Assembly: GCF_947499295.1 (NCBI RefSeq)
Contig: NZ_CANMNP010000013.1
Coordinates: 1 to 64,000, forward strand
Direction: 5' to 3'
Source of the DNA: an uncultured Roseibium sp.
Lineage (GTDB): Bacteria > Pseudomonadota > Alphaproteobacteria > Rhizobiales > Stappiaceae
Length of the DNA: 64,000 bases
Below the pieces are notes generated by a model. The model was not told the DNA's origin. It ran no database searches and saw only the letters and a program-made list of their open reading frames with translations. This document shows positions 1 to 64,000 of this stretch, piece by piece. How positions within the stretch are numbered: position 1 is the stretch's first letter; every line of letters begins with the position of its first letter. The translations under genes were made by a program, and so were the position numbers.

Positions 1-128
1 TTCGCAAACTCAGCAACAGCCGCAGCCTCTCCACCAGACGTCCACCAATGCGTAACTTCCAAATCCGTCGCATGGGCAAAAGAAAGAGCTGCTGCGCTCA
101 CCGCAGTGGCCAGGAAAAGTCGTTTCAT
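1..128 (-). CDS. Sugar ABC transporter substrate-binding protein (N-terminal fragment)
   Basis: Only the first 42 or so codons are inside the window; the gene continues leftwards. The ATG at 126-128 is preceded on the minus strand by a strong GGAGGA ribosome binding site. The translation opens with a Sec signal peptide (KRLFLATAVSAAALSFAHA) and then the mature start DLEVTHWWTSGGEAAAVAEF. That start is characteristic of family-1 extracellular binding proteins for glucose/mannose-type sugars in alphaproteobacteria. The protein would be periplasmic and deliver a sugar to a membrane ABC permease encoded outside the window. The exact sugar cannot be told from the fragment. Confidence 0.85.
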   Translation of the reverse strand, partial: MKRLFLATAVSAAALSFAHATDLEVTHWWTSGGEAAAVAEFA

Positions 129-452
129 ATTATCCTCCCAGATTTCTGATTGTTTATCGATAAACCTAAAGTCAATTGTGAGTCAAACTTTGAAGAGAGA
201 ATCTTCTAAGAATAAGAAAAATATAGAGAAAATGGGAACGTTGTATTTTCTATTGTCAATGAATACAAAAGTGATATGACAAGAAGGGAAAACGTTATCA
301 TTCGGAGCTTCGACTGATTGAGTCCGTCAAAACAAGTCCGGCAAGTGAGGTCGTCGCTAAGGGTGTCCAAACAGTGTTGTCATCCAAGCGTTCATTTAGA
401 CCTTCCAGCTTCCCAAAATCCAAAGTTCAATTTCAACTAGAAAGATCAAGCA
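129..452. other. Intergenic region, no gene seen
   Basis: This is an AT-rich divergent promoter region between the sugar-binding protein and the glyoxalase gene. Apart from the palindrome near 152-165, no coding or RNA feature is supported. Confidence 0.6.
152..165. promoter_or_regulatory. Perfect 14-bp palindrome, candidate LacI-type operator
   Basis: GTTTATCGATAAAC is a perfect palindrome with a central CG, the usual form of LacI-family operators. It lies 24 bp upstream of the sugar-binding protein start. Control of the sugar transporter by a LacI-type repressor is inferred; the regulator is not in the window. Confidence 0.45.
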
Positions 453-869
453 ATGCAATATCTGCATACGATGCTCAGGGTTAGCGACCTTGAACAATCC
501 ATGGCTTTTTTCGAGCTTCTTGGCTTCAAGGAAACTGCCCGATACGACGAACCTGAAGCCCGCTTCACAATTGTCATGATGGCGCCTCCGGGCGGGGAGG
601 ATACGCCTGTTGAACTGACCTGGAACTATGATCCTGAGGAATTGGGGGAGGCAAGGTTCTTCGGTCATCTGGCTTATGAGGTCGATGACATTTATCGAAC
701 TTGTGAGGAACTGCAGGCGGCAGGTGTCACCATCAACCGTCCGCCGCGCGATGGCCGAATGGCCTTTGTGCGCACACCGGACAATCAGTCCATCGAGTTC
801 CTGCAAAAGGGTGACCCGCTCGATGCAAGAGAACCGTGGGTGTCTATGGAAAATTCGGGGAAGTGGTAA
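453..869 (+). CDS. gloA: Lactoylglutathione lyase (glyoxalase I)
   Basis: This 138-residue VOC-fold protein has the size of single-domain glyoxalase I. It isomerises the hemithioacetal of methylglyoxal and glutathione to S-lactoylglutathione in the cytoplasm. The four metal ligands of the family can be placed at H5 (LHTMLRV), E54 (VELTWNY), H72 (GHLAYEV) and E115 (IEFLQKG). The stretch VTINRPPRDGRMAFVRTPD matches the conserved glutathione/substrate segment of proteobacterial GloA. It stands alone, convergent with a small membrane gene. Family assignment is firm. Confidence 0.93.
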   Translation: MQYLHTMLRVSDLEQSMAFFELLGFKETARYDEPEARFTIVMMAPPGGEDTPVELTWNYDPEELGEARFFGHLAYEVDDIYRTCEELQAAGVTINRPPRDGRMAFVRTPDNQSIEFLQKGDPLDAREPWVSMENSGKW

Positions 870-900
870 TATCCGGCAAATCAAGCCAGGTTCACAGCAT

Positions 901-927
901 CGAGGCTACTTCTTGCCAGTAGCCTCG
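901..927. terminator. Hairpin between convergent genes, possible bidirectional terminator
   Basis: A perfect 10-bp stem (CGAGGCTACT / AGTAGCCTCG) with a 7-base loop lies 31 bases after gloA and before the convergent small gene end. There is no T tract on either side, so intrinsic termination is only suggested by position. Confidence 0.4.
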
Positions 928-987
928 AGCAGGACCGTGATCAGCCATGCTTTGTTGGATTTTTGCAACCTTGTCTTGATCGGTTTG

Positions 988-1227
988 TTATTCCGATCTT
1001 GCTGGATAAGAAACCGAAGTCTGGTGAATTTGACCCAGTTCCTGCTCCGGAATATTGCCGCCCTGGCCATCCGTCCGGTCGTCCGGATTTGCCATTGCGG
1101 CCGCTGCAATCAATGCTGTCGCCAGGACGATGCCCAGAAGGATAGCCTGTAAGAGTGGACGGGCGTCACTCAATTCGTGTTTTTGGGAAGCAACTCTGCG
1201 TTTGCTCTGGTTTTGAACTCGAGACAT
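988..1227 (-). CDS. Small single-pass membrane protein, unknown
   Basis: The reading frame encodes 79 residues from the ATG at 1225-1227; a TTG two codons earlier is an alternative. Residues about 25-46 (LLQAILLGIVLATALIAAAA) form one hydrophobic segment after a basic N-terminus. A polar tail rich in D, Q and G follows. No family is recognised and no strong ribosome binding site is visible. It follows another small membrane protein gene on the same strand after 38 bases, so the two could be one transcript. Coding status is plausible rather than proven. Confidence 0.4.
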   Translation of the reverse strand: MSRVQNQSKRRVASQKHELSDARPLLQAILLGIVLATALIAAAAMANPDDRTDGQGGNIPEQELGQIHQTSVSYPARSE

Positions 1228-1265
1228 GATCAACCAGTTTTCTCGGTGATGGGATGTTTTAGGTT

Positions 1266-1502
1266 TTAGTGATTTTGCTCTGTCTGGTTCGAGGCCTGTG
1301 TCAATTCATCGAAAACGCGTCTGCCAAGCAGTTGCGTTAAAGCGACCATGGCGAGAAACGCTGCAAACGGAAGACCGATACCAGGCTCTAGCAGCAAGGT
1401 TGTCCCTAGCAAAAGGACCGTTGCCAAGAGGAACAGCAAGGCGAGTGGAAAGCCTGCTCCCATCAGTCTTTTCATTTGTGTTTGTGTTTTTTGAACCGAC
1501 AT
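1266..1502 (-). CDS. Small two-helix membrane protein, unknown
   Basis: The frame is open further upstream, but the ATG at 1500-1502 has a GGAGG site six bases before it, giving a 78-residue protein starting MSVQKTQTQMK. Two hydrophobic segments are clear (FPLALLFLLATVLLLG and GIGLPFAAFLAMVALTQLL), separated by a short loop. The C-terminus is polar. It resembles no family I can name. It may be co-transcribed with the next small membrane gene downstream. Confidence 0.5.
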   Translation of the reverse strand: MSVQKTQTQMKRLMGAGFPLALLFLLATVLLLGTTLLLEPGIGLPFAAFLAMVALTQLLGRRVFDELTQASNQTEQNH

Positions 1503-2184
1503 CACGGCCTCCATCACTTTGGATGGTCGCAATCTGATTGAAAATTGCGCCGCCACGCAGACCTGAATCGGACTGAGGCTGTATGATTTCGTGACGATTT
1601 TGCGGCAAATTCGAATTGTGTGAAGACGCCGTTCAACGGCTCATAGTGCAGCGCGGCTGGACTATCGGTTTCGTTGCAATTCCTTGCTTGCTGCCCGTCC
1701 TGATCGTATTGGGTTTTGCCACCAAATGCCTGTAACGCGGTTCTGGCGTTTCCTGTGACCAGACGTGCTTGCTCTCTCAAACTATTCTCAGGCGATCAAC
1801 CCGATGTGCCAATCGAGATATGCGCGGGTCTTATCGATGGCGTACCTCTCATGTATGCCACCAACCGATGCTCGAAATCATCCAGAGAGCAAGGAGCCGC
1901 CATATTTCGCATGGTACTGGGCGAGAGCTGAATTTCTGCGCGACCAAAGACCAGTCTGATTTCAATTGCCGGACATTTCTTTATCCATGAAGTGTCAACA
2001 GTCGAGCTGTTTAAGTTGGTAAACAACTCATTTCATTTATTTTTGGAAGTGAATATATTTATAAATAATGTTGCTATTTCTACTTATCTTTTTGGATTTT
2101 ACGGCAAGGTTTTAGTCTTTGTTTGCATTTGTCACACATAGTGTCTGTCACGGGAGAGCTTGCTAAAGACAGGTCAAGAGCGAA
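1503..2184. other. Intergenic region, no supported gene
   Basis: Only short overlapping frames without ribosome binding sites or recognisable protein character occur here. The last 150 bases are AT-rich and are the likely promoter region of the PAS-domain gene that follows. Confidence 0.55.
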
Positions 2185-3315
2185 ATGACGATGAATGCCG
2201 CACAAAGCGCACTCGCTGAGACTTCAACAGCTTCGAAAGCTGAACCGGTAAAGGCACCGGCGCTTGATGCAGACGGTCCGGCCCTCGCGCTTGCAGGCCT
2301 TCAGTTTTTCATTGCAGACATCAGCAAAAAGACCCTGATTTGGCATGAAATCGGTTCCCAGAGCTTCAATAGTGAAGTGACGGACCTCCAGGAAGCACCT
2401 TCAAACCAAGCCTTGCGGCATTTGTCGCCAGAGGACCGGAAGACCATTTTGCATCTCGTGCAAGGTGCGATCAGAGACGGGCAGGCAGGACCGTTTGATG
2501 TGGGCGGGGGTCCCGATCATCGCATTCCAGGTATTCCAATCGTTGCATATCGGTACGAGTTACCGGATGGAAAAATCTTGGCAATCTGCTTTCCATCAAT
2601 CGGACAAAGCGACGACAATCCCGGCCGGATCGCGCTCGGGCTGGCGCCTATCCTCCAGCACTTCGTTGCCTCATCAACACGCGTCGTGTTGCTGGTTGAT
2701 AATTTCGGTTACGTGCGATTTGCAAGCGACGGATTTCTGAAGAGTTTTCAAATTGAGGATGCCCGATTGATCCTCGGACGCAATATTGCCCACATACAAA
2801 ACAGGGTCGGCCGGACGATCGTTTCCCTGTCGCTCGCATCGCTGACGCGACGCGCGAGCGCTACAGGCCGGGGTAAGTTTCTGCTGGCCAGCAATGAGAG
2901 CCTGGAGCTGAAATACGATGCCATGTATTTTCGGGTTGGCGGGACTGTGGGCGGCGTGCTTTTTTCAGCCGGTCATGCCGGTGGTGACGTCGACTTCACC
3001 AAGGTCTTTGAAGTCTGCAGTGCTCCAATGCTGGTGATCAACACCAAAACGCGCATGATCATTGCTGCGAACAACGCGGCCATGAAGACCTACCATCTGA
3101 CATCCGACGCCATCGACAACCGGCCGATTACCGAAACTCTGCTTCATGCCAATGATTATCAGGCATTGATCGGATCCGCCAAGCAAAGCTCGGACGTCCC
3201 CTTGTCGGTATCCGTAAGCAGCCTCAACGGCCAAACCAAGAAAAAACGTTTCAAGTGCGCGCTGATAGATGAAACCACAAATGAGCCCAAGCTGATCCTG
3301 GAAACGAGAAGCTGA
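2185..3315 (+). CDS. PAS-domain protein without output domain
   Basis: This 376-residue protein has no signal peptide and no membrane helix, so it is probably cytoplasmic. Two PAS-like segments can be seen. One, around residues 160-260, contains VVLLVDNFGYVRFASDGFLK. The clearer one, around residues 275-340, contains FEVCSAPMLVINTKTRMIIA and AANNAAMKTYHL. No kinase, GGDEF, EAL, HTH or methyl-accepting domain follows. It may be a sensory partner acting through protein contacts. It ends 7 bases from the convergent caspase-like gene. Function unknown. Confidence 0.7.
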   Translation: MTMNAAQSALAETSTASKAEPVKAPALDADGPALALAGLQFFIADISKKTLIWHEIGSQSFNSEVTDLQEAPSNQALRHLSPEDRKTILHLVQGAIRDGQAGPFDVGGGPDHRIPGIPIVAYRYELPDGKILAICFPSIGQSDDNPGRIALGLAPILQHFVASSTRVVLLVDNFGYVRFASDGFLKSFQIEDARLILGRNIAHIQNRVGRTIVSLSLASLTRRASATGRGKFLLASNESLELKYDAMYFRVGGTVGGVLFSAGHAGGDVDFTKVFEVCSAPMLVINTKTRMIIAANNAAMKTYHLTSDAIDNRPITETLLHANDYQALIGSAKQSSDVPLSVSVSSLNGQTKKKRFKCALIDETTNEPKLILETRS

Positions 3316-3322
3316 GGATCGC

Positions 3323-5056
3323 TCAATTCGTTTTCTTGGGCGGTATCCGCTTCAATTCGATCCGGACCCACATTTCATCCTTGGGCCCATTGCGTTCAAG
3401 GCGCGGGCCGGTGAACCCCAACGTGGATCCATAAGCGACAAAGTCTGGCAGTGTCCCCAGGATCTCCACGGATCTGACTTTTCTTTTTCCGAACAGATAG
3501 TCTGCTTCCAGTCGTAAGGTGAGCTTCTTGTCTTGCGAGACGACGCCTCGAAAATTGGCAAAGGGATTGCGGTCGTCCTGCCGCGAGGCGCCTGCGAGAT
3601 TTGTCCAGTCCAACAGAAAAAACTGGCCATCGCGAAACCGAAGATCTGCCGATGATAAATGGGTTCTCGCATTTACCTGGTGGGGATCTTCCGGGTGCTG
3701 GTTGAAGCGATGCACCTGGAGCTGCCAGAGGCCATCCAGTACCTTTGGTGTTTCCTCAAATACCTTGATCAGTTGCAAGAGCGCTTTCTGATCAACGTAA
3801 CCGGTGTCCTCGATTTTGGTGGCAATCTGAAACTCGCGCAGGGCTGATCGCGACTTAGCGCCAAAGACGCCGTCTTCGGTCCCGGCGTCGTGGCCAAGCA
3901 TATTCAGTGCCGTCTGAATTTTCCTGTAGCCCTCAATACCCAAACCCAGGCTTTGCTCGATAACGTCCGGCGCTGTACTGGCAACTGTCAGAGGTGCTCC
4001 CGTGCGGCTCGCTTCGCTCATGCGATCCAAAAGCGTCTGTGCTGATACGGTCAGTTCCGTCTGCTCTTGTGAGGCTCTGCTCGTGCCGGATGTCTTCTCC
4101 TGCTGCAGCTCTTTTAGAAGACTGTCAGCGACATCTGAGGCTGCGGTTTTCGGAAACTGCTCAAGGATAGTCCGGTAACCGATAACCGTATTGTTTCTGA
4201 CAGCTTCCTTGAGTGCGAGTGTGGCAGCAGCTTCTCGTTCGACATCATTGTCATAGGATACCACAGGGGCGACCAATGCGCTGTTGTGAAAGAAATAGAA
4301 CTCTGAGGACATGGAAGCGACGACTTCCGGGCGCTGTTGATGTCCGGTTGCCTCCAGCACATCGCGAGTGACCCGTTTCAGCATGGTCGAGACTTCTATA
4401 TTCGGAGTGACAATGTGCTTTGCAAGCGCAGTCGTGAAGGGTGAATTGTGGGTGTCGCCATCCAGCGCGACTTCATTCGGTTTCGTCGCGAATGCGACGA
4501 GGGAGTTGGCCGTTTGCTCAGGGATTGCCAGACCGCGGCTCAGACCCAGCGCACGCGCCCGGCCGGCCAGCTTTTGTCTCAGATTGTCGGCAAACGGATT
4601 GTTTCTGCAGGCATCAATGAAAACCAGGCTCAAAGGCACGTGCGTTTCCATCATTCCAATGATCTCGTTTAGGTTTTTGCCACTCGTGACAACATCCTGC
4701 TGATCAATGATGGCCGCGTCCGTTGCAAGCAGAAAGTTCTCTTCCCGAAACTGCATCCCATGCCCTGCATAATAGAACATGCCAGTTGATGCTGATTTCA
4801 GATCCGTTTCGAATTTTCTCAAGGCGGCGGTGAATTTTTCAAAGCTCGCGTCTCTGACCAGATGTACGCGAAAGCCGAGATCCGTCAGTTTGTCAGCGAT
4901 CAGGGTCGCATCGTTGATGGGGTTGCTCAATTGCGTTGCATGGCGGTAGCTGGCATTTCCAACCACGAGCGCAACACGGTCGCTTTCGGCCATAGCAGCG
5001 ACGGGCTGCCAGAGAAGGCACAGAACCAATAGAACAAGCAGTGTTGGTTTTTGCAT
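3323..5056 (-). CDS. Secreted caspase-like (C14) protein with peptidoglycan-binding domain
   Basis: The 577-residue protein begins with a signal peptide (LLVLLVLCLLWQPVAAMA). A caspase/metacaspase-type p20 domain follows at about residues 26-260, with the expected dyad H99 (YYAGHGMQ) and C150 (FIDACRNNPF). Around residues 375-430 is a PG_binding_1-like segment (IQTALNMLGHDAGTEDGVFG). The remaining C-terminal 130 residues form a domain I do not recognise. It is predicted to be periplasmic, perhaps anchored to the wall. Such alphaproteobacterial caspase homologues have no settled substrate. It is convergent with the PAS-only gene. Confidence 0.88.
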   Translation of the reverse strand: MQKPTLLVLLVLCLLWQPVAAMAESDRVALVVGNASYRHATQLSNPINDATLIADKLTDLGFRVHLVRDASFEKFTAALRKFETDLKSASTGMFYYAGHGMQFREENFLLATDAAIIDQQDVVTSGKNLNEIIGMMETHVPLSLVFIDACRNNPFADNLRQKLAGRARALGLSRGLAIPEQTANSLVAFATKPNEVALDGDTHNSPFTTALAKHIVTPNIEVSTMLKRVTRDVLEATGHQQRPEVVASMSSEFYFFHNSALVAPVVSYDNDVEREAAATLALKEAVRNNTVIGYRTILEQFPKTAASDVADSLLKELQQEKTSGTSRASQEQTELTVSAQTLLDRMSEASRTGAPLTVASTAPDVIEQSLGLGIEGYRKIQTALNMLGHDAGTEDGVFGAKSRSALREFQIATKIEDTGYVDQKALLQLIKVFEETPKVLDGLWQLQVHRFNQHPEDPHQVNARTHLSSADLRFRDGQFFLLDWTNLAGASRQDDRNPFANFRGVVSQDKKLTLRLEADYLFGKRKVRSVEILGTLPDFVAYGSTLGFTGPRLERNGPKDEMWVRIELKRIPPKKTN

Positions 5057-5242
5057 TGAGCCCCCGATCGATGCACTGGACTTGAAGATGCCGTTTCTTC
5101 TTCCCTGGAACGATCATGGGACGGTGCAGCGTGACCCGTCAAGGCTTGGCGAACGCGACGTCATCATCAGAGTTGCGTCATAAGGCTTGCGCTAACCCGG
5201 GCTGCCGAAAACCGCAGCTGCAATGGGCTTGGCATTTTCTAA

Positions 5243-6538
<1,296 letters not shown>

Positions 6539-6567
6539 GTCATGTTGCCGATCGACAATTGACGGAT

Positions 6568-6595
6568 AAAAGAGCGGCTTTTGCCGCTCTTTTTT
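6568..6595. terminator. Bidirectional intrinsic terminator
   Basis: AGAGCGGC and GCCGCTCT form a perfect 8-bp stem around TTTT. Five Ts follow on the plus strand, and an A tract in front serves the minus strand. It sits between the convergent aatA gene and the flippase-like gene. Confidence 0.9.
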
Positions 6596-6598
6596 GGA

Positions 6599-7534
6599 TC
6601 AGATCTTGCTTTTGTCTGTGTTCCGGAACAGGAACCAGCCGGCCAGAAAAGCAATGAGGTCGCCCAAAACAGTAACAAGTCGAAACAGGGCTGCTGCCAA
6701 AAGTGCGGCGTCCTGCATCTGCAGGCTGCTGAGCAGTGCGAAGAGTGTCGCTTCGCGCGTTCCCAGCCCCCCCGGCGAGCCAGGTGTCAGATAGCCAACG
6801 AGCCAGGAGAGAATTGCGCTGCCGGCGAGCGTTGCCACTGGCGCTGAGGAAAGCATCAGAAAAATCGCGGCAAATATTGCACCAAGAAGTCCCATGAACA
6901 GAATGGACAGACAGAGGCTGAAGGACAGATCCAACAGGAAGGGCCGCAAATTCAAGCCAAGTCGGCTTGAGAAGACTATGCCGACCGCGCTGGAGGCCAG
7001 AACTGTAGCACTCCCCAACCACCACAGCCAAACTGGAAAGAAGGGGAGGACGGAACTGAGCTGACCCGCACACCCCAGAATCAGGATTGCCACAATGGCT
7101 CCCAAGGGAATGATTGCGAGTTCAAGCAATGTTGCCTGAACGATCTGACCGTCTTTCAAACCGTTGCCGCGAACATAGAGCCCGCGACCGATCAGATGGG
7201 CTACATTGCCCGGAAGATATTTGGCAACCTGGGTGATCAGAAATGAAGCGTAGGCAAGCTTCCTTTGAAGGTTGCCGAAAAGTTTCAGGATCCAATGCCA
7301 ACATTCTGCCAGGAGGAGCAGGGTAAGCGCATAAATGAGAGCGAGGCCAAAAAGGAACGCAACGTCTTGTCCTGTCGGGCGCCATTCGGAAATTCCGGAC
7401 CAATGCTTGCGCAACTCGAATGCAAGAAAAATCAGTGCCGCCAAAAGCAAGCAGCGCCCCAGCCAAACGGCAAGCTTCTTCAGGCTTGCACGTTTGGCCA
7501 ACGCTGTCATTTCTTGGTCCGGCGGGGTCCCCAC
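6599..7534 (-). CDS. Flippase-like / lysylphosphatidylglycerol synthase TM-family membrane protein
   Basis: This 311-residue polytopic protein has about eight hydrophobic helices and belongs to the UPF0104/LPG synthase transmembrane family. Signature segments are QVAKYLPGNVAHLIGRG and YLTPGSPGGLGTREA near the C-terminus. A GTG start at 7532-7534 is preferred over the ATG at 7508-7510, because AAAGGTG lies eight bases upstream of the GTG and the ATG has no site. It is the last gene of a four-gene operon with glycosyltransferases, so movement of a lipid-linked sugar across the membrane is a reasonable but unproven role. Confidence 0.8.
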   Translation of the reverse strand: MGTPPDQEMTALAKRASLKKLAVWLGRCLLLAALIFLAFELRKHWSGISEWRPTGQDVAFLFGLALIYALTLLLLAECWHWILKLFGNLQRKLAYASFLITQVAKYLPGNVAHLIGRGLYVRGNGLKDGQIVQATLLELAIIPLGAIVAILILGCAGQLSSVLPFFPVWLWWLGSATVLASSAVGIVFSSRLGLNLRPFLLDLSFSLCLSILFMGLLGAIFAAIFLMLSSAPVATLAGSAILSWLVGYLTPGSPGGLGTREATLFALLSSLQMQDAALLAAALFRLVTVLGDLIAFLAGWFLFRNTDKSKI

Positions 7535-7547
7535 GGTTTCAGCACCT

Positions 7548-8318
7548 TTATGTCTTTGCTGCGCTCTTCAGCGGAAATGTCAACAAGGTGGTCTCGTCCG
7601 GATAAGGGAGCGAAGGCGTCAAACCTGCAAGATGCCGGACAACCAGACCGGAGCCGGCGATAGACTGGCGGTAACGTTTGCGCCGGGAATTGTCGAAGAC
7701 GATCAAACCGTCCGTCTTCAGGCGAGTGACGGCGTGTTCCAGGCATGCAGCGCGCGCGCGGCCGTCAATGACGATGAGGTCAAAGGCTTCGTCCTGGTCG
7801 AGGATAGATTTGGAGTAGTTCTCGAAAGACAGTCCAATGTGACCGGGTTTGACCGAAAGATACTGTGGGTCGGTTTCCGCTTGCGCCTTTGAGGGTTCGA
7901 TGAGGGTGTGCGAGAGGCTTGTTGCGCCATTGGCCTTTGCAAGCCTTGTGTGGACAAGAGAATGCCAGCCGGCGTCATGTTCTACGCTGACAATGGTTCC
8001 CGCACGCTTGGCCAGCCAAACGGTACTGGCACCCGACCCGTATTCAAAAACCCTTGCATTTGGCCTCGAAGCGAGGAAAGCCTCGGTTTCGTCGATTGCC
8101 CCATAAGTCCACCAAGGGACATCGAGGTCGATCAGGCCATCGATATCGTGAATGGCAAACAGACTTCTGAGCCAATGTGCCAACCGGTGTTTTTTTGCAG
8201 AAGACTGCAGCCAGGACAGCAGCCCTGTGGCTCGCGCAACCGGGTGAACGGCGCGGACTGCGCCGACATAAAGTTGTTTGGCACTAGGCATTGGTGTGAT
8301 GGCCTTGGATAACGTCAT
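7548..8318 (-). CDS. Class I SAM-dependent methyltransferase-like protein
   Basis: The 256-residue protein shows a Rossmann methyltransferase pattern. Motif I is ARVFEYGSGASTVWLA, followed by an acidic strand end VSVEHD for SAM ribose binding. Later comes FDLIVIDGRARAACL, then a predicted strand GLIVFDNS. Its start overlaps the stop of the upstream membrane glycosyltransferase gene by four bases (ATGA), indicating translational coupling. The substrate is unknown; modification of a glycan or lipid carrier made by the same operon is inferred from context only. Confidence 0.75.
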   Translation of the reverse strand: MTLSKAITPMPSAKQLYVGAVRAVHPVARATGLLSWLQSSAKKHRLAHWLRSLFAIHDIDGLIDLDVPWWTYGAIDETEAFLASRPNARVFEYGSGASTVWLAKRAGTIVSVEHDAGWHSLVHTRLAKANGATSLSHTLIEPSKAQAETDPQYLSVKPGHIGLSFENYSKSILDQDEAFDLIVIDGRARAACLEHAVTRLKTDGLIVFDNSRRKRYRQSIAGSGLVVRHLAGLTPSLPYPDETTLLTFPLKSAAKT

Positions 8319-9844
8319 TGTCCGATCCTTGGCGGACGGCAGATCCGCTCAATGTCAGCGTCTGAAAAGTCTTTCTGACCAGCCAGGTGCCGGCATTCTT
8401 CCATGCTCCAGAAAGGCTTGCTCTGAGGTGCCATCTGGAAGCCGCGAAGTTGGGCGACGGTGCTGGCGGACACGGCAATTCCCACCAGGAATGCGGCAAT
8501 CAATGTCGCCTTCAACAACAGTCCGGGCTTGCCTTCGGCGAACAGTTTTGCAATCGCAGATGCGCCCAAGAGCGCCAGCAGCGCGAGCAATGGCCAAAGA
8601 TCGACCCGGTAACGCAGCGTTATTGTTCCGTAGGCAAGGGTCAAGCCCGCGATTGCGAACCCGCCTGCCAACGGTATGGCCATGCGACGCCAGAACTGTC
8701 TGCCTGCAGCCGGTGCACTGACGGCAAACAGTATCCAGAGGGGCCACAGGAACACCATGCCGACATAGGGACTTTCAACGCGGATAAAGCCGAGGTTTTC
8801 TGCCAGAGCCGATCTGACCGATCTGTGAAACGCTTCGCTGGCCACCTGGAGAGAGCCGGTCACGGCGGGAAGGTCGAACAGGTAAATCGCCGCGTTGTGC
8901 GGAATACGCTTCACATTGAACTTGCCGTGGTCCTTGAACGCCTGGGCTCTTTCGCTGTTTGTGTCTTCTGCACCCCAGTAGACAAATCCGTATTGAACGT
9001 CACTTTTGGAGAAACTGCCGTGGGTTTCGGTCGGAGACCCGAAGCGGGCTGCATTGAGACCGAGGTAGCCTACGCCGCCAGCGCCCAAAATGGCCAGGGC
9101 GAGTGCGATCCGCAGAAAATGCGCGCGCATCGACATCCAGGCGAGCGATCCAAGGACAAGCAGTGTTGCGAAATAGAGCCCGATCGCAACATTTGGCCTG
9201 GCGTGAAGCGCCAGCGCTGCAAGTGCGGCGCAGGGAAGGGCTGTCTTCCACAAAGGCCAGTCGCCAAAGACGACGTTGGCCCAGATCAATATGAACAGGC
9301 TTGTTGCTGCAAATGCCAGAGCGATGGGTTCGTGATAGAAGGATGTGCTTGCGCACAGCAAAAATCCCGGTGACCCGAACCAGATAGCAATGCCAAGCAT
9401 TCGGCTGAGCGTGAGTCCCCGACTGCCGAGCTGTTCAAGCGACCTTGATGTCGCCTTGTGGAACGCGGCGTGAAGACAGAGTGTCCCAAGGCAAGACCAT
9501 AACCAGATTGCCAGCGGCGCAAGTGAATAGTTTTCAAAGGGCCAGATCCAGCCGAACAGGAAACGGGGTATCAGCGGCCCGATGCCGTGATAGAGATAGG
9601 CAACCCCGTCAGCAGTGTAATGACCTTCAAACTGCGCCACACGCGCAGGCAGGTCCATTCGCCCGTCCAAAAGGGCGAGGAAGTATTCGTCGTAGAGATT
9701 TTGCCCGAGTGGGAAGCCGTCCACGCTTTTCAGGAGACCGGTTGCCAGCAAAGCGTAAAGGACCATGCCGATTGCGATCAGGTCCCATGACTTTTTTAGC
9801 GGCATTGGACCGACTGACCCGGTGACCTCACTGGACATCGTCAT
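8315..9844 (-). CDS. Polytopic membrane protein, probable GT-C type glycosyltransferase
   Basis: About 509 residues with ten or more transmembrane helices. The first luminal loop (LYDEYFLALLDGRMDL, then FEGHYTADGVAYLYHGIGP) carries clustered acidic residues near helix 1. This is where GT-C glycosyltransferases that use polyprenyl-phosphate sugars keep their catalytic acid. In-frame start codons lie at 9856 (GTG), 9844 and 9838; 9844 is used here and none has a clear ribosome binding site. It overlaps the end of the GT2 gene, so coupling is likely. The partner GT2 could make its lipid-linked donor. Confidence 0.65.
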   Translation of the reverse strand: MTMSSEVTGSVGPMPLKKSWDLIAIGMVLYALLATGLLKSVDGFPLGQNLYDEYFLALLDGRMDLPARVAQFEGHYTADGVAYLYHGIGPLIPRFLFGWIWPFENYSLAPLAIWLWSCLGTLCLHAAFHKATSRSLEQLGSRGLTLSRMLGIAIWFGSPGFLLCASTSFYHEPIALAFAATSLFILIWANVVFGDWPLWKTALPCAALAALALHARPNVAIGLYFATLLVLGSLAWMSMRAHFLRIALALAILGAGGVGYLGLNAARFGSPTETHGSFSKSDVQYGFVYWGAEDTNSERAQAFKDHGKFNVKRIPHNAAIYLFDLPAVTGSLQVASEAFHRSVRSALAENLGFIRVESPYVGMVFLWPLWILFAVSAPAAGRQFWRRMAIPLAGGFAIAGLTLAYGTITLRYRVDLWPLLALLALLGASAIAKLFAEGKPGLLLKATLIAAFLVGIAVSASTVAQLRGFQMAPQSKPFWSMEECRHLAGQKDFSDADIERICRPPRIGQ

Positions 9845-10829
9845 TGCGCTGGCCACTGGATTGAAGTTGCGGGTTGGCCGAAGGCGGCAAAGTGTCTTGT
9901 TCCAGACGGCGAAGGCGCTGAAGCACAGATTCCGTCAATCGACGATTTGTTGCCAAAGCATCGCTCAGAAACGCTATGACGACTGTGATGTAGCCCGCCA
10001 GAAGAAACATGCTGCCCAGAACGAGCGACTGAATTCTGCCGTCTCCATCGCCAATCGCATAAAAATAGAGAAATCTCAGAACCGGCAGAAGGCCGATTGT
10101 GATCATCAAGATGCCTGCCCATAGGAAAGCGCTGAGCGAACGATACATGAAATAGCTGCGCAGGATTGTTACGAGCTGTTTTTGCAAGAAACGAATAGTG
10201 GATTTTGCCAACCGAGAAGGGCGGGTTGTCGGGTTCGTCGACACAGGAACGGACACCACCTTCAGTCCGTGCTGGCCTGCGTGGATCAAGGTTTCGGTGG
10301 TATAGCTGAACCTGGTCATAACGTTGATGGTCAGAGCAGCGTCGCGGGAATAGGCCCTGAATCCGGAGACGGCGTCGCTTACATCGACTTGGGCGAGGCT
10401 GCGCACCACATGCGTTCCGAATTTTTGCAGCTGTCGTTTCGCCCAGGAAAATTCCCGATTTTCACCGGGATTGCGGTCACCAATTGCTATGTCAGCGCGG
10501 TTTTCGACGATGGGCCTGACAAGGTCAGGGATGGAGGCACCTGAATACTGATTGTCCCCGTCCGTGTTGACGATGATATCCGCTCCCAGATTGAGTGCGG
10601 ATTCAATGCCGGACTGGAAGCTTCTCGCCAGACCCTTGTTGTGACCGTTTCGTATGATGTGGTCGACGCCGCAGGCGATCGCTGTTTCGACCGTGCTGTC
10701 GGTGGAGCCATCGTCAATGACCTGGATTTCAACTTTGTCGATGCCTGGAATGGACCTGGGTATCTCCGCGACAACAAGCGGTAGCGTTTTTTCTTCGTTG
10801 AAACATGGAATTTGAACGATCAGTTTCAT
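9828..10829 (-). CDS. GT2-family glycosyltransferase, polyprenyl-phosphate hexose synthase type
   Basis: The start MKLIVQIPCFNEEKTLP at 10829 is standard for the family, giving 333 residues. The GT-A domain shows VIDDGSTDST (nucleotide sugar) and NTDGDNQYSG, the DXD-like metal site. Two C-terminal hydrophobic helices (FLWAGILMITIGLLPVL and LVLGSMFLLAGYITVVIAFL) anchor it in the membrane. This layout is that of DPM1/ArnC-like enzymes that transfer a sugar from a nucleotide donor to a polyprenyl phosphate. It is the first gene of the operon. The sugar is not predictable from sequence alone. Confidence 0.9.
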   Translation of the reverse strand: MKLIVQIPCFNEEKTLPLVVAEIPRSIPGIDKVEIQVIDDGSTDSTVETAIACGVDHIIRNGHNKGLARSFQSGIESALNLGADIIVNTDGDNQYSGASIPDLVRPIVENRADIAIGDRNPGENREFSWAKRQLQKFGTHVVRSLAQVDVSDAVSGFRAYSRDAALTINVMTRFSYTTETLIHAGQHGLKVVSVPVSTNPTTRPSRLAKSTIRFLQKQLVTILRSYFMYRSLSAFLWAGILMITIGLLPVLRFLYFYAIGDGDGRIQSLVLGSMFLLAGYITVVIAFLSDALATNRRLTESVLQRLRRLEQDTLPPSANPQLQSSGQRNDDVQ

Positions 10830-11373
10830 GAACGACACTATGCAATCATCTGACAAACGGGGCTTGAGTTTCCCTGCTGATGCACCAAACCGGGAAACAC
10901 ATGCTCAAGCATCGTTACAATTAGATATTACAGTTTAAGAAATGGATAACTTCGTTGTTTTCGAATAGTTGATATTTTGCTGTTATTTATATTTGTGAAT
11001 TTTAAGTATAACACTGAATTATATTATATATGTTGTTTCTGTCTTCCCGGTTCGACGATGTCCGAGAGCGCCCTTCAAGCTTCTATCAAGTGAAGGTCAA
11101 GAATTAAAGGCTCAGGAGCAGGCAGGATTTGAAAGACCAAGCAGCCAAGTTCGACTAATCGCGTCCTCTAAAAGGCTGGGGTTCAGTGCACCAATCTGTA
11201 TTTGTTTTGCTGTCGAATGGCCAGCAATCAGACTTTTCCGCCCGGCAGGTGTGCACGACTTATGCGTGTTTAATATTCTGCCGCGATTTTGACTTGATGC
11301 CGACCCATATGGTGACGATGGTCAGGTTTCTCTTCCTGAAAGCCTGCCAGCATTCAATACCAGGAGTTTCAGA
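10830..11373. other. Divergent intergenic region, no gene seen
   Basis: An AT-rich segment (about 10915-11040) separates the glycan operon from the DUF992 gene and probably holds promoters in both directions. I see no RNA gene or convincing repeat. Confidence 0.55.
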
Positions 11374-11853
11374 ATGTGTATTTCAAGATTTGGTTTTGCG
11401 GTGGCTGCCGTTCTGTTTGCAGGAACGGCGCTCGCCTCTGAGAGTACACCAACGGTCGAAATCGGGACACTTAATTGTCTGGTCGAGGGAGAGCACAGTT
11501 TCATCGTTGGTTCTTCTGCTACGCTCGGCTGCAGTTTCAAACCTGTCGATGGAGGAGCGGTCGAGTACTACAAAGGAAAAGTACGCGATTATGGTCTTGA
11601 TATCGGCACCACCAAGGAAGCCAACCTTGTTTGGGGCGTTCTGGCACCTTCCGCTGATCGCAAGCCGGGCCTATTGGCCGGAACGTATGGCGGCTTGACC
11701 GCAGGCGCGAGTTTGGGAGCAGGTATCAAAGCCAATGCCCTTATCGGAGGGCTGGACCGTTCTATTGCGCTGAACCCTTTCAGCCTGGAAAGTCAAACGG
11801 GCACCAACTTGACCATTGGTGTCAGCAAGCTGACGCTCGAGCCTATTAACTGA
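11374..11853 (+). CDS. DUF992 family exported protein
   Basis: The 159-residue product has a Sec signal peptide (FGFAVAAVLFAGTALA) and one DUF992 domain. Its usual landmarks are present: VEIGTLNCLVEGEHSFIVGS, LGCSF with the paired cysteines, YGLDIGTTKEANLVWGVLAP, GTYGGLTAGASLGAG and ANALIGG. CAGGAG precedes the ATG. The family is common in Hyphomicrobiales and is presumed periplasmic or outer-membrane associated; its function is unknown. A hairpin follows the stop codon. Confidence 0.9.
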   Translation: MCISRFGFAVAAVLFAGTALASESTPTVEIGTLNCLVEGEHSFIVGSSATLGCSFKPVDGGAVEYYKGKVRDYGLDIGTTKEANLVWGVLAPSADRKPGLLAGTYGGLTAGASLGAGIKANALIGGLDRSIALNPFSLESQTGTNLTIGVSKLTLEPIN

Positions 11854-11862
11854 ACCGAATTA

Positions 11863-11894
11863 CAAAGCCCGTTCCTGGCTGGGAACGGGCTTTG
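11863..11894 (+). terminator. Long hairpin after DUF992 gene
   Basis: CAAAGCCCGTTCC pairs perfectly with GGAACGGGCTTTG over 13 bp with a six-base loop. The T tract is contained in the stem end, so it is a probable but not textbook intrinsic terminator. Confidence 0.7.
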
Positions 11895-11929
11895 CGATCA
11901 AGTTTTCGTTTCAAATTCCGTTTGGCCGG

Positions 11930-12226
11930 CTACTTGTTCTGGCAGCTCTCATTTGCCCCCGCGCAAGGGGTTGATGAGATATCCGGACGAGTGTTGGCCC
12001 GATTGATCTGATCGGTTCTGTTCAGCCGGTTTGCCCCTTCAATCTGTTGACGGGTCGAAAACCCCGACTGTTGCCGGTTCCGGTTCTGGTTCAGCTGTTG
12101 CTGGGCTGAAGGAAGCAGCGACGAACCGGACTGCGGCAAGCCGCGAAGCTGGTTGTTTTGTGCGCTCGCTGTTCCCGCGAGAACCGTAGAAAGAAGAAAT
12201 ACTGTTGCTGCTGTCATCCGGGTCAT
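11930..12226 (-). CDS. Small secreted Gln/Asn-rich protein, unknown
   Basis: The ATG at 12224-12226, preceded by AGGA, gives 98 residues starting with the signal peptide MTRMTAATVFLLSTVLAGTASA. The mature part is rich in Q, N, R and S (QQLNQNRNRQQSG, NRLNRTDQINRAN) and is probably disordered. Two cysteines occur near the end in TPCAGANESCQNK and could form a disulfide. No family recognised. It ends convergent with the DUF992 gene; the hairpin at 11863-11894 may stop both transcripts. Confidence 0.65.
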   Translation of the reverse strand: MTRMTAATVFLLSTVLAGTASAQNNQLRGLPQSGSSLLPSAQQQLNQNRNRQQSGFSTRQQIEGANRLNRTDQINRANTRPDISSTPCAGANESCQNK

Positions 12227-12702
12227 GGTGTTTGTTCCTGGTAGTAACCAAGGCGAGGGGCTCACCAAGTGTCATGCGTATCAGCTCACGCCTGCAGAAT
12301 GTAGACGTTCTCGCTCGCCAGCCCTGACGGCGATTTCTGTCGACCTGGCAGAGGTGACGGGCAGAGTATGCACCCACCTTTGCTGATCGTCATCTTTGTA
12401 TCCGCGTCAGACTGATGCATATGTGGGAAACTGATTGCCCGTATTCCAGCGGAAACGCGGACCAGGCATCAATCGAATTGTTGCGCTGCGTCATCAATTC
12501 TCCTTGCGTTCTGCTCACTTTCGGCGCGACCATGAAGAACCGCCCCCGGTCGATGTGCCTTTCAGTTGGGGCTTGGTGCTTCGGAGTACCGGGTTTTTGG
12601 GCCTTCGATCCCATCCGGGCGAGACGCGGCGGGCCCGCGTCCAACCGAACCGGCCTTGCCGCGTAGTTTTAGGGCTCCCCCCTCAAACACGAGAGGCAAA
12701 TT
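12227..12702. other. Divergent intergenic region, no supported gene
   Basis: This is a promoter region between the small secreted protein and the EF-G-like gene. Short frames are present in all phases, but none has a start site and protein character that persuade me. Confidence 0.5.
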
Positions 12703-14766
12703 ATGGCAATCGGAACAAACGGAAAAGGAAACGCCGCCGGCACTACGCCGCGCTGTATTGCACTCGTCGGTCCGTTCGGCAGTGGCAAAACCAGCTTGCT
12801 GGAAGCTCTTCTCGCGCGAACCGAGAAGGTTGCGCGTCAGGGCTCAATCTCTGATGGCAACACGGTAGGCGACGCTTCACCGGAGGCGCGCGCGCATGGG
12901 ATGAGCGTTGAAATAAATGTCGCCAATGCAGACTATCTGGGCGACCACTTCGTCTTTGTCGACTGTCCGGGATCAGTCGAATTCCTGAGCGAGATGGACG
13001 GAGCCCTTAGCGGCGCCGACATGGCCATTGTCGTCGCGGAGGATGACGAACGCAAGGTTCCCGCCTTGCAAGTGATCCTGAAAGCCCTTGAAGCCCGCGC
13101 CATTCCGCGGGTTTTGTTTTTGAACAAGATCGACAAAAGCACCCGCCGGGTGAGAGACGTGCTCAGCGTGTTGCAGCCAGCCTCAGCGGTTCCGTTGGTG
13201 CTTCGACAAATACCCATCTGGGAAGACGGCCATGCGACCGGGTTTATCGACCTGGCGCTTGAAAGGGCTCATGTCTATCACGAGAAGGAACCAAGCACGC
13301 AGATTGACATGTCTGACGAGGATCTGGCGCGTGAACATGAAGCGCGTTTCACCATGCTGGAGCACCTTGCGGACCACGATGACGACCTGATGGAAGCCCT
13401 TTTGGAAGACATTGCACCGGATCGCGATCAGATTTTTGCCGATCTCGTCAATGAAATGCAGGATGGTCTTATCTGTCCGGTCTTTTTCGGGTCGGCCGAA
13501 CACGGAAACGGTGTCAGCAAGCTGTTGAAAGCACTTCGTCATGAAGTTCCGGGTGTCGATCGACTGAGAGAACGTTTACTGGACGGCGACAAGAGGGCAG
13601 CCCTGCAGGTGATCAAAACGCTGCACACACAACATGGCGGGAAACTATCCATTGCGCGCCTTCTGGACGGGCAGCTTTCCGACGGTGACAGCCTGTTTCT
13701 CAATGGAGATACCGAAGTCAAGGTATCTGGTCTTTTCAACGTTTTCGGCCAGCACGCTGCCAAAATCGCAACGGCAAATAAAGGAGATCTGGTCGCCCTT
13801 GGTCGGCTCGAACATGTTCAGACGGGTGACCTGATTGCCTTTGAGGCAGGTAAAATCGCAGCCAAACCGGCGGACGGGAGGCGAAGTCCGGTGCTAGCAA
13901 CAGCAATTGCCGCTGCGCAGCGCAAAGATGAGGTTCGACTGTCGACCGCACTGACAAAGCTTGCCGAGGAAGATCCGTCACTTACGATCAGTCAGAACCA
14001 GACAACGGCGGAAACGTTGTTGGCGGGGCAGGGTGAAATGCATCTGCGAGTTGCCCAGGAAAGGCTTGCCGGCAAATACGGGCTGGACATAGCTGCCCAC
14101 GCGCCGCACGTGCCTTATGCCGAGACGATCCGGACCAGCACAAAGGTGCGCGGCCGGCACAAGAAGCAATCTGGCGGGCACGGTCAGTTTGGCGATGTCG
14201 TGCTTCAGATCTCACCCCTGCCCAGGGGAGAAGGTCTTCAATTCAGCGACACGATCACCGGTGGTGTGGTTCCCAAACAGTACATTCCATCGGTGCGGGA
14301 CGGCGTGATGGACGCGCTTGGACAAGGTCCGCTTGGTTTCCCGGTGGTCGATGTTTCCATCTGCCTGACGGACGGTTCTTATCATTCTGTCGACAGCTCC
14401 GATCAGGCATTCAAGATGGCAGGTATCCTTGCCATTCGTGAAGGACTTAAAGATTGCAAACCGGTGCTGCTCGAGCCGATCCATAAAGTGACGATTGCCT
14501 GTCCCAATGACGCAACTGCCCGGGTGAATGCGATAGTCTCGGCCAGACGGGGTCAGCTGCTCGGGTTCGACGCCAGACCGAACTGGCCTGGTTGGGACGA
14601 GGTTCAGGCCCTGATGCCTGAATCGGAGATCAGTGATCTGATCGTCGAGCTGCGTTCTGCAACGGCAGGCGTCGCCAGCTATATGTCGGCGTTCGACCAT
14701 CTGGCGGAGCTTTCCGGAAAGGCGGCTGATCAGGCTTTGCAAAGGTCAGGCAAGCAGGCGGCCTGA
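12703..14766 (+). CDS. Elongation factor G-like GTPase (EF-G paralogue)
   Basis: The 687 residues align throughout with EF-G domains I-V. The P-loop is GPFGSGKTSL (about 24-33), G3 is DCPGS and G4 is NKID. A domain IV segment follows (VPYAETIRTSTKVRGRHKKQ, SGGHGQFGDVVLQI). The switch I region lacks the canonical RGITI sequence and reads AHGMSVEI instead, as in the divergent EF-G-like subgroup. The gene is not beside rpsL/rpsG or tuf, so it is a second EF-G-like copy rather than the housekeeping fusA. Its role (ribosome recycling, protection or none) is not known. A hairpin terminator follows. Confidence 0.9.
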   Translation: MAIGTNGKGNAAGTTPRCIALVGPFGSGKTSLLEALLARTEKVARQGSISDGNTVGDASPEARAHGMSVEINVANADYLGDHFVFVDCPGSVEFLSEMDGALSGADMAIVVAEDDERKVPALQVILKALEARAIPRVLFLNKIDKSTRRVRDVLSVLQPASAVPLVLRQIPIWEDGHATGFIDLALERAHVYHEKEPSTQIDMSDEDLAREHEARFTMLEHLADHDDDLMEALLEDIAPDRDQIFADLVNEMQDGLICPVFFGSAEHGNGVSKLLKALRHEVPGVDRLRERLLDGDKRAALQVIKTLHTQHGGKLSIARLLDGQLSDGDSLFLNGDTEVKVSGLFNVFGQHAAKIATANKGDLVALGRLEHVQTGDLIAFEAGKIAAKPADGRRSPVLATAIAAAQRKDEVRLSTALTKLAEEDPSLTISQNQTTAETLLAGQGEMHLRVAQERLAGKYGLDIAAHAPHVPYAETIRTSTKVRGRHKKQSGGHGQFGDVVLQISPLPRGEGLQFSDTITGGVVPKQYIPSVRDGVMDALGQGPLGFPVVDVSICLTDGSYHSVDSSDQAFKMAGILAIREGLKDCKPVLLEPIHKVTIACPNDATARVNAIVSARRGQLLGFDARPNWPGWDEVQALMPESEISDLIVELRSATAGVASYMSAFDHLAELSGKAADQALQRSGKQAA

Positions 14767-14783
14767 TTCTGGATTCGTGACTT

Positions 14784-14810
14784 AATGAGAGGGGCCTTTC
14801 CCCTCTCATT
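14784..14810 (+). terminator. Hairpin terminator after EF-G-like gene
   Basis: AATGAGAGGGG pairs perfectly with CCCCTCTCATT over 11 bp around CCTTT. The tail is only moderately T-rich. Confidence 0.75.
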
Positions 14811-15036
14811 CTCCTCTTATTGCTGCCCGTCTTTTGCAGCTGGAACCCTGCTTTCGATTGGCTGTCATCCGGATCAGCAGGTTTTCATTGGCAAACAGTC
14901 CGAATTGAAATGCCGCAAGCATGGGATTGTTCTGGAAAACTGCGTCATTCACTTTCGTATTGCTAATGGTCACCAGGGCGTTATTTGCCATTGAACACCG
15001 ATTTCGGTTCTCTTCTGGGCAAACAGGAGCCTGAGA

Positions 15037-15999
15037 ATGAATATTTTGAAAAAGCGCAGCTGGGCGATGCCCGAGCGTGACGCGACGCCGGAACATGTCT
15101 TCCTGAACCGTCGGCAGATCCTTGCAGGTCTGGCCGGTGGCGGCGCTCTGCTGGGCACAGGTCTCGGACTACGCCCGGCCTTTGCTGAAGAAGATCCAAG
15201 CGCCGGCCTCTATCCGGTGAAGCGCAATCCGACCTTCACACTTGATCGCGACCTGACTGACGAGGAGGACGCGTCCACATATAACAACTTTTATGAGTTC
15301 GGCTCGCACAAGCAGATCTGGCAAGCCGCACAGGAGCTCCAGATTCGGCCGTGGACCGTCACGCTAGACGGACTTGTCGACAATCCGCAGATCGTGGATA
15401 TCGACAAGCTGCTGAGCCAAATGCCGCTCGAAGAGAGGCTCTATCGTCATCGCTGCGTGGAAGCCTGGTCGATGGCGGTTCCATGGTCGGGTTTCGAGCT
15501 TTCGGAGCTGGTGAAACTGGCGAGCCCCAAAACAAATGCGAAGTACCTTCGATTTGAAACCTTCCATGACCCGTCGGTCGCAAGCGGACAGAAACAGTCA
15601 TGGTACCCGTGGCCATATGTTGAGGGACTGACGCTGGAAGAAGCCACCAACGAATTGACCTTCATGGCGACAGGCGTTTACGGCAAACCGCTCGCAAAGC
15701 AGTTTGGGGCGCCGATCCGTCTGGTCACACCGTGGAAATACGGTTTCAAGTCCATCAAATCTATCGTGCGCATCACCTTCACCGAGGAGCGGCCTGTCAG
15801 TTTCTGGGAAGAAATTCAGCCCAAGGAATACGGCTTCTGGGCAAATGTGAACCCTTCGGTTCCGCACCGCCGATGGCCACAGGACTCCGAGCGCCTGCTT
15901 GGGACGGATCAACGCCGACAGACACTTCTTTATAACGGCTATGAAGAACAGGTTGCCGGGATCTACAAAAACATGAAGGGCGAATTGCTGTTCATGTAA
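15037..15999 (+). CDS. msrP: Protein-methionine-sulfoxide reductase, molybdopterin subunit
   Basis: The 320-residue protein is MsrP (formerly YedY). It is a periplasmic molybdenum enzyme that reduces methionine sulfoxide in oxidised envelope proteins. It carries a twin-arginine signal (LNRRQILAGLAG, RR at 25-26, cleavage near AFA-EE). The molybdenum ligand is C140 in YRHRCVEAWSMAVPW. Other family segments are FRFETFHDPS-like YLRFETFHD and GAPIRLVTPWKYGFKSIKSI. AGGAG sits seven bases before the ATG. The heme membrane partner msrQ usually follows msrP, but here a terminator and an opposite-strand LysR gene follow. Confidence 0.95.
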   Translation: MNILKKRSWAMPERDATPEHVFLNRRQILAGLAGGGALLGTGLGLRPAFAEEDPSAGLYPVKRNPTFTLDRDLTDEEDASTYNNFYEFGSHKQIWQAAQELQIRPWTVTLDGLVDNPQIVDIDKLLSQMPLEERLYRHRCVEAWSMAVPWSGFELSELVKLASPKTNAKYLRFETFHDPSVASGQKQSWYPWPYVEGLTLEEATNELTFMATGVYGKPLAKQFGAPIRLVTPWKYGFKSIKSIVRITFTEERPVSFWEEIQPKEYGFWANVNPSVPHRRWPQDSERLLGTDQRRQTLLYNGYEEQVAGIYKNMKGELLFM

Positions 16000-16040
16000 A
16001 TGCTGATTAGCGCATTGTGCGCTGCAATAGAGTATTGGCA

Positions 16041-16081
16041 AAAAAAGAGCCGGGTCTTTAAGGACCCGGCAGTTTGTTTTA
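16041..16081 (+). terminator. Intrinsic terminator after msrP
   Basis: GCCGGGTC and GACCCGGC form a strong stem, extended by weaker pairs, flanked by a run of As and a T-rich tail (AGTTTGTTTTA). Confidence 0.8.
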
Positions 16082-16500
16082 TTCACTGATAACAGTAGAA
16101 TCACCTTCCAGAGGGGAACAGCTGGTCTAGACATCACTGGGAGGAGGACGTGATGCCCGCGTGACCAACAGTAGTGCTTATATGCAGTGCACAAGCTGCA
16201 TAAACAAGAGGCAGCCGCGCAGACCTGCTATGCGTTTTTCGCAAGGCTGGTGTTCAGAAAATCTGGCGACAATTTAAGCTCAGTAAATTCAATGTTTTAG
16301 AGGGTGTGCTTTGAGGCGGCAGATCGCTTTCAAGCACCAATTTTGTATAAAATTATTTTTGGACAACGCGAAATATGATGTTCAATTCCGCAGATGCTCC
16401 TGGACCAATTGCTCAAATTCTGCCCCCCGGGAGCCTGAAATACGGGCATTTCAGGGGTGAGTGGACGGAGGTTTGAGGACACTTTGGGAAGGTTGCCAGG
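16082..16500. other. Convergent intergenic region, nothing recognised
   Basis: The stretch between msrP and the LysR gene end has no plausible coding frame or RNA gene that I can support. Confidence 0.5.
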
Positions 16501-17397
16501 TTAATAAACCCAATTCTCTGCATTGGTCAGCAAGAACTCACGAAAGGCAGTGACCCGCGCTGTGTTCTTGAGTTCCGAAGGGTAGACGAAATAGGTGTCG
16601 AAAGACGGCACCTTGTCTTCCTCTTCCGTGATCACCGGTACCATGTTGGACGCATGATCGATGATATAATCCGGCAGCATCGCAATGCCGACACCTGATT
16701 GAACAGCCCGCTTTATGGCAACCAGATTGTTCACCTTGAGTGCAGAACGACGTGGATCGGTCGCGTTTCGTCCGGCGGTCTCCAGCCAATTCATGGAACG
16801 CAAATAGGCAGGTGCCTGTTCACCAAACGTGATGATGCGGTGATTGTCGATGTCTTCGATCGTTGACGGTGCGCCAAAGCGGTGGAGATATTCGGGTGCC
16901 GCAAACACGTGAAAATGCACGGTGAAGAGTTTGCGCTGAATCAGGTCCGGTTGGGTGGGCTGGCGCAACCGAATGGCCACATCAGCTTCGCGCATGCCGA
17001 GATCAAGCTCGTCATCGTCGAAAATCAGATGAAGGTCGACGTCTGGATAGAGATCGATGAAGTTCTTGATGCGGGACGTGAGCCAGGTGGACCCCAGACC
17101 AACCGTAGTAGTGACGCGCAGCGCTCCGGAAGGTTTTTCCTTACTGTCGGTCAGGCTGGTCTGAACCGCTTCGAGTTTCATTAAAACATCCGAAGCGGTG
17201 CGATAGAGCAGCTCACCTTGTTCCGTCAGCAAAAGACCGCGTGCGTGGCGATGAAAGAGCGGGACACCAAGATCCTGCTCCAGCGCACTGACCTGCCGGC
17301 TGACGGCGGACTGGCTCATATGCAGGCTGTCGCCAGCGTGGGTGAAGCTGCCTGCCTGAGCGGCCGCATGAAAAATTCGCAGTTTGTCCCAATCCAT
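16501..17397 (-). CDS. LysR-family transcriptional regulator
   Basis: The 298-residue protein has the LysR winged helix-turn-helix at residues 1-60 (FHAAAQAGSFTHAGDSLHMS, SAVSRQVSALEQDLG). A periplasmic-binding-protein-like effector domain follows. GGAGGGG precedes the ATG. The gene starts 54 bases after trxB on the same strand, so it may be read from the trxB transcript as well as its own promoter. Its closest look-alikes are GcvA/AmpR-type regulators next to trxB in alphaproteobacteria. Target genes are not evident. Confidence 0.92.
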   Translation of the reverse strand: MDWDKLRIFHAAAQAGSFTHAGDSLHMSQSAVSRQVSALEQDLGVPLFHRHARGLLLTEQGELLYRTASDVLMKLEAVQTSLTDSKEKPSGALRVTTTVGLGSTWLTSRIKNFIDLYPDVDLHLIFDDDELDLGMREADVAIRLRQPTQPDLIQRKLFTVHFHVFAAPEYLHRFGAPSTIEDIDNHRIITFGEQAPAYLRSMNWLETAGRNATDPRRSALKVNNLVAIKRAVQSGVGIAMLPDYIIDHASNMVPVITEEEDKVPSFDTYFVYPSELKNTARVTAFREFLLTNAENWVY

Positions 17398-17451
17398 GCG
17401 TGCCCCTCCACAGGACGTAGTGGGCCCGGCACATTCGGGCCCGGTGGCGGA

Positions 17452-18420
17452 CTATTCAGCCGCCTGTTGGGTGGATTCGGCCTCGTGTTCGGCCAAAAAT
17501 TTCTCCGCTTCAAGCGCTGCCATACAGCCCATACCGGAGGCGGTGACAGCCTGGCGATAGATGTCATCTGTTACATCGCCAGCTGCATAAACGCCCGGAA
17601 TGGAGGTCTTTGTCGAATCTGGAGCCGTTTCCAAGTAACCGTTGGGCTTTAACCCAAGCTGGTCCTTGAAGAGTTCCACGGAAGGCGCGTGACCGATGGC
17701 AATGAAAACGCCGTCCGCGGAGATATCCTGAGTGCCGCCGGTCTGGGTGTTCTTGAGGCGCACGCCGGTCACAGCTTTCGGTTCGCCTCCACCAAGAATT
17801 TCATCAACCTGATGATCCCAGATCACTTCAATTTTCGGGTTCTTGAACAGACGATCCTGCAGGATCTTTTCTGCACGCAGATTGTCTCTGCGGTGGACCA
17901 GGGTAACCTTGGACGCAAGATTTGCCAGGTAAAGCGCTTCTTCAACTGCCGTGTTGCCGCCGCCGACAACCACGACTTCCTTGTTGCGGTAAAAGAAGCC
18001 GTCGCATGTCGCACAAGCCGAAACGCCTGCGCCCATATAGTCCTGTTCCGAAGGCAGTCCGAGCCAGCGTGCTTGTGCTCCGGTGGCGATAACAAGTGTA
18101 TCGGCAGTGAAGACAGTACCGCTGTCGGCCTCCAGGCGGAATGGACGCTGCGAAAGGTCGGCCTTTGTGATTGTGTCGTAGACAATCTTCGTGCCGACGT
18201 TTTCAGCTTGCTTTTGCATCTGCTCCATCAGCCATGGACCCATCACGGGATCAGCGAAACCGGGGTAGTTTTCAACGTCAGTCGTGATGGTCAGCTGTCC
18301 GCCAGGCTGAATGCCAGCGACAAGCGTCGGCTCGATCATTGCGCGCGCAGCATAAATGGCAGCCGTGTATCCGGCCGGCCCGGAGCCGATGATCAGAAGT
18401 TTGCTGTGTTCAGTGCTCAT
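17452..18420 (-). CDS. trxB: Thioredoxin-disulfide reductase
   Basis: The 322-residue flavoprotein reduces thioredoxin with NADPH in the cytoplasm. It has the FAD motif GSGPAGYTAAIYAARA at the N-terminus and the redox-active CATC at residues 136-139 (SACATCDGFFY). The NADPH motif VVGGGNTAVEEALYLA and the C-terminal FAD segment PGVYAAGDVTDD are also present. Length and order match low-molecular-weight bacterial TrxB. The neighbouring LysR gene downstream and the Lrp gene nearby recur beside trxB in related genomes. Confidence 0.97.
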   Translation of the reverse strand: MSTEHSKLLIIGSGPAGYTAAIYAARAMIEPTLVAGIQPGGQLTITTDVENYPGFADPVMGPWLMEQMQKQAENVGTKIVYDTITKADLSQRPFRLEADSGTVFTADTLVIATGAQARWLGLPSEQDYMGAGVSACATCDGFFYRNKEVVVVGGGNTAVEEALYLANLASKVTLVHRRDNLRAEKILQDRLFKNPKIEVIWDHQVDEILGGGEPKAVTGVRLKNTQTGGTQDISADGVFIAIGHAPSVELFKDQLGLKPNGYLETAPDSTKTSIPGVYAAGDVTDDIYRQAVTASGMGCMAALEAEKFLAEHEAESTQQAAE

Positions 18421-18467
18421 GGTCGCCCCTAAGTCCTGTTCAAGTGTTCTTGCCTGGCGGCGAAAGG

Positions 18468-19469
18468 TTAGTCTGCCGGCTCGTGTTTGTCGTTCCGCCG
18501 CAGCGCCGCGTAATCGGCGAGAATGCGTTCGGCAATCACGGGCGTGGCGTCTATCGGCTCGTAGGTAGTGGTTTTCAGCGGACCTGGAAAGGGGTGAATC
18601 GCACCAAGACGCTGCAAAGTCCCCAAAAACCGGGTGATCTTTGCGTGACCACCACCTGGATGAAAGACATGGATGGGTCTGCCGGTGGCAGTCGCCTCGC
18701 CGATCATGTTGGTAGAGTCCGCCGTGGCAACGATGGCATCGGCTTTGGCGAGAAAAGTCCCATAGGGGTTGGGAAGTTCACCCGTCCAATAGATATGTCC
18801 GCCGGACTTGGCGAGACTGGCAAGACCATACGCCAGCCCTGATGGCGTGCGCCGGGAAGCGGTGATCATCAGACCGGCGCCTTGGTGGGCAACTTCCCTC
18901 AAACCGCTTAGGAGGAGGTTCTGGTCGTCTTCGCTGAAAGTGTGATGCCGGCTGTCACCGCCGATCAGCACCGCGACGCGCGGTCTCGCCAGTTTGTCTA
19001 TTTCCGGTGACTTTTGTGCTCTCAGGCCATCCAGTTTTGATACCGAGAAGCGATGTGGAGAGGTCGGTGTTACAAGAACATTGCGACCACGCAACGCGTC
19101 GTGCTCCGGAACCCAGATCAAATCTGCGCTGTCAGGCCCTTTCCGTGGGTCCTTCAGGAAAACCGTAAATGTGTGTCCATTGGAGCGTTGCTTGATACGC
19201 CTAAGATAAGCTGCTGCCCGGCGACCGGACGCGATTGCCAAGTCCGGGTAGGGAGGGGCGATCGGGCTATTGGGCCTGTTCTCCCACTCACGAGGGTCAG
19301 TTGGGCCAAAAGGTAGCCACCAGGAAAAGGGAGCGCGTGGAGAGATTGTGCGGATTTCGAAGGGAACGCAAAGAGCTTCGGCAACGCCGGTACATTGCGC
19401 AAGATCACCGGCCTTGCCGTCTGTGAGAACCCAAATCGAGGATGGGGAAATCTCCGGCATGGTTCGCAT
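18468..19469 (-). CDS. ELM1/GtrOC1-family protein (DUF1022)
   Basis: The 333-residue protein matches the family annotated as mitochondrial fission ELM1-like, which has a glycosyltransferase-B-like fold. Landmarks are WVLTDGKAGDLAQCTGVAEAL at the N-terminus, the central RVAVLIGGDSRHHTFSEDD, and C-terminal DAIVATADSTNMIGEATATG followed by HVFHPGG. Bacterial members often sit with envelope genes, but their biochemical role is unsettled. It lies 47 bases upstream of trxB on the same strand and is divergent from the Lrp gene. Confidence 0.85.
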   Translation of the reverse strand: MRTMPEISPSSIWVLTDGKAGDLAQCTGVAEALCVPFEIRTISPRAPFSWWLPFGPTDPREWENRPNSPIAPPYPDLAIASGRRAAAYLRRIKQRSNGHTFTVFLKDPRKGPDSADLIWVPEHDALRGRNVLVTPTSPHRFSVSKLDGLRAQKSPEIDKLARPRVAVLIGGDSRHHTFSEDDQNLLLSGLREVAHQGAGLMITASRRTPSGLAYGLASLAKSGGHIYWTGELPNPYGTFLAKADAIVATADSTNMIGEATATGRPIHVFHPGGGHAKITRFLGTLQRLGAIHPFPGPLKTTTYEPIDATPVIAERILADYAALRRNDKHEPAD

Positions 19470-19682
19470 TGTCGGGAGGGGTTCCCCTATCGTAATCTTT
19501 CGAAATCGTGCGCAATTTTGTTATAGTCTTGCACAAACGCGCAAAAAATCATACTTCGGCACAAGAATTGACACGTTAGCGCGAGACGGTTCGCGCCTGC
19601 AAGACGCCAATGCGTTCCGGGTGGAACATCCACATCTTGGTCTACCCCGGATGGCGCAAGGTGGAGCTAAAAGGAGACGGAT

Positions 19683-20150
19683 TTGAAAGCGCGGCTCGAT
19701 GCCATTGACTGGCAGATCCTGAAAGAATTGCAAGCAGACGGGCGAATGACCAACGTGGAGTTGGCGCGGCGCGTCGGCATATCCGCCCCACCCTGTCTGC
19801 GCCGGGTCAGGGCGCTCGAAGAGGCCGGACTGATTCACGGATACAGGACGCTGCTGGATGAAAAACAGCTGGGTTACGACGTCACCGCCTTTGCCATGGT
19901 CGGGCTGCATAGCCAGACCGAAGCGGATCTGATTGCATTTGAGGAAACGGTCCAGAAGTGGCCGCTCGTCCGAGAAAGCTATATGTTGTCCGGCGAGGTT
20001 GATTTCCTGTTGAAATGCGTCGCGCCGGACCTGCAGACATTCCAGAATTTCGTTATCCGGGAGCTTACTGCAGCGCCCAATGTCGACAGTGTGCGCACGG
20101 CCCTGACAATCCGTCGGACCAAAGATGAACCCGTCGTACCAATCGATTGA
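19683..20150 (+). CDS. Lrp/AsnC-family transcriptional regulator (TTG start)
   Basis: The 155-residue protein has an N-terminal HTH (TNVELARRVGISAPPCLRRV) and a C-terminal RAM/AsnC ligand-binding domain with the YMLSGEVDFLLK segment. No ATG fits: the start is TTG at 19683, directly after AAGGAGACGG. It is divergent from the ELM1-like gene. Members next to trxB in alphaproteobacteria are annotated as general Lrp-like regulators responding to amino acids; the ligand here is unknown. Confidence 0.92.
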   Translation: MKARLDAIDWQILKELQADGRMTNVELARRVGISAPPCLRRVRALEEAGLIHGYRTLLDEKQLGYDVTAFAMVGLHSQTEADLIAFEETVQKWPLVRESYMLSGEVDFLLKCVAPDLQTFQNFVIRELTAAPNVDSVRTALTIRRTKDEPVVPID

Positions 20151-20167
20151 ATTTTACCGGAGGCAGG

Positions 20168-20641
20168 TCAGTCTTGCCGGTCACCGATTTTGCTGAGGCG
20201 TTTGCGCAGGCGCCCCATGACCGAGATGTCCCTGAGCGCGGTTGCGACCAGCGTGAAGGCGACGCTGAGGAGCGCGCAGGTGGTCAGAATTGCGATCGGC
20301 AGCCACTGGTCGTAGTGGAACGTGTTCAATGCCTGATCAATCGGTTCCAGACCGGAATAAAGACGTCCGCGCATCGTATCGCGGAAGGTGCCGAGTTCCA
20401 GTGATCCTTGCTTGAAATAGCGTAGTCCGAGCACCAGCAGAATCACCGACGCGGCCAGTGCCACCAGAAAGCCGAAAACACGCAGGGCAAATCCGAGAGG
20501 ATTCTCGTGCCGGCGCTTGATAAGGCGTTTGAATGCCAGTCTTTCGCGACCATTCAGTTTGGAGAACGCAAACCAGCGATAGGCCCACAAAGGAACCGAG
20601 ATCACCAGCAACCAGACGCCAATTGCATGAAAGACCATCAC
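20168..20641 (-). CDS. Membrane protein of unknown function, three predicted helices
   Basis: The 157-residue protein has hydrophobic segments at about 4-23 (HAIGVWLLVISVPLWAYRW), 50-70 (FALRVFGFLVALAASVILLV) and 112-133 (LPIAILTTCALLSVAFTLVA). Basic connecting and terminal stretches follow a positive-inside pattern. I do not recognise a family. It is convergent with the Lrp gene and lies downstream of greA on the same strand, about 108 bases away. Confidence 0.65.
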   Translation of the reverse strand: MMVFHAIGVWLLVISVPLWAYRWFAFSKLNGRERLAFKRLIKRRHENPLGFALRVFGFLVALAASVILLVLGLRYFKQGSLELGTFRDTMRGRLYSGLEPIDQALNTFHYDQWLPIAILTTCALLSVAFTLVATALRDISVMGRLRKRLSKIGDRQD

Positions 20642-20749
20642 TTGCTCTCCGACACGTGCCGGTTGCTACCTTAGCGATAGACCGGCAGGCGTCAAAGGGT
20701 AAAGCGATAGAAAAGTTGCTTGAAAATGAGCTGCTTGCGAAGCGCCGGT

Positions 20750-21223
20750 TTACATGAACCTGACTTCGACGATCTCATACGAGCGAGCACCGCCTGGAGC
20801 TGCGACTTCAACACTGTCTCCAACCGATTTGCCGATCAGAGCGCGCGCAATCGGAGAAGAAATGGAAACCTTGTTGTGCTTAACGTCGGATTCGACATCG
20901 CCAACGATCATGTATTTCTTTTCTTCTTCCGTGTCCTCGTCGATCAGGGAAACGGTCGCGCCGAATTTGACGATCTCGCCGTCAAGTTTGGTCACATCGA
21001 TGACCTCGGCACGGGACAGCTTGTCTTCCAGTTCCGCAATGCGGCCTTCGTTCAGGCTCTGTGCTTCTTTGGCTGCATGGTATTCTGCGTTTTCCGACAG
21101 GTCGCCATGCGCGCGTGCTTCAGCAATGGCATCAACGATGCGCGGACGCTCAACCGTGGTACGTTTCTTCAGCTCATCCTGAAGCATTTTGTAACCGGCA
21201 GAGGTCATCGGAACTTTTTCCAT
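20750..21223 (-). CDS. greA: Transcription elongation factor GreA
   Basis: The 157-residue protein is a full-length GreA. It inserts its coiled coil into the RNA polymerase secondary channel to stimulate cleavage of backtracked RNA. The N-terminal coiled coil runs over about residues 1-75 with the acidic tip [18 protein letters not shown]. The C-terminal FKBP-like globular domain ends with [23 protein letters not shown]. The gene stands 121 bases downstream of carB and after its terminator, so it has its own promoter. Confidence 0.97.
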
Positions 21224-21299
21224 GGGTCTCAGACCTTCAGCTTATTGGGTCCTCTTCTCACTCTTCATAAAGGACCGCGCATTTACAAAAACAAACCAA

Positions 21300-21324
21300 G
21301 CCGGGAAAGGCGCGCTTTCCCGGC
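21300..21324 (-). terminator. Intrinsic terminator after carB
   Basis: GCCGGGAAAG pairs with CTTTCCCGGC around GCGCG. On the minus strand the stem is followed by a T-rich tail (TTGGTTTGTTTTTG). Confidence 0.8.
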
Positions 21325-21344
21325 CGGTCACGAGTATAATAGCC

Positions 21345-24300
21345 TTAGCCGAAGTAGGATTGTAAAGGTCTTACTTCAAGGCTGCCCGCCTTGTGGGCGG
21401 TTATTCCTTTGGCGGCAGCAACGGAACCTGACAGCGTCGTGTAATACGGCACTTTGTTCAGCAGAGCTGCGCGGCGCATCGACCGGCTGTCGGCAATCGC
21501 CTGCGCACCTTCTGTGGTGTTGAAGACGAGTTGTACTTCACCGTTCTTGATAGCATCGACGATATGCGGTCGGCCTTCAAGCACCTTGTTGATCTTCTTC
21601 ACTGCAATGCCGTTTGCCTCAAGAAATTTCTGCGTGCCGCCTGTGGCAATGATATCGAAGCCTGCAGCTTCCAGGCTGCGCACGGCATCCACGACGCCAG
21701 CCTTGTCATCATCGCGCATGGAGATGAAGACAGTGCCTTTACCCGGCACGCCGGTGCCGCTGCCAAGCTGTGCTTTGGCAAACGCTTTTCCGAAGGCCGT
21801 GTCGAGGCCCATGACCTCGCCCGTGGAGCGCATTTCCGGACCCAGAATAGTATCGACGCCCGGGAAGCGCGCGAACGGGAAGACAGCTTCCTTGACCGCG
21901 ATGTGGTCCAGTTTTGCCTCACTAAGGCCGAAAGATGCCAGGCTCTCGCCGGCCATGACCCGGCTGGCGATCTTGGCAATGGGCTCTCCGATCGTCTTGG
22001 CAACAAAGGGCACGGTTCGCGAGGCGCGAGGGTTCACTTCAAGGACAAAGATTTCGTCGCCTTTGATCGCGAATTGCACATTCATCAATCCACCGACTTC
22101 AAGCGCCAGGGCCAAGGCCGTTGTCTGGCGTTTCAGTTCGTCGATGAGTTCTTCCTTCAAGGAAAAAGCCGGAAGAGAGCAAGCGCTGTCACCGGAGTGA
22201 ATTCCGGCCTCCTCGATGTGTTCCATGATGCCGCAAACAAACACGTCCTTGCCATCACACAGCGCATCTACATCAACCTCGATCGCTCCATCCAGGTAGC
22301 GGTCGAACAAGAGGGGGTTGGTGCCAAGCACCGTATTGATCTGACCGGTCTTGTCGTTCGGATACTTGGCCCTGACTTCAGCCGGTACCAGTTCGGGCAA
22401 GGTGCCGAGAAGATATGAATTGAGCGCTTCCTCATCACGAATGATCTGCATGGCACGGCCGCCGAGAACATAGGACGGGCGCACCACCAATGGCAGGCCA
22501 AGCTGGCCGGCAATCAAACGGCCCTGCTCAACGGAATATGCGATGCCGTTTTCCGGCTGCTTCAGGTCCAGTTTGACCAAGAGCTTCTGGAAGCGATCCC
22601 GGTCTTCCGCCAGATCGATCATATCGGGAGAGGTGCCGAGGATCGGCACATTGGCCTTGACCAGAGCCTGAGCCAACTTGAGAGGAGTTTGCCCACCGAA
22701 TTGAACAATAACGCCGTGTAGCGTGCCGTTATCCTGTTCGCGGCGTATGATCTCCAAAACGTCTTCCGACGTCAGCGGCTCGAAATAGAGCCGGTCGGAC
22801 GTATCATAGTCGGTGGACACGGTTTCCGGGTTACAATTGACCATGATGGTCTCATACCCGGCATCTTCAAGCGCAAAGGCGGCATGACAACAGCAATAGT
22901 CAAATTCAATGCCCTGGCCGATCCGGTTCGGCCCGCCACCCAAAATGACGACTTTCTTCCGTTCCGACGGGTCGGATTCGCATGCTGGGTTGCCCATGAA
23001 AGGCGTTTCATAAGTCGAATACATATAGGCGGTCGGCGAAGCGAATTCAGCGGCGCACGTGTCTATGCGTTTATAGACCGGGTGCACGTTCAATTCCTGC
23101 CGCAATTTAACGACATCGTCGGCTTCGAGCCCTGCAAGGCTTGCCAGTCTTGTATCCGAAAAGCCCATTGACTTGAGCTTGCGCAGGTTTGCCGCGTCTT
23201 GCGGCAGGCCGATGTTGCGCACCTTTGCTTCCATCGCAAGGATGTCAGCCATCTGTTCCAGGAACCAGGTGCTGATCCCGCTTGCCTGATGTGCTTCTTC
23301 CACGCTCATCCCAAGACGCATGGCTTGAGCAACGTTCAAAAGACGTGTCGGTGTCGCGGTTGAAACCGCTGCCCGAAGTGCATTACGGTCATCACCCTGG
23401 TCTAGGCCCGGTATTTCAGTCTCATCGAGACCATTCAGGCCGGTTTCCAGACCGCGGAGAGCCTTCTGGAGACTTTCATTGAATGTCCGGCCGATGGCCA
23501 TCACTTCACCGACCGATTTCATGGCGGTGGTCAATGTCGGGACTGAGCCTGGGAATTTCTCGAAAGCGAAACGAGGGATCTTGGTGACGACATAGTCGAT
23601 TGTCGGCTCGAAAGATGCAGGCGTGGCACCGCCCGTAATGTCGTTTTCAAGTTCGTCCAGTGTATAGCCGACAGCCAGTTTGGCAGCGATCTTCGCGATC
23701 GGGAAACCGGTTGCCTTAGAGGCAAGTGCGGACGAGCGGGATACCCTCGGGTTCATCTCGATCACCACCAGGCGGCCGGTCTCGGGATCGACGGCAAACT
23801 GCACGTTCGAGCCGCCCGTTTCCACACCGATCTCGCGCAGTACTGCGATCGAGGCGTCGCGCATGATCTGGTATTCTTTGTCCGTTAGCGTCAGTGCCGG
23901 GGCAACGGTGATGGAGTCTCCTGTGTGAACGCCCATCGGATCGACATTTTCGATCGAGCAAATGATAATGCAGTTGTCCGCTTTGTCGCGGACCACTTCC
24001 ATCTCATATTCCTTCCAGCCGAGCAGGCTTTCATCGATAAGGACCTGACCAACAGGTGAGGCGTCGATACCCGAACGAACGATCGTCTCGTATTCTTCCC
24101 GATTGTAGGCAACGCCGCCACCGGTGCCACCGAGTGTGAAAGCCGGACGAATGATGGCCGGCAGGCCGATCTCGTCCAGTGCGCGCATGGCTTCCAGATA
24201 TCCGGCGTTGCGGTCATATCCGGTGATCCTGCCGTCTTCTCCTCGAATGGCTGGTGACGAGGCAATGGCTGCGCGAGGGTTTTCAAGGCCGATCACATCC

Positions 24301-24707
24301 ATGGCTGCCCGGAACTTTTCCCGGTCTTCGGCCTTTTCGATGACATCGGCACGGGCGCCAATCATCTCCACACCGAATTTTTCAAGGACCCCCATTTCCT
24401 CAAGATCCAACGCGCAGTTAAGTGCTGTCTGCCCTCCCATGGTTGGCAGCAGTGCGTCCGGGCGCTCCTTTTCAATGATCTTAGCCACAAGGTCCGGCGT
24501 GATCGGCTCAATATATGTGGCGTCGGCAAGATCGGGATCTGTCATGATCGTCGCCGGGTTCGAGTTCACCAGGATAATGCGATATCCTTCCTCTCGCAGC
24601 GCCTTGCAGGCCTGGGTGCCGGAATAATCGAATTCGCAGGCCTGGCCGATAACAATCGGCCCGGCACCTATGATCAGGATGGAAGAGATATCTGTGCGTT
24701 TGGGCAT
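21345..24707 (-). CDS. carB: Carbamoyl-phosphate synthase large subunit
   Basis: The 1120 residues show the two tandem ATP-grasp halves of CarB. The first starts [24 protein letters not shown] and the second [22 protein letters not shown]. The paired ATP-grasp sequences are [20 protein letters not shown] and [22 protein letters not shown]-terminal MGS-like allosteric domain ([20 protein letters not shown]) follows. With CarA it makes carbamoyl phosphate for arginine and pyrimidine synthesis. carA is 1.8 kb away beyond two small regulator genes, not adjacent. Confidence 0.98.
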
Positions 24708-24878
24708 CTCGGCTCGCAGCTCGCAGCGGCCAGTCCGGATAACGTCGCCGTTATTCGGTCGGGCTCTATCATGAGGTGAATGACAATGTTGGCTGAGCGC
24801 GTCTTATAGGGAAAAGCGCAGCGGTAGGAAACCCCGGCTGCGTATCATTCAGACGTTTTCTGCGTCCAAATTGCCGGA

Positions 24879-25157
24879 TTAATCGGTCTCTTTGCTTTCA
24901 GCGGGTAGGGGAGCGGTGCTCTGACCGTCAAAGTCGCCAATTCCTTCGGACAAGGCATAGCAAGCGAGTCGGATTGATTTCGGGATTTCTACCGGGCGGC
25001 CGTCCCGGTTGCCTTTTTCATAATACTGGATCATGCGTTTCTTCAGACCGAGCCTGTCGGCAGCGTCCTTTTGCTTCAGTCCCAGGGTGCGACGCCAAAT
25101 GCGAAACTGCTGCGGGGTCATGCCTTGCACAGGATTTTTTGATTTTGATTCGGCCAT
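24879..25157 (-). CDS. Small helix-turn-helix (XRE-like) protein
   Basis: The 92-residue protein carries one Cro/C1-type HTH: MTPQQFRIWRRTLGLKQKDA, then ADRLGLKKRMIQYYEKGNRD. A short acidic tail follows. This type, with RMIQYYEKG, is frequent as a small free-standing regulator in alphaproteobacteria. It lies 171 bases upstream of carB on the same strand. Whether it regulates carB is unknown. The fold assignment is firm; no ligand domain is present. Confidence 0.82.
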   Translation of the reverse strand: MAESKSKNPVQGMTPQQFRIWRRTLGLKQKDAADRLGLKKRMIQYYEKGNRDGRPVEIPKSIRLACYALSEGIGDFDGQSTAPLPAESKETD

Positions 25158-26021
25158 ATTACCAATGTTCCGGAATATCTTCGTTCCGTACGGACTTCAC
25201 CAGCAGCCAGCGTGCTGACAAATAAGACAAAAATAACCTGGACGCGGTCTTGTCAATCGGGAAGTGCACAATGTGCTCCTTTTTGTGCGGCGAATGCGCT
25301 TTCGCGTCTTGAAATTTGAACAGACGGACAAATATTAGCGATGCGAAAGATGACATGCATGCGCTCAACAGGAACGTTTTCCCGTTCAGTTTGTGCGTAT
25401 GGTTTTCATTTTCGACAAGATATGCACGTTAAGCGTGCGGCGTGGGTGCAGGCGATTGCCTTGCGGCAGCCGGTTAGGATGCAGATCGATAGCAAGTTCT
25501 CTAGATAATATTTAGAGCGTGGCGTCAGCATGTAATAAATGTCAGTGATAAGGTAAAGAAAACAAAGTATTTTTTGAGCTCAATCTGCCGTGGGGTTAGG
25601 AAAAATCGTTGTGGATATCGCGACGGAAGATCACTCTATTTATTAGTGCTAGATTATCGATAATTAATATTTATACCTAGAAATCAAATTTCATCAGGAA
25701 CTATTTATTCAAAGTTGTATGCCCTTTCTGCATTTATTGTAGTTTTAGTTTTCGAAAAGCTGAAACTTGCGCGGAAAGTAGTCAATAATTCCAATTTTAC
25801 TGTAGATTTTATCTATCATTCTGTTGTATTAGACTGGTGCTTAGTCTCCTAGGAGTCTGATGTTGGGAGCTTCTGAACCGGCAAGCCACGCTTTCCGGCA
25901 ACAGGAGCTTTAAGTGTAGTGTCAGTGGGACCTGGCGGACCGATGGTGGGATCGGAAAACCAGGGGCGTTGCACGACCCAATCAGCCCTGGAACAAAAAG
26001 GACAAGATCGGGCTTAATAGA
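25158..26021. other. Long AT-rich intergenic region, no gene seen
   Basis: The central 25480-25820 is much richer in A and T than its surroundings and has no plausible coding frame. The palindrome CTCCTAGGAG occurs near 25846. It precedes the MerR-type gene and may hold a long leader or binding sites, but I cannot name a specific element. Confidence 0.5.
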
Positions 26022-26459
26022 ATGAACAATGTAGCTACCAAGATGGTCGTTGTTCCGGACATCGCTGGTCCGGGGCAAGACGTGGTAATTGAAGATCGCT
26101 CGCTTGCGATCTCTGAAATGTCAGAACGTTTCAACGTCACGCTGCGCACACTGCGTTTTTACGAAGAAAAAGGTCTGCTGAACCCCGTGCGCAAAGGCGC
26201 AAGACGGTTTTATGGACCGCGTGATGTGTCACGCATGCGTGTCATTATTCAGGCGAAGAAAATCGGTTTGACCCTCGCTGAAATCCGCAGGGTGATCAAG
26301 CTGGTTGAAGGAAATTCCAAACGCGAAGATCAGTTCAGGGAACTTCAAGAGATCTGTAAGGGTCAGCAGGAAATCCTGCTGGAACAAAAACAGATGCTTG
26401 ATGATCAGATCGCCGAGGTTGACCAGATCCTCACGGTGTTCGGCGAACTCGTTCACTAA
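26022..26459 (+). CDS. MerR-family transcriptional regulator
   Basis: The 145-residue protein has an N-terminal MerR winged HTH from about residue 29: LAISEMSERFNVTLRTLRFY, EEKGLLNPVRKGARRFYGPRDV. A long dimerisation helix follows with coiled-coil character (QEILLEQKQMLDDQIAEVDQ). It lacks cysteines in the C-terminal part, so it is not a SoxR or metal sensor of the usual type. The family distorts over-spaced promoters. It is transcribed toward the convergent carA end. Target unknown. A strong terminator follows. Confidence 0.9.
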   Translation: MNNVATKMVVVPDIAGPGQDVVIEDRSLAISEMSERFNVTLRTLRFYEEKGLLNPVRKGARRFYGPRDVSRMRVIIQAKKIGLTLAEIRRVIKLVEGNSKREDQFRELQEICKGQQEILLEQKQMLDDQIAEVDQILTVFGELVH

Positions 26460-26475
26460 CTTGTTTTCAATTCAG

Positions 26476-26507
26476 AAAAGCCCGGCAAGCTTGCTTGCCG
26501 GGCTTTT
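26476..26507. terminator. Bidirectional intrinsic terminator
   Basis: AAAAGCCCGGCAAG and CTTGCCGGGCTTTT form a perfect 14-bp stem around CTTG. It lies between the convergent MerR gene and carA and has A and T tracts on both sides. Confidence 0.92.
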
Positions 26508-26548
26508 CGTTTTCTACGCCGGGTCGGTTTCGATTATGGAGATGGAAC

Positions 26549-27736
26549 CTATGCCGGTTCTGTTTCTCTTGCCTTCATCAAATCCGTAAACCGCTTGAAC
26601 AGATAGTGACTGTCACGCGGCCCCGGGGAAGCCTCCGGGTGATATTGCACGGAAAAGACCGGCTTGTCCTTCATTGCCAAACCACAGTTTGAGCCATCGA
26701 ACAGCGAAATATGCGTTTGCTCAACGTTGTCAGGCAAGCTTTCAGCGTCCACTGCGAACCCGTGGTTCATTGATGTGATTTCGACTTTTCCGGTCGTGTG
26801 ATCAAAGACCGGATGGTTGGCGCCGTGATGGCCCTGGTGCATTTTCAGTGTTTGCCCGCCAAGCGCTAGCGCAAGCATCTGGTGGCCCAGGCAAATGCCA
26901 AAAGTCGGGATGCCCTTGTCGACGATTTCCTTGATGGTACTAACGGCATAAATACCCGTTGCGGCCGGGTCACCCGGGCCATTTGAAAGGAATACGCCAT
27001 CTGGACGATGTGCGAGCACATCGTCTGCCGTCGCGGTTGCCGGCAATACGGTCACTTCGCAACCGGCATCGGTCAGCAAGCGTAAGATGTTGCGCTTGAT
27101 ACCAAAATCGATCGCAACGACCTTGAACTTACCTCCGGTTGCTTCGCCAAATCCTTCGTCCCATTGCCAGGTCGTTTGCGACCAGGGGTGCGATTGGGTC
27201 GTCGAAGCGTCTTTTGCCAGATCCATTCCAACCAGGCCGGGCCAGTTCGACGCGGCTGTTACGAGCGCGTCGCGGTCGAATTTGCCATCCGGAGCGTGAG
27301 CGATAACCCCGTTGGGCACACCCTTTTCCCGAATGAGAGCGGTCAGCGCACGCGTGTCCACACCGCAGATTCCGATCATGTTGCGGCTTTTCAGCCAGGC
27401 ATCCAGATGGCGTGCGGCTCGATAGTTGTTTGGATCGGTGACCTCTGCTGCAAGCACCACGCCACGAATGCCGCTGTCGGCCGCCATGTTAACGGTCTCG
27501 ATATCCTCGTCATTCGTCCCAACGTTACCTATATGGGGAAATGTGAAGGTTATGATCTGTCCGGAATAGGACGGGTCGGTCAGGATTTCCTGGTAACCGG
27601 TCATGGCGGTGTTGAAGCAGATTTCACCAACGGCCTGTCCCGTCGCGCCAAGGCCTACACCCTCGATGATGCTGCCGTCGGCGAGCACAAGAAGGGCGGT
27701 CGCCGGGGTCTCGGACCATGCGTCTGCAGTCGTCAT
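26549..27736 (-). CDS. carA: Carbamoyl-phosphate synthase small subunit (glutaminase)
   Basis: The 395-residue protein is the glutamine amidotransferase subunit that feeds ammonia to CarB. The N-terminal CPSase domain includes GEICFNTAMTGYQEILTDPS. The class I amidotransferase domain has its nucleophile at C282 (TFGICLGHQMLAL) and the other triad members at H366 and E368 (SVQYHPEAS). Length is normal. It is divergent from the GatB/YqeY-domain gene and separated from carB by two regulator genes. Confidence 0.98.
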   Translation of the reverse strand: MTTADAWSETPATALLVLADGSIIEGVGLGATGQAVGEICFNTAMTGYQEILTDPSYSGQIITFTFPHIGNVGTNDEDIETVNMAADSGIRGVVLAAEVTDPNNYRAARHLDAWLKSRNMIGICGVDTRALTALIREKGVPNGVIAHAPDGKFDRDALVTAASNWPGLVGMDLAKDASTTQSHPWSQTTWQWDEGFGEATGGKFKVVAIDFGIKRNILRLLTDAGCEVTVLPATATADDVLAHRPDGVFLSNGPGDPAATGIYAVSTIKEIVDKGIPTFGICLGHQMLALALGGQTLKMHQGHHGANHPVFDHTTGKVEITSMNHGFAVDAESLPDNVEQTHISLFDGSNCGLAMKDKPVFSVQYHPEASPGPRDSHYLFKRFTDLMKARETEPA

Positions 27737-27971
27737 GTCTTGTTTCCAGGTCTTGTTGGTGACATCATGCGCTGCAGGAAAGGCGTCTGAAGCGGGAAAA
27801 AAGGACCCGCATTAGGCCGTCTGCATTAAGCGCGGGACTCTATGGGAAGCGGCTTGGATCGTCAATATTGATCCGTTGAAAAAAGATCTTTAAAATTCAA
27901 TGACTTGGCTGAGTGGTTCGCGTGGGCGTCGAACGACGTCGAGCCTCAGCACGGCAGGGGTAGAGTAATCC

Positions 27972-28484
27972 ATGGGCGAAGCGATGCGTGACAGAATCAA
28001 CGCGGCCCTTAAAGCTGCGCAAGATGACGGCAACAAGCGCAGATGTGCGACCTTGCGTCTGGTTCAGACAGCGGTGAAGGACCGCGAAGCTGCGGCACGG
28101 GAGAACGGCAAGGACGGCGTCAGTGAGCCTGACGTTGTTGAAATCCTTCAGAAAATGATCCACCAGCGGGAGAGCTCCGCGGTCGAATTTGAAAGCAGTG
28201 GGCAGCTTGACCTGGCCGAACAGGAGCGCGTTGAGCAGGAAATCATTCGCGAATTCCTGCCTGCTCAATTGAGCGACGAGGAAGTGCGGGCGATCTGTGA
28301 AGAGACCGTCAAGGACATCGATGCCCATGGACTCAGGGACATCGGCCGTTGCATGAGTGAACTCAAGACCCGATATCCGGGTAAAATGGACTTTGTCCAA
28401 GCGTCATGCGTCGTCAAGGATATGTTGCGTACCAACGGAAACGGCGCAACCGCAGCTGAAGCCAGCGGTACGGAAGCAGAGTGA
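27972..28484 (+). CDS. GatB/YqeY domain-containing protein
   Basis: The 170-residue protein matches the YqeY family, which shares the tRNA-binding tail domain of GatB. Landmarks are RDRINAALKAAQ, RCATLRLVQTAVKDREAAAR, EVVEILQKMI-like VVEILQKMIHQRESSAVEFE, and EIIREFLPAQLSDEEVRAIC. Residues past about 155 form a low-complexity tail. Its position just upstream of dnaG is typical in alphaproteobacteria. A transamidation- or tRNA-related role is assumed from the domain; the true function is unproven. Confidence 0.9.
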   Translation: MGEAMRDRINAALKAAQDDGNKRRCATLRLVQTAVKDREAAARENGKDGVSEPDVVEILQKMIHQRESSAVEFESSGQLDLAEQERVEQEIIREFLPAQLSDEEVRAICEETVKDIDAHGLRDIGRCMSELKTRYPGKMDFVQASCVVKDMLRTNGNGATAAEASGTEAE

Positions 28485-28614
28485 AGGCGGTCAGAAATCT
28501 CACCGTGCCCTAGCTTCATTCGCATTTACCCACTATTTTTGTCAGCTCGATTGGCAGTCCGTGTGGCGGCCATGGATTGATTGATATTTCTGAACTCCAG
28601 GCAGCCATAACCTC

Positions 28615-30555
28615 ATGCGCTTTGATCAGCGTCTTCTTGATGAAATTCGTGCCAGGCTGACGCTGTCAGATCTGGTCGGACGACGGGTCACCTGGGACCG
28701 GCGCAAGACCCAGCCCGGCAAGGGCGACTATTGGGCGTGCTGTCCGTTTCATCAGGAAAAGAGCCCCAGCTTCCACGTCGATGACCGGCGTAATCGATAC
28801 AAGTGTTTCGGCTGTGGCGCGTCAGGCGATCACTTCACCTTTGTCTGTGAAACTGAAGGCCTCAGCTTTCCAGAGACGGTCGAGCGGCTTGCTGAACAGG
28901 CAGGTGTTGCCTTGCCTGCTCCTGACCCGCAGGCTGCAAAACGGGAAAAGAGGCGTGCCGGACTTGCAGATGTCTGTGAGATGGCAGTCCAGTTTTTCCA
29001 AGCCGAGTTTGCTGGCGGACGTGGCGAGACTGCACGCAAATACGCTCTTGGACGCGGCTTAAGCCGTGAAACGCTCGCCGAATTCAGGTTCGGTTTTGCT
29101 CCGGACAGCCGGGACGCCCTGAAAGGCTATCTGGCGGCAAGGGACGTTCCGGAAGCGGTCATGGTGGAAGCGGGCCTGGTGATCAAGCCGGAGGACGGCC
29201 GGCCGGGATACGACCGCTTTCGCGGACGACTGATGATACCGATCCAGGATGACCGCGGGCGTGTGGTCGCATTCGGCGGAAGAACGCTTTTACCCGATGG
29301 GCAGCCGAAATACCTGAATTCTCCGGAAACGCCGCTCTTTCACAAGGGTGTCATGCTTTTCAATGCGCACAGGGCGCGTGAACCTGCATTCAAGTCGGGT
29401 GAAGCTGTGGTGGTGGAGGGCTATCTTGATGCAATTGCATTGTCGCAAGCAGGTGTTCGGCACGTGGTTGCTTCCTTGGGTACGGCCTTTACCGAAGATC
29501 AGGTTGTTCGGCTTTGGAAATTCGCCCCGGAACCTGTGATCTGCTTTGACGGGGACGTTGCCGGTGTTTCGGCAGCGCATCGCGCGATCGACAGGATCTT
29601 TCCGGTTCTCAAAAGCGGCTTTTCATTCCAGTTCTGCTTCCTTCCGGACGGCATGGATCCGGATGATCTTGTCAAAAAACGGGGGCTGGAAGGGTTCCAT
29701 GCCGAGGTCGCCCGGGCCCAGTCACTATTCGACGTCGTTTGGGACAGGGAGATTTCGGTCTCGCGACTGGATACTCCGGAGCGCAAGGCAGCTCTTGAGA
29801 AGCGGTTTGACGATCTGATTGGTACGATCAAGGACGAACGTGTTCGTCGGCGCTATCAGCTCGATCTGAAGTTCAAGCTTTCCAATCTGTTTTTCGAACA
29901 GGCCCGGCAAAATCGAGGCAACGGAAAGAAACCCGCTGACATTCCTTCACTCGGCAGGGTACGTGAAAGCGTGGCCGCAAGTGATGATTTTGGCACCGAA
30001 CGCCTGTTGTTGGGACTTTGCATGCGGTTCCCGCACTTGCTGGACCGAAATTTTGAACGGTTTTCCAGACTGCCGTTTGTCAACGAACTTCATGTGCAAC
30101 TGCGCGATATTCTCTGCCGCATTGTCGACGACCTGGAAGAGACACCGATTGCGGACCTGACGAGTGCCTTTGACGAGCCGCTCAAGGACATCATGTATGA
30201 GATGATGTTGGAGACGATTGGACTTCAGCAGCAAAAACGCGCGGAATTTTCAGCACTCAATCATCGTTTCCCCCTATTGAAATCAAATCCACCCGAGGAT
30301 TTTGTCGAAGCGGCCTACCTCCACTTCATCGACGTGTTGGAACTGAATGCATTGGAAGACGAGCTGACAACGGAACTCAAAAGTGCCGATGAAGAACTCG
30401 ATGAACATTCCTGGGCGCGCATCCAGGCGTTGACGCAGGATCTCAGCCGGCGGCGCGAAGAGTGCGCCCGCGAGGAGCAGGATCTTGCTGAACGAGCCAA
30501 AAAAATCAGATTGGCCGGACCGCAAGCACCCGCCGAAACAGTTGCGGCAGGGTAG
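28615..30555 (+). CDS. dnaG: DNA primase
   Basis: The 646-residue protein makes RNA primers for replication. The N-terminal zinc-binding domain has the ligands C43, H46, C64 and C67 (CCPFHQEKS, YKCFGCGAS). A primase core with the Toprim fold follows: VVVEGYLDAIALSQ with the acidic metal residue, and ICFDGDVAG. The C-terminal portion (about 430-620) is helical and likely contacts DnaB. The gene is followed after 531 bases by rpoD, a common order in alphaproteobacteria. Confidence 0.97.
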   Translation: MRFDQRLLDEIRARLTLSDLVGRRVTWDRRKTQPGKGDYWACCPFHQEKSPSFHVDDRRNRYKCFGCGASGDHFTFVCETEGLSFPETVERLAEQAGVALPAPDPQAAKREKRRAGLADVCEMAVQFFQAEFAGGRGETARKYALGRGLSRETLAEFRFGFAPDSRDALKGYLAARDVPEAVMVEAGLVIKPEDGRPGYDRFRGRLMIPIQDDRGRVVAFGGRTLLPDGQPKYLNSPETPLFHKGVMLFNAHRAREPAFKSGEAVVVEGYLDAIALSQAGVRHVVASLGTAFTEDQVVRLWKFAPEPVICFDGDVAGVSAAHRAIDRIFPVLKSGFSFQFCFLPDGMDPDDLVKKRGLEGFHAEVARAQSLFDVVWDREISVSRLDTPERKAALEKRFDDLIGTIKDERVRRRYQLDLKFKLSNLFFEQARQNRGNGKKPADIPSLGRVRESVAASDDFGTERLLLGLCMRFPHLLDRNFERFSRLPFVNELHVQLRDILCRIVDDLEETPIADLTSAFDEPLKDIMYEMMLETIGLQQQKRAEFSALNHRFPLLKSNPPEDFVEAAYLHFIDVLELNALEDELTTELKSADEELDEHSWARIQALTQDLSRRREECAREEQDLAERAKKIRLAGPQAPAETVAAG

Positions 30556-31086
30556 GTTTGTTCGGCGCTGTCGAAAGGTTCTTGAGTGATTGCCGATAAG
30601 TGTCGGCGCAGAGGTTGAGCCTGCTTTCTTAAATGGCAACTGCCGTGCAGGCTTGAAAGATGCCCGAAAAGCCTCTTGTTGCCCCGCAAAAGGCTAAAAA
30701 ATGCATTTTCCCATTGACCTGTGACGAATCACACTTGCGAATCGTGAGCGTCGAGCTAAATAGGAGTTTTGCAGCCATTGCGCGCCGCAGCCAGCAAGCC
30801 AGCTCGCGGCAATAGTCTGAAGAAACGCTGCAACCCGTTTGAACACCACACCCGCGCTCGATCTTCGAGTGTGAGACAAAAAGGTCGTGCGCTTAGTCGA
30901 TGCTGATTTTTCACAATGTCGAAAAGTGTACGGTTAATTGGGACTTAAGGGACACGGCTTACAAACAACCCACACTGATTCTTTGGATCGCCGCCGCAAA
31001 TAAAAGCAGGCGCGCCGAAACCGGATTGGGTTGAAGCTAAACAAAGGGCGCTGCGTGGCCGCATCGGCCACGAACTGGAGCACGAT
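30556..31086 (+). other. dnaG-rpoD intergenic region, no gene seen
   Basis: The region must contain the rpoD promoter and leader. No plausible ORF with a ribosome site and no recognisable RNA motif was found. I do not see a clear dnaG terminator. Confidence 0.55.
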
Positions 31087-33081
31087 ATGGTAGCCAAAGC
31101 GACACAGGCAGACGAAAATCAGGAGCAGAGCGCGGACGGCACGGATGGCCCGTTGCTGGACCTGTCGGATGCCGCCGTCAAGAAGATGATCAAAGCCGCC
31201 AAGAAACGCGGCTATGTCACTTACGATGAGCTGAACGAAGTCCTGCCTTCAGAGCAGGTGTCCTCCGAGAAGATCGAAGACACCATGTCCATGCTTTCCG
31301 ACATGGGCATCAACGTGATCGATTCCGAAGAAGCTGACGACGGCCCGGACGAAGTCGATGGCGGTGAGTTGGTGACGGCCACTACAACGGCTGTAACCAA
31401 GACAACCACGACCAAGGAACCGGCCGACCGTACCGATGACCCTGTACGCATGTATTTGCGTGAAATGGGGTCGGTGGAACTGCTTTCCCGCGAAGGTGAA
31501 ATCGCCATCGCAAAGCGCATCGAGGCCGGCCGCGAGGCCATGATCGCAGGCTTGTGTGAAAGCCCGCTGACGTTCCAGGCCATCATCATCTGGCGCGACG
31601 AGCTGAATGAAGCCCAGGTTTTGCTGCGCGATATTATCGATCTTGAAGCAACCTATGCAGGCCCTGACGCCAAAGCCGGTCCGGCTGTTGCAAACGACGA
31701 TGTTGCGCCCGGCGAAAAGCCGGCTGAAACCGCTGGCGGCGTTTCGGAAGAGACCGAGGGTGAAGAGGGTGAAGGCGACAACGACGAGGACGATGACGAC
31801 GAGTTTGAATCCAACGTCTCGCTTTCGGCCATGGAAGCAGAGCTGAAGCCAGGCGTTCTGGAAACTTTCGACAACATCGCGGACAACTACAAGAAGCTGC
31901 GCCGTCTTCAGGACCAACTGGTTGAAAACAAGCTGGCCAACAAGACATTGTCGCCCAGCCAGGAACGTCGCTACAAGAAGCTGAAAGAAGACATCATCGT
32001 CGATGTGAAGAGCCTGTCGCTCAACCAGAACCGTATCGACGCGCTGGTTGCTCAGCTCTATGACATCAACAAGCGTTTGATGGGCTATGAAGGCCGGCTT
32101 CTGCGTCTTGCGGACAGCTACAACGTTGATCGTACCGATTTCCTGAAACAGTATCAGGGTGCCGAACTCGATCCGAACTGGCTGCGCAAGGTGGCAAATC
32201 TTTCCACGCGGGGCTGGAAGAACTTCATCGCCAAAGAAAAAGAAACCGTTCGCGAGCTGCGTCAGGAAATCCAGACGCTGGCAACCGAAACAGGCCTTGA
32301 GATCACCGAATTCCGCCGGATCGTTGCAATGGTTCAGAAAGGCGAGCGTGAAGCCCGTATCGCCAAGAAGGAAATGGTCGAAGCCAACCTGCGCCTCGTG
32401 ATCTCCATTGCAAAGAAATACACAAACCGCGGCCTTCAGTTCCTGGACCTCATCCAGGAAGGCAACATCGGTCTCATGAAGGCGGTCGACAAGTTCGAAT
32501 ACCGGCGCGGATACAAGTTCTCCACCTATGCAACGTGGTGGATCCGTCAGGCGATAACCCGGTCGATTGCGGACCAGGCGCGGACGATCCGAATTCCGGT
32601 GCACATGATCGAGACGATCAACAAGATCGTGAGAACATCTCGCCAGATGCTGCATGAGATCGGACGCGAGCCAACACCTGAAGAGCTGGCCGAAAAGCTG
32701 CAGATGCCGCTGGAAAAGGTTCGCAAGGTCCTCAAGATCGCCAAGGAACCGATCTCGCTTGAAACGCCGATTGGGGATGAAGAGGATTCTCACCTGGGCG
32801 ATTTCATCGAAGACAAGAACGCCGTTCTGCCGATCGATGCAGCCATCCAGTCGAACCTGCGTGAAACCACCACACGTGTTCTGGCTTCACTCACACCGCG
32901 TGAAGAGCGCGTCCTCAGAATGCGCTTCGGCATCGGCATGAACACCGACCATACGCTTGAAGAAGTTGGTCAGCAGTTCTCCGTAACGCGTGAACGTATT
33001 CGCCAGATCGAAGCAAAGGCTCTGCGCAAGCTGAAGCACCCCAGCCGGTCTCGCAAGCTGCGCTCGTTCCTCGACAGCTAA
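31087..33081 (+). CDS. rpoD: RNA polymerase primary sigma factor (sigma-70)
   Basis: The 664-residue protein contains region 1.1 near the N-terminus ([20 protein letters not shown]). Region 1.2 is [23 protein letters not shown] non-conserved acidic insert lies around residues 200-240 ([20 protein letters not shown]). Region 2 is [20 protein letters not shown] with [16 protein letters not shown]. Region 4 is [20 protein letters not shown]. It is the housekeeping sigma factor. A strong terminator follows the stop codon. Confidence 0.98.
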
Positions 33082-33106
33082 GGCTGCAGACAAAACACTA
33101 TTGCGG

Positions 33107-33136
33107 AAACCCGGCAGCGATGCCGGGTTTTTGTTT
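33107..33136 (+). terminator. Intrinsic terminator after rpoD
   Basis: AAACCCGGC and GCCGGGTTT form a 9-bp stem around AGCGAT, followed by TTGTTTG. Confidence 0.88.
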
Positions 33137-33226
33137 GCTCAATGGCATGGTGTGACAGAACATCGACACCATTTTCAGAAAATGTGAAACTGGATTGACG
33201 GCGGGTTTTCGCTCAGGAGCGCTTTT

Positions 33227-34384
<1,158 letters not shown>

Positions 34385-34399
34385 GAGGCAGTGATTGCC

Positions 34400-35113
34400 T
34401 CAGCCAAGGTCATAGACCCGGACTGTACCAAGTGGTCCAGTCATGAGGTACTTCTGGGACTCTATGGGAAATGGGTCGAAGTACGGGTGCGACCCGTTGT
34501 CAGTCTCCGCCACACGAGCGAGTTCGCTCGTTCCTTGTGCTTCCATAAAGTAGCCGATACGAAAATAGGCGTTCATGTCGAGAACACCTTGTGCAGGCGG
34601 GAAGTCATCCCGGTCGATATAGGGGGTCCAAGGGTAGACAGGCTGTGGCTGCAAGACGGTTTTTTCAATTGTGCGACCTGGCCTGACAGGTGTGACAAAG
34701 GGAATGTTGAACCCTTCAAGCAGCATGCCCTCCGGCACGTCGACAATCTGGCGGCTGAACACAAGTTGTCCCTGCTCGATTGATGCGTAACAAGCCTCTA
34801 CCAGTGGAAAGACAGAACCATTGAACTCGTCATGAAGGACATCGAAAAGATAGGCGGTTCGATCGCTCAGATTTCTTACCTGATAGCTGAGACGGAGCGT
34901 CGGACCGTCCTGCTGGATTTGAACCGCCAAGGATATGTCATTGTTTTGATTGCTGGACGATGACATTGCGGATGCCTTTTTCTGGAAACTGAAATTGAAG
35001 CCTGAGGACAACAGCCCGAGCAGCAGGAAGCGTCGATCAATAGAATAGCCGTTCGGGTTGTTTGGGGTCCCATTCCTCACGGAGTTTGTTTTCACTGTAG
35101 GGTTCGTTGTCAT
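34400..35113 (-). CDS. Putative exported protein paired with the PAAR effector (possible immunity protein)
   Basis: No family is recognised. From the ATG at 35111-35113 the product has 237 residues. It then shows IDRRFLLLGLLSSGFNFSF followed by QKKASA, which reads like a Tat-type signal ending near residue 49. The mature domain begins MSSSSNQNN and contains DGPTLRLSYQVRNLSDRTAY, a beta-rich pattern. The start is uncertain: the reading frame overlaps the PAAR effector gene by 77 bases and no ribosome site is clear. ATG 34966 would remove the signal. Gene order directly after a secreted-effector candidate suggests immunity, by inference only. Confidence 0.5.
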   Translation of the reverse strand: MTTNPTVKTNSVRNGTPNNPNGYSIDRRFLLLGLLSSGFNFSFQKKASAMSSSSNQNNDISLAVQIQQDGPTLRLSYQVRNLSDRTAYLFDVLHDEFNGSVFPLVEACYASIEQGQLVFSRQIVDVPEGMLLEGFNIPFVTPVRPGRTIEKTVLQPQPVYPWTPYIDRDDFPPAQGVLDMNAYFRIGYFMEAQGTSELARVAETDNGSHPYFDPFPIESQKYLMTGPLGTVRVYDLG

Positions 35114-35936
35114 GTGGCGGTATTCCAACGGTCCTGGCTTCTTCCTTGATGACCTTGGCATTTTTGGTCGGATCTGCAGGATCTGGTTTGCTGTCATTGT
35201 CCACTTTCGAGAAATCGAGCTCACCATCGGCGGCATGTTGAGCGTGGATCAACTCATGGCCAAGGCCGATTTCGGGTGGACGTGTCTGCCACGGCTGTGC
35301 GGTTCCATAACTCGTCCGATTGGGATTGTAGTGCACAGTCGTATCGCATCCTGACCCTGGATTGCCGCTGGAATCCAGTTTGCCGTCATTTGTAAAACCA
35401 GTGACCTTATTCCCGCCAGTTGTCTCTTTTATCGTTATCGTTTTGCCTGAATTGTGCAGATCGGTCAAAAGCTTGGCACCGGATGGTGTCTGCGCGAGTT
35501 TGGCCAGTGCCTGAACTGTTTGCTCTCGGAACTTTTCGGTTCCCTCAATTTCGATTGACGGCCCAACTTTGGTGGTGCCGACCGGGCCCGGGCCAGCTGC
35601 TCCGCCACCACCAGCTCCGCCGCCGCCTCCTGCGCCCGCAGTTCCGATCAGAACAGTGGGATATCCGGTAACGATCGAACCCGCTTTCAGGGTCAGGTCG
35701 GTCATACGCGCCGCAGGTAGGCCCTCAACCAGAACCGTCCAGGCTCCTGTTACGATGGGATCGCCGCCGATGGGCGGGGGCGGGCCAACGCATATGCAAA
35801 GATCAGTGACGCGCGCCTGGGGCATCATGCCGGTAAGCACGGTCCAGGCGCACTTCCAGACAATCGGCAACGGCACACCAAAGCACATCGGACAAATATG
35901 CTGGTCAATAAGGAGCCGGGCGGCGGGAAATTTCAT
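35037..35936 (-). CDS. PAAR-domain M91 zinc metallopeptidase, probable type VI secretion effector
   Basis: The 299-residue protein combines a PAAR domain and a toxin domain. The N-terminal PAAR domain (about 1-95) has repeated GDPI/GYPTVLIG-type turns and several Cys/His residues (HICPMCFG, DLCICV). Such domains cap the VgrG spike. A glycine-rich hinge (GAGGGGGAGGGG) follows. From about 125 is an M91-like peptidase domain related to NleD-type effectors. Its zinc site is H227-E228-x-x-H231 (LGHELIHAQH), and the probable third ligand is E265 or E266 in KEEARTVGI. No other type VI genes are in the window, so this looks like an orphan effector. The target protein is unknown. Confidence 0.85.
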   Translation of the reverse strand: MKFPAARLLIDQHICPMCFGVPLPIVWKCAWTVLTGMMPQARVTDLCICVGPPPPIGGDPIVTGAWTVLVEGLPAARMTDLTLKAGSIVTGYPTVLIGTAGAGGGGGAGGGGAAGPGPVGTTKVGPSIEIEGTEKFREQTVQALAKLAQTPSGAKLLTDLHNSGKTITIKETTGGNKVTGFTNDGKLDSSGNPGSGCDTTVHYNPNRTSYGTAQPWQTRPPEIGLGHELIHAQHAADGELDFSKVDNDSKPDPADPTKNAKVIKEEARTVGIPPHDNEPYSENKLREEWDPKQPERLFY

Positions 35937-36099
35937 GTAACTACCGTTTTTCGAGCAATAATGATGAAATTTTCCGCCTTGAGCCCTTTTTAGTCAATGC
36001 CTCTACGTCACACTTTTCATCTTTCAGCACCTTCAGGTTTTGCGTTTTCGGAAAAAGGGTCAGAGCATCTTGCATTGTCTGCATGATCGAGAATTGCGC

Positions 36100-37569
36100 T
36101 CAATCAGCTTTAACTTCTCCGCTTTCCGCGTGGATCAGACGCCGCCGCAAAACCAGCATTGCACTTGCCGGCACCAACATTAAGAACGCGTTTGTGTAAA
36201 AAACCGAGGGACCGGACTGAGCGATGACGGCCTTGGTCAGCAAGCTTTCGGCACCTGGCGTGATCAGTCCAGTCTGTATTGCTATCAGGCCGGTAAGGCC
36301 ACCACCGATCGCAATGCCGGCAGAGGAGATGGTTGGCAGAATGCTGGACACAAGGTTCTGCTCCTGTCCCTTTGCCGTATACATCAGCGAGCGCATCAGG
36401 ATCTGACTGGACAGCCCGTGCCCGGCACCCGCAACAATAGCGGCCAGGGCAAAAAGAGTGAGCGAACGCGTTTCCAGAGAATAAGCTGTCATCGCCAGCC
36501 CAATGGCGATCAGTACGGGGCCTGTGACCAGATAGGTCATCTCCCGTTTCCGAGATGGTGCGCGTGCAGACACCCAGGAAAAGACTGTCCACGAAAAGGC
36601 AAGACCGGCAGCAACATAACTCGCTTCGGTCACGCTCATGTCCCAATAGACCTGTCCGAAGGTGGTGACAAAAATGGCGCGCACTGCGGCAACCACGGAT
36701 GTAAGAAAGACGATCCAGGTGCCCAGCCCGATCAGTGTTTCGAGCCGGAAGGCTTCTTTCGGAAAGAGGCTGCGGACGCTGTTTGCATCGATTTTCAACA
36801 ATATGGTGGCTGCTATTAGACCGGCCAGAATGGTCAGGGTTAACCGGACCGGCGTATGTGCTTCGCCGATTACGGTCAGGAAATAGATGCTTGCGACCAG
36901 GAGAAGGAGGCGCAGGACAAATCGGTTGCTTCCTGTCGACTGTGTGGGATTGTGGCCAGAGCGTGCCGCAGCAGACGCTGCGGGCAGCGCCGTGTTCATC
37001 AGGACAAAGAGCAACAGGACCAGCGGGATATTCACCAGAAATGCAGCCCGCCAGGACCAGAGCTCTGACAAAAGACCGGCAGAAACGGGGCCAATCCCAG
37101 CCGCCAGGGCCCAAACGCCTGATAACAAAGCGAAAACACGTGGTGCGGCATGGTTTGGAAACAGATCAGGGATAAGCCCATAGCAAAGGGCGATGATCAT
37201 GCCTTCTCCGAAACCCTGAAACGCGCGCCCGGCAATAAGGCCTTCCAGGGAACCGCTGAGACCTGCCAACGTGGAGCCGAATGCAAGCAGGCTGGTCGCC
37301 AGAAGAAAGGGAAGCCGCGCGCCGAAACGCACTTTGACCGCGCCAGTCAGGCAGCCTGCCAGAATTGCCATCATTTCAAAGGAACTGAAAACCCAGAAAG
37401 CCCGGTCTTGCCCACCGAGATCGCGAATAATGTCCGGGAGAACCGCTGTTGTAACAAAGCCGTTGATGGCATGAGACCCAACCCCGAGCATCAAAGCCAG
37501 TGTTCCTGCAGCGCGGTCGCGGGAAAACAAATGCGGGGGGCAATCCTGTACAGGCGAGCTGACGGCCAT
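36100..37569 (-). CDS. MFS drug:proton antiporter-like transporter (DHA2 type)
   Basis: The 489-residue protein has about 14 hydrophobic helices. The first half carries MFS signatures GAVKVRFGARLPFLLATSLL (loop 2-3) and LIAGRAFQGFGEGMIIALCY. A motif C-like segment AAGIGPVSAGLLSELWSWRA is typical of exporters. GAGG lies seven bases before the ATG. Families of this shape expel drugs or metabolites with proton exchange. No regulator is adjacent. A poor-quality AT-rich inverted repeat lies upstream at about 37618-37644. The substrate cannot be predicted. Confidence 0.88.
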   Translation of the reverse strand: MAVSSPVQDCPPHLFSRDRAAGTLALMLGVGSHAINGFVTTAVLPDIIRDLGGQDRAFWVFSSFEMMAILAGCLTGAVKVRFGARLPFLLATSLLAFGSTLAGLSGSLEGLIAGRAFQGFGEGMIIALCYGLIPDLFPNHAAPRVFALLSGVWALAAGIGPVSAGLLSELWSWRAAFLVNIPLVLLLFVLMNTALPAASAAARSGHNPTQSTGSNRFVLRLLLLVASIYFLTVIGEAHTPVRLTLTILAGLIAATILLKIDANSVRSLFPKEAFRLETLIGLGTWIVFLTSVVAAVRAIFVTTFGQVYWDMSVTEASYVAAGLAFSWTVFSWVSARAPSRKREMTYLVTGPVLIAIGLAMTAYSLETRSLTLFALAAIVAGAGHGLSSQILMRSLMYTAKGQEQNLVSSILPTISSAGIAIGGGLTGLIAIQTGLITPGAESLLTKAVIAQSGPSVFYTNAFLMLVPASAMLVLRRRLIHAESGEVKAD

Positions 37570-37768
37570 TGGAACCTCAATAAAAAAACATTTCCCTTTC
37601 TATATGGGATGGAAATCAATAAAAAAAGAAAAAACTTTTTTATTATGTGATTGAGCTTGACCCCTCTGTGAAATGGCAATCAGTTTGAGACTGGGAGACC
37701 GTTATGAAAGAGGCGAGTTCAGCGCTCAAACTTGTGAGGAACTCACTTTGAAACAACCGCGCGAGAAA

Positions 37769-37794
37769 AACGGCGCGGGTTTCCCCGCGCCGTT
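37769..37794 (-). terminator. Intrinsic terminator after slipin gene
   Basis: AACGGCGCGGG pairs with CCCGCGCCGTT around TTTC. The A run at 37766-37770 supplies the T tract on the minus strand. The slipin stop is 12 bases away. Confidence 0.88.
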
Positions 37795-37805
37795 CATTGT
37801 CGTCA

Positions 37806-38960
37806 TCAAGCCGTGGTGTCGTCACGCAGCTTGACGAGATCGTTCATCAGGCCTTCCGTCCCGTTGTGAACCGTCAAACGATCCACTTTTCCGGCAATCG
37901 CCTCGAGAGCTTCCAGCTCTTTCAGGCGCAACATGACCGGATTTTCGGCCATGACCTTCGCGGTGTTCAGAAGCGAACGTGTTGCGTTCGTTTCCTCCCT
38001 ACGGCGGATGACATTGGCTTCAGCTTCTTTTTCAGCCGTCACCACCTTGTTGAGGATCTCACGCATTTCGCCTGGCAGGATGACATCCTTCAGAACAATA
38101 TCGGAAACCTCGATACCGATCTTTGCCATGTCAGTCTTGATCTGCGCCTCGGCTTCTTCGTTCACCTCTCCCTTGCGTTCAAGGATCTGGTCAAGCTTCA
38201 ACGCACCAAGCTGCTTACGAAACACCAGCTGAAGCGCCCTATAGAGCGTATCCGAGAAGTCCTTCACGTCCTGCGTGGCTTTCACCGGGTCGACCACACG
38301 GTACTCCGCAGACAGGTTGATCCGGATCGTGACACGATCAAGTGTCAAGACTTCCTGACCGGTGACATCGAGGCTCTGACGCTTCAGGTCGATCAGCTTC
38401 TGCGTCACTTTTCGACCAGTGCTCCAGTAGGCATGCAAGCCTGACTGCAGAACTTTGGTGAGAACCCCATCGACGAACAAAAGCGCTACGCTACCGTCGG
38501 TCACCGGGATCACGACGTGATGCTGGGCCTTTTGGGCTTCGCTCAGACGACGCTGCAACTCTGCAGGCAACTCAGGTTCTGCAACCGTGTCGACTACCTG
38601 CCAGGTCCAGGGACCGGCTTCGTTCCAGAGAACCAGCTTATCATTCGGACCGACCACGGTATGAATGAGCTTGTCGCGCTCGACAATCGCGATTTCACCA
38701 GGTCCGGTTCGAACAACGGTCAGCAGCTTTTCGACAACTTCAGGAAATTTATCGAAAAGTGCCTTCTCGTAGACGGAACGAAACTGAGGTATCGCCAGAT
38801 TGTGTCGCTCGATCACGAGTGATCCACGGCCGCTTTTCAGGCTGTGGTCCCCTGGTCCGAGGATACCCTTGAGTTTACCCTGCAGAAGGTGAAGAGCACG
38901 TTCGTTTTCAGAAATCAGTACGCGGGTACGTCCGCGGATCTTGTTGAGAAAGTTCATCAT
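37806..38960 (-). CDS. Slipin (SPFH/band-7) protein
   Basis: The 384-residue protein has an SPFH/band-7 domain from about residue 165 to 300: VALLFVDGVLTKVLQSGLHA, VLTLDRVTIRINLSAEYRVV, and DIVLKDVILPGEMREILNKV. A coiled-coil tail follows (VTAEKEAEANVIRRREETNA). The N-terminal 150 residues (ENERALHLLQGKLKGILGPG) are an extension typical of the soluble slipins associated with RNA-repair loci rather than of membrane stomatins. No N-terminal membrane hairpin is seen. GGAAGGA precedes two adjacent ATG codons. Two tRNA-like sequences lie upstream on the same strand. Oligomeric scaffold function is inferred. Confidence 0.9.
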   Translation of the reverse strand: MMNFLNKIRGRTRVLISENERALHLLQGKLKGILGPGDHSLKSGRGSLVIERHNLAIPQFRSVYEKALFDKFPEVVEKLLTVVRTGPGEIAIVERDKLIHTVVGPNDKLVLWNEAGPWTWQVVDTVAEPELPAELQRRLSEAQKAQHHVVIPVTDGSVALLFVDGVLTKVLQSGLHAYWSTGRKVTQKLIDLKRQSLDVTGQEVLTLDRVTIRINLSAEYRVVDPVKATQDVKDFSDTLYRALQLVFRKQLGALKLDQILERKGEVNEEAEAQIKTDMAKIGIEVSDIVLKDVILPGEMREILNKVVTAEKEAEANVIRRREETNATRSLLNTAKVMAENPVMLRLKELEALEAIAGKVDRLTVHNGTEGLMNDLVKLRDDTTA

Positions 38961-39356
38961 TTCGATATTCCTTCCGTGGCACTAAGGCACGTGGTTGTCC
39001 TTTCTTCGGGTTGAAGTTGGTTAGAGTTGGTTGAAATCCGGCAGACTGACTGGCAGCCTCCCGAGGCGAAAATCTGAGACCTGAAGAAAGCGCGGGCGCT
39101 TTCGGCGGGGCGCGGAACAGCGGATCTTGCGGCAACAGCACAGGGTACGCCCGTTCGAAAACCAGTGTTCCCGGCAAGGCTGCGGCGCGATCATGAAACG
39201 CGACCGGACGAAGGCCCCCGGCATCTGCACTTTGCACACTTAGGCCAAAGGCCAGGCGCACAAACCGCGTCCGCAAGCTTTCTTCAGGTCCCGCAATGTA
39301 AACAGCTTGACGAGCTGCTGGCTTGGAAAGCCAGTCCGGTTTTCAAGACCGGGTTT
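38961..39356 (-). other. Region between slipin and tRNA-like pair
   Basis: No accepted gene. A 122-codon frame (39276 to 38908) overlaps the slipin start and begins at TTG; it lacks a recognisable family. Just downstream of the tRNA-like pair is a stem CTGGCTT/AAGCCAG (39315-39332), which may help end or protect the RNA. If the pair and slipin share a transcript, this is its leader. Confidence 0.45.
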
Positions 39357-39422
39357 TGGAGCGGGAGTTGAACCCGCGACATTCGGAGTCTGGATCCGAT
39401 GCTCTACCAACTGAGCTATCCA
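39357..39422 (-). ncRNA. Truncated tRNA-like RNA, 4-bp acceptor stem
   Basis: On the minus strand the 66 bases fold as a tRNA with intact D, anticodon and T arms. The D arm is GCTC/GAGC with loop AGTTGGTA. The anticodon stem is TCGGA/TCCGA and the T stem is GCGGG/CCCGC with loop TTCAACT. Only four acceptor pairs, TGGA/TCCA, can form in place of seven. The anticodon loop TCCAGAC has C at position 33 instead of the universal U. It starts at the base after the CCA end of the neighbouring tRNA-like RNA. It is unlikely to decode. I call it tRNA-derived, function unknown. Confidence 0.75.
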
Positions 39423-39497
39423 TGGAGCACAAGACAGGAGTTGAACCTGTTGCCTCCGGGTCACATTCCCGGCGTTCTACCGTTGAACTACTTGCGC
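39423..39497 (-). ncRNA. Complete tRNA-like RNA with encoded CCA and no U33
   Basis: The 75 bases form a perfect cloverleaf. The acceptor is GCGCAAG/CTTGTGC, U73, then encoded CCA. The D stem is GTTC/GAAC and the anticodon stem is CCGGG/CCCGG. The T stem is ACAGG/CCTGT with loop TTCAACT. The anticodon loop is AATGTGA: position 33 is A, not U, and the nominal anticodon is UGU. Every other element is tRNA-like, so decoding may be disabled on purpose. It abuts a second tRNA-like sequence and precedes a slipin gene. A standard annotation might call it tRNA-Thr or tRNA of undetermined type. Confidence 0.8.
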
Positions 39498-39788
39498 AGG
39501 TACCGAAATGTTCAGAACAACGTCCGTACGTGAGTGCGACAGCGTCGGATCACGCGGGTGACAAAAACAGCCAAACCGCTGACGTTTGTTCCGAAGCCCT
39601 GATCGGTAAAAGGGTGATAATACAAAACAGACGATGAGCTCAAGTATGAATAAGACTGTTGTTTTAAGTTGGTGCAAAAATGCAACATACTGTAGTATTT
39701 TCGCAACTATCTCGCTTGGTGGCGTTGTTCTTCTTTTTGAGAGCAGCCGATGACGTGTCTCATTGATGGGTTTGTATCTCGGTGATGG

Positions 39789-40115
39789 TTAGCAGCCGCA
39801 CTGTGGTGTGCAACAGGCACGCACTGTCTCATGATTGTTGCAGCAGTCTTCAAGGAGATATCGGATCAAGGCTCCCATTGCAGCAAAGTCCACCTTGTAG
39901 CAAATCTGCCGTGATCGCCGGTTTGCCGTGATCAGGCCTGCATCTGCCATGTTCGACAGATGAAATGAAGTTCGCGACGGTGTTCCGTCAGAAGCCTCGG
40001 CTATGTCTCCGGCGGTCATCCCGTCTGGACCTGCTGCAACCAGTCTTTTCAAGATCCTCAACCGTGTTGCGCTGGAAATTGCGGAAAGAGCGGCAAGTGC
40101 ATCGGTTTCATTCAT
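39789..40115 (-). CDS. ArsR-family metalloregulator
   Basis: The 108-residue protein has the winged HTH of ArsR/SmtB repressors (SSATRLRILKRLVAAG, then SRTSFHLSNMADAGLI). A cysteine-rich C-terminus (EDCCNNHETVRACC, PQCGC) could bind arsenite or another thiophilic metal. It is divergent from the DUF6428 gene, and two matching inverted repeats occupy the shared promoter region. It likely represses both directions and is released by metal. The ligand is inferred from cysteine content. Confidence 0.9.
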   Translation of the reverse strand: MNETDALAALSAISSATRLRILKRLVAAGPDGMTAGDIAEASDGTPSRTSFHLSNMADAGLITANRRSRQICYKVDFAAMGALIRYLLEDCCNNHETVRACCTPQCGC

Positions 40116-40135
40116 ATTTCAAACTTTCTTGAAAT
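40116..40135. promoter_or_regulatory. ArsR-type operator 1
   Basis: ATTTCAA and TTGAAAT form an inverted repeat with a six-base centre, immediately before the ArsR start codon. Confidence 0.7.
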
Positions 40136-40157
40136 TTAAGTTCGTTTGTGAAAGTAT

Positions 40158-40177
40158 ATTTCAATAAAAATTGAAAT
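40158..40177. promoter_or_regulatory. ArsR-type operator 2
   Basis: ATTTCAAT and ATTGAAAT form a perfect 8-bp inverted repeat around AAAA, just upstream of the ribosome site of the DUF6428 gene. It uses the same half-site as operator 1. Confidence 0.72.
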
Positions 40178-40190
40178 GAAAGGTGACGTT

Positions 40191-40664
40191 ATGTCGTTGA
40201 GTGATCTTTTGGAGACGCTTCAGGCTCTGCCGAGCGAAGCGCCGGTCGTATTCCTGACAGATGAAGGTGAAATTGGCGCCGGCTATCATGTAACTGAGCT
40301 CAAACTGTCTCATGTGACCAGTATCGACTGCGGCGCTCGCATTGCCAGTTGGTCGGAGGCAGCGCTCCAGTTGCTCGACGGTGCGGACGGCGGCCATATG
40401 ACAGCTGGCAAGCTCAGTGCCATTCTCAGACAAAGCATAGCTAGAGTAAGCGGCCTTGCCGCCGTGCCTCTAAAAGCGGAATTCGCTCACGGAAATGAGG
40501 GAATGCACCTCTACGGGATCGATACGCCGGAATTGGAGGGGGCAAAGGTCGTTGTTCGGCTCACACAACTTCGCGCGCATTGCAAGCCGGCACTGGAGAT
40601 GCCTGCGAACCAGAACATGTCCGCCTGTTGCGGGACCTCGCCACAGTCTCAATGCTGCGGCTAA
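40191..40664 (+). CDS. DUF6428 family protein of arsenic-type loci
   Basis: The second ATG (40191) is used because AAAGGTGA precedes it, giving 157 residues. The protein matches the DUF6428 family by its opening LSDLLETLQALPSEAPVVFL and by GYHVTELKLSHVTSIDCGAR. The C-terminus ends with a cysteine-rich tail (SACCGTSPQSQCCG) that could chelate metal. Such proteins occur in arsR-linked clusters; their reaction is unknown. The divergent ArsR gene and two shared operators support metal-responsive expression. Confidence 0.8.
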   Translation: MSLSDLLETLQALPSEAPVVFLTDEGEIGAGYHVTELKLSHVTSIDCGARIASWSEAALQLLDGADGGHMTAGKLSAILRQSIARVSGLAAVPLKAEFAHGNEGMHLYGIDTPELEGAKVVVRLTQLRAHCKPALEMPANQNMSACCGTSPQSQCCG

Positions 40665-40730
40665 GTTGTAACGAGCTAGATCTAAGGTTCGTCCCGGCGC
40701 GTTCGTTTGCCATCTGCGCCGGGTCAGGAT

Positions 40731-42878
40731 TCAGAGAGTTTTGATATACTCCAGAAGCGCGTCGAGCTGTTCCGGATTGTCCCTGAAAAATCGTGTGCTG
40801 TATTCGTGACCGGTGTTGCTGTTTCCGGGCAGCGAGGTGTCGACCACGAAACCACCGGCGTCAATGAAGCCAAGCGTTTCGGGATCGTAGGTCCTGCTGC
40901 CGACTTCAAAAGCCTTTTGGCGGCACAGACGTTGGCCTGTATCCGCGTCTATTTCTCCGCCCGTTTCAGGGCAATCCGCCGGCAACATAAGTTGACGCAT
41001 TGTTCTGATTGAACCGTTGTGCAGATAAGGGGCTGTTGCCCAAATGCCGTTCAATGGCCTGGCCTTATAGACAAACAGTCGTTGCCGGGCTGCCTCCGCT
41101 TCTGCGGCAGATGTATCTTCTTCTGTCGAGGGGTCGCTTCGTCTCAGAATCTCGCGGATCTTCGACCGGAGGATACCGTTGCGGGAAATGTCGAGACCCT
41201 GTACCCAGTCGATCAGATTGTCGCGTTCCGCCTCCTCGATGGCGTCTATCAGGATGCGGATGCGCTTCAGATTGCTCGCATCCTGTGCTTCAACAAGGCG
41301 GGCCTGAACGCGCTCGAGAAACGCGCGCCGTTCTTCCGGCTGACCTAGCATGATGGCATCTAGGGTGTTCTTGGGGTCGTTGAGAACCTTGTTGACGATC
41401 ACGCCGCGCACCGCATAACTGACAAGCTCTGCACCGCCGCCCTGGGAGGAGAAGCGGTGTTTGTCGGTCAATGGAAACGTCAGTGGAAGAAAAGCTTTTA
41501 CCTGTCCGTTGATTTCTTCCGAGATGGGATAGACCTGACCTAAAAAGTTTCCGGCCATCTGGGCATCGGTCCCGAGCTTCTCGATTGAAATGCGTTCTGC
41601 CTCGATGCGCCGGTTTGGATCGTCGCGTTTGAAGGCCGTGGTCAGTTCGGTGTTGTCCAGTCGGCCGTCATGGCATTCAAGGCAACGTTGCTCGTAGAGT
41701 GCCTTGCCGCGCTCGACCATGGAGGGTCCGTTGCCGGCTTCTGGCTGAGAATTGATCTTGCCCAGAATGTCTTCTGGCCATTCTGGAGACTGCAAATCCC
41801 AGAGCAGGGCTTCCAATTTATAAAGACCGTCCGCCTTGATCGAAGAGGCGTGGCCGATGCAGATCGTGTTGTCGAGCCCGCCCCATATGCTTTTCCAAAC
41901 CTGTGCCAGTCTGCCCAGGAAACCGGTATCTTCAGCCAGGCATTCTGAAAGCTTGCCGTCGATCGGGTTATAATCCAGGCCCCCGAATACGCCCAGAACT
42001 TCGCCGACATTCCGGCCCAGTGCACCCGCTCCTTCGTTGGCCACGCTCGCGTTCCACTGGACGAAATCGTGCTGTGGCGTATCCCAAATGAAGGGGTAGC
42101 TGACCGGTGCGTTCGCGCGCTTGCCGTTTGCATCGTCCAGTCCTTGCGCGGAAACCGACACGGCATTGAAGATAGCGCCAATGGCGTCGAGCCGGGAAAA
42201 TCCGTATTCGTGGTCTCCCTTGTTCAGCTCATTCCAGGCTGAACGTGTTTGTGCGAGTTCGGCGAGTTGCTGCTTCAGCGCGGTCTTATCGCCTGCTGTC
42301 GTTGCCGGGTGGCCGAGGACTTTTTCAGCAAAGCGTTCGAACCTGGCCTCATCTTCAACGGTTGCTATAAGTGCGTCCTCCAAAGACCACATGAAGCCTT
42401 CGAAGTCGGCCATTGCAGGCGCGCCGTCTATCAGGAGCTTCTTGCCGTTGAATTCAACCTGTCCGGTGTGGCAGGCGGCGCATGTCAGTCCGAGCCATTC
42501 GGTTGAAACCGGCGCAAGAGGGTCATCTTTGGCAACCTTGTCGCGAGTGAAGCCGATGGGCAGCCCATCGGGATTGAGGGGCGTTGGTTTCTGTGGCAAG
42601 TACCGGAAAGTGTCCAGGTGTCCGCTGTCGGAAAATGCCTCCTGTGTGCCTGCCTGTTCAAGCGCCAGGAACCAGCTGTACGGCATGACCCTGGACCCCT
42701 GCGGCGTAAACCAGAACTCCTGCTGCTCCTGTGCATCCCAGTTCTGGCAAAGGGTAATCTCGCCATCGAAGGCTCCGTCAAAACTTGCGGGAACGCATTC
42801 GTCTGCTGATATTGGTGTTGCAAGGCCGGTTGTGGCAAATGATATGATCAATAAGCTGAAAATCTTGAGTATTTTCAT
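40731..42878 (-). CDS. Large periplasmic diheme cytochrome c (peroxidase/RoxA-like)
   Basis: The ATG at 42876-42878 with GGAGAA upstream gives 715 residues. A signal peptide comes first (ILKIFSLLIISFATTGLATP). Two c-type heme sites follow, CAACH near residue 135 and CLECH near residue 400. The last third resembles the diheme cytochrome c peroxidase/rubber oxygenase superfamily, with LNGIWATAPYLHNGSIRTMR, where a heme-ligand histidine is usual. It is much longer than standard CcpA. Periplasmic oxidase or peroxidase activity is inferred. It stands alone; no partner dehydrogenase is adjacent. Confidence 0.83.
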   Translation of the reverse strand: MKILKIFSLLIISFATTGLATPISADECVPASFDGAFDGEITLCQNWDAQEQQEFWFTPQGSRVMPYSWFLALEQAGTQEAFSDSGHLDTFRYLPQKPTPLNPDGLPIGFTRDKVAKDDPLAPVSTEWLGLTCAACHTGQVEFNGKKLLIDGAPAMADFEGFMWSLEDALIATVEDEARFERFAEKVLGHPATTAGDKTALKQQLAELAQTRSAWNELNKGDHEYGFSRLDAIGAIFNAVSVSAQGLDDANGKRANAPVSYPFIWDTPQHDFVQWNASVANEGAGALGRNVGEVLGVFGGLDYNPIDGKLSECLAEDTGFLGRLAQVWKSIWGGLDNTICIGHASSIKADGLYKLEALLWDLQSPEWPEDILGKINSQPEAGNGPSMVERGKALYEQRCLECHDGRLDNTELTTAFKRDDPNRRIEAERISIEKLGTDAQMAGNFLGQVYPISEEINGQVKAFLPLTFPLTDKHRFSSQGGGAELVSYAVRGVIVNKVLNDPKNTLDAIMLGQPEERRAFLERVQARLVEAQDASNLKRIRILIDAIEEAERDNLIDWVQGLDISRNGILRSKIREILRRSDPSTEEDTSAAEAEAARQRLFVYKARPLNGIWATAPYLHNGSIRTMRQLMLPADCPETGGEIDADTGQRLCRQKAFEVGSRTYDPETLGFIDAGGFVVDTSLPGNSNTGHEYSTRFFRDNPEQLDALLEYIKTL

Positions 42879-43169
42879 TGTATGTTCTCCAACTAAACTT
42901 GGAAATACAATTAAAAGGTGCATAGGGTTGTGTAAAAAATATATGTAATTACGTTAGGTTAGCTTGTCTTTTGTGTCAATGAATTGAGACTTGTTGACTT
43001 CCTTTTGTAGTTTATTTGGAAGAAAGGCTACCTAAACTGCAGCGGTCTATCATTAATAAGCTAGAGGTTGTTCTTTCTTGTGTCGAAAGCGACTTTTGAT
43101 TGTTGCTTGGTTTTGCCCTTCATTCTGGTCGATGTCGTCGCTACGGGTTGCCGGGGCAGCAAGTTCGGG

Positions 43170-44075
43170 TCAGGGTTTCCAGGGAGGACTTTTCCCAATT
43201 TTTTCAAGAAGAAAGTCGATGAAAATTCTGACTTTTGGAGTGAGGACGTTGGCTTTGGGGTAGACCAGCCAGAGCACCGTTCGGTCATCGACTTCATAGT
43301 CGGGCAAAACCCTTACAAGCGTGCCGTTTGCCAGTTCGCGATAAACGCTCCAGAGGGAATTTGCGGAAATGCCTGCACCGCCAAGCGTTGCAATCTTCTG
43401 ACTAAGGCCATCGTCGATCGTCAATCTGGATGTTGCAACCGCAGGATCAAAGTGCCCGATTTCACCGGATTTGCAGACAAGCTTTCTTGCCGATTGATGC
43501 CTGAAGGCAAGCAGTTTGTGTGCCTTCAGATCCTCGGGGTGGATTGGCGTTCCGTGTTCGGCGAGATACTCCGGCGATGCACATAAGAGGCGCGTGTCGT
43601 TTGCGAGTTTGCGTGCCTTTAAACTGCTGTCTTCAAGAGCACTGTTGCGCAGAGCAAGATCAAAACTCCCGTCGATCAGATCAAACGGAGTGTCTGAGAG
43701 CCTCAAATCGAGGTTGAGGCCGGGATGCCGGTCCAGCAATTCGGGCAGGAGCGGCATGATATAGAGTTGAGAAAACGTGCTCGGGGCTGCAAATCTGAGT
43801 GTTCCGGCAACATCCTGACGTGTCAGGCCTAGAGCGGCTCTGGCCGCGTCCTCCTGCGCCAGGATTTCCCGTGCATAAGGCAAAAACTCCGCACCTTGCA
43901 GCGAAAGCGAGACCTTGCGGGTTGAGCGGTGCAGCAAGTCTGTCCCCAGGCTCATTTCCAGTTTGGCAAGTTTGCTGCTTGCGACAGCCGGTGCCATGCC
44001 GAGTTGCCGTCCGGCAGCGCTGATATTCAACTTGTCTGCCGCGAGAACGAACAAGCGAAGGCTTTGCGTGTCCAT
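43170..44075 (-). CDS. LysR-family regulator, probable controller of the divergent enzyme cluster
   Basis: The 301-residue protein has an N-terminal LysR HTH (FVLAADKLNISAAGRQLGMA, VASSKLAKLEMSLG) and the effector-binding domain. It belongs to the CrgA/AaeR-like group by RSTRKVSLSLQGAEFLPYAR and LNLDLRLSDTPFDLIDG. It is divergent from the DUF1330/CmcJ-like/monooxygenase/SDR cluster, 158 bases away. This is the typical arrangement for a LysR regulator controlling the opposite operon. Its ligand is probably a substrate or product of that cluster, which is unknown. Confidence 0.93.
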   Translation of the reverse strand: MDTQSLRLFVLAADKLNISAAGRQLGMAPAVASSKLAKLEMSLGTDLLHRSTRKVSLSLQGAEFLPYAREILAQEDAARAALGLTRQDVAGTLRFAAPSTFSQLYIMPLLPELLDRHPGLNLDLRLSDTPFDLIDGSFDLALRNSALEDSSLKARKLANDTRLLCASPEYLAEHGTPIHPEDLKAHKLLAFRHQSARKLVCKSGEIGHFDPAVATSRLTIDDGLSQKIATLGGAGISANSLWSVYRELANGTLVRVLPDYEVDDRTVLWLVYPKANVLTPKVRIFIDFLLEKIGKSPPWKP

Positions 44076-44233
44076 CTATTATATCCAAAAAACGAATTAT
44101 GAAACTAGAAATAGCACTCTTATATATTTTTTGAAGATATTTATTTTCTCGTCAGCACCAAACGGGGCGTCGCAAGCCCAGCGCAATTGTCGGGCCCGGT
44201 TGGATAAGAAACTGACACCAAGGAACCAATTCA

Positions 44234-44539
44234 GTGGCCTATTTTTCCGTACTCGCCGTCACACCAACCAGCGAAGACTGGATACCAGACTACATTGCTC
44301 CGGCTAACAAACTCGTTGCGAAACATGGCGGCAAATATCTTGCCCGAACCGCAAAACATGAGCAGCTTGAAGGAAAGACCCAGTCCTCAGCACTGCGCAT
44401 TGTTATCGAGTGGCCTTCCAGGGATGCTGCGGTCAATTTCATGAACGATCCGGAGTATGTGCCGCATCTTAAAGCCAGGACTGCGGGTTCCGAGAGTTTC
44501 CACTTTCTGATCGAAGGCAAGGACGATCTCGCGTCCTGA
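44234..44539 (+). CDS. DUF1330 family small protein (GTG start)
   Basis: The 101-residue protein has the ferredoxin-like DUF1330 pattern: YFSVLAVTPTSEDWIPDYIA near the N-terminus, then GGKYLART and LRIVIEWPSRDAAVNFMND. The start is GTG at 44234 with AAGGAA eleven bases upstream. It is the first gene of a four-gene cluster divergent from a LysR gene. The fold suggests an Abm/dabb-like small enzyme or binding protein; no reaction is known. Confidence 0.85.
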   Translation: MAYFSVLAVTPTSEDWIPDYIAPANKLVAKHGGKYLARTAKHEQLEGKTQSSALRIVIEWPSRDAAVNFMNDPEYVPHLKARTAGSESFHFLIEGKDDLAS

Positions 44540-44612
44540 ACGGCGATAAAACGGCGATCCGCCGCCCACCACTCCAAAAACTTTTCTGCATGCTCTAGTT
44601 AGGGGCTTCATT

Positions 44613-45407
44613 ATGCACGTCGAAGCAAGCGTGAACTATCACGTTACCGCGCCTGGTCGTCAGGCATTCCACATTGACGCAGGCGGTGTTGAAGGCAAGT
44701 TGCTGTCGCCTGTTTTGGTTCCCACCAGTGTTTCGGTGCTGGATCTTCGCGACGGTCAAACCACTGTCGATTTTCAAAACGACAGCGTCGTGTTTGTCGA
44801 CAGCCCCTCATCTGTTGTTGACTTCGGTGCGGACGGAGGCTGGAAACCGGAATACGACCTGCATCTGACTGAATTGTTGAAAGAACAAATTGGTGCAGAA
44901 GACGTTCTAGTATTCGACCACACCGTGCGCGTGGATGATCCTGCGTCGGGTCGCAAGCCTGCCCGGAATGTTCACAGTGACTATAGTGAAACAGGTGCGC
45001 GTCAACGCCTTGTCGACCTTGTTGGCAAAACCGAAGCCGAAGTCTGGGAAGAGGGGCACTTCGGTTTTGTGAATGTGTGGCGGCCCGTCAAGGCACCAAT
45101 CATGAGCGCACCATTGGGATTTGTGCGTCCTCGCTCAGTCGCAAAAGAAGACTGGGTACTGCTTGATCTGATCTATCCAGACAGAGCCGGTCAGATCATG
45201 GGGCTGGTAAATGCTGCCGGTCATGAATGGGTCTATCTGTCTCGCATGAGGCCCGACGAAGTCGCGATCTTCAACATCTTTGACAATAAAGGCCTGGCAT
45301 CGATTGCCCATAGCGCTCTCGACAGGGTTGAAAACGGTGGTTTGGGCAGTGTGCGCATGAGCATCGAGAGCCGAACACTTGTGCGGTACGCAGACCGCAA
45401 CAAATGA
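44613..45407 (+). CDS. CmcJ/NvfI-family oxidoreductase
   Basis: The 264-residue protein matches the CmcJ/NvfI family, best known from cephamycin and fungal meroterpenoid biosynthesis. Signatures are RNVHSDYSETGARQRLVDL, then FVNVWRPVKAPIMSAPLGFV, then YLSRMRPDEVAIFNIFDNKG. The family includes a non-heme-iron, 2-oxoglutarate-dependent endoperoxidase (NvfI); the HSD motif is compatible with metal binding. It lies between the DUF1330 gene and a luciferase-like monooxygenase on one strand, so the products probably act on the same molecule. Confidence 0.82.
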   Translation: MHVEASVNYHVTAPGRQAFHIDAGGVEGKLLSPVLVPTSVSVLDLRDGQTTVDFQNDSVVFVDSPSSVVDFGADGGWKPEYDLHLTELLKEQIGAEDVLVFDHTVRVDDPASGRKPARNVHSDYSETGARQRLVDLVGKTEAEVWEEGHFGFVNVWRPVKAPIMSAPLGFVRPRSVAKEDWVLLDLIYPDRAGQIMGLVNAAGHEWVYLSRMRPDEVAIFNIFDNKGLASIAHSALDRVENGGLGSVRMSIESRTLVRYADRNK

Positions 45408-45497
45408 CCGAAGCTGGCTGTTGCCGGCAAGAACAACGCTGTGAACCGCAGGCGGCAAACCCCGTCTTGTTTCGCACGCCCGAGGAGAGATGCCAAA

Positions 45498-46466
45498 ATG
45501 CTCGAAAATGTTGAAAACCAAGGCTTCTTGTCCATCAATCGGGCTTACAACAGCACTTTCGTACCTGAACATCTCAGCCTCGGCCTGGTTGTTCCGATGG
45601 AGAATTATGGCAACAAGGCAGTGCCGGACCTGGAACGTCACCTTGAGAGGGCGCAGCTTGCAGAAAGTCTTGGTTTTTCTGCGGTGTGGCTTCGAGACGT
45701 TCCGTTCAACGTGCCTTCGTTCGGAGACGCAGGCCAGCTTTTCGACCCGTTTGTCTATCTTGGATACCTGGCAGCTGCCACCGACAGGATAGCGCTTGGA
45801 GTCGCCAGTGTTGTGCTGCCATTGCGTCATCCTGCCCATGTCGCCAAAGCCGCTGCCAGCGCTGATGTTCTGTCCGGCGGCCGGCTGTTGCTTGGCATTG
45901 CCTCCGGCGACAGGCCAGAGGAATACCCGGCCCTGAACCTGCCATTTGCCGAACGCGGAGCATCTTTCCGCGAAAGCTATGCCTATATCCGCCAAATGGC
46001 GACCAGGATGCCTTCCTTTGACAATGCTTATGGCGCCCCAGGCGGTGGTATGGACATGCTTCCCAAACCAAAGGCGGGTCGGTTGCCTATGCTGATCACT
46101 GGTGGAAGTCAGCAAAGCCCGGAGTGGCTCGCAAAGAACGGAGACGGTTGGATGACATATCCACGCGGTCTCGATGTCCAGGCGAGAGTTATCGTCGGTT
46201 GGCGTCAACGGGTTCTGGAACTGAGCACTTACGACAAGCCGGTCATGCAGCCGCTTTATGTCGATCTGACGCAGTCAGACGACGAGCCGCCACGACCAAT
46301 TCATCTGGGATTTCGGATTGGGATCCCGGATCTGAAAAAATACCTCAAGTCACTTCAGGCAATCGGTATCAACCATGTTGCCCTCAATTTGCGGTTCAAT
46401 GGCGCGGACATTGAGACCACGCTGCACCGTCTTGCAGACGGTTTGTTGCCTGAATTCGGACGTTAA
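45498..46466 (+). CDS. Luciferase-like FMN-dependent monooxygenase (LLM class)
   Basis: The ATG at 45498 after CGAGGAGAG gives 322 residues. The TIM-barrel LLM pattern is visible: LSLGLVVPMENYGNKAVPDL, then SAVWLRDVPF, then ASVVLPLRHPAHVAKAAASA (flavin segment). It continues with LSGGRLLLGIASGDRPEEY and LITGGSQQSPEWLAKNGDGW. Such enzymes use FMNH2 and oxygen to oxidise aldehydes, sulfonates or heterocycles. No flavin reductase lies in the cluster. Ten bases separate it from the SDR gene. Substrate unknown. Confidence 0.9.
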   Translation: MLENVENQGFLSINRAYNSTFVPEHLSLGLVVPMENYGNKAVPDLERHLERAQLAESLGFSAVWLRDVPFNVPSFGDAGQLFDPFVYLGYLAAATDRIALGVASVVLPLRHPAHVAKAAASADVLSGGRLLLGIASGDRPEEYPALNLPFAERGASFRESYAYIRQMATRMPSFDNAYGAPGGGMDMLPKPKAGRLPMLITGGSQQSPEWLAKNGDGWMTYPRGLDVQARVIVGWRQRVLELSTYDKPVMQPLYVDLTQSDDEPPRPIHLGFRIGIPDLKKYLKSLQAIGINHVALNLRFNGADIETTLHRLADGLLPEFGR

Positions 46467-46476
46467 GGAGACAAAG

Positions 46477-47283
46477 ATGAGCAAAACAATTCTGATTACA
46501 GGTTCGACCGATGGTATTGGACTTGAAACTGCGAAGCGGCTTCGAGAGAAGGGCCACAACGTCCTCTTGCATGGACGAAATCCTGAAAAGCTTGAAGTTG
46601 CCAAGTCGGCGCTCTCGGCAATGTCCGGCGCGGGTGAAATATCGGGTTATCTTGCAGATTTGTCCCGACTCGAAGACGTTCAAAGGCTGGCAGACGAAAT
46701 TGCCGAAAATCACGACCATCTGGATGTTCTGATCAACAATGCAGGTGTCTTGCGGAGCCCTCGTGACAGAACGGAGGAGGGTCTCGACGTCCGATTCGTT
46801 GTCAATCTCTTTGCCCCGTATCTGCTGACCAAGTGCCTTCGGCCGCTCATGGATGGCAAAAGCAGAGTGATCAATCTGTCGTCGGCGGCTCAGGCACCTG
46901 TCAGTCTCGATGCGTTGTCCGGACGTGAACAGTTGTCTGCAATGGATGCATATGCCCAAAGCAAGCTCGCCTTGACCATGTGGTCGCAGCACATTGGAAA
47001 GGAGCGCGGAGCAAGGGAACCGGTCGTGATTGCTGTTAATCCGGGGTCTTTGCTGGCGAGCAAAATGGTCAAAGAGGGCTTTGGCGTTGCCGGCAACGAT
47101 ATCGGTATCGGCGCTGACATTCTGATCCGTGCTGCCTTGTCGGAGGAGTTCGCCGGTGCGTCGGGACAATATTTCGACAATGACTCTGGCCGGTTTGCTG
47201 CGCCCCATCCCGACGGGCTAAAGAAGGCCAAGATCGAAGCATTGATGGCCGTATTGCAAGACTTGGTTCCTCTAAAGTCCTGA
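46477..47283 (+). CDS. Short-chain dehydrogenase/reductase
   Basis: The ATG at 46477 after AAGGAGAC gives 268 residues. The Rossmann dinucleotide site is TGSTDGIG, the NNAG motif is LDVLINNAGVL, and the catalytic YxxxK is Y-A-Q-S-K (MDAYAQSKLAL) preceded by the serine in NLSSAAQAP. It is an NAD(P)-dependent oxidoreductase of the retinol-dehydrogenase-like branch. It is the last gene of the LysR-linked cluster and would reduce or oxidise a carbonyl made or used by the preceding oxygenases. Confidence 0.93.
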   Translation: MSKTILITGSTDGIGLETAKRLREKGHNVLLHGRNPEKLEVAKSALSAMSGAGEISGYLADLSRLEDVQRLADEIAENHDHLDVLINNAGVLRSPRDRTEEGLDVRFVVNLFAPYLLTKCLRPLMDGKSRVINLSSAAQAPVSLDALSGREQLSAMDAYAQSKLALTMWSQHIGKERGAREPVVIAVNPGSLLASKMVKEGFGVAGNDIGIGADILIRAALSEEFAGASGQYFDNDSGRFAAPHPDGLKKAKIEALMAVLQDLVPLKS

Positions 47284-47306
47284 TCTAAAACCTAAATTGA
47301 TGATTT

Positions 47307-47334
47307 CAAAGGCCTCAGTTTCCTGTGGCCTTTG
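47307..47334 (+). terminator. Hairpin after SDR gene
   Basis: CAAAGGCC pairs with GGCCTTTG over 8 bp, extended imperfectly on both sides. There is no strong T tract, so it is a candidate only. Confidence 0.45.
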
Positions 47335-47369
47335 GAAAGCTCGGTACCATTGACATGGCAGTAAAAACT

Positions 47370-47393
47370 ATATAACTAGAAATATAGTTATAT
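47370..47393. promoter_or_regulatory. ArsR-type operator upstream of arsR-permease operon
   Basis: ATATAACTA and TAGTTATAT form a perfect 9-bp inverted repeat around GAAATA, 13 bases before the ArsR start. Its half-site differs from the operators at 40116-40177, so the two ArsR systems should not cross-talk. Confidence 0.68.
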
Positions 47394-47406
47394 TGATGAG
47401 GTCGAT

Positions 47407-47739
47407 ATGGAACCGGAAGTTGTTGCACAAGGCTTTGCGGCGCTAGGCTCTGAAGCCCGGCTGCAGGTGGTTTTGACGCTGGTGAAAGCTGGGCAGAGCG
47501 GTTTGAGCGTGGGGGACATTCAGTCCCGGACAGGGATGGCCGCGTCAACTCTCGCGCATCACTTGAAGTTTCTGTCTTCCGCAGGATTGGTACTGCAGGA
47601 AAAAGACGGGCGCACAGTGATCAACCGTGCCGCCTTTGATCATCTGGAGAACCTTGCAGGTTACATTCTGAAGGAATGCTGCGCAGATGAAGCTGTTTGC
47701 GATCAGCCCCGCATGGCAAGGCGGGCGGCGAATGACTGA
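47407..47739 (+). CDS. ArsR-family regulator of the permease operon
   Basis: The 110-residue protein has an ArsR winged HTH (LGSEARLQVVLTLVKAG, then GMAASTLAHHLKFLSSAGLV). A C-terminal cysteine pair plus a third cysteine (LKECCADEAVCDQ) is a possible thiophilic metal site. An inverted repeat fitting its operator lies directly upstream. Its last eight bases overlap the start of the permease gene (AATGACTGA), so translation is coupled. It likely represses its own operon. Confidence 0.92.
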   Translation: MEPEVVAQGFAALGSEARLQVVLTLVKAGQSGLSVGDIQSRTGMAASTLAHHLKFLSSAGLVLQEKDGRTVINRAAFDHLENLAGYILKECCADEAVCDQPRMARRAAND

Positions 47740-48844
47740 TACTGCAAACAATCTTCAGGCGTCGCAAGACGCGGCAGAGGCAAGCTGTTGTCCCCCAAAA
47801 GCTGACAACAGCAAGGCGCTAATGTCTCAATGGACATGGAAATCCTTTCCCGGTCGAAACTACGTCCTATCGACCTGGATGATTGTGATCGCCGGTCCAC
47901 TTCTGGTCTTGGTGTTTGACAGTGGCCAGTTTGTTCCGTTCGTCAGTTTTGCCGTTTCCGCCTTTGGTGGCACGTTGCCATATATTGCCTTCGCCGTTGC
48001 ACTTATTGCATGGCTCAAGGCCGCCGGGGCCGAGGCCTATGTTGGACGGGCATTTGAGGGCCGCGAATCACAAGCCATTTTCCTGGCAGCTCTTTTCGGC
48101 GGGCTCGCGCCGTTTTGTTCCTGCGAAGTCATTCCATTTATTGCCGGATTGCTGGCGGTCGGTGCGCCGCTTTCCGCAATTATGGCGTTCTGGTTGTCAT
48201 CGCCGCTGATTGATCCGCCAACGCTGCTTATCACCGCGGGTGCGCTCGGATGGTCTTTCGCCATCGGAAAGGCGGTGTTCGCGGTCACGCTCGGTCTGTT
48301 TGGCGGTTTTCTGGTGTCGGTGTTGTTGAAAATGGGTGTCTTTGCCAGCCCGGTGAAATCCGGTTCCATGGCGGGTGGCTGCGGCTGCGGTGCTTCGCCC
48401 TTGACTGGCCGCCCGGTGTGGCGGTTCTGGGGGGAGACGGAGCGCCGGCAAAAATTCGCGGACGAGCTCAAGAACAATGCCCTTTTCCTGATCAAGTGGC
48501 TTGCACTTGCCTATGTGCTCGAGGCTGCGTTGGTCACCTATGTTCCAGCCGATCTGATTGCAGGTATCGTTGGAGGAACAGGACTTGGTTCTATCGTGAT
48601 TTCGGCACTTGTCGGCATGCCCGCCTACCTGAACAGCTATGTGGCGCCACCATTGCTTGCCGGGCTGATGGATCAGGGCATGAGCGCGGGGGCGGCAATG
48701 GCTTTCATGATCGCCGGCGCTGTCAGTTCCATTCCGGCAATGGCAGCGGTCTGGTCGCTGGTCAAGCCTCCGGTCTTTGCAATGTATCTTGGGCTTGGAT
48801 TTGTCGGAGCGGTTCTTTCAGGGCTTGTCTTTCAGCTTGTTTGA
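47732..48844 (+). CDS. Permease of the ArsP/DUF318 type
   Basis: The ATG at 47732 overlaps the arsR stop and gives 370 residues with about eight helices. The family motif FCSCEVIPFIAGLLA with GAPLSAIMAFWLSSPLIDPP is present. The repeated half has IVISALVGMPAYLNSYVAPP. The N-terminal ASCCPP and central GGCGCGAS are cysteine clusters that may gather metal ions. Relatives export trivalent organoarsenicals (ArsP) or divalent metals. The ArsR partner supports a toxic-metal export role; the substrate is not certain. Confidence 0.88.
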   Translation: MTDTANNLQASQDAAEASCCPPKADNSKALMSQWTWKSFPGRNYVLSTWMIVIAGPLLVLVFDSGQFVPFVSFAVSAFGGTLPYIAFAVALIAWLKAAGAEAYVGRAFEGRESQAIFLAALFGGLAPFCSCEVIPFIAGLLAVGAPLSAIMAFWLSSPLIDPPTLLITAGALGWSFAIGKAVFAVTLGLFGGFLVSVLLKMGVFASPVKSGSMAGGCGCGASPLTGRPVWRFWGETERRQKFADELKNNALFLIKWLALAYVLEAALVTYVPADLIAGIVGGTGLGSIVISALVGMPAYLNSYVAPPLLAGLMDQGMSAGAAMAFMIAGAVSSIPAMAAVWSLVKPPVFAMYLGLGFVGAVLSGLVFQLV

Positions 48845-48851
48845 GGTCGCT

Positions 48852-49703
48852 ATGCGAACACATGTCTCGATTGTTGTTGAACCACACCAGGATGCAACAA
48901 GGCAGTTGCTTGTCCCAACCGGACTGCCGACGCCGCACCAGATGCCAGTGCATTTCGATGTATCCGGAGCTACCTTCGCGCTAACGGGTGAAAACACGAC
49001 CGGTCAGATGGCGGCGTTGGTGACACCTGTTGCTGGCCAAGTGGTCGAAATTCGTTATGTCTTTTCTGAAGCGGGACCGGGCTATCCGGACTCGATTTTT
49101 GTCCCGCATCGAAATCGCTTCACTATGGCGGCTGAGGCGCTGGTGTTCGATGCCATCAACATCTCGGAAGCTCAGCCTGATGAGCACACCGCGATCCAGG
49201 CCCTGGTCAATGCCGCGGCGGAGAAATTTCGATATGCGCACCCAAAGGTGCGGTTCAACGATGGTTGCGACGAGGTTCCCTATCTGGCGTGTGGAACGAG
49301 CGAGGGCTCCTGTGTTGACATCAACACCTACTTGATCGCCTCATTGAGAGCCGCAGGATTTGAGGCGGCCTATGTCACCGGTTATTTCTTCCCGAAAGAA
49401 AAGAGCGGTTGCTGCAGTGACATGCATTGCTGGGTTGTGACCCGGCATGACGGTGTCGTGCTGGAATGGGATATTGCCCATCATCTGAAGATGGGGACCC
49501 GGGACATCTGTTGTGGGCTCAATCCAAAACCAGGCGACCGGGTCGCGGTTGCGCATTCCATGGGGCTCACATTTCCCGAACTCGGTATTGAATGCGAAAA
49601 ACTGATCGCAGAGCCAGCCTGGGTCAACCAGGCCGGTCATTTGGAAGCCGCTGAAGTGACGATCCGGCGCAAGATTGTCAGCGCTTCTGACAAATTTGCT
49701 TGA
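48852..49703 (+). CDS. Transglutaminase-like cysteine protease-fold protein
   Basis: The ATG at 48852, seven bases after the permease stop, gives 283 residues. An N-terminal beta domain (MRTHVSIVVEPHQDATRQLL) is followed by a transglutaminase-like core. The putative triad is the cysteine in EGSCVDINTYLIASLRAAG, the histidine in DMHCWVVTR and the aspartate in LEWDIAHH. Extra cysteines lie around the active site (KSGCCSDMHCW, DICCGL). It has no signal peptide. Its role beside an ArsR-permease pair is unknown; thiol chemistry on a metal conjugate is speculative. Confidence 0.85.
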   Translation: MRTHVSIVVEPHQDATRQLLVPTGLPTPHQMPVHFDVSGATFALTGENTTGQMAALVTPVAGQVVEIRYVFSEAGPGYPDSIFVPHRNRFTMAAEALVFDAINISEAQPDEHTAIQALVNAAAEKFRYAHPKVRFNDGCDEVPYLACGTSEGSCVDINTYLIASLRAAGFEAAYVTGYFFPKEKSGCCSDMHCWVVTRHDGVVLEWDIAHHLKMGTRDICCGLNPKPGDRVAVAHSMGLTFPELGIECEKLIAEPAWVNQAGHLEAAEVTIRRKIVSASDKFA

Positions 49704-49835
49704 TCGCCACAGTGATCGAGAGACAAAGCCTGACCAAAATCCTGTTGTGATTATGCCTGTGTGATTGGAGCAGAAGAGTTCTTGCGCCCTGGGCTTCGCC
49801 CGTTAGTCTGACAGAACAGATTTCAGGATTCTCTC

Positions 49836-50933
49836 ATGACCATTCTCATTGTCGGGGCCGGAATTTCCGGTCTTTCCACCGCCTGGGCGCTGACGAAGCG
49901 CGGCGTGCCCGTGACCTTGCTGGAGCAGGGCTCAATTCCGAATCCGTTGTCGGCATCCGGCGACCAACACCGCATCATTCGGCGTGCCTATGGCGGGCAG
50001 GGGGGATATCAGCGCAGGATCGACGATGCTTATGCTGCCTGGGATGAGATGTGGCTCGATCTCGATGCCAAGCACTTGGTGGAAACAGGCTTCATGCTGC
50101 TCTCGCAGGAGCCGGGAGATGGCGGCGATGTCTATCGGGAAGGGCTCGTAGAAGGAGGGTATCCCTTCGAAGATTTGAGCCCCGAAGAAACGGCAGACCG
50201 CTTTCCTTTTGTTGATCCGACAACGATCCGCTTCGGCGCCTTGAGCGCGGAAGGTGGTGTATTGCTTTGCCAGAAAATCGCTGACGGCCTCAGAGACTGG
50301 TTGCGTAAGGCCGGTGCTGACTTGCGGGATAATACCAAGGTTCATGCTGTGGATGCGGAGGCAGGATCCGTGACGCTCGCCGATGGTAGTGTGCTGACTG
50401 GCGAGCACGTCATCGTAACAGCGGGCGCCTGGACACTGGGCCTGTTCCCGAAACTCGCGGCCCAATTGACTACGTATCGGACAGCCGTCGTTTACCTGAC
50501 GCCCCCGGAAGACCTGCAAGAAGCATGGTCCCAGGCCCCGACAATTCTTGATCCGGGCGGCCCGATTGACGGATATGTTCTGCCACCGGTGCCCGGCACG
50601 GGTCTGAAATTCGGCGCAGGAATTCACAAATATCAGGCGGGGCCTGATCAGGACCGTGTTGCCTCCGCGGGTGAAGGCGAGACTTTGCGTAATCACTTTT
50701 CACCACCGTTTGCACGCATCGGGGAATACCGCGTCGATGATGTTGTCACCTGCGCCTATACCTTCACGGCCGATGAGCATTTTTTCGTGACTTCGCAGGA
50801 GAAGGCAACCGTTGTGTCGGCGTGTTCTGGGCACGGCTACAAGTTTGGTGCCGTCGTAGGGCAAAAAATTGCAGAAGGTGTCACTGGGGGAGACCTTGAG
50901 AGCACACGGAGGTGGCTGGAAGCGCGTGACTGA
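49836..50933 (+). CDS. FAD-dependent amino-acid/amine oxidoreductase (DAO family)
   Basis: The 365-residue protein has the FAD-binding start TILIVGAGISGLSTAWALTK. A DAO-type fold with GEHVIVTAGAWTLGLFPKL and a C-terminal FAD segment VVSACSGHGYKFGAVVGQKI follow. These are hallmarks of sarcosine oxidase/N-methyltryptophan oxidase relatives. RAYGGQGGYQRRI near residue 50 matches the same group. It oxidises a secondary amine or D-amino acid. It has its own promoter region and no obvious operon partner. Confidence 0.88.
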   Translation: MTILIVGAGISGLSTAWALTKRGVPVTLLEQGSIPNPLSASGDQHRIIRRAYGGQGGYQRRIDDAYAAWDEMWLDLDAKHLVETGFMLLSQEPGDGGDVYREGLVEGGYPFEDLSPEETADRFPFVDPTTIRFGALSAEGGVLLCQKIADGLRDWLRKAGADLRDNTKVHAVDAEAGSVTLADGSVLTGEHVIVTAGAWTLGLFPKLAAQLTTYRTAVVYLTPPEDLQEAWSQAPTILDPGGPIDGYVLPPVPGTGLKFGAGIHKYQAGPDQDRVASAGEGETLRNHFSPPFARIGEYRVDDVVTCAYTFTADEHFFVTSQEKATVVSACSGHGYKFGAVVGQKIAEGVTGGDLESTRRWLEARD

Positions 50934-51392
50934 AGTTGTCGCGATGGCGCGGCAATGGGCCGTCAGGAAAGCGCTGCAGCAACTGCTCCGCCTTCAGCGG
51001 CGGACTATCGTATGCCGATCGAGTTTCGCGTCCTGCCGAGTGCATTTGACGTGATCCTGCGTACGTAATCGCGTCGATTCCGTTTTTGGATGTCGTAGAT
51101 GCACAGCAATTGCTCAGTGCTTTACGGTCTGCACTTTTAAGTTGTTTCAAATAAAAACTCTCGCAAAATTCAATTGCTTCCTACGCCACACTAGCAAAAC
51201 TGTAATCTTCAACAGTTTTGCTATCTAAATAGGTTGGCATTTGATCCAATAACATAACCGTGTTCTATCGCCTATTTAGAGTTTTAGTAAAATTTAACTA
51301 ATGTAAGTAATATTTAAAGCAGATGTCGGGGAAGTAGTGCCCCGTGGAAGACATTTCTATTCAGATTTGTGGACTTGGCTCGGGGGGAGCTC
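50934..51392 (+). other. Intergenic region with one strong hairpin
   Basis: Between the FAD oxidase and the chemoreceptor gene there is no plausible gene. At 51192-51223 TAGCAAAACTGT and ACAGTTTTGCTA form a perfect 12-bp stem with an eight-base loop. It could be a terminator for the FAD gene or an operator. AT-rich promoter sequence for the chemoreceptor follows. Confidence 0.55.
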
Positions 51393-53402
51393 ATGAAACC
51401 ATCAGGTCAATCTAAGTTTTCGTGGAACAGCAACAAAGGTTTTGGATTGCTGGGCCGACTGCGCATTGGAATGCGTATCAATCTGCTGGTGTTGCTTACA
51501 CTCGTTGCGACCGGAGCTTTCGGCATCACGTATTTGGCCGGGCGAACGCTGACCGGACAGTCCTTGGACAACAAGGATCAATACGCAAAACTCTATGAAC
51601 TCGTTCAGGCCGTCGAAATCGGCGCACTTCAAATGCGGCGGAGCGAAAAAGACTTCCTGTTGAGGCGCGATACCAAATATATCGGCAAGTACGATGCGGC
51701 AGTTGCGAAAGTCAATTCAGCGCTCACGGACATGGCTCAAATTGATGCCTCGGCCGCTGTTACGGAAAATGTCGCAAACCTAGAGAGTGACCTGGCCCGG
51801 CACGCTGCACAATTCCACAAGGTAGCCGCTCTTCATCAGACCATCGGGCTGAATGAAAAGGAAGGCCTTGAAGGCGAATTGAGGCAGGCCGTTCATCAGG
51901 TCGAGGAAAAACTTAAGTCCGCGGAAATGGACGCGCTGACCGTCAAGATGCTGATGATGCGCCGGCACGAAAAGGATTTCATGCTTCGCGGCAAGGAAAA
52001 ATATATCGGGCGCATCGACAAAAGGCGGGAGGAGTATGACCTTCTGCTCAAGGAAGCTGCATTGCCTGCAGACCTGACGAGCGAACTCTCAAGCCTGATG
52101 GATGCATATCAGAGCGGTTTCAAGGCCTATGCCGAAACAGCGATGGTCCTCCAGCCGGAGACGAAACAGCTTAGTCAGATTTTTGCAGACATGCAGCCGG
52201 ACTTTGCAAAGATCCAGGAAGTTTCCGCCAATGGTCAGCTCGCTGCGAACGAACACTTCAGTGCGACGATGCTCAATACGGATCGGACATTTTTGATCAC
52301 AGGGGCAGGCATCCTGGCTTCTGTGATCTTCCTGGGACTTTTTATCGGTCGAAGCATCACGACACCCATAAATCAATTGAACAACTCGATGAAAGCGTTG
52401 GCGGAAGGCGATGTTGACGCGAATATTCCGCTAACCGGAACAAAGACGGAAATCGGCGAAATGGCCGATACCGTACAGATCTTCAAGACAACGTCCGTTG
52501 AACGGATTGCGCTCATGAGCGAAAGCGAAGCCGAGCAGCAAGCGCGTGCAGAGCGGCAGGGGAAAGTCGACGACCTCATTGCCGACTTCCGGCATACGGT
52601 TCTGGGTGTGCTTGATGCAGTCAACACAGAAAACAGAGAAATGGAAGTTGCTGCCGGCAGCCTGTCTTCAATCGCAACCCAGACAACGTCACAGGCGGAC
52701 AGCGTTGCCAACGCCTCGAAAGATGCATCGACCAATGTTCAGGCGGTTGCAGTTGCAGCAGAAACTCTGTCTGAATCAATCGGCGAAATTTCCCGGCAGG
52801 TCAGCCAGACCAAGAACATAGTGGTCAAGGCGACCGATGCCACAATCGAGACGGACACAAAGATCGCCGGCCTTGCAGATTCTGCGGTCAAGATCGGTGA
52901 GGTCATCCTGTTGATTCAGGGGATCGCCGAACAGACCAACCTGCTTGCACTCAACGCGACCATCGAGGCCGCCCGTGCCGGTGAGGCAGGTAAGGGGTTC
53001 GCCGTGGTTGCTTCGGAAGTCAAGGAACTGGCAACACAGACGGCCAAGGCGACTGAGGCGATCTCCACGCAGATAACCGACATTCAGCGGGAGACCGAAA
53101 GTTCCGTCGACGCCATTCGCGGAATTGCCGAGACCATGCGTGAAGTGTCTTCAGCGACCGAGGCAATTTCGGCCGCCGTTGAAGAGCAAGGGGCATCGAC
53201 CTCCGAGATTACCAACAATGTGCAATCGGCTGCCACTGGTTCCAGCGAAGTTTCTGAGAACATTGTCGGTGTTCGGCAGGCAGCTGACGAAAGCCAGGCC
53301 TCGGTGGAACGCGTGCTTGCGGCAGTCAACGGCGTGTCGGACAACTCCGAACAGCTCCGTCACGTGATCGATGAATTTCTTGGAGACGTTGCCGCGGCCT
53401 AG
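51393..53402 (+). CDS. Methyl-accepting chemotaxis protein with HBM sensor domain
   Basis: The ATG at 51393 after GGGGGAG gives 669 residues. The first transmembrane helix is [20 protein letters not shown]. The periplasmic helical bimodular (HBM) domain has both signature repeats ([20 protein letters not shown] and [20 protein letters not shown]). The second helix is [20 protein letters not shown], followed by a HAMP linker. The signalling tip reads [23 protein letters not shown] receptors often sense organic acids such as TCA intermediates. The ligand is unknown. Confidence 0.94.
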
Positions 53403-53451
53403 TCGCGCCGGCGCGCTCAAGAAAAGCGGACAATAAGTTCTAGGTTTTCCA

Positions 53452-53487
53452 TTCGGGGGCGCGTCCAAACCGGGCTGCGCCCCCGAA
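53452..53487. terminator. Hairpin between chemoreceptor and speE
   Basis: TTCGGGGGCGC pairs perfectly with GCGCCCCCGAA (11 bp) around a 14-base loop. It lies between the two convergent genes and probably terminates both; T tracts are weak. Confidence 0.7.
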
Positions 53488-53504
53488 ATCTGTTCCGCAA
53501 TGTG

Positions 53505-54377
53505 TCAGGCCTTTCTACGGCCTTCCTCAACGGCATCCAGAATGAATTTGGGCAAAGCAAAGGCCGCTGCATGGACCTCCGGCGTGTAGTAGCGGGTCTC
53601 AAAGCCGGCGGCCTTGAAACGCTCTTCAAGAACCGAAATGGCTTGACGGCGCAGGTCCTGATTGTCGGAAGCCCATCCAAGTGTCATGTGCCCGCCGAAA
53701 TAGGTTGGAATTGCCGCAATATAGGCAGCTGCATCCTTGAAGATGCGCGAGAACCGCTCAACGCTGGTGACAAGTTCCTCTTTCTGAAGAAAGGGAACGC
53801 CGTTTTGCGTCACAAGTACGCCGCCAGGTGTCAGCATACGGTGAATGTTCCGGTAAAACTCTTCGGAAAAAAGAACGGCACCCGGGCCATGCGGGTCGGT
53901 GCTGTCAACGATGACCACGTCGAAACGGCGGTCCGTTTCCGCAGCGAATTTCATTCCGTCCGCAATGACGAGTTCAAAGCGAGTGTCTTCCAGAACGCCT
54001 TGGTTAAAGTCCGCGAAATGCTGCTTTGAGAACTCAACTACAGAGGCGTCGATTTCCACCTGGACCAGGCTTTCAACGCTTTTATGTTTGAGAACCTCCT
54101 CGGCAAGACCGCAATCCCCACCACCCACGATCAGAACGTTCCGGGCGGCACCATGAGCCAGGATCGGCACATGAGACATCATCTCGTGGTAGATGAATTC
54201 GTCCGCCGTGGTGACCTGGGTCACCCCGTCCAGCATGAGAACCTTGCCGAAGACAGGATTGGAAAAGAGCACCAGATCCTGGTGCTCTGTTTTTTCCTGA
54301 TAGAGGATTTGCTTGCAGCTGTAGCTGACCTGAACCCCTGGATAAAGGGTCTCGTTGAAAATCAACCCGTCGCTCAT
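53505..54377 (-). CDS. speE: Polyamine aminopropyltransferase (spermidine synthase)
   Basis: The 290-residue protein transfers the aminopropyl group of decarboxylated SAM to putrescine. Landmarks are the N-terminal YQEKTEHQDLVLFSNPVFGK (here with LFSN), the MLDGVTQVTTADEFIYHEMM segment and the SAM site VLIVGGGDCGLAEEVLKH. The catalytic aspartate region VDSTDPHGPGAVLFSEEFY is also present. Its ATG overlaps the speD stop by four bases, so the two polyamine genes are translationally coupled. Confidence 0.97.
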   Translation of the reverse strand: MSDGLIFNETLYPGVQVSYSCKQILYQEKTEHQDLVLFSNPVFGKVLMLDGVTQVTTADEFIYHEMMSHVPILAHGAARNVLIVGGGDCGLAEEVLKHKSVESLVQVEIDASVVEFSKQHFADFNQGVLEDTRFELVIADGMKFAAETDRRFDVVIVDSTDPHGPGAVLFSEEFYRNIHRMLTPGGVLVTQNGVPFLQKEELVTSVERFSRIFKDAAAYIAAIPTYFGGHMTLGWASDNQDLRRQAISVLEERFKAAGFETRYYTPEVHAAAFALPKFILDAVEEGRRKA

Positions 54378-54931
54378 TCCGCTGCTTCCAATGTGTGAGG
54401 CTTAGACAACAGATTGGCGACTTCGCGCCCGCGCAACAGCTCTGAGACTGCCGTTTTGCCGGGATTGAAAGCCCTGCGTAGAACCTCAACGCATTTTTCG
54501 GGTTGAGCATCGCCGCACATGAAGACGTCGAAAGCTGCGTATCCGGCTTCCGGCCAGGTATGGACCGAAATATGGCTTTCCGCGAGCACGGCAACACCTG
54601 AAACACCCGTCGGTTCGAACGGATGCAGATGGATGTGAAGCAGCGTTGCGCCGGCTTCATCAACACATGTCCGCAACGCTTCTTCAACATGTTGCAGATC
54701 GTCGAGCCGTTCGGCATCGTAAAGGTCAATTATCAAATGCGCACCAGCGCAGTGGACCCCTTGCTTCTCGATGAAGTGATCCAGGCGATCATCCGCATAT
54801 ACAGCGGTGGCCGCAGTCGAAACGTTTTCTTCCTTCTGGGTGGTGCTTCTTGGCTCGGCAACGCTCAACGCGTCTTCTTCTACACGAGCCGCCAAGTCCA
54901 TCCCCAGTTCGAAGAGGGCGTTGCTTTCCAT
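54374..54931 (-). CDS. speD: S-adenosylmethionine decarboxylase proenzyme
   Basis: The ATG at 54929-54931 after GGGAGAG gives 185 residues. The prokaryotic AdoMetDC core starts at about residue 57 (KQGVHCAGAHLIIDLYDA). Autocleavage occurs at E118-S119 in LAESHISVHTWPE, where Ser119 becomes the pyruvoyl cofactor. The sequence AAFDVFMCGDA with the active cysteine is also present. The N-terminal 55 residues are an extra, low-complexity extension. It supplies the aminopropyl donor to SpeE, encoded next in the operon. Confidence 0.96.
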   Translation of the reverse strand: MESNALFELGMDLAARVEEDALSVAEPRSTTQKEENVSTAATAVYADDRLDHFIEKQGVHCAGAHLIIDLYDAERLDDLQHVEEALRTCVDEAGATLLHIHLHPFEPTGVSGVAVLAESHISVHTWPEAGYAAFDVFMCGDAQPEKCVEVLRRAFNPGKTAVSELLRGREVANLLSKPHTLEAAE

Positions 54932-55099
54932 GTCGCTCTCCCAAACCAGCAGATGTACCCGGTGATTTTCCGGAGCGCACTCCTTACAGAAAACGCTGTT
55001 TAATCTCAATGGGGTATGTAAGATTTTTTTCCAAAAAACTGCAACGCAGCTATGACTTGACTGCGTATCTGACAAAATCAAAGCAAATCGTTTCGTCAA

Positions 55100-55702
55100 A
55101 TGAGAGACTTAGCCGTGACCCTGAAAATTCGAAGTCTGACCGGTAACGACCTGAAAGACGCCCTCGATGCGCTTGCCGATCTGCGAATTTCGGTCTTTCG
55201 CGATTGGCCGTATCTTTATGACGGTTCTCTGGAATTTGAAGCTCGGTATTTGCACCGTTACGGTGAAACAGGCGGCGCTGTTATCGTCGGTGCCTATGAT
55301 GGCAGCAAACTTGTCGGAGCCGCAACGGGCGAACCTCTTGGCGATGAACTCCATGAATTCCGTGCTCCATTGGAGGAACGTGGATATGATGTTGCCAGGA
55401 TCTTTTACTTGGCGGAATCTGTGCTGGACCCGCGTTATCGAGGGCAGGGGATCGGACATCGATTTTTTGATGAACGCGAAGCGCATGCGCGCCGGCTTGG
55501 TTTTTCAGAGGCCGTATTTTGCGCCGTAATCCGCCCGGACGACCATCCCATGAAACCGGCGGACTATCGTCCACTCGGTCCATTCTGGCGCAAACGTGGA
55601 TATCAAAAACTCGACGGTGTTCAGGTGCGATTTCCCTGGCAGGACCTTGGTGATGAAAAGGAAACTGAAAAACCGATGCAGGTTTGGTTCCGCACGCTTT
55701 GA
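55100..55702 (+). CDS. GNAT-family N-acetyltransferase
   Basis: The 200-residue protein has the GNAT fold. The acyl-CoA binding motif A is YLAESVLDPRYRGQGIGHRF, with the RxxGxG/A pattern RGQGIG. Upstream strand segments GAVIVGAYDGSKLVGAATGE belong to the same fold. It is divergent from speD and could act on a polyamine, but no evidence beyond proximity supports that. The C-terminal KRGYQKLDGVQVRFPWQDL is typical of small-molecule acetyltransferases. Substrate unknown. Confidence 0.88.
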   Translation: MRDLAVTLKIRSLTGNDLKDALDALADLRISVFRDWPYLYDGSLEFEARYLHRYGETGGAVIVGAYDGSKLVGAATGEPLGDELHEFRAPLEERGYDVARIFYLAESVLDPRYRGQGIGHRFFDEREAHARRLGFSEAVFCAVIRPDDHPMKPADYRPLGPFWRKRGYQKLDGVQVRFPWQDLGDEKETEKPMQVWFRTL

Positions 55703-55819
55703 TTGCCATTTCAATACGGCAGTCCTTGTGAACAAAGGCAGGTGGCCTTCAATTCCGATGCCATCGCATTGAGTCTGTATTGCAGTTGCTTTCCAGTGTT
55801 TCGCAGCGAACCTGGTTGT

Positions 55820-57298
55820 TTACATGATCGAGCGGGATGCATCGCGAACGTTTTGTGTCGCAGCGTTGATCTGTGCGGTAGCTGCGGAAATGCTTTGCAT
55901 GTTGTTCGTGATGAGCTCGACACCCTGAGCTGCCGAATGCATGTTCGACGATATGTCATTGGTGACAGTGTTCTGCTCTTCAACCGCCGTTGAGATGCTT
56001 GTTGCGATCTCGCCAATCTTTCGGATCACCGACATGATTGCTTCAATTGCATCGACGGCCTGTCCCGTCGTCTGCTGGACAGAATTGACTTGTGCAGAAA
56101 TTTCTTCCGTCGCCTTGCTGGTCTGCGATGCAAGGCTTTTGACCTCAGATGCAACAACGGCAAAACCCTTGCCGGCTTCACCAGCTCTGGCAGCTTCGAT
56201 TGTCGCATTGAGAGCCAGAAGATTGGTCTGGTCGGCAATGCCGTCGATCAGTTCGATAACCGAGCCAATCGTCTTGGCATCTTCAGATAGGCCCGACATG
56301 ATTTCACTTGACTGTTCCGCCTGATTGACTGCGCTTTCGGAAACCTCAAGGGCAGTTTGCACCTGGCGGCTGATTTCCTGGATGGAGGCAACCAGTTCTT
56401 CGGCTGTTGCCGCGACAGTCTGAACGCTGGAGGATGTCTGCTGAGATGCGGATGCCGAATTCGTTGCCTGCTCGGCGGCTTCCGAAATCGAATTGCCGAT
56501 CTCCGTGAGGTCCACATCTATTTTCTGTTGGATATCAGCGCGGCGCTCGCGTTCCTGCACCTGTGCGGTGATGTCGGTAGCAAACTTCACCACCTTGAAT
56601 GGACGCCCTGCTGCGTCAAGGATCGGGTTATAGGTGGCCTGTATCCAGATTTCGCGGCCGCCCTTGGCAAAGCGTTTGAACTCACCCGCCTTGAACTGAC
56701 CCGTGCCCAATTCTTCCCAGAAGGTCGCGTATTCGGAGCTTCGGCGATACTCCGGATCGACGAAGATGGAATGATGCTGGCCTACAATTTCATCCAGAGT
56801 GTATCCGACGGCCCCTGTGAAATTGTCATTTGCATCCGTGATAGTGCCATCGAGTTCGAAGTGGATGACCGCCTGCGAGCGATTGATCGCATCAACCTGT
56901 CCTTCGAAATCTGCGCTGCGCACCTTCCGTGTTGTGATGTCGGATGCGATCTTGACGACTTTCACAACCTTGCCAGCACGATTGAAGACCGGGTTATAGG
57001 CGGCCTGGATCCAGACCTCGTTGCCGCCTTTGTCGTAGCGCAGAAATTCTTCTGACTTGAATTCGCCCTTGGCAAGGTCTTGCCAGAAGTCGTGGTATTC
57101 CTGGCTGTCGGCAAAATCTGGATCAACAAAGAGACGATGGTGTTAGCCCTGAACTTCAGTCAGCGCGTATCCCATTGCGTCCAGGAAGTTCTGGTTCGCT
57201 GTCAAAATTGTGCCGTCCGGCCGGAATTCGATCATGGCCTGTGACCGGCTGAACGCGTTCAGAACAGGCTGAGCTGAGCTCCAATTGACGATCGACAT
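55820..57298 (-). pseudogene. PAS-PAS methyl-accepting chemotaxis protein interrupted by an in-frame TAA
   Basis: From the ATG at 57296-57298 (AAGGGGAT before it) the frame encodes a first PAS domain. It then meets TAA at 57143-57145, codon 52, and continues in the same frame for another 440 codons without a frameshift. After the stop come [10 protein letters not shown], a second PAS with its hallmark [18 protein letters not shown], and the MCP signalling tip [20 protein letters not shown]. In the second PAS the equivalent position is Gln, so a CAA-to-TAA change explains the stop. The receptor lacks membrane helices. A shorter product could restart downstream. Confidence 0.85.
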
Positions 57299-57853
57299 GC
57301 GAATCCCCTTACGCAGATGACGTTTCAGCAATTTCGCTAAGATTGAAGGAAAAAAAATAAAAACATATTAATACGCAGACTATCTTCCGATAGATCACAT
57401 GAAGCAAAATAAATTTTGGAGATGTAAGCGATTTTACTTAATGCAACTTTAGATTTAGTCTTTAGATCTATTCATTTCTTGTCGCGATGACTAGAAATTC
57501 TAAAGCATATATTTCTTCGTTGGCCGAGTGTGATTGAGAAAAATTACCACAATTCAGGAGTGTTATTGTTTGTTTGTGATCTGACCGTGGCTTGCACGAC
57601 GTTGTGCTAAGCATTGTCAAAGAAAACCTGACTTGGATTTGTCGCCGGAATTGAATGCGGCTTTCCGAATATTGAAAAATTGGCGTTATTTTTCAATATT
57701 CGGCTCGACCTCTCAGAGGTCGATCTGCCGAATACATGCGTTTTTTTTTAAAAATTTGAGCGCGCTGGTAGCAGGTTCTTCACCGCTGATTTGGTCTCAA
57801 GTGCTCTTGTAAGATCCAAGTCAGCGGTGAAAGAGGATTGCTTCAGGCTGGTC
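57299..57853. other. Structured AT-rich intergenic region with nested hairpins
   Basis: No gene is seen. Three inverted repeats stand out. The first is a perfect 16-bp stem at 57665-57703 (CCGAATATTGAAAAAT, loop TGGCGTT). The second is a 7-bp stem at 57706-57722. The third is a long nested stem at 57779-57831 closed by TTCACCGCTGA/TCAGCGGTGAA. A T9 run at 57741-57749 follows the first pair on the plus strand. It could encode a small structured RNA or be a set of terminators. Confidence 0.55.
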
Positions 57854-58627
57854 TCAATTGCCCGCCTCTGTGTCGATCTCCCAGCGAATGGTGACATCGG
57901 CGCTGATGGTGGTTTCACCCGCTTCGATCGGAACTGCAGCTGAGGCCATCATACTTTCTGCCCGCATCATCAAAGGTTGCGGCATCTGGGTAGAGGTTTC
58001 GGTGATGAACAGAATATTGCCAAGTCCAACGCCGGCAGCAGCAGCAAAAATCTCAGCCTTGTGTCGCGCATTTTCAACCGCCTTCTTGCGGGCCTCATCG
58101 AGCTTTTCATTCGGGTCGCTCACTTCGAACCGAATGCTATCGACTGAATTCGCGCCATTTTCAACCACAAGCGTCAGCAGGCCACCCAGTTTGGCCAAAT
58201 CGCGAACGTTGACCTCGACACCGTTGCGGATTTCATATCCGATGATATTCGGCTGGCGTCCCGAGCTGCTGTTGGACTGCTCGTAACGCGGGTAGATACC
58301 AAATCCCCGGGTCTGGATGTCCTTTGCTTCAATACCCTGGTTTTTAATGGCGTCGATAACCTTGCTGATGGCGGAAGAGTTTTCAGCCAAGGCGTCTTCG
58401 GCTGTTTTGGCCGTTGTGACCACGTTCGCGGTGATGACCGCCATGTCGGGTGCCACCGCGACGGAGCCGCGACCCTGCATGGTGATATTGCCGGTTTGAA
58501 CGGCATGAGCTTCCTCAGCAGAAGCGGAGCTGGATGCGAGCGGTGCCACGACGAGCATCGTTGCGAGCACCAGCTCGCGGAAGAAAGATACAGACCGGCG
58601 AGAGGCCGGTATTAAAAGGGAGGTCAT
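57854..58627 (-). CDS. SIMPL-domain (DUF541) periplasmic protein
   Basis: The ATG at 58625-58627 with AAAGGA upstream gives 257 residues. A signal peptide runs to about ASA-EEA (ELVLATMLVVAPLASSSASA). The SIMPL/DUF541 domain follows, with TMQGRGSVAVAPDMAVITAN near its start, then GIEAKDIQTRGFGIYPRYEQ and AGETTISADVTIRWEID at the end. Such proteins assemble into oligomers in the periplasm and have been tied to oxidative stress in E. coli (YggE). No partner is nearby. Confidence 0.88.
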   Translation of the reverse strand: MTSLLIPASRRSVSFFRELVLATMLVVAPLASSSASAEEAHAVQTGNITMQGRGSVAVAPDMAVITANVVTTAKTAEDALAENSSAISKVIDAIKNQGIEAKDIQTRGFGIYPRYEQSNSSSGRQPNIIGYEIRNGVEVNVRDLAKLGGLLTLVVENGANSVDSIRFEVSDPNEKLDEARKKAVENARHKAEIFAAAAGVGLGNILFITETSTQMPQPLMMRAESMMASAAVPIEAGETTISADVTIRWEIDTEAGN

Positions 58628-58735
58628 GAAAAAGTGTCCTTTCTGAAACATCCGATTGGCGGCGATATGGCTCTTTATTGCGGCCTGGATGAGGCTAACC
58701 GGTTCATGTTCCATTCATTCTCATAACGGGCGCAG

Positions 58736-59806
58736 TCAGCTTCGCCTGCTTGAGGCCTCACCTTCCGCAAAGCCGACTTCACCAGTTTCCGACAAAAGCA
58801 CGGCAATCGGTCGGGACGCTTCGAACCGCGCGCACACAATAACGATCATGACTGTGAGCGGAACACACAGGACCATCCCGACAACGCCCCAGATGGCACC
58901 CCAGAACGCGAGGGACAGCATGATGACCAGGCCCGACAGGTTGAGGTTGGAACCCATAAGTTTGGGTTCTACCAGATTGCCGACGGCGAACTGGATCAGT
59001 CCCAGACCGGTCGCAATGGCAAAGAAGGGCGCTAGAGTGTCGTAGTAGACGACCGCCAGCAAACTGGGAAAGATCACACCGATCAGTGATCCAATGGTTG
59101 GAATGTAGTTCAACAGGAAGGCGATGAAACCGAACAGCGCCGCATAGGGCAGACCAATGGCCAACAGTACCAGGCTGGTCAGGACGCCGGTTGCCACTGA
59201 CACAGCCGTCTTGATCGAAAAATAGTGCATGATCGAGCGGTTGATCTCGGCCCGGATGGCAAACGCTGCCTGAGCCTTTTCCGGATCTGAAAAGAGCCGT
59301 TCAAATTTGCGGTCGAAGGTCGATTGCTCCAGCACAAGAAACAACACGTAGATGAAAACCAGGCTGGCCGAACCGGCGATGGTCGTCACCAAACTGGCTC
59401 CTGCCGTTACCATGCGAGGAACGACGGACTCCGGTAGCAGGTCTTTCAGCTCGATCGGATCATTGAGGTGAAATAGCGAGGAAGCCTGATCAAACAGTTC
59501 CTCAAGGCGTCTTTGATAGGTCGGTGCGTCTTGAGCCAACTGGGTCAGGTTGACCGTGACAATGTCGAGAACAAACGTGCTGACAGCGAAAATCGACAGA
59601 AGGGACAGGGTAAAGGTCACAAACCCGGGCAAGCGCCACCGGCCAATCGGTATCAGCTGAAAGACGTGGGACAATGAATTGATCATGTACCAAACGATCA
59701 GGGCGATGACGAATGGCAAAACCAGCGACCGGCCGACAACGAGCAGCCAGCCGATCATAAGGACCAGGAAAACACTTAAGGTAACGGACAGGAGCGGGGA
59801 TCGCAT
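58736..59806 (-). CDS. AI-2E (PerM/UPF0118) family transporter
   Basis: The 356-residue protein has about eight helices. The family pattern is visible in its last half: FGFIAFLLNYIPTIGSLIGV, ALGLIQFAVGNLVEPKLMGS (here GLGLIQFAVGNLVEP), and LSGLVIMLSLAFWGAIWG. Ends are basic and cytoplasmic. Members have been proposed to export AI-2 or other anions, and some are Na+/H+ antiporters, so the substrate is open. GGAG precedes the ATG. Its 3' end is about 110 bases before the SIMPL gene on the same strand. Confidence 0.88.
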   Translation of the reverse strand: MRSPLLSVTLSVFLVLMIGWLLVVGRSLVLPFVIALIVWYMINSLSHVFQLIPIGRWRLPGFVTFTLSLLSIFAVSTFVLDIVTVNLTQLAQDAPTYQRRLEELFDQASSLFHLNDPIELKDLLPESVVPRMVTAGASLVTTIAGSASLVFIYVLFLVLEQSTFDRKFERLFSDPEKAQAAFAIRAEINRSIMHYFSIKTAVSVATGVLTSLVLLAIGLPYAALFGFIAFLLNYIPTIGSLIGVIFPSLLAVVYYDTLAPFFAIATGLGLIQFAVGNLVEPKLMGSNLNLSGLVIMLSLAFWGAIWGVVGMVLCVPLTVMIVIVCARFEASRPIAVLLSETGEVGFAEGEASSRRS

Positions 59807-60045
59807 GGCAGCTCCGCGAAAAGGATTCGGATAGACATTTTCTGGATGTCATTTAGACCCGAAGCAGCTCCTGAACGGAACCAGTTTTTGCTTGGGGACC
59901 GGGTCCTGGCAAAAATCCGTGATCGCAAAACCCGATTTCCCAGAGCTTTTGCATCATGTCTGCGCAAAGCCCTTGCCCGATAAAATGGCCGTGGTATAGG
60001 GAAGATCCGCATCGGCCGCCGCAAGCGCGAACCGGCAGGTGCTGT

Positions 60046-60122
60046 GGGCCTGTAGCTCAATTGGTTAGAGCCGTCCGCTCATAACGGATTGGTTGGGGGT
60101 TCGAGTCCCTCCGGGCCCACCA
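60046..60122 (+). tRNA. tRNA with CAU anticodon, probably tRNA-Ile2
   Basis: The 77 bases fold into a standard cloverleaf with encoded CCA. The acceptor is GGGCCTG/CGGGCCC, the D arm is AGCTC...GAGC, the anticodon loop is CTCATAA and the T arm is GGGGG TTCGAGT CCCTC. CAU fits initiator Met, elongator Met or Ile2. C4-G69 and C5-G68 in the acceptor are the pairs read by TilS, and the body differs from alphaproteobacterial elongator Met. Lysidine-modified Ile2 is therefore the best call. A T-rich terminator (ATTTTTCTG) follows. Confidence 0.92.
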
Positions 60123-60237
60123 TTTTTCTGTGATATTTGAACGCAGATGCGCTGCCGGGCCAGGCTATTCGACGTCAGACTGTTTGCTTGATGATGGAAA
60201 AAAATCGGATTCGATCAACCTGGTGCCAGTTGGCAGA

Positions 60238-61113
60238 TTAGTCTGTCGAGTACTTTTTCTCCAATTCATCATAGTAACTCTTTCTGACGGCATCCTGGCG
60301 AACTTCGAAACTGGCGACCGGTCCGCTTTCGTCCATCCGGCCGTCGGTTTTCAGCATCGAAAGTGCATCGTGCATGCCTTTCAAGGCACCTTGCAGCGCA
60401 ACATTTGCATATAGGACCAATCCGAAACCCATTTGGTCCAACTCGTCGAAATCGATAATCGGTGTCTTTCCACCAACAACGAGATTGATCAATTGTGGAG
60501 TACCGGACAGCCGGCGGGGAATGTCACGAATGTTCTGCAGATCCTTGGGAGCCTCAATAAAAGTGATATCGGCGCCGTCTTCAATGAAGGCTTCAGCTCG
60601 CTCAATAGCGGCGTCAAAGCCATGCGTCGCGCAGGCATCCGTGCGCGCGACAATCATAAAATTGGAATCCAGACGCGCATCGGCGGCAGCCTTGATCCTG
60701 CTGCGGGCCTCGCTCAGGTCAACGACGTCCTTGCCTGAAAAATGACCGCATCGTTTTGGATTGACCTGGTCCTCAAGCTGGATTGCGCTGGCTCCAGCGC
60801 GTTCAAGTGTGCGGACAGTGTGGTTCACGTTGAGGGCATTCCCGAAGCCGGTGTCTGCATCGACGACAATCGGCAATTCGGTCGTATTGCGGATGGTGGC
60901 CGTGTGCTGCGCAATTTCCGGGAGGGAGATGAAGCCGAGATCCGGCATGCCGAGATAGGTGTTGGTGAGACCGGCCCCTGAAATATAGACCGCTTCAAAA
61001 CCGAGACGGTCGATCACGCTCGCTGCCAACGCATTTGCGGCGCCGGGCATCAAAATGGCGCCGCCCTTGTTCATGCGCTGCCGAAACGCCTTGTTGATTT
61101 CATGGTTCATCAT
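60238..61113 (-). CDS. Isocitrate lyase/PEP mutase superfamily lyase (PrpB/oxaloacetate decarboxylase type)
   Basis: The 291-residue protein has the superfamily metal and catalytic residues. These are VVDADTGFGNALNVNHTVRT near residue 90, then the signature KRCGHFSGK in a loop with the catalytic cysteine, and IVARTDACATHGFDAAIERA. Length and motif fit methylisocitrate lyase, 2,3-dimethylmalate lyase or oxaloacetate decarboxylase. An IclR gene lies next upstream and a divergent aconitase beyond it, which favours a 2-methylcitrate-like or dimethylmalate-like route. The substrate cannot be fixed from sequence. Confidence 0.88.
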   Translation of the reverse strand: MMNHEINKAFRQRMNKGGAILMPGAANALAASVIDRLGFEAVYISGAGLTNTYLGMPDLGFISLPEIAQHTATIRNTTELPIVVDADTGFGNALNVNHTVRTLERAGASAIQLEDQVNPKRCGHFSGKDVVDLSEARSRIKAAADARLDSNFMIVARTDACATHGFDAAIERAEAFIEDGADITFIEAPKDLQNIRDIPRRLSGTPQLINLVVGGKTPIIDFDELDQMGFGLVLYANVALQGALKGMHDALSMLKTDGRMDESGPVASFEVRQDAVRKSYYDELEKKYSTD

Positions 61114-61216
61114 TGCAGCGCACTCCGGTTAAAGGAACATGGGCATTGGCGTACTGTGCGCGTTGAGACAAAGCAAGCTGCGCTCTCATGCGTTCTGTCA
61201 GATGAAATGGTGAGTG

Positions 61217-61888
61217 TCAGTTGGCTGTCAGGCTTTTCGCGAGACTTTCCAAAAGCGGAATTGCCTTGGCACGTGCCCCCTCATCAAACCGTGTGGCGAG
61301 ACCAGACACAGTGAGCGCTCCGGCAAGCTCCCTGGAGCCCGTGAAGACAGGCGTCGATATTGAAGAAATATTGGGGTTGGTTTGTCCGGCCGCACTCACC
61401 GTGCCATTTTCGTTGAACGGGGAAAGGTCGCCGACGTCTTCTCCGGAAAACCGGCGGAGCACGAGGCCGGATGCGCCTGTCGAGAGCCGCAGGCGCATGC
61501 CTTCTTCGACATGGAATCGAAGCAGGTTTGGGGAATTTTCCCTGTACAAACAAACACGCTCATTGCCTGCACGCACATAAAAGGACGCGGTTTCACCTGT
61601 TGCTTCAGCGAGAATTTTTAAAGACGGAGCCACGTGCTCACGCCGGGTGAAGTCACGGCGGAAAATCAGACCAAGGCGCCAAACGCTCGGTCCGACGCTG
61701 AAGCTGCCATCTTCGTTGCGCTGCATGAAGCCATAAATGCGCATCGAGTTGGTGAGACGCAGGATCGTGCTCTTGTGAAGACCCGTTTCCTCGGCGATTT
61801 CCGCAAGTGTCATGGTTGGTTTTTGCGTTGAGAATGCGCTCAGGATCGACAGCGCGCGCTCAACGGATTCTGTGCGATTGGCAGTCAT
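61217..61888 (-). CDS. IclR-family transcriptional regulator
   Basis: From the ATG at 61886-61888 the product has 223 residues; an ATG at 61931-61933 would add 15. Neither has a strong ribosome site. The N-terminal HTH is SVERALSILSAF with TMTLAEIAEETGLHKSTILRL. The C-terminal IclR effector domain contains RLRLSTGASGLVLRRFSGE and VSGLATRFDEGARAK. It lies between the lyase and the aconitase genes and probably controls both, with a substrate or product of that route as ligand. Confidence 0.9.
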   Translation of the reverse strand: MTANRTESVERALSILSAFSTQKPTMTLAEIAEETGLHKSTILRLTNSMRIYGFMQRNEDGSFSVGPSVWRLGLIFRRDFTRREHVAPSLKILAEATGETASFYVRAGNERVCLYRENSPNLLRFHVEEGMRLRLSTGASGLVLRRFSGEDVGDLSPFNENGTVSAAGQTNPNISSISTPVFTGSRELAGALTVSGLATRFDEGARAKAIPLLESLAKSLTAN

Positions 61889-61977
61889 GGCCGTTCTGTC
61901 TGGTGAAACGCAGTCCGGTTCAACTTGCAGCATCCGGGCAAGACTGTCTAGCCTAGCTCCAATTCAGGAGAGGTAAA

Positions 61978-64000
61978 GTGCGCTACCATCAAATCGCCCA
62001 GACAAACTTTCGGGCCGCGGATTATTGCGGCCTTCTCGGAGGAGGCTTTCGCAGCCTGCCTTATTCTCTGCGCCTCTTGGCCGAGAACGCGGCCCGCCAT
62101 TCGATAGACGGTGCTGCAGCGCTGGATGTTCTGGCCCGTAAGGGAGACGCTGTTCCCTTCCGGCCAGCACGCCTTTTGCTGCACGATATGCTGGGGATCC
62201 CGGCGCTTATCGATATCATGGCCATGCGCAATCTCCTGGAAGAGCAAGGCGGCGATCCGGGCACTGTCGACATGAGCCTACCGGTTGATCTCGTGATCGA
62301 TCACTCCATGTCGATCAATCACTGGGCCGACAGATTTGCTCTGCAGAAGAACATGGATCGCGAGTTTGAAGTCAATCGCGAACGATTTGCGTTTCTGAAG
62401 GCCTGTGAAACACGATTTCCCCGTCTGCGCGTCATTCCGCCAGGAGGCGGTATCTGCCATCAGGTCAATCTTGAGTATCTCGGCCAAACCGTTTTGCCGT
62501 CTCAAGATGAGGCCGATCTTCTGGTGCCCGACGCCAGTCTTGGCACGGACAGCCATACTCCGATGATCAATGCGCTCGGTGTCATGGGTTGGGGGATAGG
62601 TGGACTGGAAGCAGAAGCCATTCTCATTGGGGAAACAACTCCGGTTAACGTGCCGCGGGTGATTGGATTGGAAGTTTCCGGCGCGCCGTCCGGCGACATC
62701 ACCGCGACCGATATTGCTCTGGTCGTTGCCGAAAAACTCCGGGCAATCGGTGTTGTGGACACCTTCGTTGAACTTTTCGGTTCCGGGTACCGCGCCTTGA
62801 GCGTTGCGGACAGGGCAACGATTGCGAACATGGCGCCCGAATATGGTTCGACCATGGTCTTTTGTCCGGTTGACGAGCGCACTATCGGCTATCTGAACGA
62901 CACGGGGCGCAATGAAAGCGCTGCACGCTCGGAAGCATATTGCCGGACACAAAATCTTTGGCTGGAAGGCGTCGATAGCGCTGTCGATTATGACGAAGTT
63001 GTCGAGCTTGATCTGAGCAAAATCGGGCGTTCGGTTTCCGGCCCGTCGAGACCTGAACAGAGGATCGATTTGTCGGACGCGACCGAGAGGCTGAAACTGA
63101 AGGATGAAACCGAGCGCCGGGTTCAGGTCGAAGGGCAAGCGCATGACATCGGCGATGGGGATGTGATCATAGCGGCAATCACCAGCTGCACCAATACGGC
63201 AAACCCTCGCAACATGGTTACGGCCGGTTTGATGGCGCGCAATGCGGTTGCCAAGGGATTGCAAGTCCCTCCGCATGTCAAAACCTCTCTGGCGCCGGGA
63301 TCCCGTGTGGTTGCGAAGTACCTCCAGGAGAGTGGACTGCAAAGCCCGCTGGATTCGCTTGGCTTCGAGGTCGCCGCATTTTCATGTTCGACCTGCAACG
63401 GCATGTCGGGGCCACTGCATCCTGCGCATGAAGCGACGATCAAAGCGCATGATGTGCAGGGAATTGCCGTTTTGTCGGGAAACCGCAATTTTGCCGGGCG
63501 GATCCACCCGCTTGCGTCCCGCAACATGATCGCTTCGCCACCACTGGTCGTGGCCTACGCCTTGATGGGCACGATCCTGAAAGACATTACATCGGAACCG
63601 CTGGGCAGTGACCAGAACGGCGATCCGGTTATGCTGACGGACCTTTGGCCCAGCGTCGATGAAGTGACAAAGATTGTCGAGACGTTCGTGACACCGGACG
63701 AATTCAACAAAAACTACGCCGCAATCAATGATGTGAATGCTGAATGGAACGCACTTGAGACAGATGCCGGCACCTATGACTGGGTTCCGTCGACTTATGT
63801 TTCCTTTCCGCCTTTCGTTCGCGAAATCGAGCGTGAAGCGTCACCGGTTGGCCCCATTACAGGCCTTCGACCTCTGGTCATTTTGGGCGACAGTGTCACG
63901 ACGGATCACATATCGCCATCGGGTATCATCACTCCGGAATCTGAAGCCGGTCAGTTCCTTCAAGAAAAAGGTGTCGCTCCACGCGACTTCAATTCCTTCG
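61978..64000 (+). CDS. Aconitate hydratase-family protein (AcnA/AcnD type), C-terminus beyond window
   Basis: The start is GTG at 61978 after AGGAGAGG; 674 codons are inside the window. It is the long single-chain AcnA-type form: FRPARLLLHDMLGIPALIDI, then RVIPPGGGICHQVNLEYL. The iron-sulfur ligands are the cysteine in TSCTNTANPRNM and the pair in FSCSTCNG. The C-terminal swivel domain begins ILGDSVTTDHISPSG. It is divergent from an IclR gene and a PrpB-like lyase. Housekeeping aconitase is probably elsewhere; a 2-methylcitrate or related dehydratase role is inferred. Confidence 0.88.
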   Translation, partial: MRYHQIAQTNFRAADYCGLLGGGFRSLPYSLRLLAENAARHSIDGAAALDVLARKGDAVPFRPARLLLHDMLGIPALIDIMAMRNLLEEQGGDPGTVDMSLPVDLVIDHSMSINHWADRFALQKNMDREFEVNRERFAFLKACETRFPRLRVIPPGGGICHQVNLEYLGQTVLPSQDEADLLVPDASLGTDSHTPMINALGVMGWGIGGLEAEAILIGETTPVNVPRVIGLEVSGAPSGDITATDIALVVAEKLRAIGVVDTFVELFGSGYRALSVADRATIANMAPEYGSTMVFCPVDERTIGYLNDTGRNESAARSEAYCRTQNLWLEGVDSAVDYDEVVELDLSKIGRSVSGPSRPEQRIDLSDATERLKLKDETERRVQVEGQAHDIGDGDVIIAAITSCTNTANPRNMVTAGLMARNAVAKGLQVPPHVKTSLAPGSRVVAKYLQESGLQSPLDSLGFEVAAFSCSTCNGMSGPLHPAHEATIKAHDVQGIAVLSGNRNFAGRIHPLASRNMIASPPLVVAYALMGTILKDITSEPLGSDQNGDPVMLTDLWPSVDEVTKIVETFVTPDEFNKNYAAINDVNAEWNALETDAGTYDWVPSTYVSFPPFVREIEREASPVGPITGLRPLVILGDSVTTDHISPSGIITPESEAGQFLQEKGVAPRDFNSF

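Follow-up and report, generated by a model that had tools for sequence, protein, structure and literature searches.

Upstream of a slipin gene in an uncultured Roseibium, two abutting tRNA-like RNAs stand, as judged from the comparison of related leaders, at the 5' end of a structured and covarying RNA of roughly 430 nt, which appears to be made together with the slipin from a putative sigma-70-like promoter. The defects of the pair are complementary: the first RNA (RNA-1) usually keeps the acceptor and CCA end, and the second (RNA-2) usually keeps the seven-nucleotide anticodon loop. We regard the combination of a tRNA-mimic RNA with a slipin as probably a relative of RNA-repair systems, a link that rests on gene context, and we assign a probability of roughly 45% to the reading that the RNA serves as a decoy or sensor for anticodon-loop nucleases. 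What sequence comparison establishes is the conservation, the covariation, the complementary defects, a variable anticodon in a fixed stem, the linkage to the slipin and, at some loci, an rtc context. The features are listed here in positions of the window, by which we mean the whole stretch of 64,000 nt that was analyzed.

39682..39708, minus strand: operator-like AGTTGC-N15-TGTTGC (hexamer enrichment in relatives; window site read from the sequence)
39615..39643, minus strand: putative sigma-70-like promoter, TTGAGC (39643-39638), 17 nt, TTATCA (39620-39615) (sequence read by eye; position conserved by eye)
39498..39614, minus strand: 5' leader ahead of RNA-1, conserved within clades (alignments; boundaries approximate)
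39423..39497, minus strand: RNA-1, tRNA-like, 7-bp acceptor, A33, CCA included (RF00005, 57.4 bits; genus conservation; covariation)
39357..39422, minus strand: RNA-2, tRNA-like, 4-bp acceptor, C33, no CCA (RF00005, 52.9 bits; genus conservation; covariation)
39303..39352, minus strand: three small tandem hairpins (consensus fold of 12 Roseibium leaders; window coordinates derived by hand)
39076..39292, minus strand: branched RNA domain of about 217 nt with a 14-bp closing stem, 39292-39279 with 39089-39076 (consensus fold and covariation)
37806..38960, minus strand: slipin (SPFH/Band_7) gene, 384 aa (Pfam Band_7, PF01145, E 6.6e-32; AlphaFold model)

The earlier note had read from the letters two abutting tRNA-like RNAs without a spacer, one with an encoded CCA and A33, the other with a 4-bp acceptor and C33, and these particulars agree with our own reading of the sequence, with the Rfam tRNA model (RF00005; 39497-39426 at 57.4 bits and 39422-39357 at 52.9 bits, both on the minus strand) and with ARAGORN, which labels RNA-1 as Thr(tgt) and RNA-2 as Leu(cag). 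RNA-1 has one G-U pair in its 7-bp acceptor, the anticodon loop AATGTGA and CCA at 39425-39423; RNA-2 has the acceptor TGGA/TCCA and the anticodon loop TCCAGAC, its first base (39422) abuts RNA-1, and 396 bases separate it from the slipin start at 38960. Neither RNA joins in one molecule the set that marks a decoding tRNA (7-bp acceptor, CCA and a 7-nt loop with U33), and U33 is present in all 42 other tRNA genes found in the host genome. That contrast, together with the systematic defects across 41 related pairs described below, bears out the suggestion that these RNAs are not decoder-like. One further tRNA-like match in the host genome sits at the very end of a contig (G000:C30:22340-22411, 59 bits) and covers Rfam model positions 2-69 only.

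The pair is real, but the earlier note missed the larger RNA of which it is only the front. A consensus fold of 12 Roseibium leaders places the two cloverleaves ahead of three small hairpins and a branched domain of roughly 217 nt. Over the 119 named pairs of this fold, 93.4% of cells pair as against 87.3% in shuffled alignments, a figure favored by the derivation of the structure from the same alignment of 12 related rows. Changes on both sides of a pair occur at 48 pairs versus 23.8 (sd 3.0) expected, a value reached by 0 of 500 shuffles; when the partners are slid, at most 19 pairs are changed on both sides. Within the same 12 leaders, the RNA-1 acceptor has seven positions with 91.5% of cells paired and compensatory change at three, and that of RNA-2 has three pairs that never vary plus a fourth present in 6 of the 12. 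The covariance-model tRNA search and the look at relatives that had been proposed as a check thus put the pair beyond chance, as conserved and carrying compensatory changes.

A domain closed by a long stem also appears in folds of Mesorhizobium, Rhizobium and Burkholderiales leaders, and Rhodobacteraceae leaders give a weaker long-stem fold with an energy of -36 over 550 columns, both sets of folds being taken with no control. A DNA search for the large domain detected it in 8 of 41 genomes, each of them slipin-bearing; it was not seen in G012 or G016, though both bear the unit. At the gathering score, Rfam 15 recognized only tRNA within the unit, in the window as well as at eight other slipin loci, and the large domain matched no family; for YrlA the window scored 31.4 bits against a gathering score of 69, and no Pfam match to Ro60/TROVE was seen among the nine proteins around the unit. 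Folding of single leaders gave z -2.2 for the window and z -1.25 for the E. coli leader. When the window leader is folded by itself, the structure of lowest energy does not show RNA-1 as a cloverleaf, a result that counts against the explanation we prefer.

Within the genus, the RNA pair and the slipin strictly co-occur. In our sample of 25 genomes (the host and 24 others), the slipin is present at 72% identity or more in 10, the next SPFH matches scoring below 50 bits, and all 10 carry the tRNA-like pair at the same position; the 15 genomes without the slipin yielded only matches of 71 nt or less, which we read as tRNA arms. Loss and random decay of the pair in all relatives that retain the slipin, which the earlier note had named as evidence to the contrary, is not what we see in the genus. 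Beyond the genus, G033 (from another family) has two tRNA-like RNAs and a 56% identical slipin whose match contains a TAG, G035 has a slipin 37% identical with two weak tRNA-like matches (27.3 and 21.2 bits), and no tRNA-like RNA was found with the 36% identical slipin of G032. Of 192 genomes sampled from the class, 5 have this slipin; of the four besides the host, three have one or two tRNA-like RNAs, and the fourth (L239, with a partial gene) has none.

For a wider view, we scanned genome contigs with the slipin alignment, which gave at least 581 confirmed relatives, of which the best 80 were retained; at least 21 of the 80 belong to the Mesorhizobium group, distant slipins are under-sampled, and the rows are not independent. 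The tRNA covariance model was built from 28 ordinary tRNAs of the host genome and applied at a threshold of E 1e-5, and the pair counts are lower bounds because weaker second tRNA-like RNAs go uncounted (for example, L178 6440-6508). In 77 of these best 80 of at least 581 loci, a tRNA-like RNA lies no more than 600 nt upstream, on the same strand as the slipin and about 210-540 nt from it, in 41 cases as a pair 0-6 nt apart and in 36 as a single RNA; by group, this is all 62 alphaproteobacterial loci and 15 of the 18 others. The three exceptions comprise L194 and L202, which offer only 309 and 239 nt of upstream sequence, and L201, a true miss. In a control with 17 loci of other SPFH genes, none had a tRNA-like match at E 0.1. 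The upstream, co-oriented arrangement is shared by the window and the 77 loci, including the rtc-linked L203, L204 and L211. Counting against the explanation we prefer, no full tRNA-like RNA was found for some family members, namely G032, L201, L239 (the partial gene) and the slipins of E. coli (L244) and Citrobacter (L245).

Such a placement also suits a cis-acting leader sensor, in which RNase P, RNase Z or a nuclease that cuts tRNA would process the RNA and alter slipin output when tRNA is attacked or processing is blocked: the RNA lies in the putative 5' leader, on the same strand and some 210-540 nt ahead, in 77 of the best 80 of at least 581 loci, a single conserved promoter-like site is seen upstream by eye, and a long structured domain stands in between. 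A pure switch, however, has no obvious need for two mimics of opposite defect or for anticodons that change within a fixed stem, and no terminator or ribosome-site switch was identified; we consider this reading rather unlikely.

The division of defects between the two RNAs is systematic. Among the 41 pairs (from the best 80 of at least 581 loci), 32 first RNAs carry CCA behind the discriminator, 28 have an anticodon loop shortened to 4-6 nt, and U33 is present in only 3 of the 13 whose loop has seven nucleotides; of the 41 second RNAs, 37 have a seven-nt loop, with U33 in 32 of these, and 2 carry CCA. The 36 single RNAs of the same set are similar to the second RNA, with U33 in 25 of their 30 seven-nt loops and CCA in 4 of the 36. 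In 32 other tRNAs of the same loci, used as a control, CCA is encoded in 29 and U33 is found in 27 of 31 seven-nt loops, that is, not in all. The absence of U33 on which the earlier note dwelt therefore holds for both window RNAs but is not general for RNA-2. The window is atypical of the wider family in this respect, as are its close relatives: the RNA-2 of the 12 Roseibium leaders has U33 in only 3 of 9 seven-nt loops, which weakens, for the window, the idea of a bait with a natural loop.

What the second RNA varies is its anticodon. In 20 pairs of the Mesorhizobium group (L150, with one match only, was omitted), anticodon positions 34 and 35 of RNA-2 are the most variable at 1.74 and 1.82 bits, the anticodon stem is invariant and the T arm varies at one position; the D-loop is strongly variable too (up to 1.56 bits), which counts against the decoy or sensor reading. 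Across the best 80 of at least 581 loci, second RNAs carry the anticodons GTT (9), CAT (8), TGT (3), ACG (3) and a further eleven kinds. Second and single RNAs together have 43 distinct seven-nt loops, of which 14 are identical to a real tRNA loop in a reference of 62 loops; when triplets are permuted against flanks, the mean is 9.1 (P 0.023), so that the excess is modest, and P is 0.044 and 0.071 when second and single RNAs are taken apart. None of 12 first-RNA loops equals a real loop in the same reference, and short RNA-1 loops can be read as deletions of real loops in 4 of 10 and 4 of 6 cases, as raw counts without a null. An anticodon that changes within an unchanging stem is the pattern to be expected of a bait. 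We favor the decoy or sensor reading.

That these are ordinary or decaying tRNA genes lying upstream of the slipin by chance strikes us as highly improbable. Rfam and ARAGORN do call both as tRNA, and some single RNAs have a complete loop and stems, but the strict co-occurrence with the slipin in the genus and the 77 of the best 80 of at least 581 loci, the compensatory changes and the systematic, complementary defects all disfavor stray tRNA pseudogenes.

On the protein side, the slipin is 96% identical to its counterpart in Labrenzia sp. THAF82, and its best matches in both sequence and structure are stomatins. The AlphaFold model shows three predicted N-terminal beta repeats, an SPFH domain and a long helix; in a look for an N-terminal membrane anchor, the best 19-residue hydropathy value (1.83, at residue 149) fell within predicted strands, and the model opens with the beta repeats. 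An internal-repeat test on this one sequence gave weak z values of 2.9, 0.8 and 2.4 for the three repeats. A likeness to the major vault protein, suggestive in the whole model, was not borne out by a model of the N-terminal part. PADLOC matched the slipin to 0 defense families. The slipin alignment (A7) holds 35 sequences, obtained from 52 named ones by omitting 18 and adding L086; L181, L192 and L207 were omitted for a stop codon in the named stretch, and L158, L164, L172, L176, L179, L180, L183, L185, L187, L190, L193, L199, L210, L211 and L212 for brevity. Elsewhere in the window, a PAAR-motif protein with a C-terminal Peptidase_M91 / XopG-like domain (35037-35936, minus strand) is a candidate type VI secretion effector.

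Under the decoy or sensor reading, the RNA and a slipin ring or cage would form a ribonucleoprotein in which RNA-2 presents tRNA anticodon loops without a chargeable end, as a nuclease decoy or a cleavable sensor. RNA-1 would present an acceptor and CCA end without a decodable loop and bind proteins that recognize tRNA ends, or, alternatively, might bind the nuclease without being cut in the normal way. A stronger form of the same idea is that the unit is a self-standing immunity device against tRNA-cleaving toxins, made of a slipin ring or cage and a split-mimic RNA (a variable-loop bait, and a CCA half with a loop that would resist normal cutting or reading) and working free of an RtcB-type ligase; this we offer as a doubtful but conceivable extension.

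Upstream of the RNA, 28 of the 38 non-redundant alphaproteobacterial regions contain the hexamer TGTTGC/GCAACA, where 7.1 (sd 2.2) would be expected; no hexamer went above 20 in any shuffle. Moreover, six alphaproteobacterial loci have two TGTTGC copies in the same direction exactly 21 nt apart. This looser hexamer test replaced an operator pattern guessed from an alignment, GCAACATA-N3-5-TGTTGC, which has 0 matches in the window. A link from TGTTGC to the PrfH-type RtcB was also considered and dropped: one site lies in the upstream gap, but there are 16 in the 19.5 kb of L063, which amounts to no evidence. The earlier note had found no convincing sigma-54 promoter in the window; upstream of the tRNA-like RNA, -24/-12 (sigma-54) scores are 10/11 in L203, L206 and L211 and 7 in 300 nt in L204, which has a confirmed RtcR, and the 61 alphaproteobacterial upstream regions, a set that includes L133, a relative of the window locus, score like shuffles. 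Just upstream of the unit, an ArsR-family regulator (39789-40115, minus strand) and a DUF6428 protein whose tail contains cysteine (40176-40664, plus strand) are divergently oriented.

The statement in the earlier note that RtcB loci include slipins and tRNA-like genes proves sound, since canonical RtcB lies in the examined flank of 6 of the best 80 of at least 581 loci (L203, L204, L205, L206, L207 and L211), and Pfam confirms RtcR in all three loci tested (L203, L204 and L211), RtcB and RlaP in L203, and RtcA in L204. Canonical RtcB is in the flank of none of the 62 alphaproteobacterial loci of that set, all of which have the tRNA-like RNA. The suggestion of a split or orphan locus is thus right in that no rtc genes stand beside the unit but not in implying a remnant, as the rtc-less unit is the form found in the sampled Alphaproteobacteria. 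A search of the host genome (6.4 Mb in 181 contigs) for RtcR and RtcB elsewhere gave no RtcR (PF06956) match, so that control of the unit by RtcR was set aside there, and a single RtcB on contig C3, beside an RF-1-domain (PrfH-like) gene, the slipin unit being on C13. Some RtcB is present in 8 of 10 slipin-bearing versus 3 of 15 other genus genomes, a co-occurrence that shared ancestry could explain; in the class sample, RtcB occurs in 26 of all 192 genomes and in 2 of the 5 that have the slipin.

These counts bear on a further alternative, in which the RNA is a guide, scaffold or assembly factor for broken-tRNA repair, the mimic holding tRNA halves or recruiting processing enzymes while the ligase comes from elsewhere. 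The rtc genes near 6 of the best 80 of at least 581 loci, the distant RtcB of the host and the "substrate or guide" proposal made for a Pelobacter RNA (PMC3543383, in its available portion) speak for it; the genus genomes G002 and G016, which have the unit and gave no RtcB or RtcR match, and the presence of RtcB in only two of the five slipin genomes of the class sample speak against it, and we think it unlikely, though like the leader sensor it is a serious rival. The slipin-RNA pair is separable from RtcB because it is present in genomes with no RtcB match. We place the unit with responses to broken tRNA because of the neighboring genes in some relatives and because of Ro60-type/YrlA-like/RtcB loci within the genus.

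Several loci met in the survey deserve mention in their own right. In two rtc loci of Burkholderiales type, a similar protein of about 247 aa separates the slipin from rtcB (L203 4426-5166 and L211 8153-8893), the L203 copy having no Pfam match. Three genus genomes have, at about 4500-5400 of L240, L241 and L242, RtcR and RtcB matches with YrlA-like RNAs scoring up to 68 bits against an Rfam cut-off of 69, and Ro60-type proteins are confirmed in L241 and L242. In E. coli CP061233 (L244 5470-7916), a unit of slipin and RlaP-type nucleotidyltransferase sits between DUF3811/rluF and lysC, and a match spanning 80% or more of the unit is present in 1617 of the 5426 complete E. coli genomes. In the leader of this unit a TGGCACG-N4-TCGCA stretch was noted by eye, and the tRNA likeness there is limited to a T-arm-like hairpin. 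Beside the Citrobacter copy (L245), rtcR is annotated.

That tRNA-like RNAs occur beside slipins in RNA-repair operons has been noted before; the alphaproteobacterial form reduces the system to RNA and slipin. Burroughs and Aravind, writing in NAR in 2016, reportedly described RNA-repair systems in which SPFH/Band-7 modules are accompanied by a cognate "novel tRNA-like molecule", and which would share with the window both the class of protein and the kind of RNA. The alphaproteobacterial form splits the work between two mimics of opposite defect, with an anticodon loop that changes while its stem stays fixed, which makes the decoy or sensor idea directly testable. It also contributes a covarying RNA with a large domain that goes unrecognized by Rfam 15. 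In the literature covered on slipin, SPFH, Band-7 or stomatin proteins and RtcB, RNA repair or tRNA-like RNAs, no title or abstract dealt with the tandem rtc-less form, which is weak evidence of absence, as subscription papers lay mostly outside that coverage.

Among the closest known cases is Pcar_R0061 of Pelobacter carbinolicus, a mutant tRNA that precedes a stomatin-like gene, rtcA and rtcB, with rtcR divergent, and for which the authors propose a substrate or guide role (PMC3543383). According to the accessible text, it resembles the window in its A33 and CAG anticodon, in the same-strand slipin-like gene downstream and in a cloverleaf kept by reciprocal changes, but it is one RNA in a full rtc operon with RtcR, whereas the window has two RNAs, no rtc genes and a large extra domain. 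A Pseudomonas aeruginosa SPFH gene, PaFlo8, sits among rtcA, rtcB and rtcR, hence in a full rtc locus unlike the window, and the available part of that paper mentions no tRNA (PMC13086221). The RtcB beside an RF-1-domain gene in the host is similar to the RtcB2-PrfH operon as outlined in PMC9223846, but it is off the unit's contig, and ARAGORN found no tRNA in its 19.5-kb locus.

In Anabaena, the trn tRNA operon, rtcB and the slipin alr0740 are among the targets of TrcR (PMC10272220), which puts a slipin, RtcB and extra tRNAs under one regulator; that system is cyanobacterial, with a 26-gene tRNA operon, and the accessible text describes no RNA like that of the window. Ordinary-looking tRNA groups near the slipin in L204 (Aliikangiella), L199 and L205, with 18, 9 and 5 ARAGORN calls, respectively, recall that operon. 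A parallel in design is Ro60 (Rsr) with YrlA in rtcBA operons, a protein paired with an RNA that has a tRNA-like domain in an RNA-repair context (PMC7790460); as far as the portion available to us goes, the same source reports that 5' tRNA halves with a cyclic phosphate end activate RtcR and raises the possibility that the tRNA-like domain of YrlA acts as a competitive inhibitor of anticodon nuclease. The window differs in having a slipin rather than Ro60, two tRNA-like RNAs and a different large domain, and the Ro60-type/YrlA-like/RtcB loci place that parallel pairing of a protein with a tRNA-like RNA in the same genus.
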